DNA of 43,940 nucleotides from positions 1 through 43,940 of the forward strand of contig NZ_RHNP01000023.1 in assembly GCF_003950295.1 (NCBI RefSeq). Direction: 5' to 3'. Positions within the stretch are counted from its first letter, which is position 1; each line of letters begins with the position of its first letter. Made by a program: the position numbers and the translations under genes. This DNA comes from Loigolactobacillus iwatensis. Lineage in GTDB: Bacteria > Bacillota > Bacilli > Lactobacillales > Lactobacillaceae. The notes below the pieces were generated by a model. It saw only the letters and a list, made by a program, of their open reading frames with translations. It was not told the origin of the DNA and searched no databases. Positions 1 to 43,940 of this stretch are shown one piece after another.

Positions 1-77
1 GTGAGCTCTTTTTCTGCACAAAAATCCTGTTAATAGTTTACCATTTGTAAACTATCAACAGGAAAAAGTATAGAGCC
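1..77. mobile_element. Insertion-sequence end (contig-terminal inverted copy)
   Basis: These 77 bases are the exact reverse complement of 43864-43940. Read toward the contig end they begin GGCTCTATACTTTTTCCTG, which resembles the GGCTCT-type terminal repeats of ISL3-family elements; the family call is from memory and tentative. Inside is a 16-bp stem (29-44 against 50-65, one G-T pair, 5-base loop). No transposase is visible because the sequence ends here. Confidence 0.6.
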
Positions 78-141
78 TAAATTCCTAGTTAATGGAATTT
101 AGCAGCCTTTTTAGTACGATTTACTTCACCGTTATCATTAA

Positions 142-1026
142 TTAATGCTTATCAGTTGAATCCGAATGGTGATCATGCCCTTGCCGCGGACGTTGGGGCC
201 TGCTGGGGCGGCCAGAAAACGGCTGCTGATGCGGGCCGCCGTTTGAAAAGTCACGGTCGCCAAAACTACCTTTAAAAAGTTGACTCATTTCTGTTCCCAT
301 ATCCGTTTGCCAATTAGGATTAGTTTGCCGCTGACTTGCGTATTTACGACTGATTTCCCGCTGTTGTTTACGAAAGTCGCGCATCTTAGCGTTAGACATC
401 TGCAGATACTGACTTTGATCATCCTGGGACAAATTGGTCACTTCTTGCAAATCAGTTTGATCCTCACGAATTGTAATGAACGAGATCACCGGCAGGGTCA
501 AATAAAACCATAACGCCCATCCTGGTTTGAAATAAGCCAAAATTAGGAGGGCCACGTTCACAAGCGCAATAAAATTAGTGTGGTTACCGTAGATTCGGTG
601 AAAAATCTTTTCAATGTCTTTGTGATCGCTATACTTTTGCCGAATCACAAAGTAACTGACCGCAATAAACAATCCGTTGACAATTATAGTCAAAATACCG
701 TACGCAATAACGGTAACGCGATTGGTATCTACCGTAATCAATTTTGTAAAAATCGGCGTTAACGAAAGAAAGGCCAGAAAGGTAAACTCTAATACAAAAA
801 TCTTATTATTCATTGTTTCGGCATCAATAAACAACATTGAATGTTGGTACCAGATATTGGCAACAAAACAAAAGCTGATAAAAAAGATGCCGATAGCTTT
901 ACCGAACTGTAAATATTCAACCACCGAATTATGGTGGGGTAATGGTAATTCCAGGACCATGATTGTAATGATAATCGCAATAACGGCGTCACTAAAAGCA
1001 TCCATCCGTTCTTTTAATTTTTCCAT
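142..1026 (-). CDS. TMEM175-family (DUF1211) potassium channel-like membrane protein
   Basis: This is a probable 294-residue integral membrane protein of the TMEM175/DUF1211 family, whose bacterial members form potassium-selective channels. The first helix carries the family signature: Arg7 followed by Phe-Ser-Asp at 11-13 and a Thr/Leu-rich continuation ending in LELP. About six hydrophobic segments follow (roughly 9-27, 44-62, 77-96, 106-128, 150-168, 172-188). I chose the ATG at 1026 because it places the signature helix at the N-terminus and has AGAGG upstream; the longer open frame to 1095 adds an unconvincing leader. The roughly 100-residue C-terminal tail is hydrophilic, rich in Gln, Arg, Pro and His, and longer than I expect for the family. 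The gene is the last one before the IS-bounded end. Confidence 0.8.
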   Translation of the reverse strand: MEKLKERMDAFSDAVIAIIITIMVLELPLPHHNSVVEYLQFGKAIGIFFISFCFVANIWYQHSMLFIDAETMNNKIFVLEFTFLAFLSLTPIFTKLITVDTNRVTVIAYGILTIIVNGLFIAVSYFVIRQKYSDHKDIEKIFHRIYGNHTNFIALVNVALLILAYFKPGWALWFYLTLPVISFITIREDQTDLQEVTNLSQDDQSQYLQMSNAKMRDFRKQQREISRKYASQRQTNPNWQTDMGTEMSQLFKGSFGDRDFSNGGPHQQPFSGRPSRPQRPRQGHDHHSDSTDKH

Positions 1027-1186
1027 TATAAAATAGCCTCTTTTAAAATAATTTAAACCAGCAGCATGAAATTTACAACAAAAAACGTGCGGCAAAAGGC
1101 ATTATATTCCGTTTTTGCTTAGTTCACCACTAATCCCAGTAAGCAACAACCTTCAGAACCTACCCTTGTCACACGTTATAACTCAT

Positions 1187-1906
1187 TTACTTGGTGATGT
1201 ACATGTACAACGTTGTCGTTGAAAAGCCAATATTGTAGTGGACACCATTAGAAGTAATTTCTTTAACCGTTGTTTGACCACTTGATTGGTTCTTAGTTTG
1301 CTTACTGAATTCCTTAAAGACCTTTTCCCCATCAGCACCTACTGTTGATGAGAAAACTGAAAAGGCGGTCCCGAATTCTTGTTGGGCCGACTTCTGTTTT
1401 AGTGTTTTAGTTGGGATGATAAAAGTGGCACCGATTAACTGACCGTTTTGGATATTACCCCGAATTGTGTAGCTATCAGTTTTAATTAAATCATGAATTC
1501 CAGGGTTGACGGTCTCAGGCAGGGCCTTAGCCGTTAAATGCATTTGCTGCAAAATAGCACTATACTTCATTGTCAGCATTGCGTAACTGCCCAACGGCTT
1601 AACTTTTTTAATCTGAACCTTCTTCGTCACTGTTTTACCAGAAGATTTGGCCTTAACCTTGACCGTTTGCTGAACGTTACTAGCAGGAACGGTGAAAACA
1701 TAGTCACCGTGATTGTTTTTAACTTTACTGGTTTTTTTACCGATTTGATAAGTTAGATCAGCACTAGAACTAGCCGTTCCTTTAACAACGGCGGTCATCC
1801 CACTAGGTTTATACGTGGTCTTAGTCGTCGTTAATTTTAGATTAGAACAACCGGCAAGTACTAACACCAGCATTAACGCCAAACCAGCCGTGATTTTCTT
1901 CTTCAT
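1187..1906 (-). CDS. Predicted lipoprotein, unknown function
   Basis: This is a 239-residue secreted lipoprotein of unknown function. A Lys-rich start and hydrophobic stretch lead to the lipobox LAGC, with the lipidated Cys near residue 20, so the protein should be anchored on the outer face of the membrane. Residues about 25-100 are Thr/Lys/Val-rich and alternate like a small Ig-like beta domain. The rest looks like a separate domain with no motif I recognise. The start ATG has GAGGG at good distance. It stands alone, 280 bases after the start of the putative channel gene and well downstream of the phosphoesterase. No terminator is obvious. Confidence 0.75.
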   Translation of the reverse strand: MKKKITAGLALMLVLVLAGCSNLKLTTTKTTYKPSGMTAVVKGTASSSADLTYQIGKKTSKVKNNHGDYVFTVPASNVQQTVKVKAKSSGKTVTKKVQIKKVKPLGSYAMLTMKYSAILQQMHLTAKALPETVNPGIHDLIKTDSYTIRGNIQNGQLIGATFIIPTKTLKQKSAQQEFGTAFSVFSSTVGADGEKVFKEFSKQTKNQSSGQTTVKEITSNGVHYNIGFSTTTLYMYITK

Positions 1907-2308
1907 TTTATTAATCCCTCGCTTTAATTTCGTTAAATATGTATCCTAAAAGTCTTTTTCAATCTTATACTTTTAAGGTGCGCTTTTCAATTAGAAGATA
2001 ACGCAAATTAATTGGTGCGAAATGTCAATTATTGATCAACCATTCTTAAGCCTCCGACCAGTTGGATTAGCCACATTTCAAGCATAACAATTCATCAAAA
2101 TGGTCAAGCATTAATCTGCTCCAGCCGTACAGCCGCAGCAAACTGGGTCAGATGAGTTTGGGCCAAATTCAAAGAATTCACCGCTAACTTCGCGCTTGTT
2201 TCACTGCTTGTGGGCGAATTTTCAATCATCAATTTGAATTATCGGCTAAACTGGTATGAAATAATGCACACTAACACTTCGAAGACGGCATTAATGTGCA
2301 CTTAAATT
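1907..2308. other. 402-bp intergenic stretch with one possible small ORF
   Basis: No convincing gene. On the minus strand a 41-codon frame runs from ATG at 2229 to TGA at 2104 and encodes a Leu/Ala/Gln-rich, helix-like peptide, but it has no good ribosome binding site. It could be a tiny gene, the tail of a decayed gene, or chance. Confidence 0.3.
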
Positions 2309-3871
2309 TTAATCGGATTGATTGATGACGTCAAAATTATGATTAACGCTTGCAGTCACCACCGGATGGGCCTTGAAGTAATCCGCAATTAACTCAGGCA
2401 TCTCACGCTGAACCTCATGCTCAATTAAACTTGGGTTAAACATCGTAAAGTTACCACCACCGCCAGCACGATAACCGTTTAGCGCGATTTTAAATTGATC
2501 GGTTGGCAGCACCTTCCGGCCATGATATTCTAAGCGTGTAATTCGCTGTCCCTTTGGCCGGGCAACGTTAATCGTGTAATCAATCCCCTCGTACATGTCA
2601 TAGTTATAGTACTGTTTTTTCGGGTGTAAAAACTTCGCGTTAATCCCCACTCTATTCTTACCCAGTGGTGCAAAAAATAAGGCGGATTTTTCTAACGCTG
2701 CTCGCAAAATTGCGCCACTAACTGCGACCAACGCAACAGTATTAGGGTAAACATAATTAGTCACCACTTGCCGCATGGTCACCTGCGCACCAAAGCCAGT
2801 GCTCTCATTATTAAATAGCGCGGTTGCCGAGATATCTGCCCCTACGGCCGTCATTTGAACACGCTGAATGAACTCAACGTAGGCCGTTTCAACAATCCGG
2901 GCCTGATTCGGATTCTTAATTTGCATATCGCCCTTAACTTGGCCCAATGGTTGATCTAACCAGCGCTCAGCCTCCTGTTGTAGTGGCCACATCTTGGTGA
3001 CCAGTCGTGGCTCACTAACCTTAGCCGTGGGTAATAAGGTTGCTGTTGAAGCCGTTACACTCACCAATGGCTTTGTGGCCACGGTTAACTGAATTTTTCC
3101 CACTGCTGAGCCGCGATAACCCGGCTGAACAATGGGAACGCCGAGAACATGGCTGGCCAAACTACGGTGTTGGTGGCCGGTGACTAAGGCGTCAATACCG
3201 GGAACCTCCCGTAGCAAACGGTAGCCTTCATTTTCGTCGTTCACAATCCCCACTGGCTGGCCCGTTTTAAGATCAGCCTCAAAGCCACCGTGGTAAGCCA
3301 CCACAACAACATCGGCGAGTTGCCGCAATTTAGGCACGTACTGCTTTGCCGTTGTGACAATCGATTGAAAGTTTAACCCCTGAATGTGCCGTGGCGTTTC
3401 CCAGAACGGAATGTGGGCCGTGGTTAGACCAAGAACTGCAACCGTCACACCAGCACAATCAAATAATTTGTAGGCCGAACCAAAAGCTGGCTTACCGGCC
3501 GTTGTTAAAATGTTTGCGCAGAGCACAGGCTGAGTCAAACTGGCCAATGCTTGCTGCAAATAAGGCCGGCCAAAATTAAATTCATGATTACCTAAAATTT
3601 GGACATCATAGTTTATTTCATTATAGGCTTGGGTTAAATTCTCCGGAGCAACTGGCTGCTTTTGGCGAGCAATGTAGTAGGCCAATGGTGAGCCTTGCAA
3701 AAAATCACCAGTTTCAATAGTTAAAACTGGTCCTGGTGCAGCTTTCCGCTGGGCCTCAATCACAGCAGCAGCGCGGACCAACCCAAATGGCGCCGTTAAT
3801 TGCTTGGTTCGATAATCAGTGGGGTACAGGTAACCGTGAATATCGCTGGTTGTTAAAAGTGTTAACTTCAT
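2309..3871 (-). CDS. 5'-nucleotidase / cyclic-nucleotide phosphodiesterase family metallophosphoesterase (UshA/YunD-like)
   Basis: This 520-residue enzyme belongs to the two-domain UshA/CpdB family, which hydrolyses nucleotides or related phosphoesters with two metal ions. The N-terminal calcineurin-like domain shows the metal ligands in order: SDIHG (about residues 10-14), TGDF, GNHEF, a later YHGG, and TGHQHR. The C-terminal substrate-binding domain carries the glycine-rich NGYRAGGGGNF near residue 470. There is no signal peptide or membrane anchor, so unlike E. coli UshA it is likely cytosolic, as I would expect for Bacillus YunD. The ATG at 3871 begins directly with the first beta strand. 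Its GGGGG ribosome binding site lies inside the end of the HNH-like gene, whose stop is one base upstream, so the two are probably co-transcribed and coupled. The exact substrate cannot be read from sequence. Confidence 0.88.
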   Translation of the reverse strand: MKLTLLTTSDIHGYLYPTDYRTKQLTAPFGLVRAAAVIEAQRKAAPGPVLTIETGDFLQGSPLAYYIARQKQPVAPENLTQAYNEINYDVQILGNHEFNFGRPYLQQALASLTQPVLCANILTTAGKPAFGSAYKLFDCAGVTVAVLGLTTAHIPFWETPRHIQGLNFQSIVTTAKQYVPKLRQLADVVVVAYHGGFEADLKTGQPVGIVNDENEGYRLLREVPGIDALVTGHQHRSLASHVLGVPIVQPGYRGSAVGKIQLTVATKPLVSVTASTATLLPTAKVSEPRLVTKMWPLQQEAERWLDQPLGQVKGDMQIKNPNQARIVETAYVEFIQRVQMTAVGADISATALFNNESTGFGAQVTMRQVVTNYVYPNTVALVAVSGAILRAALEKSALFFAPLGKNRVGINAKFLHPKKQYYNYDMYEGIDYTINVARPKGQRITRLEYHGRKVLPTDQFKIALNGYRAGGGGNFTMFNPSLIEHEVQREMPELIADYFKAHPVVTASVNHNFDVINQSD

Positions 3872-3872
3872 C

Positions 3873-4808
3873 CTATTTTGTTCCCCCTGCATTCAGGCCG
3901 TGAAACAAATACTGCCGGTGCCAATTAAGAAATGGCTTACTAGCGGCAGTAAATGCTAATCGCAATTTAGGTTGCGGCAATAGTCGCTCACGGTCTAGTA
4001 ACGCTAAATTGGCCGCGGGCATTAACTTGCCACCCCGGCTGAAGCTAAGGTAGCCTTGTTCCACTAAGGCCGCGTGAATCGGACAAAGAATTAGACCATT
4101 TTCCGCCAATATCCGCTCAGACTGAGGTGAATCCTTCGTCGGTTTAAGCCGAACTGCCTTTAACAAAGTAGGCGTCTCAACACCACAAATAGCACACTGA
4201 ACCACTTGCTGCTGGAAAACACGTTGCCGGAAAAGCTTTTGCTGCGCGCCAACTTGTGCTTGCAAAACTAACCTGGCCTTAACAATCATTGCCAATAAGG
4301 GATTATCGATCGTTGAAGTAACCGTCGACATACTTAACTGAAGTTGTTCATTTTTTTGGGTAAAATAATTTTGTTCAATTTGCTGTAAGAAAAGTTGGGT
4401 TAACTCGGCATAACACGGATAAAGGTAGCCTTGATTGCCGGCGCCATTTTGTTGAAAGGCCGAGTGTTGTTGTGGTAATAGTGGGCGAATTAAGGGCAAA
4501 ATTTGTTTGATTTGAATTGGCCGTGGCAATTCATAGTAGTGCAACTGAACGAGGCGAACAATTGGCCGCGCACCATCAGTAACTAATTCTTCGGGTAGTA
4601 AACTACTCGTTAGTGGCGCCGTCACCTGACTTAAGGCGACAAGTGCTCCGGCAACGTAATGAAAAACAATGTCACCTGGCTGAACTTCAGCCAATCGCGC
4701 CCAGGATGGCGGTAACTGGCCACTTTGATCATTTTGATATGTCCAAATAATCCCCGCGGCTCGCTCTGCCTGATACGTTCGCCCCTGCATAACTATAAAT
4801 GCTTGCAC
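3873..4808 (-). CDS. HNH-type protein with PUA/EVE-like N-terminus; catalytic His missing
   Basis: This is a 311-residue protein. The N-terminus (about 1-65, with GDIVFHYVAGAL) resembles the PUA/EVE-like modules that precede HNH domains in some restriction-type enzymes. Residues 205-250 have the zinc-knuckle HNH layout: Cys205-x2-Cys208, Asn237, then Cys242-x2-His245. In the family the first catalytic position reads (S/D)HIKP; here it reads VRLKP, with Arg220 where the His should be, and the later Asp position is Glu. I infer a binding protein or a dead nuclease rather than an active one. The start is GTG at 4808, chosen because the preceding GGGG and the extra residues fit a full first strand; an ATG at 4790 is the alternative. 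It heads a two-gene unit with the phosphoesterase. Confidence 0.6.
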   Translation of the reverse strand: MQAFIVMQGRTYQAERAAGIIWTYQNDQSGQLPPSWARLAEVQPGDIVFHYVAGALVALSQVTAPLTSSLLPEELVTDGARPIVRLVQLHYYELPRPIQIKQILPLIRPLLPQQHSAFQQNGAGNQGYLYPCYAELTQLFLQQIEQNYFTQKNEQLQLSMSTVTSTIDNPLLAMIVKARLVLQAQVGAQQKLFRQRVFQQQVVQCAICGVETPTLLKAVRLKPTKDSPQSERILAENGLILCPIHAALVEQGYLSFSRGGKLMPAANLALLDRERLLPQPKLRLAFTAASKPFLNWHRQYLFHGLNAGGTK

Positions 4809-5110
4809 CTCAAAAACCCCACTTTCATTAACTCCCGTAGTCTAAATGCTATTTAAAAAATATTGTCATTTAATCTAACAATATTATTAACCGTTATTAC
4901 TTGTTTCTTCTACTAATCAAGCAAACACTAATTTTCCATTACCACTTGGCTAAGTCAAACTACGACAACTGCAAGGGAAAACGACAATTAGTTGTGCTTC
5001 GTCTAAATAACCAACTTGATTTTAAAGTAAACTACCAGCGTCTTTTCAAACACGCTCGCTGGTCCTTAGCTATATTCTAGTGGAGCAACCGCCAAGATGC
5101 AATTATCAAA
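4809..5110. other. Intergenic region with operator-like inverted repeat (4859-4885)
   Basis: About 300 bases without a gene. AATATTGT (4859-4866) and ACAATATT (4878-4885) form a perfect 8-bp inverted repeat with an 11-base spacer, upstream of the HNH-like gene. A second 7-bp inverted repeat (ACCAGCG/CGCTGGT) lies near 5034-5065. Either could be an operator; no promoter is clear. Confidence 0.3.
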
Positions 5111-5116
5111 GTAGAT

Positions 5117-5149
5117 AAAAAAAGCTACTTGGCAATTGCCAAGTAGCTT
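5117..5149 (-). terminator. Rho-independent terminator of rplS
   Basis: A perfect 28-base palindrome (5122-5149, arms starting AAGCTACTTGGC) is followed on the minus strand by a run of T (5117-5123). It lies 12 bases after the rplS stop. Confidence 0.93.
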
Positions 5150-5160
5150 TAAAGTCAAGC

Positions 5161-5508
5161 TTAACGACGAATTTCTTTGATTCGGGCTGCTTTACCATGA
5201 AGTGCACGTAAGTAGTACAACTTAGCACGGCGTACCTTACCATGACGGATAACGTCAATGGAAGCAACACGTGGTGTGTGAATAGGGAATGTCCGTTCAA
5301 CACCGACACCATTACTGATCTTACGAACAGTATAAGTTTCGCTAATACCTGCGCCACGACGTTTGATAACAACGCCTTCGAAAAGCTGGATACGTTCACG
5401 CGTGCCTTCAACAACACGAGCGTGAACACGAACAGTATCACCAGGGCGGAAGTTAGGAATATCAGTCCGCAATTGGTCTTTCGTGATCTCTGTAATTAAT
5501 GGGTTCAT
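5161..5508 (-). CDS. rplS: 50S ribosomal protein L19
   Basis: This 115-residue protein is ribosomal protein L19, which sits at the interface of the two ribosomal subunits. The sequence is typical throughout: [19 protein letters not shown], then [10 protein letters not shown], then ETYTVRKIS and a basic C-terminus. The start ATG at 5508 (beginning MNPLITEI) has AAGGAG at ideal distance, and the longer open frame to 5535 is untranslated leader. It is transcribed alone here, with its own promoter, a structured leader and a strong terminator, rather than directly behind trmD as in Bacillus. Confidence 0.98.
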
Positions 5509-5590
5509 AACAAATTTCTCCTTTTCTACAGACATTCTTGTCTAAGCAAGGCAGCGGAATATCGTAATAAGTGACCTAAACATCACAACA
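5509..5590 (-). promoter_or_regulatory. Candidate L19 ribosomal-protein leader RNA
   Basis: The untranslated leader between the rplS promoter and start contains a small AGACA-AGAA-TGTCT hairpin directly before the ribosome binding site, plus a CCTTG/CAAG complementarity around it. Firmicutes commonly carry an autoregulatory L19 leader here (Rfam L19_leader family). The match is judged by position and shape only. Confidence 0.5.
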
Positions 5591-5594
5591 AATA

Positions 5595-5623
5595 ATTTTA
5601 GCATAGCTCTTCTTGCCTGTAAA
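5595..5623 (-). promoter_or_regulatory. rplS promoter
   Basis: On the minus strand TTTACA (5623-5618) and TAAAAT (5600-5595) are separated by exactly 17 bases, a near-consensus sigma-A promoter. Confidence 0.8.
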
Positions 5624-6077
5624 GGGGTTTTCCTTTATAAGCGATTATTTTATTTCTACAAAACTGTTCTTAGCAGTTTTCAAGTCGCAGTAAAACGTCA
5701 TTGCCACAATCGTTCATCACAAAAAGATGTCCTGCTGCCAAACAGTCTTTTACACCAGCAACCAACCCACAATTGACTATGCTATACTAAATTCAATTGA
5801 GTGTTGTCAGACAAATCTTTACGAAATAAATGGCGGAATAACAGACGTAACTTACGGTTTATTATGAATAATCACCAACTATTGTGGCACAATAATTCTT
5901 ACCTGACCAAAATTGTCCTTGCAATTACGACATACTAATAGCTATTAACACATAGTCCCTCAATTTTTAAAAGAACCGTTAACTTACGTTTAACTTTAAC
6001 CACCGCCAGAAGTTCAACATCTGCTACAAATCATTAGACGTCAGCCTTAAGTCGTGTTTAGAAAAGGAGGAATTCAC
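5624..6077. other. Long intergenic region between rplS promoter and the 6078 gene
   Basis: About 450 bases without a gene on either strand. An extended -10 (TGCTATACT, ending about 5788) on the plus strand could drive the gene at 6078, which would leave a leader of nearly 300 bases. No hairpin with a T run and no recognisable riboswitch was seen. Confidence 0.3.
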
Positions 6078-6407
6078 GTGCGAATTGTTGATTTTTTAAC
6101 TTTACTAGGTGGTACCAACCAACAAATCATCGTTCAATACGAGTACGGCGCCAATCGTCACGGTAAAAGAACTGGTATCGTCGATAAAGTTCAGTTCATC
6201 AATCTGAGTACTTTAGAAATTGTGGACGCCAAACAGCCGCAAATTTATTTAACCGCCGCTGACACGGCAAAGCCCAAACATCTATGGGAATTAATTCTCT
6301 TATTAAAACAACACAATTTACAACGCTTTATGTATGTCCGCTACGGTGCGTATCTACACCCATTATTTGGCTACCGAATTGGTGATAACAAGCTTTTATT
6401 GGCCTAA
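6078..6407 (+). CDS. Small protein of unknown function
   Basis: This is a 109-residue soluble protein that I do not recognise. It has no signal peptide, membrane segment or Cys. The N-terminal half looks like beta strands (RIVDFLTLL, then QQIIVQYEYG) and the C-terminal half is mixed, with LWELILLLKQHNL and two Tyr-rich strands. I chose the GTG at 6078 because AAGGAGG lies 7 bases before it; the GTG at 6054 would place that Shine-Dalgarno sequence inside the gene. It reads against all its neighbours and separates trmD from rplS. Only a weak GCCT/AGGC stem before a T run follows it. Confidence 0.7.
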   Translation: MRIVDFLTLLGGTNQQIIVQYEYGANRHGKRTGIVDKVQFINLSTLEIVDAKQPQIYLTAADTAKPKHLWELILLLKQHNLQRFMYVRYGAYLHPLFGYRIGDNKLLLA

Positions 6408-6451
6408 AATCAGGCAACCACTTTTTTTACGCTTAACCGAATATTGTGTCA

Positions 6452-6481
6452 CCTAAAAGAGCCAGCCGTACAAGACTGGCT
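6452..6481 (-). terminator. Probable terminator after trmD
   Basis: AGCCAG and CTGGCT (6460-6465 and 6476-6481) form a stem overlapping the trmD stop codon, followed on the minus strand by CTTTTAGG. The T run is short, so termination may be partial. Confidence 0.6.
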
Positions 6482-7232
6482 AATCGGTTGCTTGATTAGC
6501 CTCTTCATCTTTTACTTCCCATAAAAGATCTTGTTGCTCATGGGTTAATTTAATTGTTTCCAATAAATCCGGCCGACGTAAATAAGTTCGCCGCAAGGAT
6601 TCCTTTTCTTCCCACCGAGCAATCAGTTGGTGGTTACCGTTAGTTAGCACTCCCGGCACCGCCATCCCATCGAAATCCGCGGGCCGGGTGTACTGTGGGT
6701 GTTCCAAAAGGCCGTCAGCAAATGAATCATGAGAAGCAGATTGATCATTGCCCAGCACGCCAGGCAATAAACGGACAGTGGTGTCAATCATCACCATGGC
6801 CCCAAGTTCACCGCCCGTTAGTACATAATCACCTAAAGATATTTCGTCGGTCACTAAATTACGAATTCGTTCGTCATAGCCTTCATAGTGACCACAAATA
6901 AAGACTAAATGTTCTGATTTAGAAAGATCCTGGGCAACTTTTTGGGTAAACGGAACACCGGCTGGATCTAACAAAATAACCCGCTTTTTACCTGGATGGG
7001 CCTGGTTCAAGGCCGCCATTGCCGCATAAATCGGCTGTGGCTTCAATAACATCCCTTCACCGCCACCATACGGATAATCATCAACCGTATGGTGCTTAGT
7101 ATCATCGGAATACGGGCGAAAATCGGTCACATCAATATTTAATAAACCACGTTCCTGTGCCTTACCAATAATTGATTCATTAAAAACGCCTGTAAACATA
7201 TCGGGAAATAAACTTAAAACATCAATTCGCAT
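6480..7232 (-). CDS. trmD: tRNA (guanine-N1-)-methyltransferase
   Basis: TrmD methylates G37 of tRNAs next to the anticodon, using S-adenosylmethionine, and prevents +1 frameshifting. The 250-residue protein shows the family motifs in order: [10 protein letters not shown], then [13 protein letters not shown], then [15 protein letters not shown], which forms the trefoil-knot SAM site, and [10 protein letters not shown] start it at the ATG at 7232, with AAGGA 11 bases upstream; a TTG two codons earlier is possible. It overlaps the end of rimM by 11 bases, so the two are translationally coupled. Confidence 0.97.
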
Positions 7233-7752
7233 CGTCAATTAATCCTTCCGGTAAATCGATCATCACTACTTTAGTCGCTATATCAACGCTAAGTACTACT
7301 TGTTTAAGGTAAGGCAAGAGCCAATCCTTCTTGCCTGGGCGCTGAACAACCCAAACGTCATTTGCCCCCGGGCTTAGAATTTCTTTAACTGTCCCTAAAT
7401 CTTGCTTAGTTGCTTGGTCAATAATCTGACAGCCAATAATATCGCGGTAGTAGTAGCCTTCACCTGGTGTTAATTCCTGCTGGTCAGTCCGGGCGACTTG
7501 CAGGTCACTACCTTTAAACTTTTCAACATCGTTTATCGACGCTAAACCATCAAAGCTCAGTAGATCAAACTTTTTATGTTTCCGGTGCGTTTTAATCGTC
7601 AATTGTTGTTTAACGCCATTTAAGGTTAAATACAATTTAGAGCCTGGTTTAAAGCGCGCCTTAGTGAAATCCGTCGTTGCCATCACCCTAACCTCACCGG
7701 CAATTCCGTGAGTATTGACAATTTTACCAACGTTATAAAATTCTTCGGCCAT
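7222..7752 (-). CDS. rimM: Ribosome maturation factor RimM
   Basis: RimM helps assemble the head of the 30S subunit by binding protein S19. The 176-residue protein has the N-terminal beta-barrel (beginning [19 protein letters not shown]) and the PRC-barrel C-terminal half with the typical PGANDVWVV segment. The ATG at 7752 has GAAGGGA at good distance; seven further upstream codons are open but unlikely. It lies just after a terminator that follows khpA and overlaps trmD. Confidence 0.96.
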
Positions 7753-7790
7753 TTTTTGGTCCCTTCTAATCAATTAATTTTCTAACATTA

Positions 7791-7833
7791 ATAAAAAAGC
7801 ACTTGAACAAACCAATTGGTCTATTCAGGTGCT
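7791..7833 (-). terminator. Terminator or attenuator between khpA and rimM
   Basis: A long hairpin (7798-7833; outer arms AGCAC/GTGCT and TGAA/TTCA, inner ACCAATTGGT) is followed on the minus strand by TTTTTTATTA. It lies directly after the khpA stop, so rimM-trmD expression depends on read-through or on an unseen promoter. Confidence 0.8.
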
Positions 7834-7836
7834 CTA

Positions 7837-8076
7837 TTATTCAATAATGTTGAGACGCACTCGTTTGTTACCCGGTACTTTTACACTATAAACGATCGTT
7901 CTGATCGCCTGTGCCACACGACCTTGTTTACCGATAATGCGACCAATATCGTCATGATTGACATGCAGATCATATTCCACAAAACGCTCCGTTTCGTGTT
8001 CCACAATCTCAATGTCATCAGGTTGGGTGACAAGTGGCTGAACGATTGTTTTAATCAGTTCTTTCACATCTGTCAT
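7837..8076 (-). CDS. khpA: KH-domain RNA-binding protein KhpA (YlqC)
   Basis: This 79-residue protein is a single KH domain with the RNA-binding loop IIGKQGR near residue 49. In Firmicutes KhpA pairs with KhpB and binds many RNAs, influencing cell elongation and division. The start is the ATG at 8076; a TTG lies one codon upstream. It follows rpsP by ten bases, the standard arrangement, and is itself followed by a terminator. Confidence 0.93.
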   Translation of the reverse strand: MTDVKELIKTIVQPLVTQPDDIEIVEHETERFVEYDLHVNHDDIGRIIGKQGRVAQAIRTIVYSVKVPGNKRVRLNIIE

Positions 8077-8086
8077 CAATTAAACC

Positions 8087-8362
8087 CTATTTTTTTGCGT
8101 ATTTTGCTTCATGAAGTTTTTGCATGATACCATGGTCAGATAAGATATTGCGAACAGTATCTGAAGGTTGAGCACCCTTTTCTAACCAATCTAAAATCGT
8201 ATCTTCGTCCAGCTTAACTTGTGCTGGGTTAACTAATGGATTATAAGTACCAACCATTTCAATGAAACGGCCATCACGTGGTGAACGTGAATCAGCAATA
8301 ACAATCCGGTAGAATGGGCGCTTCTTAGAACCCATTCGTTTTAAACGAATTTTAACAGCCAT
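8087..8362 (-). CDS. rpsP: 30S ribosomal protein S16
   Basis: This 91-residue protein is ribosomal protein S16, needed for 30S assembly. The start ([20 protein letters not shown]) and the following [12 protein letters not shown] are textbook. The ATG at 8362 is preceded by GAGGAGG; the open frame to 8452 is leader. It leads the rpsP-khpA unit. In Bacillus it lies directly behind ffh, but here about 8 kb of other genes separate the two. Confidence 0.98.
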
Positions 8363-8396
8363 CTTTGCACCTCCTCGAATCTTTTCAACGCTAATA

Positions 8397-8444
8397 AATA
8401 TACCAGTTATTTCTCTATCTGTAAAGAGTTTTTTCTTTACAGAT
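8397..8444 (-). promoter_or_regulatory. rpsP promoter with an inverted repeat over the -35
   Basis: On the minus strand TTTACA (8425-8420) and TATATT (8402-8397) are 17 bases apart. The -35 lies inside a perfect 10-bp inverted repeat, ATCTGTAAAG (8417-8426) and CTTTACAGAT (8435-8444) with an 8-base spacer, which looks like an operator. No regulator is known to me for this site. Confidence 0.75.
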
Positions 8445-8639
8445 AAAATCAATGTTAATTGCGCGTTTATAATTAAGCTTCTTGCCCCTAAAATAGCACT
8501 TTTCGAGACTAGCTGGCCAGGTAATTAAACCACCGGCTAAATAATGATTGCTTAAACCAACAATAATCTTTATCATTTAATAAGTAAATACGTCCAAAGC
8601 CTGATGACGTTAAAAGCTGACTTACTTTGGAGGAATTAC

Positions 8640-9611
8640 ATGATGATTCGTAAACCACACCGCCAGTGGCCGTTATTGGCCGTTGTCGCCACCTTACTTT
8701 CACTGACGTTTAACGCAACGGCCAGTACAAATACCCAGGCCGCACCGGCTTCGAATTCTAGCACCGAACAAATTAGTGGTAAAAAGACAAACAAACAACT
8801 CGCTAATTTAGACTATGCCGGAACTCAAACAATTGACATTAACAGCGGTCACCCTACTTTTTCTAAAAAGACAATGAGAACTAGTAAGGGTGCTTGGCAA
8901 AAATACGGGCAGTTAGATAATCTTAATCGACCAACGGCAGCCAACGCCATGTTACAGAAAAGTCTGATGCCAACCGCAAAACGTGAGCCACTCACCGTGA
9001 ACCCCACTGGTTGGCGTAATAAGAAAATTAAAAGTGGTTATCTCTACAATCGATCACATTTAATTGGCTACCAGCTCACCGGTCAAAATAATAATCCTAA
9101 AAATTTGATTACGGGTACCCGCTCCCTAAATAGTCCCGAAATGCTGCGGTTTGAAGATGATATTGCCTATTATCTAAAATCCAATCCTAGTGGCTACATT
9201 CGCTACCGCGTCACCCCTATTTTTAAAGGCAACGAATTACTGGCCCGGGGTGTTCACATGCAGGCACAATCGATTGGTAGCAACGCTGTTTCTTTCAACG
9301 TCTATATTTTCAACATTGAAGATGGCGTAACGCTTGACTATAACGATGGCACTAGCCAAATTGGTGCCAGTGAAGTGGCCGCTAGCAGTTCCAGGTCAAG
9401 CTCAACTGCAACCACTTCAGCACCCCAAACCACCGAATCGGCCAGTGGCGATGTCACCACCGGCAATCAAGGCGAAATTATTGGTAATCGCAATAGCCAC
9501 ATTTATCACGTTCCAGGTCAATCTGGTTACCACATGAATTCGGCCAACGCGATTTACTTTAGTACTGAGGCCGAGGCCCAAGCAGCTGGTTACCGTAAGT
9601 CATTACGCTAA
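8640..9611 (+). CDS. Secreted DNA/RNA non-specific endonuclease with C-terminal sunset-like domain
   Basis: This 323-residue protein is a probable extracellular nuclease of the EndA/Sda-like DNA/RNA non-specific endonuclease family. A signal peptide spans about residues 1-30 (Arg/Lys-rich start, hydrophobic core, cleavage near NATAS). The nuclease domain covers about 60-245, with NRSHL at 137-141, where His140 is the expected general base (DRGH motif in other members), then the Asn-rich QNNNPKNL metal-site segment. A Ser/Thr-rich linker (about 245-275) leads to a 45-residue tail with IIGNRNSHIYHVPG and EAEAQAAGYR, the pattern of the sunset domain seen on secreted nucleases. ATG at 8640 has GGAGG upstream; another ATG follows immediately. 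It is divergent from rpsP and monocistronic, with a strong terminator. Likely roles are nutrient scavenging or removal of extracellular DNA; this is inference. Confidence 0.85.
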   Translation: MMIRKPHRQWPLLAVVATLLSLTFNATASTNTQAAPASNSSTEQISGKKTNKQLANLDYAGTQTIDINSGHPTFSKKTMRTSKGAWQKYGQLDNLNRPTAANAMLQKSLMPTAKREPLTVNPTGWRNKKIKSGYLYNRSHLIGYQLTGQNNNPKNLITGTRSLNSPEMLRFEDDIAYYLKSNPSGYIRYRVTPIFKGNELLARGVHMQAQSIGSNAVSFNVYIFNIEDGVTLDYNDGTSQIGASEVAASSSRSSSTATTSAPQTTESASGDVTTGNQGEIIGNRNSHIYHVPGQSGYHMNSANAIYFSTEAEAQAAGYRKSLR

Positions 9612-9624
9612 ATCGTTCTATATT

Positions 9625-9660
9625 AAAAGTCCGCGAAAAATAACTTCGCGGACTTTTTTT
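9625..9660 (+). terminator. Terminator of the nuclease gene
   Basis: AAAGTCCGCGAA (9626-9637) and TTCGCGGACTTT (9645-9656) form a perfect stem followed by a T run to 9660. Confidence 0.95.
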
Positions 9661-9684
9661 GATCCAATTAATTTACATTTGGCT
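9626..9684 (+). repeat. Left copy of imperfect direct repeat flanking the island
   Basis: About 57 bases covering the nuclease terminator and the sequence after it recur in the same orientation at about 16626-16683, with only a few substitutions and a one-base length difference. The longest identical block, ATCCAATTAATTTACATTTGG, is shared at 9662 and 16659. Confidence 0.8.
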
Positions 9685-9783
9685 AACAAAAAAATGAATT
9701 TTGGCAACAAAAGAGTCATCCATTAAGTCACCATAAAATATCATCTGAATTTCATTTTTCCAAAAACGCTCAGCTTACTAAAA

Positions 9784-10830
9784 TTAGTCAGATACAACGA
9801 CCATTGATTTGATTGTTTTACGATTTTGCATATCTTGATAAGCTTGATTGATATCATTTAAGCGGTAGGTCTTGGTAAAGACACGACCAGGATTAATATT
9901 GCCATCAAGAACTGCTTTCAGCAAAAATTGTTTATCATAAGTCGTCACAGAAGCGGAACCACCTGCTACTGAAATATTTTGTGCAAAGGTTGAACCCATA
10001 GCATGGTTATTGTAGTGTGGTACACCGACATAACCAATCCGACCACCGTTATGCAATACACCAAGCGCTTGGTCAATCGCTGACTCTGTCCCCACGCATT
10101 CAAGTGTAGCATCGGCGCCACCGCCAAGCAACGCACGAACCTTAGCAATACCTTCTGCACCACGTTCCGCGACAACAGCGGTAGCACCTGACTGCAGCGC
10201 CATCTGTTGACGATCTTCGTGGCGACTCATGAGAACAATTTGTGAAGCACCACGCATTTTCGCCGCAATGACAGCACACTGACCAACGGCACCGTCACCG
10301 ATGACAACAACTTTATCACCTCTTTGAACATTGGCACACCGCGCTGCATGATAACCGGTTGGCATCACATCCGCTAAGGTTGTAAGTGAATTGATCATCC
10401 CTTCTGTGTAGTCGGATGGTTGCCCAGGAACCTTGATCAAAGCCCAGTTTGCATACTGGAAACGGATATATTCTGATTGGAAACCGTTGGACCAGTTAGT
10501 ACCACCTTGATGGCGATCACAAGTCCCATCAAATCCAGCCAAACAAGCATCACATTCACCACAACCGTGAGTAAAGGGTGCAATCACAAAATCGCCCGGT
10601 TTCACCGTCGTAATGGCAGAACCCACTTCTTCAACAATACCAAGTGCTTCATGACCATCATTAACGGAATGAGGTTCTTTATTGTCGCCATGCGCATAAG
10701 CCCAGAGATCAGAACCACAGACACACGCCCGAACAACTTTGATGATCACATCATCAGCAGCTTGTAGACTTGGTTTATCAACGTCTTGAACTGTTACTAG
10801 ACCAGCCTTTTCAAAAATTGCAGATTTCAT
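9784..10830 (-). CDS. Zinc-dependent alcohol dehydrogenase-like oxidoreductase
   Basis: This 348-residue protein is a medium-chain zinc dehydrogenase acting on alcohols, aldehydes or related substrates with NAD(P). Catalytic zinc ligands are visible as Cys38 (in VCGSD) and His60 with Glu61 (GHEALG). Structural zinc is bound by Cys90, 93, 96 and 104. The Rossmann site is GDGAVGQ in the second half. The start is ATG at 10830, where homology to the family begins; the open frame upstream is leader. No good Shine-Dalgarno lies next to this ATG, and a hairpin occupies the leader. It is the only intact island gene for which I do not see a 19-bp-spacer promoter; its likely promoter has a normal 17-bp spacer. 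Substrate unknown. Confidence 0.88.
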   Translation of the reverse strand: MKSAIFEKAGLVTVQDVDKPSLQAADDVIIKVVRACVCGSDLWAYAHGDNKEPHSVNDGHEALGIVEEVGSAITTVKPGDFVIAPFTHGCGECDACLAGFDGTCDRHQGGTNWSNGFQSEYIRFQYANWALIKVPGQPSDYTEGMINSLTTLADVMPTGYHAARCANVQRGDKVVVIGDGAVGQCAVIAAKMRGASQIVLMSRHEDRQQMALQSGATAVVAERGAEGIAKVRALLGGGADATLECVGTESAIDQALGVLHNGGRIGYVGVPHYNNHAMGSTFAQNISVAGGSASVTTYDKQFLLKAVLDGNINPGRVFTKTYRLNDINQAYQDMQNRKTIKSMVVVSD

Positions 10831-10844
10831 AATTTTTATACCCA

Positions 10845-10912
10845 GAACCGCCAAACAAATTGCTTGGCGTTCAATTCCTTTCAAATTTAATAATAATTTG
10901 CGCAGCGACCAA
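10845..10912 (-). promoter_or_regulatory. Promoter and 5' hairpin of the alcohol dehydrogenase gene
   Basis: On the minus strand TTGGTC (10912-10907) and TAAATT (10889-10884) are 17 bases apart. The transcript would begin almost at a GAAC-GCCAA/TTGGCG-GTTC hairpin (10845-10872), with an AAGGAA motif just before it and the start codon 15 bases after it. Confidence 0.5.
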
Positions 10913-10983
10913 AAGGCCACTAAAAATAAGTTTCTACATCTTTAATTTACCACAAAAGTAGCCGCTGTTCTTTGTTATTACCC

Positions 10984-11592
10984 TTATTTACGGTTGATGC
11001 CTAAACTGTCACGTGCCCCTAGCTTAGGATCATGGGCCAGCCGCATAACTAGATCAGCGATACTAACAACGGAAACATCATGCCCACCAAATGGTTCGCC
11101 TTTATGGGTAACTTGATAAGCGGTGTCGCTGCCATTATCAAACCAGCCGGGACGAATAATCGTATAATTTAGATCAGATGCTTCAATCACATCAGCAGCA
11201 TCCCGATAAGTTTGTAAAACTGGGTTAGACGCCAAGTTACCGGAAGCACCAACTGCTGCTGGGATCTCATTGTAAATACCCATTGAAGTGATAAATAATA
11301 ATCGTTTAACCCCAGCTTCATCCATTGCGGCAACCAGTGATTGCGCCATTGCCCGCAGGTTGCCACTTAAGGCAGCAAAGACAACATCTTGTCCCTTCAA
11401 CGCATCCTGCAGCATTGTTTTATCAGTGACACTACCTGCAATTGCGTGTTCACGGTCAGCATTTAAGTTTCCTAAACGCCGCGTATTGCGGGCCATTAAA
11501 GTTAGCTGATCCGTTGTGTTAGCCAACAAATACTGCCGGGTCGTGCCACCAACTGTACCAGTAGCGCCAATAATTAATACATTTGCCATCAT
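10984..11592 (-). CDS. NAD(P)-binding atypical SDR (NmrA/YhfK-like)
   Basis: This 202-residue protein is an atypical short-chain dehydrogenase. It starts with the nucleotide-binding strand and loop GATGTVGG (residues 9-16), has an RN motif after the second strand that suggests NADPH, and a conserved IIRPGWFDNG segment. It lacks the classical YxxxK catalytic pair in an obvious form. Relatives include quinone or nitro reductase-like and redox-sensing proteins, so function is uncertain. The ATG at 11592 has GGAGG six bases upstream; a second ATG follows directly. It is transcribed divergently from the tautomerase gene, from a MerR-type promoter (11635-11665). Confidence 0.83.
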   Translation of the reverse strand: MMANVLIIGATGTVGGTTRQYLLANTTDQLTLMARNTRRLGNLNADREHAIAGSVTDKTMLQDALKGQDVVFAALSGNLRAMAQSLVAAMDEAGVKRLLFITSMGIYNEIPAAVGASGNLASNPVLQTYRDAADVIEASDLNYTIIRPGWFDNGSDTAYQVTHKGEPFGGHDVSVVSIADLVMRLAHDPKLGARDSLGINRK

Positions 11593-11634
11593 GTAAAACC
11601 TCCTAAAATTCACTTTACTTATTTAACTGACTTA

Positions 11635-11665
11635 ACTATAGTCCCTTACACTAACTGCAAGGCAA
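11635..11665 (-). promoter_or_regulatory. MerR-type promoter A (SDR gene)
   Basis: On the minus strand TTGCCT (11665-11660) and TATAGT (11640-11635) are separated by 19 bases. The dyad CCTTGC-N7-GTAAGG spans the end of the -35 and the spacer. A 19-bp spacer with a central dyad is the hallmark of MerR-regulated promoters. Confidence 0.75.
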
Positions 11666-11683
11666 GCTATTTTTTAAAAAAGT

Positions 11684-11714
11684 TTGACTTCTAGTGGGTG
11701 CAAGACGCTAATAT
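11684..11714 (+). promoter_or_regulatory. MerR-type promoter D (tautomerase gene)
   Basis: TTGACT (11684-11689) and TAATAT (11709-11714) are 19 bases apart, with the spacer TCTAGTGGGTGCAAGACGC matching the T--AGT--GTG-AAG core of the other three sites. The start codon follows 35 bases later. It faces away from promoter A, 18 bases apart. Confidence 0.68.
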
Positions 11715-11749
11715 AAGTTGCACCCCAACTAGGAAAGGAGCTTCACTTA

Positions 11750-12142
11750 ATGCCATTACTACAATTTAATTTAGTCAAAGACGTTTGGACCAAAACACAA
11801 GTCAAAGAAATCTTGGATAGTGCCTATCAAGTTACGCTGGCAGCTTTTAAGGCCCCACAAGGTGACCGTTACCAAACAGTTACTTATTATGCTGCTGAAG
11901 ATTTAGTCTTAGGCGACACCGGCCTAGGATTTACCCGTTCGAATAAACGAATTTTACTGAATATTCGAACACGACCGCGTACCGAAGCAGAAAAGGTCCA
12001 ATTTTATCAGGCTCTGGCAGCGCAACTACAAACAAAACTAAACCTGGCCCCTAACGATCTCATGATCAATATGGTGGAAAACGGTGACGCTGATTGGAGT
12101 TTTGCGGCTGGTAAGGCCCAATTTCTGACCGGTGATCTATGA
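11750..12142 (+). CDS. Tautomerase-superfamily protein (MSAD-like)
   Basis: This 130-residue protein belongs to the tautomerase superfamily, in which the amino-terminal Pro exposed after Met removal is the catalytic residue. Pro2 is present. Arg73 and Arg75 in NIRTRPR and Asp39 match the layout I know for malonate semialdehyde decarboxylase (Pro1, Asp37, two Arg near 73-75), so a decarboxylase or hydratase-type activity on small keto acids is possible. AAAGGAG lies at good distance before ATG 11750. It is monocistronic, with a MerR-type promoter and a terminator. In this setting it may act on reactive carbonyl compounds, which is inference. Confidence 0.82.
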   Translation: MPLLQFNLVKDVWTKTQVKEILDSAYQVTLAAFKAPQGDRYQTVTYYAAEDLVLGDTGLGFTRSNKRILLNIRTRPRTEAEKVQFYQALAAQLQTKLNLAPNDLMINMVENGDADWSFAAGKAQFLTGDL

Positions 12143-12145
12143 GCC

Positions 12146-12184
12146 AAAGGACAATAATCGCAATCTAACGGTTATTGTCCTTTT
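12146..12184. terminator. Terminator between convergent tautomerase and SnoaL-like genes
   Basis: AAAGGACAATAA (12146-12157) pairs with TTATTGTCCTTT (12172-12183), with T on the plus side. It lies between two convergent genes and could stop transcription from both. Confidence 0.8.
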
Positions 12185-12188
12185 CCGA

Positions 12189-12629
12189 TCAATACATGCT
12201 AGCATCAATGTGCATGATCAACCATTGCCCATTGACCTTATTCAAATGTAATTCTAATTGTAAGGGCCACGTGTTCCGTGAACCATAAATACTGGCATCA
12301 ACCTGGCTTTGACCAACTAAAACTGCTTGCTCAGCGGTTAACTCAGTCACAGCCACATGATCTTCCGTTGACGAAAAATAATGCATTTGACCACTTTGAA
12401 TTTCGCTAAGCCACTTTTGCTTACTTTGCACCATCCCGGTCATATGGACCAAATGGAAATCATCCGCCAATAAGGCACCTAACTTGTCAAGATCACCGGC
12501 AACCATATACTGATTATGCCTGCGATACATGTCAACAACACTTTGTTTAGGATCAGTTTGCTTTAATGTTGAAACCAAACCGGGAAATAGATTTTCATGA
12601 TTTTGTTGTGCCATTTTGCTAATTGCCAT
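12189..12629 (-). CDS. SnoaL/NTF2-like protein
   Basis: This 146-residue protein has the NTF2-like fold pattern of SnoaL-type proteins: an early helix with YRRHNQYMVAGDLDKLGALLADDFHLVHMTG, then a strand-rich second half with HLNKVNGQWLIMHID. Such proteins bind or isomerise small hydrophobic molecules, and many have no known reaction. GGAGGG lies 7 bases before the ATG at 12629; the ATG immediately before it (12632) is nearly as good. It is a single-gene unit with a MerR-type promoter 35-45 bases upstream, which ties it to the island regulon. Confidence 0.78.
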   Translation of the reverse strand: MAISKMAQQNHENLFPGLVSTLKQTDPKQSVVDMYRRHNQYMVAGDLDKLGALLADDFHLVHMTGMVQSKQKWLSEIQSGQMHYFSSTEDHVAVTELTAEQAVLVGQSQVDASIYGSRNTWPLQLELHLNKVNGQWLIMHIDASMY

Positions 12630-12671
12630 CATCTTACCCTCCAAAATTAGTTAAATTTTTAATTCAAAGTA

Positions 12672-12702
12672 AGCTTATGCCCTTGCACTTACTGTAAGGC
12701 AA
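12672..12702 (-). promoter_or_regulatory. MerR-type promoter B (SnoaL-like gene)
   Basis: On the minus strand TTGCCT (12702-12697) and TAAGCT (12677-12672) are 19 bases apart. The dyad CCTTAC-N7-GCAAGG (12681-12699) is nearly identical to the one in promoter A. Confidence 0.72.
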
Positions 12703-12771
12703 CCATCAATTGTACTTTTCTGCCCAAAATAGCCAATTTACTAATTATTTAGTTACACTACTTTTTTGCCG

Positions 12772-13245
12772 TCAACTAATGAACGTAAAGACTATGGCCA
12801 AAAGTACAAAGACCAATGTATTGAGCCAGAATAAATTGTGAATACTAGCAATGTGCAAGCTATTTTCTAGCAATAAGGCAGTATAAGGTGACAAAGACCC
12901 AGCCAAGTTATATGCAATCAGGATCAACGAAGTGGCCAAGATATTACCATTACCTTCTAAATTCACTGCGTTCAAGATTCATGAAAAAAATAAACCAGCG
13001 CCGATGACCGTCAACCAAGTGAAATTGGCTATTGCAATTAACACCATTGCTAGCGCTAATGACGTAAAAACCACGACCAAAATACGAGCCTGCAGCCAAG
13101 TGAATAAACGACCAAATAATAAACCGCTAAGCATTGCACCAAGCCTTAACGTCCAAAGTACTTCTTTAATACTGATTAAATCAAGTAAACCGCGTGAAGC
13201 TCCAATTATTAAAAAAATCATAATCAAATTATGCTTAACCGGCTA
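12772..13245 (-). pseudogene. C-terminal fragment of an MFS transporter with an in-frame stop
   Basis: Two consecutive open stretches in the same frame (13227 to 12979, then 12975 to 12772) are separated only by a TGA. Together they encode about five hydrophobic helices typical of the second half of a roughly 400-residue major-facilitator transporter, including SRGLLDLISI and LNAVNLEGNGN. The first half is missing: the frame closes at a TAG near 13246, inside the control region of the adjacent MerR gene. A possible N-terminal scrap of an MFS gene is at 16292-16393 on the other strand. Confidence 0.75.
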
Positions 13246-13293
13246 ACATAGTGAGTTACACTTAAGCTATGAAATTTTAAATGAGGTGCAAAT

Positions 13294-13728
13294 ATGAACA
13301 TTAAAGAAGCTAGCAATCAAACAGGTGTTTCCTCTGCTGCCATTCGTTACTATGAAAAGGAATTATTGATTCCCGCAATTGATCGTAGTGAAACAGGTAA
13401 TCGCGAAATCGATGCTCGCATCATTCGCCGGATCAATTTTGTTAAACAAATGCGAGCTGCTGGCATGACTATTGAAAACCTACGTCGTTATATTGAATTA
13501 TTCGACTCAAAAGAAGATAACGACAAAGAACAAATTGCCTTGTTAGCAGAACAATTAAGCGATATGGAAGAACGACGCGATGATATTCAATCAGCTATTG
13601 ATCACCTACACTATAAACTAGAACACTATTATGATCATGTCGTTGCATCAGAAAAAGAATTACAAGAACTAGAACGCAAACATGACGAACAAGTTGCCCA
13701 GACCAATGATGCCGAAGCTAAATTTTAA
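13294..13728 (+). CDS. MerR-family transcriptional regulator (AdhR-like)
   Basis: This 144-residue regulator has the MerR winged-helix domain at its N-terminus (NIKEASNQTGVSSAAIRYYEKELLI, then RRINFVKQMRAAGMTIENLRRYIEL) and a long Lys/Glu-rich coiled coil at about 75-130 for dimerisation. There is no Cys, so it does not sense thiol-reactive compounds directly in the manner of NmlR or AdhR. GAGGTG precedes ATG 13294. The upstream region holds TAAC-N7-GTTA (13244-13258), a dyad with the same spacing as the island operators, so autoregulation is possible. It is one of two candidates for controlling the four 19-bp-spacer promoters. Confidence 0.9.
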   Translation: MNIKEASNQTGVSSAAIRYYEKELLIPAIDRSETGNREIDARIIRRINFVKQMRAAGMTIENLRRYIELFDSKEDNDKEQIALLAEQLSDMEERRDDIQSAIDHLHYKLEHYYDHVVASEKELQELERKHDEQVAQTNDAEAKF

Positions 13729-13743
13729 GTCACTAGGCTAAAA

Positions 13744-13790
13744 AGAACCGACCACTAAGACACATAATCTTAGTGGTCGGTTCTCTTTAG
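13744..13790. terminator. Strong bidirectional hairpin after the MerR gene
   Basis: A perfect 17-bp stem (13744-13760 against 13768-13784) has a T run on both strands, better on the minus strand. It can end the MerR transcript and also transcription arriving from the cupin pseudogene side. Confidence 0.85.
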
Positions 13791-13798
13791 TTTGGCTA

Positions 13799-14197
13799 TT
13801 ATTTATCCGCTGCAGCGTACTGCTCATCTGTTACTGGTTCAAGCCACTTCGGTGTTCCCGCTGTAATAAAACCAACTATCTTTTGTTGCGCTCTGCCAGT
13901 GTTTAACCACCTCATGCGTCACTACAACATTACCGGCAACTAAAATGACGAGCCGGCTGATCCGCTTCCTGATACCAGCCCTCACCACCTGTAACTAATA
14001 AAAATTGGCATCCATTATGATGAATGCCAGTTATGACGACAACCTGGCTCAAAAGTCACATTACCAACACCACATTAACTTCGGGTCATTAACTAAACCT
14101 TGTAAATAACTTTGCCCTAAAAAATATTGGCAAAAGCATCATTTTTAGGTTCCATTTTGAAAATACCATTTCTCACTGCTGTTTCCTTTTGACTCAT
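13799..14197 (-). pseudogene. Frameshifted cupin-domain protein
   Basis: Translation of the minus strand in successive frames gives a recognisable small cupin protein. It starts at ATG 14197 (MSQKETAVRNGIFKMEP, with GAAGG upstream) and goes on with YFLGQSYLQGLVNDP, then VTFEPGCRHNWH, then QFLLVTGGEGWYQEADQPA, then VVKHWQSATKDSWF. It ends with PKWLEPVTDEQYAAADK and TAA at 13799. At least four frameshifts interrupt it, so no full product can be made. The RHNWH and VVKHW segments hold the expected metal-binding His positions. Cupins of this type often accompany MerR regulators and oxidoreductases in lactic acid bacteria. Confidence 0.8.
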
Positions 14198-14235
14198 TGT
14201 AAACGGCCTTCTTATCTATTTGATCTAGTGTTAGG

Positions 14236-14592
14236 TCAACTTTCTAATTGACGTAGCTCGCATTCCGCAAGACTTTGATTTTCTTGTAGATAATTTAAAT
14301 GTGCTAGCTCTAACTTAAGATCATTACGTTTTTCATCTAATTGAACTAACGTCTGTTTTAAAAGTGTCGTTTGAGCCGCAATTAGCTTTTGTTTCTCGTT
14401 TTGTAGTTCCGTATAACGTTTCAATTTATCTAGGTCGATCCCAACAGCGTACATTTCATCAATAAATTTCACAAAATCATTGATTTGTCGCTGAGTAAAC
14501 AGTTTTGAATCGGGTAGCAAAGCCGAATTTTGATAGAATTTAAGTTTTGATTTAGAAATTCCAGTTTGACGACTCAGTGTTTGGCTAGTCAT
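14236..14592 (-). CDS. MerR-family transcriptional regulator, co-transcribed with efflux pump
   Basis: This 118-residue protein is a short MerR-type regulator. The N-terminal winged helix reads SQTLSRQTGISKSKLKFYQ, followed by FVKFIDEMYAVGIDLDKLKRY and a coiled-coil tail with LQNEKQKLIAAQ. The usual Arg-Tyr-Tyr of MerR helix 2 is replaced by Lys-Phe-Tyr. ATG 14592 has AAGGAG upstream. It starts 38 bases after the DHA2 pump gene, and the pair is expressed from MerR-type promoter C, the classic arrangement of a pump with its own regulator. A single Cys near the C-terminus (CELRQLES) could be redox-sensitive, but nothing proves it. Confidence 0.83.
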   Translation of the reverse strand: MTSQTLSRQTGISKSKLKFYQNSALLPDSKLFTQRQINDFVKFIDEMYAVGIDLDKLKRYTELQNEKQKLIAAQTTLLKQTLVQLDEKRNDLKLELAHLNYLQENQSLAECELRQLES

Positions 14593-14630
14593 AAAAATTA
14601 CTCTCCTTCCCACTTTACAATCTTACAGCG

Positions 14631-15995
14631 TTAGTTATTTTGTTTTTTTGGTACAATCAAAATAATCGTCAAGAGCAGCGCAATAATTAGAAATCCAACA
14701 CCGCCGCGCAAGGCCCAATCAGTCCGTAAAACCAAATTATTTGTTCCAGCCAAGGCTGTCCCCAGTACGACCAGAATAGCCAAACCCAATGAGCCACCGA
14801 CTTGATGGGCCACGTTGACGACGCCAGAAGCGGCGCCAGTATCCCGTGGTTCAATATCAGCGATTCCGGCTGTGGTCAACGGACTTAATGCGGCACCCTG
14901 ACCAAGACCAATCAAGATCATTGGCAGCGCAATCGTTAAAATATAGTTGCCATTAGCACCGGCAAAACTCAGCCAAAACATGCCAATAATGGTCAATATT
15001 AAACCACCAACTAAGGTCATGCCGTTACCAAATTTGGCCGTCCAGCGGGAAACTTGCAAGGCGCTGATGAAATTTGCAATCGTCATTGGAAAGAAACCGA
15101 TCCCAGCTAGTAGTGGTGAAAAACCGTATACCTTTTGTAAGAACTGCGTAATAAAAAACCAAAATGCCATCATCGCGCCTAAAAATAACATCCGTGCTAA
15201 GTAAGCGCCTGTCCGCTCTTTATTCTTGAAAACACGTAATGGCATAATTGGCTGTGCCACTTTAGCTTCACGAAGAACAAATAGCGCTAATAAAATGACT
15301 GCTGCAATAATCCAATACCAGGCCGTGTTGCTATCTGAGATTAACAAGATTCCGTAAACCAAACTAACCATCCCAACTAGAGAAAGTAGTGAACCGATGC
15401 CGTCAAACGAACCTTTTTGTGCTTTAGTCGCGTGCACCGTTTTGCTAGCCCAAATAAACATCACAATAGCGATGGGAACATTAACGAAAAATGCATAACG
15501 CCAACTTAATAAACTGGCGAACAACCCACCAATAACTAAGCCTAAACTAGCACCGATACCGGCCACGGCCCCATAATCAGCCACCGCACGAATCCGTTTT
15601 GGCCCGGCCGGAATACTATCCATTAGTAACGCCAAGGTCGATGGTGCTAATGCGGCCGCACCGGCACCTTGAAAACCACGGGCAATGATCAGCCAAGTGG
15701 CACTATTGGCCAAACCAACCAATAATGACCCAATACCAAAAATCACTAGACCAAAGTTAAAAATTTGTTTGCGGCCAATGATGTCGCCTAGCCGACCGCC
15801 TAATAACAATAACCCGCCAAAAATAATCGTGTAGGCATTTTGCACCCAAGTCAAATTGGCCGTTGATAAGTGTAGATCACTCTGAATATTAGGTAACGCT
15901 GTGATAACCACCGATACATCTAACACCGTCATAAAATAACTGACGAGTACGATCGCTAAAATAGCAAATTCGTATTTAGTAAATTTGTTTTGCAT
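14631..15995 (-). CDS. DHA2-family MFS drug efflux transporter
   Basis: This 454-residue protein is a drug:proton antiporter of the 14-helix DHA2 family (EmrB/QacA-like) in the cytoplasmic membrane. It shows LDVSVVITALPNI in the first helix (motif D1), GGRLGDIIGRK in the first cytoplasmic loop (motif A) and GASLGLVIGG in helix 5 (motif C). GAGGAG precedes ATG 15995. It heads a two-gene unit with the MerR regulator. The substrate is unknown; the context suggests toxic organic compounds. Confidence 0.92.
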   Translation of the reverse strand: MQNKFTKYEFAILAIVLVSYFMTVLDVSVVITALPNIQSDLHLSTANLTWVQNAYTIIFGGLLLLGGRLGDIIGRKQIFNFGLVIFGIGSLLVGLANSATWLIIARGFQGAGAAALAPSTLALLMDSIPAGPKRIRAVADYGAVAGIGASLGLVIGGLFASLLSWRYAFFVNVPIAIVMFIWASKTVHATKAQKGSFDGIGSLLSLVGMVSLVYGILLISDSNTAWYWIIAAVILLALFVLREAKVAQPIMPLRVFKNKERTGAYLARMLFLGAMMAFWFFITQFLQKVYGFSPLLAGIGFFPMTIANFISALQVSRWTAKFGNGMTLVGGLILTIIGMFWLSFAGANGNYILTIALPMILIGLGQGAALSPLTTAGIADIEPRDTGAASGVVNVAHQVGGSLGLAILVVLGTALAGTNNLVLRTDWALRGGVGFLIIALLLTIILIVPKKQNN

Positions 15996-16041
15996 GATTT
16001 TTTTGCTCCTCTGTTATGTCTTTATTTTGATCACAAGGAGC

Positions 16042-16072
16042 AGTATATTAGGTTGCAGTAACTTCAAGGCAA
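16042..16072 (-). promoter_or_regulatory. MerR-type promoter C (efflux pump-MerR operon)
   Basis: On the minus strand TTGCCT (16072-16067) and TATACT (16047-16042) are 19 bases apart. The spacer TGAAGTTACTGCAACCTAA shares the core seen in promoters A, B and D; the right half of the dyad is less perfect. The pump start codon lies about 46 bases downstream. Confidence 0.75.
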
Positions 16073-16140
16073 GTCCTTTTCAGAAATTTTTTTATTTTTT
16101 TATCTGCCGATAATAAAAGTAGTTGTTACATAGGTCTTTA

Positions 16141-16186
16141 AAAAGAATCCGTTTAGAAATCAAATGATTTCTAAACGGATTCTTTT
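16141..16186. terminator. Perfect 21-bp bidirectional hairpin
   Basis: Bases 16141-16161 and 16166-16186 are exact reverse complements around the loop AAAT, with A-rich and T-rich flanks on both sides. It would isolate the efflux operon promoter from transcription coming from ffh and from whatever lies to the right. Confidence 0.85.
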
Positions 16187-16291
16187 CTAACAGTTAATTC
16201 ATTGCTTTTACTTCTAAAAAGCGAACGCTACATTAGTAAAGTGTTCAATTATATATGTCACAGCCGCATTTAGAATTTGACAAGGAGCATC

Positions 16292-16393
16292 ATTAAATAT
16301 AAAGCGAATACTTTATTCGTATTGTTCATCATTTTAATTGGGACCAATATTTATAGTGCAAACTACCTATTTCACACAATAAAAATAACTTAA
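16292..16393 (+). pseudogene. Possible N-terminal scrap of an MFS transporter
   Basis: AAGGAG (16282-16287) precedes a 33-codon frame with no ATG (ATT at the expected start) that reads like the first helix of a major-facilitator protein: KYKANTLFVLFIILIGTNIY. It ends at TAA 16391-16393, just before the truncated IS at 16406. It may be the missing start of the MFS fragment at 12772-13245. Short and without a valid start codon, so tentative. Confidence 0.35.
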
Positions 16394-16405
16394 AAAGTAG
16401 GTTTC

Positions 16406-16626
16406 TGAAGTGAATCCCCATGAAACTTTAAGCAACTTTCTGGGTGATAAGAACACGGTATTTACCCGTGCTCTTGCCACCCAATTTTGTTTTGGTTCGC
16501 GTGAAATTATAATATTGAAGCCAGTTTGAGATGTCTATGGTTAATTCCGCCAAGATAGTAAACTGTTTTTTGGTCATAGTAAAACCCCCAGTATTGGATT
16601 TTGGTCCAATACCGGGGGTCACTTCA
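16406..16626 (-). mobile_element. 221-bp internally deleted IS3-family element (MITE-like)
   Basis: The ends form an inverted repeat: TGAAGTGAATCCCC at 16406-16419 and, read from 16626 on the minus strand, TGAAGTGACCCCC, like the TG-starting ends of IS150-group IS3 elements. Inside, a 49-codon minus-strand frame (16577 to 16428) joins MTKKQFT, which looks like the start of OrfA, to SNWLQYYNFTRTKTKLGG and KYR, the conserved C-terminus of an IS3 OrfB. The middle of the transposase is gone. Next to the right end is a strong hairpin (about 16584-16619). No clear target-site duplication. Confidence 0.75.
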
Positions 16627-16683
16627 GGCCGTGAAAAATAACTTCGCAGACTTTTTCTATCCAATTAATTTACATTTGGCCAA
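16626..16683 (+). repeat. Right copy of the direct repeat flanking the island
   Basis: Matches 9626-9684 in the same orientation. It begins exactly where the deleted IS3 element ends, and the left arm of the terminator stem is degraded (GGCCGTGAA instead of GTCCGCGAA), so it probably no longer works as a strong terminator. ffh ends 22 bases further on. Confidence 0.8.
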
Positions 16684-16704
16684 TTAAAATAGGCAGCAAT
16701 TACC

Positions 16705-18138
16705 CTATTTTCGGCGGCGTAAAGCCTTGATTTGTTTACGCTTATTTTTCTTTTGTTTACGTACCATAGAATTCATGGCCATTTTGCCTAAACGACCAGA
16801 CATGCCTTTGCCAAACATTTGGTCCATTCCAGAAAAATTACCGTTGGACATCTTACTCATCATTTTCTTGGATTCGTTAAATTGCTTAATCATTCGATTA
16901 ACTTCTTGAATCGAGCGGCCTGATCCGGCTGCAATTCGACGCCGACGACTTGGATTTAGTATATCAGGATTAGTTCGTTCTGCCGGTGTCATTGAATAAA
17001 CAACGGCCTTCATGTGCCCCATCTCTTTAGGCCCCATTTGAACGTTCTCAATTCCGGGCATCTTTGACATCCCCGGAATCATCTTCATGATATCCTGAAC
17101 GCCACCCATATTCTGCACCTGATCAAGTTGATCAATGAAATCATTGAAGTCAAACGTGTTTTCTTGCATTTTTTCAGCAAGCGCAGTGGCCTTCTTCTCG
17201 TCATAGTCAGTTTGGGCCTTTTCAATTAAGGTTAACATATCGCCCATCCCAAGGATTCGGTTAGCCATTCGGTCAGGATGGAAAACGTCAAGGTCAGTTA
17301 GTTTTTCACCTTGGCCGGTAAATTTAATTGGCTTCCCGGTAACGGCACGAATCGAAAGCGCAGCACCACCACGAGTATCACCATCTAATTTAGTTAGGAC
17401 AACCCCGGTGATCGTTAACTGTTCATCAAAACTTTTCGCAACGTTAGCGGCATTTTGACCAGTCATCGCGTCAACCGTTAAAAGAATTTCATCAGGCTTA
17501 GCAATTTCCTTAATATCTTGCAATTCCTGCATTAGCTTTTCGTCAATTTGTAAACGGCCGGCAGTATCAATAATCACATAATCGTTCTTATCTTCGGCGG
17601 CCTTAGCCAATCCCTGGCGCACAATTTCCCGCGGATCAGTATCAGTTCCCATTTCAAAAACAGGGGCATCAACTTGCCGGGCAACCGTTTGTAACTGATC
17701 AATGGCCGCTGGGCGGTAAATATCGGCCGCAATAAATAAAGGCCGGGCGTTATCATTTTTCTTTAAATAACCCGCTAATTTAGCCGCCGTCGTTGTTTTA
17801 CCAGCACCTTGCAGCCCAACCATCATAATGATTGTTGGAATGTGGGCCGATTTATTCAGCGGAACGGCTTCTTCCCCCATGACTTTAGTTAGTTCTTCAT
17901 CAACAATTTTAACAATTTGCTGTGCTGGCGATAAACTATCTAAAACTTCAGTTCCAACTGCTCGTTCCCGAACAGTCTTAACAAAGTCCTTCACAACACC
18001 AAAGTTAACGTCGGCCTCTAATAGGGCCAACCGTATTTCACGCATGGCGTCCTTAACATCACTTTCAGATATTTTGCCTTTACGGCGTAATTTACTCATT
18101 GCATTTTGTAGCCGTTCAGTCAAACCTTCAAATGCCAT
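16705..18138 (-). CDS. ffh: Signal recognition particle protein Ffh (SRP54)
   Basis: Ffh is the GTPase of the signal recognition particle and targets membrane and secreted proteins co-translationally with FtsY. The 477-residue protein has the N domain (1-about 95), the G domain with GLQGAGKTT (P loop, about 107-115), DTAGR and TKLDGD, and the Met-rich M domain from about 300 that binds SRP RNA and signal sequences, including SRRRRIAAGSG. The C-terminus is a Lys/Arg cluster. ATG 18138 with AGGTGA upstream. It follows ylxM, as usual in Firmicutes. Confidence 0.98.
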   Translation of the reverse strand: MAFEGLTERLQNAMSKLRRKGKISESDVKDAMREIRLALLEADVNFGVVKDFVKTVRERAVGTEVLDSLSPAQQIVKIVDEELTKVMGEEAVPLNKSAHIPTIIMMVGLQGAGKTTTAAKLAGYLKKNDNARPLFIAADIYRPAAIDQLQTVARQVDAPVFEMGTDTDPREIVRQGLAKAAEDKNDYVIIDTAGRLQIDEKLMQELQDIKEIAKPDEILLTVDAMTGQNAANVAKSFDEQLTITGVVLTKLDGDTRGGAALSIRAVTGKPIKFTGQGEKLTDLDVFHPDRMANRILGMGDMLTLIEKAQTDYDEKKATALAEKMQENTFDFNDFIDQLDQVQNMGGVQDIMKMIPGMSKMPGIENVQMGPKEMGHMKAVVYSMTPAERTNPDILNPSRRRRIAAGSGRSIQEVNRMIKQFNESKKMMSKMSNGNFSGMDQMFGKGMSGRLGKMAMNSMVRKQKKNKRKQIKALRRRK

Positions 18139-18159
18139 AATGTCACCTACTCTTTAAAT

Positions 18160-18501
18160 TTAATCTTCTTCGTCCTTAGCCAAATCATGAACTAATCGTT
18201 CTAACTTTGCATCTTTTTGATAATTAGCATTGACGTACGCAACCAAACGATCCAAGGTCGCATTGCGCACTTTAAAATCAGCCAGTAAATGTAACTTGGC
18301 CTCATAATCCTCAAGTATCTTTTCCGTTCGCTTAATATTGTCGTAAACGGCCTGCCGACTCACGCTAAATTCTTCAGCAATCTCACCTAAAGAATAATCG
18401 TCGGCGTAATAAAGCTGTAAATAATTATACTGTTTTTTCGTTAAAAGTGACGCGTAAAAATCAAATAATGAATTAACTCGATCATTTTTTGCAATTTCCA
18501 T
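18160..18501 (-). CDS. ylxM: YlxM-family SRP-associated DNA-binding-like protein
   Basis: This 113-residue protein is YlxM, a helix-turn-helix protein encoded with ffh in Firmicutes; the streptococcal member binds SRP components and affects GTPase activity. The sequence has the family core [20 protein letters not shown] and the sigma-70 region-4-like [22 protein letters not shown]. The ATG at 18501 has GGAG nine bases upstream, better than the TTG at 18516. It ends 21 bases before ffh. Confidence 0.95.
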
Positions 18502-18547
18502 AATATTTTTCTCCAATGACGATCAGTAGCTTATGCCATACTTAATA

Positions 18548-18577
18548 AGATTACCCTAAATCAACTTTAAAAGTCAA
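18548..18577 (-). promoter_or_regulatory. ylxM-ffh promoter
   Basis: On the minus strand TTGACT (18577-18572) and TAATCT (18553-18548) are 18 bases apart, about 45 bases before the ylxM start. Confidence 0.6.
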
Positions 18578-18705
18578 TCATGGCCGTGACCGATTTGAAA
18601 TTAATGGGCCAAAGTAATAAAATTGGTAGCGTTCACAGATTTAGTCTGTTTTTTAGCCTGAAATCTGCTAAAATAAAGGTAACTACATAAAGGAGGTAAA
18701 CACTA

Positions 18706-19032
18706 ATGGTACCAGTTATTATTTATTGGGGTTCCGTAATTCTTCTTGCCGTTTGGTTGGTCTGGAATGTACTCTTTTCAATCAAGTTCTTAGCAAGTGG
18801 TGAACGTGGCAATCTTTGGGGCTTCATGTTACTAAATATTTTCGCACTTATCTTTGGTATTTTAGTTCAATGGGCCTTTGCCGACAATGGTTTTATCAAG
18901 TGGGCACTCGCTTCGTCTTCACAGAAAGTCGTTCAAACCCCGTGGTTGTACATCAACAACTGGATTAACGTTGTTTTAATCGTACTTCAATTCTTCTTAG
19001 GCTGGATTCGTTCTCCAAAAACAGCTAAATAG
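18706..19032 (+). CDS. Small membrane protein of unknown function
   Basis: This is a 108-residue integral membrane protein with about three hydrophobic segments (roughly 3-26, 38-60 and 83-101) and a short basic C-terminal tail. I do not recognise the family. It has an AAAGGAGG ribosome binding site seven bases before ATG 18706, an extended -10 element (TGC TAAAAT, 18669-18674) and a terminator, so it is very likely a real gene. It is divergent from ylxM-ffh and convergent with ftsY, so it splits the two SRP-related loci. A role with SRP is only a guess from position. Confidence 0.85.
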   Translation: MVPVIIYWGSVILLAVWLVWNVLFSIKFLASGERGNLWGFMLLNIFALIFGILVQWAFADNGFIKWALASSSQKVVQTPWLYINNWINVVLIVLQFFLGWIRSPKTAK

Positions 19033-19043
19033 AATTTAGATAT

Positions 19044-19087
19044 AAAAGACTGTTGCCATCCAAATTTGGATAGCAACAGTCTTTTTT
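19044..19087. terminator. Bidirectional terminator between the 18706 gene and ftsY
   Basis: AAAAGACTGTTGC pairs with GCAACAGTCTTTT, extended by ATCC/GGAT across one mismatch, and T runs lie on both strands. It can serve both convergent genes. Confidence 0.9.
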
Positions 19088-19133
19088 GCTGTAAAATTTT
19101 TACGCTGCAAGTTTAACAAACGACTAATTTCAG

Positions 19134-20150
19134 TTATTCATTTTCTTTTGCTGGTTCATCCGTAATCAATCCCTTAAACAAGCCATAGACAAACTCATTC
19201 GGGTCAAAAGCCTGCAAGTCATCAATTTGTTCACCCAAGCCGACTAACTTAACGGGTAGGTGAAGCTCATTACGAATTGCTAGGACAATACCGCCCTTGG
19301 CCGTACCATCTAGTTTAGTTAAAACAAGCCCAGTTACATCGGTTGTTTCTTTAAACTGTTTGGCCTGGATTAAGGCATTTTGACCAGTGGTTGCGTCCAA
19401 AACTAATAATACTTCTTGCGGTGCATCCGGAATTTCGCGACTAATCACACGTTTGATTTTTTCTAGTTCCTTCATCAAATTAACTTTATTCTGCAAACGA
19501 CCAGCAGTATCCACCAACAGAACATCAAAGTCTTCATTCTTGGCCTTTTTGACGGCATCATACACAACTGCTGCCGGGTCACTTTGGGCCTTGCCACTGA
19601 CCACTGGTACGCCAGCACGTTGCCCCCAAACCTCTAACTGCTCAGTTGCAGCCGCCCGAAAGGTATCCCCAGCGGCCAATACTACTTTTTTACCGTCTTC
19701 TTGATACTGGTGAGCCAGCTTACCAATTGTGGTGGTTTTACCTGCCCCATTGACCCCAACAAATAGAATCACCGTTGGCCCAGTTGGTGCAAAATTAATG
19801 CTGTTTTTTTCGTCTTTACCCTCTTCGTCATAAATATCAACGAGTTTTTCAACAATCGTCTGCGCAACTTCTTGTTGACTCTTAGCATTGCGCAGCTTAA
19901 CTTCCTCACGAAGCTCATCACTAATTCGGACGGCCATGTCAAAGCCAACATCGGCGCCAATCAAGGTTTCCTCTAAATCATCGAAGAAGTCTTCATCAAC
20001 TGACCGAAAGTTAGCAAATAGTGCGTTCATTCGTTCGCCAAAAGTTTTACGACTTTTTTCTAATCCCTTGTCGTATTTCGCTTCAGTTTTTGTTTCTTCT
20101 TCAGGTTTATTGCCGGTAAAAGCGTGTTTAATTCGATCAAATAATCCCAT
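19134..20150 (-). CDS. ftsY: Signal recognition particle receptor FtsY
   Basis: FtsY is the membrane-associated GTPase that receives the SRP-ribosome complex. The 338-residue protein has a short acidic/basic N-terminal A region (about 1-45), the N domain, and the G domain with [10 protein letters not shown] (P loop, about 132-141), DTAGR and [10 protein letters not shown], which distinguishes FtsY from Ffh. AAGGA precedes ATG 20150. It is the last gene of the rnc-smc-HAD-ftsY run, 16 bases after the HAD gene. Confidence 0.97.
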
Positions 20151-20166
20151 TTAAGCATTTCCTTCC

Positions 20167-20973
20167 TCAATTAAGTTGAAAGTAATCGTCCAGAAATACG
20201 GCCACCCCGTCTTGATCATTGGTCAATGTCGTTTGCTCAGCCACAGCCTTAACCGCTGGAATTGCGTTGGCCATTGCCACTCCCACGTTAGCTGCTGCTA
20301 TCATGGACAAATCATTCGCCTGATCGCCAAACGCCATTAAATTGCTACGATTCCAACCAAGGTGGGTCAACAAAACATCTAAAGCGTTCGCCTTAGTTAC
20401 TGTTTTAGGCACGAACTCCAGCAAATTAGTTCGGGATGAAGCAACGTTAAACCCTGCCTTTAATTCCTCAGGCAAGCTTGATAATGCTTGGTTAATCTGC
20501 TTTGGCTCCGTTGCTATTACCAGTTTACTATAATCATGCTGCTCCGGCAATTGTGCCGCGGTTGTGGCCACCACTTTCAAATTTGGATTCATTGCTTGAT
20601 AAAGCGACGGTCCTAAATCAGTGATGTGGTAAACTTGTTCAAAATCCAGAACATCCACTGGCCACTTAACTTGCTGGGCAAAAGTAAACAATGGCTGCAT
20701 TGTACTCTTGGCCAAGTTAATTTGTAGCAGTGGTGTTTTTTGCAATGTTGCGCGTACCAAGGCACCATTAAAAGTGGAAACAAATTCTCCTGCCGGCATT
20801 AAATTAAGCTGTTGTAAGTAGTCCGAAATTGCGTTGATTGCCCGGCCAGTACAAAGCACAATTTTAAGCCCTTGCTGCTGTAAACGATGCAATGTGGCAA
20901 CCGTTCGCGGACTAATTTTTTTTTGACTATTTAGTAACGTTCCATCTAGGTCCAACGCAATCATTTTAATCAT
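20167..20973 (-). CDS. Cof-type HAD-superfamily phosphatase
   Basis: This 268-residue protein is a Cof-type (HAD IIB) hydrolase that removes phosphate from sugar phosphates, FMN or similar small molecules. Motif I is ALDLDGTLL (nucleophile Asp8 and Asp10), the Thr of motif II is in LCTGRA, and motif IV is FGDQANDLSMI with GVAMANA after it. Its ATG at 20973 overlaps the smc stop by four bases (ATGA), so it is translationally coupled to smc. Substrate cannot be inferred. Confidence 0.93.
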   Translation of the reverse strand: MIKMIALDLDGTLLNSQKKISPRTVATLHRLQQQGLKIVLCTGRAINAISDYLQQLNLMPAGEFVSTFNGALVRATLQKTPLLQINLAKSTMQPLFTFAQQVKWPVDVLDFEQVYHITDLGPSLYQAMNPNLKVVATTAAQLPEQHDYSKLVIATEPKQINQALSSLPEELKAGFNVASSRTNLLEFVPKTVTKANALDVLLTHLGWNRSNLMAFGDQANDLSMIAAANVGVAMANAIPAVKAVAEQTTLTNDQDGVAVFLDDYFQLN

Positions 20974-23900
20974 TGCTGTACTGCCTCCGTTGCTTCTTTT
21001 AGTGAAACTGAAACCATGTGCGACACACCAGATTCCTGCATGGCAACGCCGTACAAAACGTCCATTGCCATCATTGTTCCCTTGCGGTGCGTGATCACAA
21101 CAAATTGCGTATTCTTATCGTAATGCTGCAAAAAGCGACCAAAACGGTCCACATTAGCATCATCTAATGCCGCTTCGACTTCATCCAGAATGCATAAAGG
21201 TACCGGCCGAACCTTAATAATCGCAAATAATAATGTAATGGCAGTTAAGGCACGCTCCCCACCAGAAAGCAGGCTCAGCTGTTGCAGCTTCTTACCTGGT
21301 GGCTGCGCAATAATTTCAATGCCCGTCGTTAATAGCTCATGGGGGTCAGTTAGCGCAAGCGAGGCCTGACCGCCACCAAACATTTTTGGAAAAGTTTCAC
21401 TAAAGGCAGCGGCAACTTGATCAAAGGTTGTTTTAAAGCGTTGAATAACTTCTTGGTCCATTTCCGTCATCGTGGTCGTTAACTGCTCTCTAGCCGTTAA
21501 TAAATCCTGCCGTTGTTCATTTAAGAAATCATACCGTTTCTTTAATCGCTCGTATTCAGAAATTGCCCCAAGGTTAACCGTGCCAATATCATCGAGACCC
21601 ATTTGTAATAATTTGGCCTGCTGGCGTAGTTCCGCTGTTCCTGTTGACAAAGCAGCCTTTTTAGCGGCTTCATAACTTAACTCATAGGTTTGGGAAAGTG
21701 TGGTTAGCGCCTGATTAATTTGTTGATTAAGATCCGCAACGTTCGCTGTTACCTGCGTTAATTTGGCGTCTTGCTGTTGCACAACGGCTTGTGCGTGATC
21801 CAATTGCAACTGTTGCTGTTCTAGCGTTGTGGCAATTGTCGCACGTTCTTGCTGTTTGGCTGTAATTACAGTTGTTTGTTGCCCCAATTGCTGCTCAATT
21901 TTAGCCAATTTAGCTTTTACTGAATCTGTCGTCGTACCCGTTTGTGCAAGCTGTTTAGTCAGTTGTTCCTTTTCTTGCCGTGACGCACGCAACTCTGAAT
22001 CGAAGTCCTCTTTGCGTGCTTGGCCTTCACGCTGCTCTTTTTTCAAATGTTGTAATTGTTCTTTAGCAACCGCCAAACTCGTTTGTGCCGCTTGTCGCTG
22101 CTTGGCCGTTTGATTTTGATTAGCTTCATAAACAGTAAGATCAGTCTGCGCTTGTTGCAGTTGCTTATCGGTGGCTGTCATTGCGGTTACCAACGTGGCC
22201 GTCTTAGTCGTGTTAGTGGCCAATTGCTGCTCAACTTGCTTTTTAGTTGCGGCCTGCTGCTGTTGTTCGTAAAGACTAGCTTGTTGCTGCTGGGTAAATT
22301 GTGCCTGCTGCGTTTTCAACGTCGCAATGTTGGTTGCCGTGACAGTATTTTGCTTGGCCAAAGCCTGCCGTTGTTGGCGCAAGTCAGTTTGTTGCGTCGC
22401 TTCTTTTTTCAAAGTGACCTTAGCTGCCTTTAAAGCAGTCTCTTTATCGTCTAACTGTAATTGCATAGCATGGAGTTTTTCGGCCAACTGCCGCTGTTCC
22501 AATTCACGGGCCAATAAACCGCCACGTTTGGTCGCACCGCCACCAGTCATCGATCCTCCTGGATTCATAACGTCGCCGCTAAGGGAAACAACACGGACTC
22601 GGTGCTGTAATTGATTAGCAATTTGGATCGCAGCCGTGATATCTTTAGCGATAACAATTCGACCAAGTAAATGACGAATAACTGGTGCAATTCGTTGATC
22701 ATAGGTAACTAAATCAGCCGCAATCCCAACAAAACCAGTAACTTGCTGCACCTCATTTAATTGCGCCTGCGTCAAACTTGCAGCGTGCACAACATCCAAA
22801 GGCAAGAAAGTTGCCCTTCCCAATTGCTTTTGCTTTAAATATTGAATGGCGGCCTTACCAGCACTCTGATTTTCAACAACAACCGATTGTAACTGCCCGC
22901 CTAAAGCCGTCTCAATGGCAGTATTATATTTTTCGGGAACTTCCACTAACTCGGCCACTGCCCCGATAATTCCATTAAGCCGACGCCGATTCTTTAAAAC
23001 ACCACGAACACCTGCGTAAAAGCCAGAGTAATCCTGCTTCATTTCGGCAAAACTAGACTGCTTGGCCTCGGCCTTTTGCATAATTGCTAACGCCTGGTAC
23101 CAATTCTTTTGGGCCTGATCATATTGCTGGTTATGCTTTTCGTGTAACTGCGTCAAATCCGTTAACTGCTGTATTAACGTTTGTTCACGATCATTGGCCT
23201 GTTCAAACGCCTTTTGGGCCGCATTCAATTCTGCAACTACTTTAGCAGCACGTTGTTGGGCAGCACTGGATTGGTTCTGCTGCTTTTTATCCACCGCGTT
23301 TTCTTGCGTCAATTGCTTTTGTAAGTAAGCGGCCTCGTTATGCAAAGTTGTCTGTTGCTGCATCTGGTCAATGTATTGATTTCGTAAATTTTCAATTTGT
23401 TGTTTCCGTTTGGAAGCACTCAACGAACCATCCTGTTGCAGGTCGAGCTGTTTTTCTTGTTGCGCCACTTGTTGCTGCTTTTCTGTTAATAATTGCGTGT
23501 TATGCGCAACAAGGTCCACTTGCTCACTTAATTGCTGCTGTTTTGTCGCAATGGTTGTGGTTAAATTGGCAACTTTTTCCTGGACAACTTTGCGCCGCTC
23601 GCCGGCCAATTGCTGCTGGCCACTCACATCAGCCTGTTGTTTAGTCAACGTTAGTCGCTGCTGCTGCAATTGATCCAATTCCAACTCTAATTGCTGTTGT
23701 TGCTGTTTTTTTGTTGTCACCTGTTTTGTAAAAGCAGTTTGGTTCTGTTTTGCCTGTTCGAGGTTCTCACGCGTCTCTTTGAGCTCAGTCTGCCGTTGTT
23801 TCTTTGCCACAACTTGTTCATCAATTTGCCGAACTAAAAGTGTCTTAGTCACTTCATCCAACTGCTTTTTTTGCGCCAAATAATCCTTGGCTAGACTGCT

Positions 23901-24524
23901 CTGCTCTTTTAATGGCTCCACTTGATCCTTTAGTTCAGCAATAATATCTGCTACCCGATTAAGGTTAACCGCAGTCTCATCTAATTGACCGGTAGCTTCA
24001 TGCTTACGCTGTTTATATTTGACAACCCCGGCGGCTTCCTCGATAATTCCCCGGCGATCCTCTGGTTTACTGTTGAAAACTGCCGCAATTTTTCCCTGGG
24101 AAATAATGGAAAAGGATTCTCGCCCAAGGCCAGAATCCATAAATAAATTCACAATATCCTTTAACCGGCAAGGCTTTTGGTTAATATAAAACGCCGAGGT
24201 GCCATCCCGGTACAACGAACGCATGACGCTGACTTCCTCGAAGCTTGTCTTTAAAGCGTGATCATGATTACTAAAAGTTAAGGTTACTTCCGCCCGATTA
24301 AGTGGCTTACGCGCACTTGAACCAGCAAAAATCACATCAGGCATCTTGCCACCACGAAGACTCTTTGCCGACTGCTCACCGAGGGCCCAACGAATGGCCT
24401 CTGTAATATTACTTTTTCCTGAACCATTAGGCCCAACAATTCCTGTAATTCCAGAATTGAAGTTAATAACGGTTTTATCCGCAAATGATTTAAATCCATT
24501 TATTTCTAACGTCTTAAGCTGCAC
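20970..24524 (-). CDS. smc: Chromosome condensation ATPase SMC
   Basis: SMC forms the ring-shaped condensin with ScpA and ScpB and organises and segregates the chromosome. The 1184-residue protein has the N-terminal ATPase half with GPNGSGKSN (Walker A, about 32-40), and a very long Gln-rich coiled coil. A hinge at about 495-665 contains GVRGVLKN and the glycine-rich GGSMTGGG, followed by the returning coil. The C-terminal half has LSGGERALTA (signature) and CILDEVEAALDD (Walker B). Length matches the family. It starts 14 bases after rnc. Confidence 0.98.
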   Translation of the reverse strand: MQLKTLEINGFKSFADKTVINFNSGITGIVGPNGSGKSNITEAIRWALGEQSAKSLRGGKMPDVIFAGSSARKPLNRAEVTLTFSNHDHALKTSFEEVSVMRSLYRDGTSAFYINQKPCRLKDIVNLFMDSGLGRESFSIISQGKIAAVFNSKPEDRRGIIEEAAGVVKYKQRKHEATGQLDETAVNLNRVADIIAELKDQVEPLKEQSSLAKDYLAQKKQLDEVTKTLLVRQIDEQVVAKKQRQTELKETRENLEQAKQNQTAFTKQVTTKKQQQQQLELELDQLQQQRLTLTKQQADVSGQQQLAGERRKVVQEKVANLTTTIATKQQQLSEQVDLVAHNTQLLTEKQQQVAQQEKQLDLQQDGSLSASKRKQQIENLRNQYIDQMQQQTTLHNEAAYLQKQLTQENAVDKKQQNQSSAAQQRAAKVVAELNAAQKAFEQANDREQTLIQQLTDLTQLHEKHNQQYDQAQKNWYQALAIMQKAEAKQSSFAEMKQDYSGFYAGVRGVLKNRRRLNGIIGAVAELVEVPEKYNTAIETALGGQLQSVVVENQSAGKAAIQYLKQKQLGRATFLPLDVVHAASLTQAQLNEVQQVTGFVGIAADLVTYDQRIAPVIRHLLGRIVIAKDITAAIQIANQLQHRVRVVSLSGDVMNPGGSMTGGGATKRGGLLARELEQRQLAEKLHAMQLQLDDKETALKAAKVTLKKEATQQTDLRQQRQALAKQNTVTATNIATLKTQQAQFTQQQQASLYEQQQQAATKKQVEQQLATNTTKTATLVTAMTATDKQLQQAQTDLTVYEANQNQTAKQRQAAQTSLAVAKEQLQHLKKEQREGQARKEDFDSELRASRQEKEQLTKQLAQTGTTTDSVKAKLAKIEQQLGQQTTVITAKQQERATIATTLEQQQLQLDHAQAVVQQQDAKLTQVTANVADLNQQINQALTTLSQTYELSYEAAKKAALSTGTAELRQQAKLLQMGLDDIGTVNLGAISEYERLKKRYDFLNEQRQDLLTAREQLTTTMTEMDQEVIQRFKTTFDQVAAAFSETFPKMFGGGQASLALTDPHELLTTGIEIIAQPPGKKLQQLSLLSGGERALTAITLLFAIIKVRPVPLCILDEVEAALDDANVDRFGRFLQHYDKNTQFVVITHRKGTMMAMDVLYGVAMQESGVSHMVSVSLKEATEAVQQ

Positions 24525-24538
24525 ACTTCTGTTCCCCT

Positions 24539-25237
24539 TTATGCATGACCTAGTAAACGGTCTAACGCCACCTCTGCTGCCACTTGCTCAGCAGCCTTCT
24601 TAGTGTGACCTGATCCCGTACCTAATACCTTACTTTTGGCAACAACCTCAACCGTAAATTGTTGGTTATTAGTTGGCATCGCCTCAGCAACTAAATGATA
24701 ACTAATTTCAACTTCGCCATCTTTTTGTAAATACTCTTGTAGGTTTGTTTTGTGATCCATCACGTATGAAAAGTCCCCTGCTTCAACCTTAGGAAATACA
24801 ACCTGCTGTACAAACTTTGTCACGACGGCCTTACCTTGATCAAGGTAAAGGGAACCAACAAAACTTTCAAAAATATCACATAGTAGCGAATTGCGGTTAC
24901 GCGCACCGTTTTTTTCTTCACCCTTACCAAGTAGAATGTACCGATCAAAGTGACATTCACGGGCAAAAGCACTAAAACTATCCTCACAGACAATTGCAGC
25001 CCGTAAGCGGGTTAATTTACCTTCAGGATAATTAGGGTACTTTTTATACAAATAATCGGACACAGTTAGTTCCATTACCGCGTCACCTAAAAATTCAATC
25101 CGCTGGTAATCTTGTAACTGTAACTCAGGGTGCTCGTTAACGTATGAAGACTGGGTAAATGCCTCTTCAAGTAACGCAAGATTATGGTACTCAATGCCAA
25201 ATTTAGCCTTGAGTTCCTTTAAAAATTTTTCGTTCAC
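24539..25237 (-). CDS. rnc: Ribonuclease III
   Basis: RNase III cleaves double-stranded RNA and processes rRNA precursors. The 232-residue protein has the nuclease domain with the signature RIEFLGDAVMEL (about 45-56), the second acidic pair in LLCDIFESFVGSLY, and a C-terminal double-stranded RNA-binding domain from about 158 ending GHTKKAAEQVAAEVAL. The start is GTG at 25237 with AAAGGAG upstream. It heads the rnc-smc-HAD-ftsY unit. Confidence 0.97.
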   Translation of the reverse strand: MNEKFLKELKAKFGIEYHNLALLEEAFTQSSYVNEHPELQLQDYQRIEFLGDAVMELTVSDYLYKKYPNYPEGKLTRLRAAIVCEDSFSAFARECHFDRYILLGKGEEKNGARNRNSLLCDIFESFVGSLYLDQGKAVVTKFVQQVVFPKVEAGDFSYVMDHKTNLQEYLQKDGEVEISYHLVAEAMPTNNQQFTVEVVAKSKVLGTGSGHTKKAAEQVAAEVALDRLLGHA

Positions 25238-25583
25238 AATAGTACTCCTTTATTTTTAGTTTCTAAAAATTATTTAGAAAGTGCTTAGATTCCATTCTGA
25301 AATGGCAACTGTCTATCGCCGGTGTGATATTTGAGCCGTTTAAAACCGGCAGCCACCGGTGATACTGTCCACAAGCCGCTACACCCGCGTAATAATCAAT
25401 TGCCATTTATGAAGTAGTTACCACCTGACAACGGAAAAGTAGGCCGTTACTAATTTAAACCACAAAACGCTAGCTAGCTGATAATTGTGTTATTAAATTG
25501 GTTCACCGTTCCTTTTCAAATGTACCCAATTAAATTATACCGTTCTTCACGACAAAATCCTACTCAACAGTAGTTGTGGCAAA
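25238..25583 (-). promoter_or_regulatory. Long structured leader and promoter region of the rnc operon
   Basis: A perfect -10 (TATAAT, 25539-25534 on the minus strand) lies about 300 bases before the rnc GTG; its -35 is weak. The leader contains several possible stems: a perfect TTTCTAAA/TTTAGAAA hairpin (25259-25280) close to the ribosome binding site, and GCCG/CGGC and CCGGTG elements near 25318-25368. No other gene is in this stretch. RNase III is known to control its own leader in some bacteria, so the structure may matter. Confidence 0.4.
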
Positions 25584-25641
25584 TAAAAAAGCAAAGGACT
25601 TCAACTAATTTAGTGTCCGCACTAAACATGGAATCCTCTGC
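25584..25641 (-). terminator. Terminator of the acpP transcription unit
   Basis: On the minus strand GCAGAGGATTC pairs imperfectly with TGAAGTCCTTTGC around an inner TTTAGTG/CACTAAA stem, followed by TTTTTTATTTG. It lies 15 bases after the acpP stop. Confidence 0.75.
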
Positions 25642-25656
25642 CTTAATAAAATCAAT

Positions 25657-25899
25657 TTACTTTTGGTGACTTTGAACGTAAGCAACCGCATCGCCAACTG
25701 TAACAAGCTTTTCAGCATCATCATCAGAAATTTCGGCGCCAAAAGTATCTTCTAATTCTAAGACAAATTCAACAACATCGATTGAATCAGCGTTTAAATC
25801 TTTTTTAAAATTTAAATTCATTGTGATCTTATCCGCAGACAGTTCAAAATGATCTTCAATTAATTTAGCAATTTTATCGTAGATCTCCTGCTCAGACAT
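25657..25899 (-). CDS. acpP: Acyl carrier protein
   Basis: This 80-residue acidic protein carries growing fatty acyl chains on a phosphopantetheine arm attached to the Ser of the DSIDVVEFV motif (Ser about 39). AGGAGG precedes ATG 25899. It follows plsX, the usual Firmicutes arrangement, and ends the asp23-fakA-recG-plsX-acpP run. Lactobacilli can carry more than one ACP; this is the copy linked to phospholipid acyl transfer. Confidence 0.96.
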   Translation of the reverse strand: MSEQEIYDKIAKLIEDHFELSADKITMNLNFKKDLNADSIDVVEFVLELEDTFGAEISDDDAEKLVTVGDAVAYVQSHQK

Positions 25900-26025
25900 A
25901 TGCTTTCCTCCTAAGGCCTTAACCTAAAATTAATCGTGTAACCCAAAGCAGCCCTTTAGAAAAATTCTAAATGGCCGAAGTTCATAAGTAGTTTACTGTT
26001 TTTCAAACAACTTGTCTAGTCAAAC

Positions 26026-27045
26026 TTATTTATTTTCCGGATGCTTTTCTAATTGATGTTTGCCAAAATAGTCCACAACATCATTGACGACATTATTTTG
26101 CACCATATCGCGAATCTGACTAACCGTGTAATACACAGCATCTGGTGAGGCTGTTCCGTGAGTTTTAACCACTGGAGCCTGCAAACCAAGTAATACTGCT
26201 CCACCATAACGTGAATAATCGAAGGCATCCCGCATCGTATTTAGACTTGGCTTTAACAGGAGCCCACCAAGTTTACCCCGAGTACCACTGGCCATAATTG
26301 TCTTTTTAAGTAAACGCATAACCGCTATTGCTGTACCTTCAATTGATTTCAAAGCCGCGTTACCAGTAAAACCATCCGTTACAACAACGTCCGCCGCACC
26401 GTTTAATAATTCACGCGCTTCGATGTTTCCAATGAAATTCAAATCAGGATTAGCCGCCAAGAGTTGATAGGCCGCTTTATGCACCAAATCACCTTTTTCA
26501 GGCTCCGTGCCATTATTTAATAACGCGATTCGGGGATTATCGATTTGGCGCATATTTTTAGCGTAATAGTTACCTAGCACCGCATACTGGTAAAGATTAT
26601 CTGGTTTTGTATCAGCGTTAGCGCCAATATCCAAAATGTTGAACTGGCCATCATTCTTAAAATCAGGCAAAGTCGGCATTAAACCTGGCCGATCAATCCC
26701 TTTAATCCGACCAATGATAAATAACCCAGAGGCCAATAGCGCCCCGGTACTCCCCGCTGAAAAAATTGCGTCAGCCTTGCCAGCCTTAACCGCCTGGGCG
26801 GCAACAACCATCGACGCATCCTTTTTACGACGGACGGCGCGAACTGGCTCTTCGGTATCTAAAATCTCTTCCGTTGTGGGAACAACCTTTAATCTTGTTT
26901 CCGATTTGATTTCAGCGCGAATTTTCTTTTCGTCACCGTATAACTGAAACTCAATATCAGGAAATTTATCCCGGGCACGTTCAACGCCCTCAATAATTGT
27001 CTTGGGTGCGTTGTCGCCGCCCATCGCATCAACTGCTAATTTCAT
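26026..27045 (-). CDS. plsX: Phosphate acyltransferase PlsX
   Basis: PlsX converts acyl-ACP to acyl-phosphate, the donor for the glycerol-phosphate acyltransferase PlsY in phospholipid synthesis. The 339-residue protein starts with the characteristic LAVDAMGGDNAP and contains FSAGSTGALLA and the glycine-rich VVTDGFTGNAALK. GAGAGG precedes ATG 27045. It lies 12 bases after recG and upstream of acpP. Confidence 0.98.
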   Translation of the reverse strand: MKLAVDAMGGDNAPKTIIEGVERARDKFPDIEFQLYGDEKKIRAEIKSETRLKVVPTTEEILDTEEPVRAVRRKKDASMVVAAQAVKAGKADAIFSAGSTGALLASGLFIIGRIKGIDRPGLMPTLPDFKNDGQFNILDIGANADTKPDNLYQYAVLGNYYAKNMRQIDNPRIALLNNGTEPEKGDLVHKAAYQLLAANPDLNFIGNIEARELLNGAADVVVTDGFTGNAALKSIEGTAIAVMRLLKKTIMASGTRGKLGGLLLKPSLNTMRDAFDYSRYGGAVLLGLQAPVVKTHGTASPDAVYYTVSQIRDMVQNNVVNDVVDYFGKHQLEKHPENK

Positions 27046-27057
27046 TATAAACGCCTC

Positions 27058-29106
27058 TCAATCTAAGTTCTGGTAAGCCTTAGTTTCATGTTCCAAATAG
27101 TCCTTCAGTTGTTCATTGGCCGGTAAATCTAAGTTATTATTCGTTAATAATTTTTGTGCTTCCAGTTGTGCCGTCTCTAAAACCGCAAAGTCAGCGACTG
27201 GATCACCAACTTTGAATTCGGGCATGCCGGACTGCTTTTCACCAAGAACGTCCCCGGGTCCCCGTAATTCTAAATCTTTTTGCGAAACTTTAAACCCATC
27301 GTTAGTTTCCGTCATGACTTGCATTCGTTCAATTCCAGTTTGATTTTTGGGATCAGCAACTAAAATACAGAAGGAGGCAGCCTTCCCCCGCCCAATTCGG
27401 CCGCGCAACTGGTGAAGTTGCGATAGGCCAAAACGATCAGCATCAAAAATTAACATGGTCGTCGCGTTAGGAACATCAACACCAACTTCAATTACTGTTG
27501 TCGCCACAAGAACTTGAAAATCATTGGCCTTAAAATCAGCCATTACCGACTCTTTTTCGTCGGCCTTCATTTGCCCATGAAGTAAGCCAACCCGGTAAGT
27601 TGGTTCAAAGGCCAATTGCATATTCCGGTAGATTTCTTGCGCGTTCTTTAAATCCATACTTTCCGATTCTTCGATTAAGGGTGTAATGACGTAGGCCTGG
27701 TTATGCTTGGCCAATTCTTTTTGCATAAAAGTTAGTGCATTAGGAACCTGGTTACTACGAATCCACGAGGTTTTAATCGGAATTCGCCCGGCGGGTAGTT
27801 CGTCAATTGTCGAAACATCCATTTCTCCAAAGGCCGTGATTGCTAAGGTACGTGGAATCGGTGTGGCCGTCATTGCTAAAATATCAGGCCGGTAGCCCTT
27901 TTCCCGTAAAATCCGCCGCTGGTTCACCCCAAAACGGTGCTGCTCATCAGTAATTGCTAACCCTAATTCAGAAAAATCAACGCCCTTTTGGATTAATGCG
28001 TGCGTTCCAATAATCATCTGAACGGTTCCGGCAGCAAGTCCAGTTAAAATTTCTTTCCGATCTTTGGTTTTGGTTGAGCCGGTTAACAGCGCAATTTTGA
28101 CATTAAACGGCGCAAATAATTTAGTCAAATTCTTATAGTGCTGTTCGGCCAAGATCTCGGTTGGTGCCATTAGTGCTGCCTGCAACCCAGCAGTAACCGC
28201 CGCGTACATCACGATTGCGGCCACGATCGTTTTCCCACTACCAACATCACCTTGCAGCAATCGATTCATGTGTTTTGTTGATTTTAAATCACGACAAATT
28301 TCGTTAACAACTCGCTTTTGCGCGTTGGTCAACTCAAACGGTAAAGTCTTGATGAAGGCCCGCAGCTTTTGGTTATCATAAGCAACTACCATACCCTCTT
28401 GCGGTGCTTGTTCACGCTGCTTAACTAATTGCATCGTCATTTGAAACAAAAAGAACTCTTCAAAAATAGCGGTTCGCCGGGCAGCATTTGCCTCTTGCTG
28501 TGTTTTTGGAAAATGCATTCCGGCAATTGTCGCTTTTTCGGAAAGTAACCGGTACTTTTGTTGCAATGCGGCCGGAATAATATCACTAATCCAATCCTGA
28601 TAATTTGTAAAAGCATCCCGAATAAGCTTTACCAGTGTACTCCGATGAATGTTCTTACTAACACTGTAAATAGACGCAAACGCTGGATTATTGGAATTCT
28701 TAACCGCCAGCACTTTCATGCCAGTCAAGCTTTTTCGCTTTGCGTCCCACTTACCGTAGATTGCAACTTCGGCGCCAGTCACAAATTTATCCTTAAGCCA
28801 TGGCTGATTAAAAAAAGTGACCATAATCACATCGTGCTTAATTAAGAGCCGGACATTTAACCGATTACGACCGCGGCCAAAACGACTCACAATTGGGTCG
28901 GAGACGACGGTTCCTTTTAGCGTCACCTTTTCTTGATCGGCGGCCTCATTTAAATCAACAACTTTAAGATCCTCATAACGAAAGGGAAAATAATGTAATA
29001 AATCGGCGATTGTTGTGATTTTTAATTCACTAAGAGCTTGCACACGTTTGGGACCAACTCCTGGCAAAACAGCAACAGAATCCTGCAAACTTTTTCCAAC
29101 AACCAT
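27058..29106 (-). CDS. recG: ATP-dependent DNA helicase RecG
   Basis: RecG remodels stalled replication forks and branched recombination intermediates. The 682-residue protein has the N-terminal wedge/OB region (LPGVGPKRVQAL at the start and ATLKGTVV-type strands), Walker A GDVGSGKT (about 290-297), the family DEQHRFG box, TATPIPRT, and the motor end with RGRIGRG. ATG 29106 has GAAGGGAG upstream; the open frame to 29169 crosses an intergenic hairpin and is not coding. It is probably transcribed by read-through from fakA. Confidence 0.97.
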   Translation of the reverse strand: MVVGKSLQDSVAVLPGVGPKRVQALSELKITTIADLLHYFPFRYEDLKVVDLNEAADQEKVTLKGTVVSDPIVSRFGRGRNRLNVRLLIKHDVIMVTFFNQPWLKDKFVTGAEVAIYGKWDAKRKSLTGMKVLAVKNSNNPAFASIYSVSKNIHRSTLVKLIRDAFTNYQDWISDIIPAALQQKYRLLSEKATIAGMHFPKTQQEANAARRTAIFEEFFLFQMTMQLVKQREQAPQEGMVVAYDNQKLRAFIKTLPFELTNAQKRVVNEICRDLKSTKHMNRLLQGDVGSGKTIVAAIVMYAAVTAGLQAALMAPTEILAEQHYKNLTKLFAPFNVKIALLTGSTKTKDRKEILTGLAAGTVQMIIGTHALIQKGVDFSELGLAITDEQHRFGVNQRRILREKGYRPDILAMTATPIPRTLAITAFGEMDVSTIDELPAGRIPIKTSWIRSNQVPNALTFMQKELAKHNQAYVITPLIEESESMDLKNAQEIYRNMQLAFEPTYRVGLLHGQMKADEKESVMADFKANDFQVLVATTVIEVGVDVPNATTMLIFDADRFGLSQLHQLRGRIGRGKAASFCILVADPKNQTGIERMQVMTETNDGFKVSQKDLELRGPGDVLGEKQSGMPEFKVGDPVADFAVLETAQLEAQKLLTNNNLDLPANEQLKDYLEHETKAYQNLD

Positions 29107-29135
29107 TATTTTCTCCCTTCTCCAAACAAAAACAT

Positions 29136-29200
29136 GGGTCAAAAGACAATTAGTTTCTTGAATAAGCATAACTTAATCATCCAGAAATGTCTTTTAACCC
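29136..29200. repeat. 65-base imperfect palindrome between fakA and recG
   Basis: GGGTCAAAAGACA (29136-29148) pairs with TGTCTTTTAACCC (29188-29200) with one G-T mismatch, around a 39-base middle that has a further TTTCT/AGAAA stem. It has no T run, so a strong terminator is unlikely. It could be a processing site, a weak attenuator or a mobile palindrome. Confidence 0.6.
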
Positions 29201-29225
29201 ACCATAACTTAACTATAAAATTTAA

Positions 29226-30896
29226 TTATTCCACCGAAACTAAATATGGATAAACGGGCTGCCCACCATCGTGGATTTCAACTTCGATATCTTCATTAGC
29301 TTCCGTTATTTGATCAGCAATGGCTTGGGCTTCTTGTTTTGTACCACCTTCACCAACAAGAAGCGTCACAATTTCACTATCTTCATTTAGCATGGCCTGA
29401 ATCATTTTTTGAGCGGCCTGCTGCCGATCTGGCTCTGAAATCTTGATTTTACCATCAATAATACCCATAAAATCATCTTTATGAATTTCAAGCCCATCAA
29501 TTGTGGTATCGCGAATAGCCTTCGTCACTTGACCACTGATCACATCGGCCAAACTGGATTGCATATTAGTTTGATTCGTTTTTAGATCATCACCAGGATT
29601 GAAAGCAAGTAGTGATGTCATTCCTTGGGAAATTGTTTTACTTGGCACAATTTCGACGGGAATTTCAACGACCTTTGCTGCTTCCTGAGCCGCTAATAAA
29701 ATATTCCCATTATTTGGCAATACCAAAACTCGCTTGGCGTTAGCCTGTTTAATAGCAGCCACAATATCAGCCGTACTAGGATTCATTGTTTGACCGCCAC
29801 TCAAAATAACTGTGGCACCAAGACTCTTAAAGAGATCACCAACGCCTTTACCAGAAACAATTGCAACAATCCCGTAATCAACTGGCTCAGCGGGCTCGTT
29901 TCTTTCTTCTTCATCGTGTTCCAAAATTGTTTCGTGCTGTAGGCGCATGTTATCAATCTTAATCTTCATCATTGAGCCAAACTGGTGGCCGTAATTTAAC
30001 ACCGTTCCCGGATGCTCAGTGTGAACGTGAACCTTAACAACCTCTTCATCATTAACAACTAATAATGAATTACCTAAGCCATCTAAATAATTGCGAAAAT
30101 CGTCATAGTTAAACTGCTTGGTTGCACCATCTTGACCCAAGCCAACCATCATTTCAGTACAGTAGCCGTACTCAATGTCATCGGTAGCAATCTGACTTTG
30201 AACGCTCTGATGATGCATGGCGTTAACCATCTCATCCATTTCACTTTCGTCAGGGGTATAAACATCCTCGTTTTCTGCGTCACCAGAGAGTCCTTCTAAA
30301 AAGCCTTCATAGACAAATACAAGCCCCTGGCCACCAGAATCAACCACACCAACTTCTTTTAAAACCGGCAATAAATCGGGTGTTTTAGCCAAAGATTCCT
30401 TAGCAGCAATGACCACTGCCCGCATAACCTCGGTGGCATCATCCGTTGTTTTAACAGTCTTATTTGCAGCCCGCGCAGCCTCACGGGCAACTGTTAAAAT
30501 TGTCCCTTCAACTGGCTTCATTACAGCCTTATAGGCGGTCTCAACACCACTCATTAAGGCTTGGGTCAAATCCTGTGCGCTAAGCGTTGATTTACCAGCA
30601 ACACTTTTAGCAAAGCCGCGGAAAAGCTGTGATGTAATGACACCAGAATTGCCGCGAGCACCCATTAAAAGTCCCTTAGCAAGCGCCTGGGCAAGATCAC
30701 CAACAGTCGTTACCTTAGCCTCATTAACCGCCTTAGCCCCACTGCCAAATGACAAACTCATATTGGTTCCAGTGTCACCATCAGGAACGGGGAAAACATT
30801 TAGTGAGTTAACAAAATCAGCATTCTTATTTAAACGGTGGGAGCCGATCCGCACCATATCTTGAAATTTTTCTGCTCTTATTTCAGTTACTTCCAA
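29226..30896 (-). CDS. fakA: Fatty acid kinase catalytic subunit FakA (YloV, DAK2 domain)
   Basis: FakA phosphorylates fatty acids held by FakB to make acyl-phosphate, which feeds PlsX/PlsY. The 556-residue protein has the N-terminal DhaL-like nucleotide-binding domain with FPVPDGDTGTNM (about 36-47), ARGNSGVITSQLF and DSGGQGLVFVYEG, then the middle and C-terminal FakB-interaction domains. The start is TTG at 30896, supported by GAGGAGG; no ATG fits. It lies in the same unit as plsX and acpP, which matches a shared role in supplying acyl chains. Confidence 0.95.
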   Translation of the reverse strand: MEVTEIRAEKFQDMVRIGSHRLNKNADFVNSLNVFPVPDGDTGTNMSLSFGSGAKAVNEAKVTTVGDLAQALAKGLLMGARGNSGVITSQLFRGFAKSVAGKSTLSAQDLTQALMSGVETAYKAVMKPVEGTILTVAREAARAANKTVKTTDDATEVMRAVVIAAKESLAKTPDLLPVLKEVGVVDSGGQGLVFVYEGFLEGLSGDAENEDVYTPDESEMDEMVNAMHHQSVQSQIATDDIEYGYCTEMMVGLGQDGATKQFNYDDFRNYLDGLGNSLLVVNDEEVVKVHVHTEHPGTVLNYGHQFGSMMKIKIDNMRLQHETILEHDEEERNEPAEPVDYGIVAIVSGKGVGDLFKSLGATVILSGGQTMNPSTADIVAAIKQANAKRVLVLPNNGNILLAAQEAAKVVEIPVEIVPSKTISQGMTSLLAFNPGDDLKTNQTNMQSSLADVISGQVTKAIRDTTIDGLEIHKDDFMGIIDGKIKISEPDRQQAAQKMIQAMLNEDSEIVTLLVGEGGTKQEAQAIADQITEANEDIEVEIHDGGQPVYPYLVSVE

Positions 30897-30911
30897 AACA
30901 GATCCTCCTCA

Positions 30912-31274
30912 TTAATCGGCTAACACCCGGACACCTTGAACAAAAACATTCACGGAATTTGCCGAAACACCGAGCATTGTTTCTAAATTATACTTCACTT
31001 TATCCTGGACATTACGACAAACTTCTGAAATTTTAGTGCCATAACCAACAATAATGTAGACGTCAATTGCAACACCATTTTCTTCTTGGCGAACAACGAC
31101 CCCTCGTGCGTAGTTTTCTTTTCTTAAAATATCATTTAAATTATCACGAATTTGATTTTTACTGGCCATACCAATAATGCCGTACACATCCGTTGCGGCA
31201 CCACCAACAACCGTTGCAATGACCGTATTGGAAATATCAATCGTCCCGTATTGGGTCTTAATTCGAACAGCCAT
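30912..31274 (-). CDS. Asp23/Gls24-family protein (YloU)
   Basis: This 120-residue protein is of the Asp23/Gls24 family, alkaline-shock or envelope-stress-associated proteins of unknown mechanism that often sit at the membrane through a partner. It has the family core TVVGGAATDVYGIIGM and the strand VAIDVYIIVGYGTKI. AAGGAGG precedes the ATG. It is the first gene of the fakA operon, as yloU-yloV in Bacillus. Confidence 0.94.
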   Translation of the reverse strand: MAVRIKTQYGTIDISNTVIATVVGGAATDVYGIIGMASKNQIRDNLNDILRKENYARGVVVRQEENGVAIDVYIIVGYGTKISEVCRNVQDKVKYNLETMLGVSANSVNVFVQGVRVLAD

Positions 31275-31315
31275 ACTTAAGTAACCTCCTTGAAAAACAA
31301 TCTACACGATATTCT

Positions 31316-31344
31316 ATCATAGCCCCCGTTTAAATAAAAGTCAG
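31316..31344 (-). promoter_or_regulatory. Promoter of the asp23-fakA-recG-plsX-acpP unit
   Basis: On the minus strand CTGACT (31344-31339) and TATGAT (31321-31316) are 17 bases apart, about 40 bases before the asp23 start. Confidence 0.65.
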
Positions 31345-31488
31345 CCTGTTTTTAACGCCGTACAATTTAGACGAATAAGTGAGCCGTACTTGCAAATTAG
31401 GTTACATGTACTTTACGGAATAATTTAGTAAAAAGCGTATTTAAAAAGTAAAGACCAACACTCTTTTTAAGTACTTCTTAGCTTTATG

Positions 31489-31518
31489 CTGTCATCACAC
31501 TTGGGCAAGCGGTATACT
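31489..31518 (+). promoter_or_regulatory. Promoter of the universal stress protein gene
   Basis: CTGTCA (31489-31494) and TATACT (31513-31518) are 18 bases apart, 35 bases before the start codon. Confidence 0.5.
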
Positions 31519-31553
31519 AACTTTAAGGTTTGAATTAGATGGGAGTGGTGACA

Positions 31554-32012
31554 ATGGCACAGGCTTACCAAAATATTCTTGTTGCAATTGATGGATCAAA
31601 ACAAGCACATAATGCTTTCTTACAAGCACTGCAAACTGCCCGCACAAATCACGGACATATCTTCTTACTGACAGTTCTCGATATTTGGAATGAGGACTAC
31701 CACTATGATTTTAAAAAGAGCGAAGAACGTGACAATTATACCGATCGACTAGTTAAAAAAACACAAAAGCAACTAAATGGTTTAAAAGAAGAAGCCGCGA
31801 ACTATGGCTTTACTGATCTCGATATTCATATTCGCTTCGGCAATCCTAAAACGGTTATTGCCCATGACTTTACCATTGATCATGCCGTTGATCTCATTCT
31901 GCTCGGCCCAACTGGTAAAGGTGTTGTTGCCCGGGCTCTAGTTGGTTCCACCGCAAGTTACGTTGTCCGTTCTGCAAGCTGTGACGTTCTCATTTCACAT
32001 TTTGACAACTAG
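31554..32012 (+). CDS. Universal stress protein (UspA family, ATP-binding type)
   Basis: This 152-residue cytosolic protein is a single UspA domain. It starts with the family strand NILVAIDGS and carries a complete ATP-binding motif near the C-terminus, GPTGKG followed after nine residues by GS, so it is of the nucleotide-binding class. GGGAG lies eight bases before the ATG at 31554; the ATG at 31539 overlaps that Shine-Dalgarno sequence and is less likely. It is single-gene and divergent from asp23. Such proteins help survival under starvation or acid stress, with no defined reaction. Confidence 0.92.
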   Translation: MAQAYQNILVAIDGSKQAHNAFLQALQTARTNHGHIFLLTVLDIWNEDYHYDFKKSEERDNYTDRLVKKTQKQLNGLKEEAANYGFTDLDIHIRFGNPKTVIAHDFTIDHAVDLILLGPTGKGVVARALVGSTASYVVRSASCDVLISHFDN

Positions 32013-32051
32013 CCAAGGCACTGTCAAGCAAAATTACTTGAAAGAAATCTA

Positions 32052-32080
32052 TTGCAATCATGGTCGGATTATGCTAAATT
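32052..32080 (+). promoter_or_regulatory. rpmB promoter
   Basis: TTGCAA (32052-32057) and TAAATT (32075-32080) are 17 bases apart, with TG one base before the -10 (extended -10). Confidence 0.65.
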
Positions 32081-32139
32081 TATTCAAGTAAGTGTTTAAT
32101 GAATAACCTTTAAAAAGTTTCGGTAAAGGAGGCAATCTC

Positions 32140-32325
32140 ATGGCAAAAGACTTTTTAACCGGACAAGGTACTAACTTCGGTAACAAACGTTCGCATGCGT
32201 TGAACCATAGCCGGCGTAACTGGAAACCTAATTTACAAAAAGTACGTATTTTAGTAGATGGTAAACCAAAACGCGTTTGGGTATCTGCACGTACTTTGAA
32301 ATCTGGTAAAGTAACTCGCGTTTAA
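32140..32325 (+). CDS. rpmB: 50S ribosomal protein L28
   Basis: This 61-residue basic protein is ribosomal protein L28. It has the typical GNKRSHALN and [23 protein letters not shown]. No Cys is present, so it is the zinc-independent form. AAAGGAGG precedes ATG 32140. As in other Firmicutes it is divergent from the asp23 side and convergent with thiN, with its own promoter and terminator. Confidence 0.97.
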
Positions 32326-32337
32326 GCGATTAAAAAA

Positions 32338-32367
32338 AGAGTTGGGAAAAATCCCAGCTCTTTTTTT
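32338..32367. terminator. Bidirectional terminator between rpmB and thiN
   Basis: GAGTTGGGA and TCCCAGCTC pair around AAAA, flanked by A7 on the left and T7 on the right, so it works for both convergent genes. Confidence 0.92.
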
Positions 32368-32382
32368 ATTGCCGTAAAATAT

Positions 32383-33045
32383 TTAATTTGCTTCGTCTGA
32401 ACTTTGAATCACACAAACAACCCCACTGCGAAACGAAAAGGTTGCCGAACGTTTCGTGAATTGGTTGCTGGCGTACATAATTGGTTGTGCAACGTCAGCA
32501 TCACGCAAGCGGTATTTAGTGTCATACAACGTGAGGCCCTCCACTGCCGTCAACGGCCCAAAACCTAAATAATGCTTATCAGGATCGCTAACAATTGAGT
32601 GGACTCCCGGACTAAAAAAACGAAAATCATTTTGCTTATCCACTAATTTAATTCGTTCAATAAACGGCAAGAAACGTGCCTCTAAGAGCATAAACAGATT
32701 ATCAAGAAAATGATCTAATCGTCCCCCGGTCGCACCATAAATGACCACTTGTTGTGCGTGAAATTCCTGTAAAGCGAGTACCAGGGCCAATTCAGTATCG
32801 GTATCATCTTTATCAGTAACCGCCGTTCGAATATCCGCCACTTGCGCCTGAACTTGATCAAATTCCCGGGGAGAAAGTGAATCATAATCCCCCACCGCAA
32901 TTTCAGGGATGATCCCCAAACGTAACAAACGTAACGTCCCCCGATCAGCACTAAGCCACTTTCCGGGAATCGCTAAAGGATTTTCCGTCAACTCTTGCGG
33001 CCATAAATCAGTTGGCCCACCAACCAATAAATTAATCCGCGTCAT
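32383..33045 (-). CDS. thiN: Thiamine pyrophosphokinase
   Basis: ThiN transfers pyrophosphate from ATP to thiamine to give thiamine diphosphate. The 220-residue protein has ADRG, VGDYDSLS (about 52-59), KDDTDTELAL and YGATGGRLDH, all expected active-site motifs. The ATG at 33045 lies inside the last codons of rpe (14-base overlap) with no clear Shine-Dalgarno of its own, so it depends on translation of rpe. Confidence 0.96.
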   Translation of the reverse strand: MTRINLLVGGPTDLWPQELTENPLAIPGKWLSADRGTLRLLRLGIIPEIAVGDYDSLSPREFDQVQAQVADIRTAVTDKDDTDTELALVLALQEFHAQQVVIYGATGGRLDHFLDNLFMLLEARFLPFIERIKLVDKQNDFRFFSPGVHSIVSDPDKHYLGFGPLTAVEGLTLYDTKYRLRDADVAQPIMYASNQFTKRSATFSFRSGVVCVIQSSDEAN

Positions 33046-33700
33046 AGATGGCCACAGTGTTTTTTAAAGTTTGCAAACGAGCGGCAGGATCGGCGGCCTC
33101 GTAGATATAAGAGCCGGCGACGAAAACATCAGCACCTGCGGCCGCGCAAGTCTTGATCGTTTCTGCATTAATACCCCCATCAACCTCAATATCAAAGTGA
33201 TAATTATCATTCGTTTGCCGTAATTGATCTAGTCGCTTAACTTTGGCCAACATGTCAGGTAAAAATTTTTGTCCGCCAAAACCAGGATTCACGGTCATGA
33301 CCAGCACTTGATCAACTAGTGGGAAAACATTCTTAATCAATTCAAGCGGTGTCCCCGGGTTAACGACCACTCCAGCTTTTAAGCCAGTTTCTTTAGTCAT
33401 TTGAATTGCCCGGTAATAATGGGGTGTACTTTCCACGTGAATGGTTAATAAATCAGCGCCAGCCTGCGCAAAGTCTTTAATGTAGTTTTCTGGATGTTCA
33501 ATCATTAAATGGCAGTCCAAGGTTAACTTAGTGACTGGACGTAAAGCGGCAACAATACTTGGCCCAAACGTAATATTAGGGACAAAATGACCGTCCATCA
33601 CGTCAACGTGCAAGTAGTCCGCACCAGCGTTTTCAACTAATTTTACATCACGTGCAAGATTTGCAAAATCCGCACTTAAAATTGAAGGTGCAATTTTCAT
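33032..33700 (-). CDS. rpe: Ribulose-phosphate 3-epimerase
   Basis: Rpe interconverts ribulose-5-phosphate and xylulose-5-phosphate in the pentose phosphate or phosphoketolase pathway. The 222-residue TIM barrel has APSILSADF, LHVDVMDGHFVPNITFG, MTVNPGFGGQKF and DGGIN with metal-binding His and Asp in place. GGGAGG precedes ATG 33700, which shares one base with the rsgA stop (TGATG). It lies between rsgA and thiN, as in Bacillus. Confidence 0.97.
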   Translation of the reverse strand: MKIAPSILSADFANLARDVKLVENAGADYLHVDVMDGHFVPNITFGPSIVAALRPVTKLTLDCHLMIEHPENYIKDFAQAGADLLTIHVESTPHYYRAIQMTKETGLKAGVVVNPGTPLELIKNVFPLVDQVLVMTVNPGFGGQKFLPDMLAKVKRLDQLRQTNDNYHFDIEVDGGINAETIKTCAAAGADVFVAGSYIYEAADPAARLQTLKNTVAIYDAD

Positions 33701-34602
33701 CAATATTTTCCTCCCTTACCGTACTTAGGCTTTTCAGCCTTTTTTTCTTCACGAAATTGTAAGTAGTTTTCATAACGACTTTTTAAAATTGTACCTGCTT
33801 CAACTTGCCGCTTAACTTCACAACCTGGTTCTTTATCGTGCTGACATTCGCGAAACTTACATAGTGGCGCTGCTTGCATAAATTCTGGGAACAGTCGGCC
33901 TAACTCGTCCAAATTGATTTCAGTTAAGTTTAACGCCGAAAATCCAGGTGTATCAGCTACTAAGCCGCCAAATAAAGGCAACAATTCAACGTGGCGCGTG
34001 GTATGTTTCCCCCGGGAGAGGCTTTCAGAAACGGCCGCCGTTTTTAAATTTAAATCTGGTGATATGTGGTTTAATAAAGTTGATTTACCGGCACCAGACT
34101 GCCCTGTAAAAACAGTTAGCTTATCACTAAAATGGGCCGTCAACTCGGCCACACTTGTTTTAGCGTATGGTTCTTTCGCCACCAAAGTTGGATAACCCAA
34201 TTGCCGGTAATAAGCCAGCGTTGTTTGTAATTCCTGATAACGCGCCGGTGAAAGTAAATCAGTTTTGGTCAAATAAATAATTGGCGTGATGCTGTTAGCC
34301 TCTAAAGTAATTAGAAAGCGATCCAATAAATTACTTGAAAAATCAGGCTTCACCGCCGAGGTCACCACAACCGCCTGATCAATATTGGCAACTGGTGGAC
34401 GCACTAACTGATTTTTACGCGGCAAAAGTTCTAGAACGTAACCTTCATTTAGATTGGTGCTTTCAAAGCGAACGTAATCACCGACAAGTGGCGTTAAACC
34501 ACGCTTGCGAAAATTACCCCGGCCCCGCGTTTGAAATGTTTGTTGATCAGCGTAAACATAATAAAAACCACTTAACGCCTTTCGAATTTGTCCTGTGGCC
34601 AA
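33700..34602 (-). CDS. rsgA: Ribosome small-subunit biogenesis GTPase RsgA
   Basis: RsgA is a circularly permuted GTPase that checks late 30S maturation. The 300-residue protein has an N-terminal OB fold, then the permuted G motifs in order: TKTDL (G4), GQSGAGKSTLLN (G1, about 170-181), DTPGFS (G3). A C-terminal zinc site follows, formed by Cys and His in CKFRECQHDKEPGC. The start is TTG at 34602, seven bases after AAAGGAGG; no ATG is available nearby. It is co-transcribed with pknB upstream and rpe downstream. Confidence 0.96.
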   Translation of the reverse strand: MATGQIRKALSGFYYVYADQQTFQTRGRGNFRKRGLTPLVGDYVRFESTNLNEGYVLELLPRKNQLVRPPVANIDQAVVVTSAVKPDFSSNLLDRFLITLEANSITPIIYLTKTDLLSPARYQELQTTLAYYRQLGYPTLVAKEPYAKTSVAELTAHFSDKLTVFTGQSGAGKSTLLNHISPDLNLKTAAVSESLSRGKHTTRHVELLPLFGGLVADTPGFSALNLTEINLDELGRLFPEFMQAAPLCKFRECQHDKEPGCEVKRQVEAGTILKSRYENYLQFREEKKAEKPKYGKGGKY

Positions 34603-34749
34603 ACTGTAACCTCCTTTTATTTAAAAAAGAGGCCGTTTCCGACCCCTCACAGGTAAACGGATTGTCTATCTAAAAAGCAGTTTCTCCGTTTAATTACGGA
34701 ATGGAAACCAAATGCCTTTTAGCTACTTTCTAGTTTACCAAAGTTTAAC

Positions 34750-36708
34750 TTATTTCGTTACATTATTGTTTTCATTGATCGTAGTCCCATCCCGGACAAT
34801 TCGGTACTGGCCACTAGCCTCAGGTTTTAGCGTAAATGGTAATTTAAAAGTTGTTGTTTTAGTCATAACTGACTGCTGGTATACCGTTCCAATGTCGTGC
34901 GCATCATCACCGATGTAAATGACAACCTGATTACTGCTGCCAGTACTTTTATCGTAAGGAACAGTGACTTTTTCGGTAAAACTGATGTCATTTGCGGGCT
35001 TTTGGCCTCGCGAAATTGTCACGATTAACTGATCTCCTGGTTGAGCGTACTTACCAGCAACAGGCTTTTGGACCATAACCGCACCTGAACGAACTGAGTC
35101 AGAGAAGGCCGTCTTAAGCGTTAAATCAAGCCCCATACTACTGGCATATTCTTGTGCGCTTGCCTGCGACCAATTAATCAAATTGCTTAACCCAAAAGCG
35201 CCCTGTCCAGCACTAACCGTCAGCCTAACCGTTGTTTTTTCTGGGACAACATGATTACCGGCGGTGACGTTTTGGGTCATCACCACCCCCTTGGCCGTGG
35301 CGGTGGAAGCGGTCACTGTTTGCTTAACTCGAAAACCTTTTTTTCGTAACTCTTTTGCTGCCGCCGAATATGATTGTCCCGTGTAATCAACTACCCGCAC
35401 CTTCGCTTTTCCTTGACTAATAACCAAGTTAACTCGACTATTGCGCTTCACTTGTCCCTTAGGTGTTGAACGAATCACCTTACCATTAGTGATTTTTTGA
35501 TCAGTTTGTCGCGTTGTTTTGCCTAACTGCAAATTTTTAGCAGCCAATTTTTTTCGGGCCTGAGTTTGCGTTAGTCCAACAACATTGGGAACCTGTGTGC
35601 TCATCATTTCTTGGTAGGCATAAACGCCGCCACCTAATAGGACTAAAATAACAACCGCTAATAAAACTAGTAATAACGGAGTTCTTCGCTTTTGTTTCTG
35701 TTGCTGTAAAGCCGCCTTAGTTGCCGAGTTGTCAACTGGCTTTTTTTCTTCAGTCTGGTGCTTAGGTGTATAAGTCTTGGCGTCATCATCCTTAGGCAAG
35801 CGATCATCCAACTGCGAAATAGGCGTAATCACTTTTGTTTCTTCTTGATCAATTTCGGGTTTAAACTTCGCTTCAGTCGCTCGATCTGCGTTCAAACTTG
35901 TTTTTAAATCAGCGGCCATTTCGGAAACGTCAGCGTAGCGTTCCACTGGAACTTTAGCCGTCGCCTTCAAGACAACATTTTCGAGGGATTGAGGAATATT
36001 ATGATCAAATTCACGAACGGAGGGAATTTGATTCTGAAAATGTTTTAACGCGATACTTACAGCGGTTTCGCCCTCAAAAGGAACTTTACTAGTTAACATT
36101 TCGTACAGAATGATGCCCAATGAATAAATATCAGAACGCTTAGTTGCAATACTGCCACGAGCCTGCTCAGGTGATAAATAATGAACCGAGCCCAACATTG
36201 AGTTCGTCTGCGTGATTGAATTCTCCGACAAGGCAACTGCGATCCCAAAATCCGTAATTTTCACTTGACCAGTTTCATCGACTAAAATATTTTGCGGCTT
36301 TAAATCACGGTGAATTATCCCGTGTGCGTGGGCCTCACCAACTGCTGCTAAAATGGCCAGCATCATTTTAATGACCTGTGGATAGGCAATGGGAAAATTA
36401 CGGGCAATATAGCGTTTTAAGTCAGTTCCCTTAATGTATTCCATCACGATGTACTGCATGCCACTATCTTCGCCAACGTCGTAAACCTCAACAATATTCG
36501 GGTGAACTAGCTCAGTTGACGCCAATTCTTCCCGTTGAAAACGACGAATTGTGTCAGGATCATTCTGCAAATCTAAACGCAGAATTTTGATGGCAACATC
36601 ACGATCAAGGATTAGATCACGCGCCAAATAAACGTTAGCCATCCCGCCTTCACCAATTGGCTTGCGGATCTCGTAGCGACCATCTATTTTATAGCCATCT
36701 TCCATCAT
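34750..36708 (-). CDS. pknB: PASTA-domain Ser/Thr protein kinase (PknB/PrkC)
   Basis: This 652-residue membrane kinase senses muropeptides or lipid II and phosphorylates cell wall, division and translation targets. The kinase domain (about 11-275) has GEGGMANVYLA, Lys41, HRDLKPQN and DFGIA. A Gln/Lys-rich juxtamembrane region leads to one membrane helix (about 343-367). Outside are three PASTA repeats (about 372-575), starting VPNVVGLTQTQA, and an 80-residue C-terminal strand-rich domain. The first ATG (36708) overlaps the stp stop by four bases; a second ATG follows at once. Confidence 0.97.
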   Translation of the reverse strand: MMEDGYKIDGRYEIRKPIGEGGMANVYLARDLILDRDVAIKILRLDLQNDPDTIRRFQREELASTELVHPNIVEVYDVGEDSGMQYIVMEYIKGTDLKRYIARNFPIAYPQVIKMMLAILAAVGEAHAHGIIHRDLKPQNILVDETGQVKITDFGIAVALSENSITQTNSMLGSVHYLSPEQARGSIATKRSDIYSLGIILYEMLTSKVPFEGETAVSIALKHFQNQIPSVREFDHNIPQSLENVVLKATAKVPVERYADVSEMAADLKTSLNADRATEAKFKPEIDQEETKVITPISQLDDRLPKDDDAKTYTPKHQTEEKKPVDNSATKAALQQQKQKRRTPLLLVLLAVVILVLLGGGVYAYQEMMSTQVPNVVGLTQTQARKKLAAKNLQLGKTTRQTDQKITNGKVIRSTPKGQVKRNSRVNLVISQGKAKVRVVDYTGQSYSAAAKELRKKGFRVKQTVTASTATAKGVVMTQNVTAGNHVVPEKTTVRLTVSAGQGAFGLSNLINWSQASAQEYASSMGLDLTLKTAFSDSVRSGAVMVQKPVAGKYAQPGDQLIVTISRGQKPANDISFTEKVTVPYDKSTGSSNQVVIYIGDDAHDIGTVYQQSVMTKTTTFKLPFTLKPEASGQYRIVRDGTTINENNNVTK

Positions 36709-37451
36709 CGGCTCTTCACCTCACGATCCTCAAAGAGTAGCAAGGCAGTAATGTTATCTAAGCCACCGGCCGCGTTCGCCTGTTTAATTAATTGCTCACA
36801 CTTTGCTTGTAAACTAAGGTCACTTGTTAACACTGCCGTAATTTCATCATCACTGACCATATTAGTCAGACCATCAGAACATAGCAAAATATAATCACCG
36901 TACTTTGACTGTCGAACTGTCACATCCGCATCGGCTTCCGCAGAAACGCCAAGTGTCCGAGTGATAATATTTTTTTGCGGGTGATGGCGAGCGGCCTCTT
37001 TACTAATCTCCCCGTGCTTAACTAACTCATTGACTAAGGAATGGTCTTCAGTCAATTGAGTTAGCTTACCATTCCGGTATAAATAGGCACGACTATCTCC
37101 AATGTTGGCAATAATATATTCATTTTGAAAGTAAATGACGGCAACAAAAGTAGTTCCCATGCCACTAAGATCAGCGTACTGCTGGGATTTAGTTAAGATA
37201 TGTTGATTTTCTTTTTGTAATTCCGTAACTAACCAAGAAACGATCGGTTCTACTTTTTTAAAGGTTGTTTGTTCAAAATCGTATCCAATATGTAAAACGG
37301 CCATTGCCGAGGCAACGTCCCCACCTAAATGACCACCCATGCCATCCGCAACAATCGCAAAATGAACGCCGGATCGATTTTGATAAACACTCACATAATC
37401 CTCATTGTTTGGTCGTTTTTGACCCACATCCGTCCGATAGGCAAACTTCAT
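36705..37451 (-). CDS. stp: PP2C-type Ser/Thr phosphatase (Stp/PrpC)
   Basis: This 248-residue phosphatase removes phosphate from targets of PknB and uses two metal ions. The PP2C motifs are intact: RPNNEDY, VADGMGGHLGGDVAS, GDSRAYLYR, CSDGLTNMV and GGLDNITALL. The ATG at 37451 has GAGG eight bases upstream, in the last codons of rsmB; the longer frame to 37481 would overlap rsmB more. Overlap with pknB keeps the kinase and phosphatase in fixed ratio. Confidence 0.96.
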   Translation of the reverse strand: MKFAYRTDVGQKRPNNEDYVSVYQNRSGVHFAIVADGMGGHLGGDVASAMAVLHIGYDFEQTTFKKVEPIVSWLVTELQKENQHILTKSQQYADLSGMGTTFVAVIYFQNEYIIANIGDSRAYLYRNGKLTQLTEDHSLVNELVKHGEISKEAARHHPQKNIITRTLGVSAEADADVTVRQSKYGDYILLCSDGLTNMVSDDEITAVLTSDLSLQAKCEQLIKQANAAGGLDNITALLLFEDREVKSR

Positions 37452-37456
37452 GAAAA

Positions 37457-38809
37457 CTACCTCGTTTTTCGCTGTAGACAACAGATAAAGAACCCATCCG
37501 TTCGGTAATCGTCCGGATAAAGCTTCATGTATGGTTCCGTTTCAACTGTTAATTCATAATCAGTTTTAACCGGAATTAAGTCAAATTCTGGGTGCTGCTG
37601 TCTAAATTTTTCGATAACTTGCTGATTTTCTTCATCAACAATTGTACACGTACTGTAGGTCAAAATACCACCGACTTTTACCTTCTTGGCAACACTATTT
37701 AAAATGGCCAATTGAATCTTTTTAAGGTTCTGTAAGTCGGCCTCACTACGAGCGTACTTGATTTCAGGTTTACGCCGCAATAAACCAAGACCAGAACAAG
37801 GTGCATCAACTAAAATACGATCAAACTGCTCATCAGCAAATTTACTGTGTACATCCCGCGCGTCCATTACCTGGGCCGAAATAACATCAGAAACATGCAA
37901 CCGATTAGCGTTTTCTTCAATCAAACGAACTTTATTAGCGTGTAAATCCAAAGCAGTTACGTGACCGCCTGCCCCAGCGTTTAGATAAGTTGCAATATGC
38001 GTGGTTTTCCCACCAGGCGCTGCACAAGCATCCAAAACTTGTTGATTTGGTTTAAGTTGCATACTAGGAGCCACTAGCATGGAGCTTTCGTCCTGCACCG
38101 TATATTGACCAGCCTCAAAGGCAGCCGTTCCAGCAAAGAAACCACCTTGGCTCACTAAACCAACTGGGGTTAAATGACTTGGCTCTACCTGTAAATCAAC
38201 ATCCGCCAATTCAGTCTGTAATTTTTCCGCATTAGTAACCCGCGTATTGACTCGAATTGAAGCCGTTGGGGGCTCATTAATATGTTCCAAAATTGCCAAA
38301 GTTTTCTCTTGGCCCAATTGTGTTTGTAGCTTTTTAATCAACCAGACAGGCAAACTATATTTGATGCTCATTTGTTCGTCGGCATCCGCTATTTCCGTGA
38401 GATCACGCAAACCAGTTCGTTGAATATTGCGCAAAATGGCCGTCACCAAACCAGCAGTTCCCTGGTTACCACGATTTTTAGCAATTTCGGTTGCTTCATA
38501 AAAGATGGCCCGGTTAGGAATTTTATCTAGGTAGGTCATTTGGTAAACGGAAAGCCTTAATACCTGCCGTACCCAGTGTTCCAGTTGCTGTGGCTTTTTT
38601 ACAAATGGTGCTAACCAATAATCTAAAGTTAGCCGGTGTTGAATAACCCCGTAAACTATATTAGTCAGTAAACCAGCATCACTTGAATTTAGGCGCACTC
38701 GATCAAGCACTTGATCAAGGGCAATATTTGCGTAACTGCCCTCTTTTTCAACTCGCTCTAAGATATCCACTGCTAAATAACGTGGTGTTTGCTTTAATTT
38801 ATTTGCCAT
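37457..38809 (-). CDS. rsmB: 16S rRNA (cytosine-967-C5)-methyltransferase
   Basis: RsmB (Sun) methylates C967 of 16S rRNA with S-adenosylmethionine. The 450-residue protein has a NusB-like N-terminal RNA-binding domain (about 1-140) and a methyltransferase domain with CAAPGGKTTHIA (SAM site), DAPCSGLGLLRRKPEIK and YSTCTI, the last two holding the two catalytic Cys. ATG 38809 overlaps the end of fmt by 11 bases; the nearest AAGGA is 13 bases away, so coupling is likely. Confidence 0.97.
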   Translation of the reverse strand: MANKLKQTPRYLAVDILERVEKEGSYANIALDQVLDRVRLNSSDAGLLTNIVYGVIQHRLTLDYWLAPFVKKPQQLEHWVRQVLRLSVYQMTYLDKIPNRAIFYEATEIAKNRGNQGTAGLVTAILRNIQRTGLRDLTEIADADEQMSIKYSLPVWLIKKLQTQLGQEKTLAILEHINEPPTASIRVNTRVTNAEKLQTELADVDLQVEPSHLTPVGLVSQGGFFAGTAAFEAGQYTVQDESSMLVAPSMQLKPNQQVLDACAAPGGKTTHIATYLNAGAGGHVTALDLHANKVRLIEENANRLHVSDVISAQVMDARDVHSKFADEQFDRILVDAPCSGLGLLRRKPEIKYARSEADLQNLKKIQLAILNSVAKKVKVGGILTYSTCTIVDEENQQVIEKFRQQHPEFDLIPVKTDYELTVETEPYMKLYPDDYRTDGFFICCLQRKTR

Positions 38810-39749
38810 CGAATAATTGTTGTCCTTCCTTAATGCCGTGCCCAATACCGTTTAAAAAGGCCGTTATTGGCATTCTTGCTTTACCTGCTGGCTGAATTTC
38901 ATTAACGGCAAAGACGCTTCCCGCTCCAGCAGCAAGCGTTAATTGGTGCTTTGTCACTGTAACAATACTTCCTGGTGCCTGGGTCGTTTTTTCTGTTAAA
39001 GGTTTTACCGACCATAATTTAGTTCGTTTACCTAACATCATAACATAAGCACCTGGTTCTGGGCGTAAAGCCCGAACTTGGCAATCAATTTGTTGCGCTG
39101 TATTTTCTAAATTAATTTCTTCTTGTTCTGGTTTGATATTTGGCGCAAAGGTTACTTTAGCAGGATCCTGAACTTGCGGCGTTATCTTTCCGGCCAGAAA
39201 ATCTGGTAACGTTGTGCGTAAAAGTCGCTCCCCCACTACACTAAGTTTGGCAAATAAACTCCCACTATCATCCGTTGCCTCAATTGGTAAACGTTCCTGG
39301 CGTAAAATATCACCTGCATCCATCTTCATCACCATTTTCATAATGGTCACGCCGGTTTCTTTTTCACCCTTTAAAAGTGAATACTGAATCGGAGCACCAC
39401 CGCGATATTTTGGTAACAACGAAGCATGCACATTTAAAGCCGCAATTTTTGGTGCCGCAAGCACGCTCTTAGGTAAAAATTGGCCAAAAGCGGCCGTAAC
39501 AATCAAATCTGGTGCCAGATCAATAATTCGTTGTGCCTCTGAGCTACCGCTTAATTTTTCCGGCTGCAGTACCTCTAATTGATGTTCCAAGGCAACTCGT
39601 TTTATCGGAGATGGTGTTAGTACGTGCTTCCGGCCAACTGGGCGATCTGGTTGTGTCACAACGGCTAAAACCGCGTAACCTTGTTTTAGCAAACTTTCTA
39701 AAATTGGAGCCGAAAATTCTGGAGTACCCATAAATACAATTGACGTCAA
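38799..39749 (-). CDS. fmt: Methionyl-tRNA formyltransferase
   Basis: Fmt formylates initiator Met-tRNA using 10-formyltetrahydrofolate. The 316-residue protein has the N-terminal catalytic domain with FMGTPEFSAP, the SLLPKYRGGAPIQ loop and the Asp in KMDAGDIL, and a C-terminal tRNA-binding barrel. The start is TTG at 39749 after AAGGAGG; the first ATG is inside the first strand, so TTG is well supported. Confidence 0.97.
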   Translation of the reverse strand: MTSIVFMGTPEFSAPILESLLKQGYAVLAVVTQPDRPVGRKHVLTPSPIKRVALEHQLEVLQPEKLSGSSEAQRIIDLAPDLIVTAAFGQFLPKSVLAAPKIAALNVHASLLPKYRGGAPIQYSLLKGEKETGVTIMKMVMKMDAGDILRQERLPIEATDDSGSLFAKLSVVGERLLRTTLPDFLAGKITPQVQDPAKVTFAPNIKPEQEEINLENTAQQIDCQVRALRPEPGAYVMMLGKRTKLWSVKPLTEKTTQAPGSIVTVTKHQLTLAAGAGSVFAVNEIQPAGKARMPITAFLNGIGHGIKEGQQLFDGK

Positions 39750-39833
39750 ATTTAACTCCTCCTTAATTCTTCAAGGTTAATTTACACTTCACACGGAAGT
39801 TTGTTCGTGTGATCCGCTTTGACTTACTTCTTT

Positions 39834-42248
39834 TTAAATGAAACTCAGCGGCTCACGATCGATTGAGATCTGAATTCCCTTTTTGGTTTCCTGATTGTCT
39901 TGCATTATTTTTGTTAATTCAGCGTTTAGGTTAGGTTCATTTTTATATTTGATCACCATCTGGTAGTAATAACGCCGGTTAACTCGTGCAATGGCCCGTG
40001 GTGTTGGCCCTAAAATAATCGCTTCTTTGGATAAAACTGGTTTTAATTGATTCATTAACTGAAAAATTTTCTTTGCGGCCAAATTTTCTTCTTCATGGCT
40101 GGCTGTTAGCAAAATAGTGAAATAATAAGGTGGGTAATTACCTTGATGACGTAATGTCATTTCTCGCTTGTAAAAGCCTTCGTAGTCATGATGCCGGGCC
40201 AATTGAATGGCGTAGTGTTCCGGATTATAAGTCTGAACAACTACTTCACCCTTCTTGTCGGCCCGGCCAGCGCGACCGCTGACTTGAGTTAATAACTGAA
40301 AAGTTCGTTCACTGGCCCGAAAATCAGGTAAACCTAAAGCCGTATCGGCATTTAAAACGCCAACTAAAGTGACATCAGGAAAATCAAGCCCTTTAGCGAT
40401 CATCTGTGTTCCAAGTAAAATATCAGCATCATGCCGACCAAACTGATTTAAAATTTTTTCATGAGCACCCTTACGGCGAGTTGTGTCAACATCCATTCGT
40501 AAGATGCGGGCAGTTGGTAATAGTTCCTTTAACTCCGCTTCAACTTTTTGGGTGCCGGTACCATAATAACGTATTTTATGACTGTGACAGTTTGCGCACA
40601 CCTTGGGAATCGCTTCTTCGTGCCCACAATAATGACATTTCATCGAATGGGTATCCATGTGTAACGTTAATGAAATATCACAATTAGGACATTTCAAAAC
40701 AAAACCACAATCACGGCACATCACAAATGATGAAAAGCCACGGCGATTAAGCATCAAAACACTTTGTTCATGTCTAATCAACCGTTGTCGAATTTGCGCC
40801 AGCATCAACTCAGAAAAGTTACCTTCAGTTGTCTTCTTCAATTCATTTTTCATATCAACAACGGTTACTTCTGGCATAGGCCGATCATTCACTCGGTGTT
40901 TCAGGCGAATTAAGTGGTAAACGCCCTTTTGTGCACGCGCCCGGGATTCCAACGAAGGCGTTGCACTGCCTAAAATCACAGGGCAGTTGTGATACTTAGC
41001 CCGCCATAAGACCACATCCCGGGCATTGTACCGGGGCATATCATCTTGTTTATAACTTGTTTCATGTTCTTCGTCCATAATAATTACACCTAAATGACTT
41101 AACGGTGCAAAAACGGCCGACCGTGCTCCTACAACCACTTGGGCCTCTTGGCGCTCAATTCGGCGCCATTCATCGTAGCGCTCACCAGTCGACAAACCAC
41201 TATGCAGCATTGCCACCCGCTCACCAAAACGGCCCTTAACACGATTAACCATTTGGGGCGTTAAGGCAATTTCTGGAACTAACATTAACGCCGTTTTACC
41301 AAGCTTTAGCGCATCTTGAATCACTTGTAAATAGATTTCAGTTTTGCCACTTCCGGTCACACCTTCAACTAAGTAAACCTCGTTTTCGCTTGCTTTAACC
41401 GCTTGACTAATTTGTGTGACGGCGGCCGACTGTTCTGCAGTTAAAACTCGTGGTTTTGTGTGTTCAACTGTATGGCCAGCGTAAGGATCACGGTATTGCT
41501 CGATCGCAACCTCCTTGAACCAGCCTTTCTTGGCTGCTGTCCGTAATGTTTCCCGTGATACCGCAGCAGCCGCCAACACTTGCTGGTAGGCAATTGCCTC
41601 CGTTTGACCTGCAACTGAGGCCAAATAAGTTAACAATAAAGCCTGCTTTTTAGCAGACTTAGTTAAATTGGCTTTTAATGCTTCACATTCGGCCGCCGAT
41701 TTAGTTGGCAACAATCCTTTAAGCATTTTTTTATGCGCACGATTATTAACGTGGTAAACAATTTCAACTTGCTGCTCTTTTTGTAACTGTAATAATTTAT
41801 GGGCCGAAGTTAAACTAGTTGCCTCTGAAAAAGGAATTTCCTGTTTACCTTGAAATAATTCAGTCGCTAATTTAGGGTCAGCAGTTGGTTCAAGACGAAC
41901 CGTTTTTTCGTAGCTAGCCTTCATAACACTAGGCAACATGGTTTGTAAACAACTAATCCAAAAAGCAAACGTTGATTGGGCCAACCACTGCGACAATTGT
42001 AGTAATTCATGGTTGAGCACTGGCCGCAAATCAACTACCGAAACGATTTCTTTTAAAGTACCTTCAAAAGAACTTTGATCGGTAATCGCAACAACAAATC
42101 CTTGCAACTGACGTTTACCGAAAGGAACGACAACTCGCATTCCGGGACTGATTTGCTCGGTCAAACTAGCCGGAATTGCGTAATCAAAAGGTCGATTAGT
42201 CTGCATTGTCGGAACATCCACAATTACCTCTGCTATTTGCGTCACCAC
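39834..42248 (-). CDS. priA: Primosomal protein N' (replication restart helicase PriA)
   Basis: PriA recognises stalled forks and reloads the replicative helicase. The 804-residue protein has the N-terminal DNA-binding domain (RPFDYAIP, GMRVVVPFGKR), Walker A EGVTGSGKTE (about 296-305) and the DEEHETSYKQ box. A paired zinc cluster of eight Cys follows (CRDCG to CANCH, about 511-550), then the C-terminal motor with GTQMIAKGLDFPDV and SGRAGR. It starts at GTG 42248 close after GGAGGG; a second GTG follows directly. Confidence 0.97.
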   Translation of the reverse strand: MVTQIAEVIVDVPTMQTNRPFDYAIPASLTEQISPGMRVVVPFGKRQLQGFVVAITDQSSFEGTLKEIVSVVDLRPVLNHELLQLSQWLAQSTFAFWISCLQTMLPSVMKASYEKTVRLEPTADPKLATELFQGKQEIPFSEATSLTSAHKLLQLQKEQQVEIVYHVNNRAHKKMLKGLLPTKSAAECEALKANLTKSAKKQALLLTYLASVAGQTEAIAYQQVLAAAAVSRETLRTAAKKGWFKEVAIEQYRDPYAGHTVEHTKPRVLTAEQSAAVTQISQAVKASENEVYLVEGVTGSGKTEIYLQVIQDALKLGKTALMLVPEIALTPQMVNRVKGRFGERVAMLHSGLSTGERYDEWRRIERQEAQVVVGARSAVFAPLSHLGVIIMDEEHETSYKQDDMPRYNARDVVLWRAKYHNCPVILGSATPSLESRARAQKGVYHLIRLKHRVNDRPMPEVTVVDMKNELKKTTEGNFSELMLAQIRQRLIRHEQSVLMLNRRGFSSFVMCRDCGFVLKCPNCDISLTLHMDTHSMKCHYCGHEEAIPKVCANCHSHKIRYYGTGTQKVEAELKELLPTARILRMDVDTTRRKGAHEKILNQFGRHDADILLGTQMIAKGLDFPDVTLVGVLNADTALGLPDFRASERTFQLLTQVSGRAGRADKKGEVVVQTYNPEHYAIQLARHHDYEGFYKREMTLRHQGNYPPYYFTILLTASHEEENLAAKKIFQLMNQLKPVLSKEAIILGPTPRAIARVNRRYYYQMVIKYKNEPNLNAELTKIMQDNQETKKGIQISIDREPLSFI

Positions 42249-42269
42249 TGGCCCTCCTCTCGTTTAGAT

Positions 42270-43472
42270 CTAATTTAACTTCAAATCTTTTACTGCCTGT
42301 GCTAAAATCTCCCGGGCAATAACATGTTTATCTGCTAACGGCAAATCAAGCGGCCCTTGATTTGGTCGGAAAATGGTCACTTTATTCGTATTGACGTTAA
42401 AACCTGCATTACGATTGGAAACATCATTGGCAACGATCATATTTGCCTTCTTGGCACTTAATTTTCCTTGCGCATATTCAACAATATTCTGCGTTTCTGC
42501 AGCAAAACCAATTAAGTATTGTTGTTGTTTATTCTGCCCAAGTGTCGCTAAAATATCCGGCGTTTTTTCTAATTCTAAAGTTAAAGTTGCCGCCGTTTTC
42601 TTTATTTTTTCTTTAGCAACCTGTTTAGGCCGATAATCAGAAACGGCCGCTGCCATAATAACAATTGCAGCCGTTTTAAACTGTGCCTGAACAGCCTGAC
42701 TCATTTGTGCCGCAGTTTCCACCGAAATAAGCGTTATTCCAGTTGGTGCGTTTAAATTCGTCTTTGCACTAATTAAGATTACTTCAGCCCCCAGATCACG
42801 CGCAGCTTCCGCCAAGGCATAACCCATTTTACCGGATGAATCATTCCCAATAAAACGAACTGGATCTAACCGTTCACGGGTACCCCCAGCTGTAACAATA
42901 ACTTTTTTACCCTGCAATGGTAATTGTTGTGGATTAGATTTATGCGCAACGTAGTCCGCAATTTCATGCGGCTCTGGCAAGCGTCCCTTACCCGAGTAGC
43001 CTTCAGCAAGAAAACCGACGGCCGGATCAATCACATCAAACCCATCCTGCTGCAATTGAGCCAAATTACGAGCTACCGCCGGATTTGCCAACATATGCAC
43101 GTTCATCGCTGGTGCAATATATTTTGGCGCAACCGTAGCCAATAATGCAGTCGTTACAAAATCGTCCGCAATCCCATTGGCTAATTTACCAATAACATCT
43201 GCTGTAGCCGGTGCAATGATAGCGATATCCGTCCAATCAGCTAAAGCAATATGAGCCACCTCCGCCGCATCTTCTTGTTTAAAACGATCTGTATAAACAA
43301 TGTGTTTACTCAACACTTGAAAGGTAAGTGGAGTTACAAAAGCGGTTGCTCCCTCAGTTTCAGCCACACGAACTTCTGCGCCACGGCGAATTAATTCTCG
43401 CACTAAAGAAGCCGCCTTATAAGCTGCAATTCCACCGGTAACGTATAGCGCAATATGTTTTCCTGCTAACAA
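42270..43472 (-). CDS. coaBC: Bifunctional phosphopantothenoylcysteine decarboxylase / phosphopantothenate-cysteine ligase
   Basis: CoaBC carries out two steps of coenzyme A synthesis: CoaB joins cysteine to phosphopantothenate and CoaC (flavin-dependent) decarboxylates the product. The 400-residue protein has GGIAAYKA and His74 in AHIALADW, PAMNVHM with Asn124, and the CoaB half with VTAGGTRERLDPVRFI and SSGKMG, then KIKK. Where E. coli CoaC has catalytic Cys158, this protein has Glu157 in FLAEGYSGKGRL. I chose TTG 43472 because GGAGG lies eight bases before it; an upstream TTG at 43502 has no such support. It heads the coaBC-priA-fmt-rsmB-stp-pknB-rsgA-rpe-thiN run. Confidence 0.95.
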   Translation of the reverse strand: MLAGKHIALYVTGGIAAYKAASLVRELIRRGAEVRVAETEGATAFVTPLTFQVLSKHIVYTDRFKQEDAAEVAHIALADWTDIAIIAPATADVIGKLANGIADDFVTTALLATVAPKYIAPAMNVHMLANPAVARNLAQLQQDGFDVIDPAVGFLAEGYSGKGRLPEPHEIADYVAHKSNPQQLPLQGKKVIVTAGGTRERLDPVRFIGNDSSGKMGYALAEAARDLGAEVILISAKTNLNAPTGITLISVETAAQMSQAVQAQFKTAAIVIMAAAVSDYRPKQVAKEKIKKTAATLTLELEKTPDILATLGQNKQQQYLIGFAAETQNIVEYAQGKLSAKKANMIVANDVSNRNAGFNVNTNKVTIFRPNQGPLDLPLADKHVIAREILAQAVKDLKLN

Positions 43473-43501
43473 TTGTAGTTCCTCCACTTCTTCATCGATC
43501 A

Positions 43502-43632
43502 ACTTAGGGAGTGTTTGGAAAATTCTTACCTACACTTATTTAGAAGGCCATTAAAAACTGACCTTCTAACACATTTGGCCCAAAATTAATCAGGTAAATA
43601 CTAGCAAAAGTGTTTTCCAAACCCACCTTAGT
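43502..43632. repeat. 131-bp imperfect inverted-repeat element upstream of coaBC
   Basis: The sequence at 43502-43526 is repeated in inverted form at 43608-43632, about 20 of 25 positions matching, with GTTTGGAAAA identical. Between them is a TTAGAAGG/CCTTCTAA stem (about 43540-43568). It could be a miniature transposable element or a structured coaBC leader. Confidence 0.5.
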
Positions 43633-43863
43633 TAAATCATTGGTACTCTAAGATTAAACTTGTTTAATAATTTTAGAATTGAACTGCAGTCTAATCCCGC
43701 TCTTATTTCATTTGGCATCATTAGCAAAATTAGTAATAATTCTTAGTTGCAAAGTAACGACTGACTAATTTTACAAATGCTTCCTAAATTCTTCTGCCTA
43801 TAATTGTAGCAGAAAACAACTAAAATAGCTTTGCGCTTGTCACAAAAAAAGGTCAGGAATTTT
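43633..43863. other. Intergenic region between coaBC leader and the IS end
   Basis: No gene seen. A minus-strand extended -10 (TGC TACAAT, TACAAT at 43808-43803) may be the coaBC operon promoter. The genes rpoZ and gmk, usually just before coaBC in Firmicutes, are not here; the IS end lies in their place. Confidence 0.4.
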
Positions 43864-43940
43864 GGCTCTATACTTTTTCCTGTTGATAGTTTACAAATGG
43901 TAAACTATTAACAGGATTTTTGTGCAGAAAAAGAGCTCAC
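43864..43940. mobile_element. Insertion-sequence end (contig-terminal inverted copy)
   Basis: This is the exact reverse complement of 1-77. It begins GGCTCTATACTTTTTCCTG and contains the same 16-bp stem. Reading outward from either end of the window enters the same end of the same repeat, so two inverted copies flank this segment. Confidence 0.6.

Follow-up and report, generated by a model that had tools for sequence, protein, structure and literature searches.

Closest described systems

According to the available portions of PMC1526738 and PMC8113463, MerR, CueR, ZntR, SoxR, BmrR and EcmrR (COG0789) act at promoters with 19–20 bp spacers, with a dyad lying within the over-long spacer; the regulators combine a MerR HTH with a dimerization region and are linked to pump and detoxification genes, and the latter source also describes how MerR proteins act on a 19-bp spacer. 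In the available part of PMC4776306, AdhR (YraB) of Bacillus subtilis upregulates the zinc-dependent alcohol dehydrogenase (ADH)-type gene adhA and the carboxymuconolactone decarboxylase (CMD) gene yraC, and the cysteine of the NmlR/AdhR clade (Cys52/Cys54) is absolutely conserved. PMC3616900, also available in part, deals with the NmlR regulon of Lactobacillales, likewise a MerR-type stress regulon and from the same order as the species studied here, and the accessible part of PMC7911632 reports seven L. plantarum MerR genes that are upregulated under butanol.

The window analysed here is the whole stretch of 43,940 nucleotides (positions 1–43,940 of contig NZ_RHNP01000023.1, assembly GCF_003950295.1) from the 2.62 Mb genome of Loigolactobacillus iwatensis. 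It shares with the COG0789 systems the dyad within an over-long spacer, the HTH and dimerization region of the regulator and the linkage to pump and detoxification genes, and its promoter geometry and proposed mechanism are those of a textbook MerR system. It differs from them in that the proposed regulator, MerR1 (13294–13728, forward strand; assigned from its MerR Pfam domains and its co-occurrence with the promoter motif), has neither a metal cysteine nor a GyrI-like effector domain, and in that the target enzymes are oxidoreductases, CMD and DUF4440 proteins. The likeness to AdhR, judged from the portion of that work available, lies in a MerR-family stress regulator with the zinc-ADH and CMD classes also under sites here, whereas the loci examined have mainly SDR, DUF4440 and pump genes as targets.

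MerR1 is a MerR protein by its domains, having an N-terminal MerR HTH and a MerR dimerization region (PF13411, 52.3 bits; PF00376, 47.7 bits; PF09278, 39.3 bits; all above cut-off), and Pfam recognizes no effector domain besides these in its 144 residues. It is under purifying selection (dN/dS 0.077). Cysteine is absent from MerR1 in all 67 alignment rows, and His104, His111 and His115 are invariant in the rows read. At the position aligned with the NmlR/AdhR cysteine MerR1 usually has glutamine (by eye), and it scores 103.4 bits against the NmlR model NF041849 (NCBIfam), which has a cut-off of 175. Membership of the NmlR/AdhR clade was rejected because the sensory cysteine is missing (0 of 67 rows), and MerR1 therefore cannot sense through a thiol as NmlR and AdhR do. 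Metal-sensing MerRs such as CueR, CadR, ZntR and MerR carry metal-binding cysteines; a sensor of this kind was rejected for MerR1, which has no cysteine and for which the equivalog scores listed fall far under cut-off. The BmrR/EcmrR type was also rejected, no C-terminal GyrI-like domain being found by Pfam (E 0.001) in MerR1 or in MerR2, the second MerR protein of the window.

Promoter sites and spacer dyad

A preliminary description of this DNA had proposed four promoters with 19-bp spacers, three of them sharing TTGCCT as the −35 box, and inspection of the sequence and a pattern search of the species' own genome recovered all four as proposed. The three with TTGCCT lie on the reverse strand: the SDR promoter (11635–11665; −35 at 11660–11665, −10 TATAGT at 11635–11640), the SnoaL/DUF4440 promoter (12672–12702; −10 TAAGCT) and the promoter of the DHA2 pump–MerR2 pair (16042–16072; −10 TATACT), with dyads at 11644–11662, 12681–12699 and 16051–16069, respectively. 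The fourth is a promoter-like 31-mer upstream of the tautomerase gene (11684–11714, forward strand; TTGACT and TAATAT), which is weak and of doubtful membership. The start codons are 42 (SDR), 39 (SnoaL), 46 (pump) and 35 (tautomerase) bases away from the −10 box, and a purine run resembling a ribosome-binding site is found at all four starts.

Allowing up to two mismatches, the pattern search gave seven matches in 2.62 Mb and a reversed control pattern gave none. Five matches have at most one mismatch; four are the window sites, clustered within 4.5 kb around MerR1, and the fifth lies on another contig, upstream of a second, decayed copy of the SDR gene. A scoring matrix built from relatives only (49 unique sites) gave scores of 42.5 for the SDR, 38.1 for the SnoaL, 34.5 for the pump and 16.0 for the tautomerase site, compared with a highest score of 8.3 when one second-order random sequence of 2.62 Mb was scanned on both strands. 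The sigma-70 promoter scan covers spacers of 16–18 bp only and is uninformative here, since 19-bp sites could not be listed by it.

The dyad previously proposed for the spacers is most accurately written CCTTGCAGT-N-ACTGCAAGG, 19 bp with an odd centre; it is present and well formed at the SDR and SnoaL promoters, but degraded in the pump site, where the right arm is GCAACC instead of GCAAGG, and poor in the tautomerase site, where 4 of 8 arm positions match by eye. The AACC form is also found upstream of pump relatives. The 19-bp spacing is constrained: among 56 unique dyads, collected without requiring a −10 box, TAnnnT occurs at spacer 19 in 54 and at 17, 18 or 20 in none. Arm covariation was rejected as proof of the dyad, as neither variable pair gave a signal beyond chance (8/18, p = 0.115; 9/17, p = 0.547). 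The −10 boxes of AAC(C/G) sites have a mean of 4.89 matches to TATAAT (n = 9) compared with 4.11 in AAG sites (n = 84), with a p-value (7e-5) that is inflated because most of the nine stand before pump relatives.

Genes under the sites

The first promoter precedes an NAD(P)H-binding SDR (10984–11592, reverse strand; Pfam match to NAD_binding_10), the protein cluster of which is the commonest target in the loci examined, lying downstream of 41 of 97 sites. A zinc-dependent ADH (9784–10830, reverse strand) follows downstream on the same strand after a 153-bp gap and is possibly in one operon with the SDR; zinc ADHs have a site of their own in three other loci. The 'SnoaL-like' reading frame (12189–12632, reverse strand) appears from its sequence to be a fusion in which a DUF4440 protein follows the first ∼28 codons of a CMD (the former a Pfam match, the CMD resemblance by eye). 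This gene has a dN/dS of 0.148 against the L. backii copy, and at a Pediococcus parvulus locus (L241) a CMD-cluster gene stands under a site two bases different from the SnoaL site. The third promoter precedes a DHA2-type MFS efflux pump (14631–15995, reverse strand; TIGR00711, 209.6 bits, under its cut-off of 230.2). Across loci the regulon appears to contain SDRs, DUF4440 proteins, CMDs, zinc-ADHs and MFS pumps. The earlier proposal of a MerR-type regulon with over-long spacers is supported; the gene set is variable, extends over several genera and is not confined to this locus.

The preliminary description had also counted the Tautomerase_2 family protein (11750–12142, forward strand; Pfam match) in the regulon. 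It was rejected as a conserved member, since the site is not conserved: none of 29 relatives, a subset of the 104 genomes with a match (the window genome included in the 104), has a site upstream (best score 4.8), and none of the seven remaining genomes of the genus gave a match at E 1e-20. A recent recruitment in this species, which would add the site to the regulon as its fourth genuine promoter, is possible though doubtful. The site keeps every fixed position of the pattern, scores above the random maximum and lies 18 bp from the divergent SDR promoter, so that adjoining binding of MerR1 is possible; however, its dyad is poor, its score resembles those of altered SDR-promoter sites in MerR1-less genomes (16.1 and 19.6), and the lack of conservation likewise counts against it.

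Association with MerR1

With at most one mismatch allowed, 37 of the 41 genomes that encode a close MerR1 orthologue contain the motif, compared with 19 of 260 others (Fisher p = 8.7e-29, an optimistic value given that the genomes are related, with the orthologue cut of 67% identity chosen after the table was viewed); the exact motif occurs in 27 of 41 and 2 of 260. None of 40 further genomes with weaker relatives of MerR1 (39–64%) has the motif, and with all 81 genomes taken together the count is 37, compared with 19 of 220. Within the genus the motif is found in four of eight genomes, and a MerR1 orthologue (79% or more) is found in exactly these four. The MerR1-containing genomes without a site at up to one mismatch are G076, G111, G130 and G177; G130 has two-mismatch sites and the MerR1 of G177 is interrupted by an in-frame stop. 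Recurrence of the motif before orthologues wherever a MerR gene is linked had been offered as a check, and it was observed: the site precedes 28 of the 32 testable SDR orthologues (at least 72%) in MerR1-containing genomes and none of four in MerR1-less genomes (Fisher p = 0.0012, again optimistic).

In sequence taken around each locus, a site scoring at least 25 lies near MerR1 in 45 of 63 loci, the window included. A site is directly upstream of MerR1 in three of the 63 (L250, L297 and L299), and two of these fall among the seven loci (strict count) in which a same-strand gene chain leads from a site to MerR1 at its end. The sites other than that of the tautomerase are conserved with their exact spacing, and the target genes are both linked to and co-occur with MerR1, which on this comparative evidence is most likely the regulator of the sites.

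Other candidate regulators

Both MerR proteins of the window had originally been put forward as regulators. For MerR1 this agrees with its tracking of the motif, but regulation by both is unsupported because MerR2 is rare. MerR2 (14236–14592, reverse strand), encoded downstream of the pump, is a divergent MerR paralogue just under the Pfam MerR_1 cut-off, with a dN/dS of 0.286 and matches at E 0.001 only to the NmlR (25.5 bits) and FtsR models. That it regulates the sites, or the pump site, with MerR1 in another role is quite improbable. Its gene does lie directly behind the pump and is itself under one site, the right arm of which is altered (AACC). However, MerR2 orthologues (E 1e-15) occur in 4 of 301 genomes and the motif in 56, AAC(C/G)-type sites are found in the MerR2-less genomes G213, G196, G130 and G153, the protein is divergent, and MerR2 is missing from G002, where two exact sites occur. 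As the main regulator it was rejected on its rarity and on G002. One of the four motif-bearing genomes of the genus lacks MerR2, and all four genomes that have it contain MerR1 (chance 3e-4).

It is also unlikely that a MerR paralogue elsewhere in the genome uses the sites, with MerR1 a linked passenger. The genome contains nine MerR_1 matches (MerR1 included, MerR2 excluded), and MerR paralogues seem to use related operators: in the MerR1-less genome G180 an exact site lies upstream of a different gene, MerR-like by eye, and of the 11 SDR promoters examined in genomes without MerR1, 7 retain the 19-bp frame around a changed dyad (judged by eye on the highest-scoring 31-mer for each promoter). 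Against this, the motif is tightly linked to and co-occurs with MerR1 (counts made for MerR1 and MerR2); in G002 the other MerR relatives found with the MerR1 query (E 0.001) are only 20 and 25% identical. Upstream of MerR1 itself an even-centred dyad is found in 8 of 63 loci, compared with the odd-centred dyad in 3 of 63, and neither form in the window; either MerR1 tolerates both forms or another MerR controls MerR1 in those loci.

Proposed mechanism and significance

The reading that we consider probable is that MerR1 runs the SDR, CMD/DUF4440 and DHA2-pump promoters through the spacer dyad as a detoxification regulon. By analogy with known MerR biology, a MerR1 dimer would bind the dyad CCTTGNAGT-N-ACTNCAAGG, which occupies the 19-bp spacer in each of these promoters, and, when no signal is present, would hold them in a barely usable state; on receiving a signal it would bend and under-twist the spacer, aligning the −35 and −10 boxes so that sigma-A RNA polymerase could start. 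The gene products may then act on a toxic small organic compound by reducing, modifying and exporting it, and the gene content suggests electrophilic or phenolic small molecules as substrates. Having no cysteine, MerR1 is not a thiol switch, and sensing of a ligand or metal through His104/111/115 is a guess. The small size of MerR1, with no effector domain beyond the MerR domains and no cysteine, could also suit a protein that mainly represses these promoters instead of activating them on a signal, but the fixed 19-bp spacing best fits promoters that need remodelling, and we regard this as improbable.

MerD tempers MerR in mer operons. A similar feedback role could be proposed for MerR2, which is not a MerD by sequence (no MerD model match at E 0.001, a MerD-type co-regulator being rejected): made from the pump promoter, it might temper MerR1 by hetero-dimerizing or by operator competition. 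A broader and rather speculative extension, with little likelihood attached, would have many Lactobacillaceae carry small cysteine-free MerR sensors with a His104/111/115 triad near the end of the dimerization helix, controlling an AdhR-like detoxification regulon through a non-thiol signal, with MerR2 as a feedback arm in Loigolactobacillus relatives.

No description of the regulon was found in titles and abstract openings among the matches listed; this is weak evidence of absence, as coverage is incomplete and most subscription journals and supplements fall outside it. The regulon is likewise not described in the available portions of PMC3616900, PMC7911632 and PMC4776306. It looks like a real yet mechanistically ordinary detoxification regulon of related lactic acid bacteria that keep MerR1, and anonymous oxidoreductase and pump genes of Loigolactobacillus, Levilactobacillus, Lactiplantibacillus, Secundilactobacillus, Pediococcus and others can now be tested together as a single regulon under a candidate regulator. 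Several of these genera are plant- or brewery-associated. The 31-bp promoter is exactly searchable and offers a natural series for operator change in MerR systems at a constant 19-bp promoter frame.

Promoter sites in the window

The preliminary description had proposed four promoter-like 31-mers with 19 bases between the hexamers, and reading of the sequence located all four where it had placed them. They precede genes for an NAD(P)H-binding SDR (Pfam NAD_binding_10; site at 11635–11665, − strand), a DUF4440/SnoaL-like protein (also by Pfam; gene at 12189–12632, site at 12672–12702, − strand), a DHA2-type MFS pump (site at 16042–16072, − strand) and a Tautomerase_2 protein (Pfam; site at 11684–11714, + strand), with 35–46 bases from the −10 box to the start codon in every case. 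Two MerR genes lie in the same stretch, MerR1 (13294–13728, + strand) and the divergent MerR2 (14236–14592, − strand), the latter behind the pump gene.

A search of the 2.62-Mb genome with TTGNCTTNNAGTNNNTGNAAGNNNNTANNNT at up to two mismatches gave seven matches, five of them with at most one mismatch (the four window sites and one on contig C13) and the other two with two mismatches; a reversed control pattern gave none in the same genome. Since TTGNCTTNNAGTNNNTGNAAGNNNNTANNNT derives from the preliminary alignment, a separate matrix was built from 49 unique sites of relatives, leaving out the window genome and genome G001. Its scores, which are generous in absolute terms because the training sites were chosen by a pattern requiring fixed positions, are 42.5 (SDR), 38.1 (SnoaL-like), 34.5 (pump), 32.9 (C13) and 16.0 (tautomerase), whereas a single random sequence as long as the genome reached 8.3 at most. 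The C13 site (C13:22880–22910; 1501–1531 of the fetched locus L001) is a good regulon promoter before a decayed SDR-gene paralogue, recognized by eye, that has stops in every frame; this site has outlived its gene.

For the spacing, the −35-plus-dyad core was sought, with no −10 box required, in 62 named loci besides the window and in one plasmid locus. Among the 56 unique 45-mers obtained, many of which share descent, TAnnnT occurs at a spacer of 19 in 54, at 16 and 21 in one each, at 17, 18 and 20 in none, and at 24 and 25 in 14 and 4, respectively. Despite the kinship of the sites, no other single finding speaks as strongly for a MerR-type promoter as this fixed 19-bp spacing.

The first ∼28 residues of the SnoaL-like open reading frame (12189–12632) resemble, by eye, carboxymuconolactone decarboxylases (CMDs), and in Pediococcus parvulus (locus L241) a CMD-cluster gene has a promoter two bases different from the window SnoaL site; the DUF4440 gene may have acquired a CMD promoter and start through a deletion. 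MerR1 is flanked by stop-containing remnants (12760–13240 and 13790–14220, − strand) that are MFS transporter-like and cupin-like by eye; Pfam gave no match for the longest MFS-like frame, and the cupin-like frame is longer in Loigolactobacillus backii (L118, 10506–10778) than in the window. Past the pump promoter, before the neighbouring gene (for an SRP protein, ffh-like by eye), 16140–16190 holds an extended inverted repeat containing runs of T, again as read by eye, which is probably a terminator.

Distribution and regulator

MerR1 carriers include Loigolactobacillus, Levilactobacillus, Lactiplantibacillus, Secundilactobacillus, Pediococcus, Paucilactobacillus, Furfurilactobacillus and Companilactobacillus, with the L. 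backii protein closest (97%) among the matches listed, from which records very near the window may have been left out. The loci examined hold 97 unique sites scoring at least 18, of which 91 have a downstream gene. By the Pfam matches of cluster representatives, these genes encode NAD_binding_10 proteins (41), MFS pumps (15), DUF4440 proteins (10), adh_short SDRs (6), MerR proteins (4: three MerR1 and one different MerR-like protein after a weak site of 18.8), flavodoxins (4), CMDs (3), zinc alcohol dehydrogenases (ADHs; 3), aldo/keto reductases (2) and three singletons, one cyclophilin-like, in proportions that hold for loci selected around MerR1 or known sites and not genome-wide. In the window pump site and in L239, L242, L243, L246, L255, L254, L297 and L122, most of them preceding pump relatives, the right arm has AAC(C/G) in place of AAGG and the −10 box is also better.

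The expected conservation of the motif in relatives that keep the genes is borne out for the SDR. Among the testable cases of 38 orthologues with at least 72% identity, from which G213 (contig end) and G059:C19 (N-terminus missing) were excluded, the site is present in 28 of 32 from genomes with a close MerR1 orthologue versus none of four from genomes without (Fisher 0.0012). The four exceptions are G177, whose MerR1 contains a stop, G196, G076, with a weak site (23.4), and G186, where the SDR begins at the MerR1 end and the pump of the same chain carries a site. For ten orthologues of 57–71% identity, a subset of those found, the site occurs in one of three from genomes with MerR1 and one of seven from genomes without. 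By eye, seven of 11 SDR promoters in MerR1-less genomes retain TTGC-TT and TAnnnT 19 bp apart with an altered dyad, which suggests that these promoters may have been handed over to another MerR paralogue.

Within the genus, four of eight genomes have the motif, exactly those carrying a MerR1 orthologue of at least 79% identity; MerR2 is present in three of these four. Of 301 family genomes, 41 have a close MerR1 orthologue; 37 of these carry the motif with at most one mismatch and 27 carry it exactly, versus 19 and two, respectively, of the 260 others. The cut of at least 67% identity was chosen after inspection of the table, and one of the 41 is a partial match of 82%. The motif is absent from all 40 additional genomes whose MerR1 relative is weaker, and thus tracks this one MerR1 clade. 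MerR2, an unusually divergent MerR just under the Pfam cut-off, for which a comparison of two species indicates weak purifying selection (dN/dS 0.286, p 0.013), occurs in four of the 301 genomes, each of which also has MerR1. We therefore consider it likely that MerR1 runs the SDR, CMD/DUF4440 and DHA2-pump promoters through dyads in their 19-bp spacers.

The sites could instead belong to another MerR paralogue of the genome, which we regard as improbable. Sites scoring at least 25 occur in the fetched sequence of 45 of 63 MerR1 loci (window counted). In three of the 63 the site stands immediately upstream of MerR1, and elsewhere it heads a pump or oxidoreductase gene whose chain continues into MerR1, seven of 63 on a strict count that includes two direct cases. 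An even-centred dyad of the CTTNAAGTNNACNTTAAG type takes its place upstream of MerR1 more often (eight of 63: L242, L257, L259, L265, L287, L289, L293 and L295), which slightly lowers confidence in MerR1 and slightly raises it for another paralogue. This dyad also precedes the SDR in L302 and L306 and is possibly the operator of another MerR or a second form of MerR1 operator; the window MerR1 has neither it nor the motif upstream.

The tautomerase did not hold up as a conserved regulon member: the best score in 200 bases upstream of each of 29 fetched relatives is 4.8, and the seven remaining genomes of its genus gave no tautomerase match (E 1e-20). Its own site scores (16.0) much as altered sites of MerR1-less genomes do (16.1 and 19.6). 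It may be a coincidence; that it is a genuine regulon promoter, recently and weakly recruited, is rather doubtful.

Mechanism and function

Cysteine is absent from all 67 MerR1 rows read (among which at least two rows repeat a locus listed under two handles), which rules out for MerR1 the thiol mechanism of NmlR/AdhR; His104, His111 and His115 do not vary among the 64 rows (at least 63% identity) reaching that far. Membership in the NmlR/AdhR, metal-sensor or BmrR classes was rejected on the defining features of those classes. AdhR has a zinc-ADH-type enzyme and a CMD protein under its control (PMC4776306), classes also found under sites here, but MerR1 differs in having no cysteine. MerR regulators are described as remodelling the promoter (PMC8113463; PMC1526738), and by analogy a MerR1 dimer on the spacer would most likely remodel it upon a signal. 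No description of this regulon appeared among the papers listed from a literature collection that lacks the bulk of subscription journals. The regulon would work like any other MerR regulon; its mechanism is unsurprising, and the regulon itself is solid and useful. The names of the enzyme and pump families point to a role in which it would detoxify and export small organic compounds.
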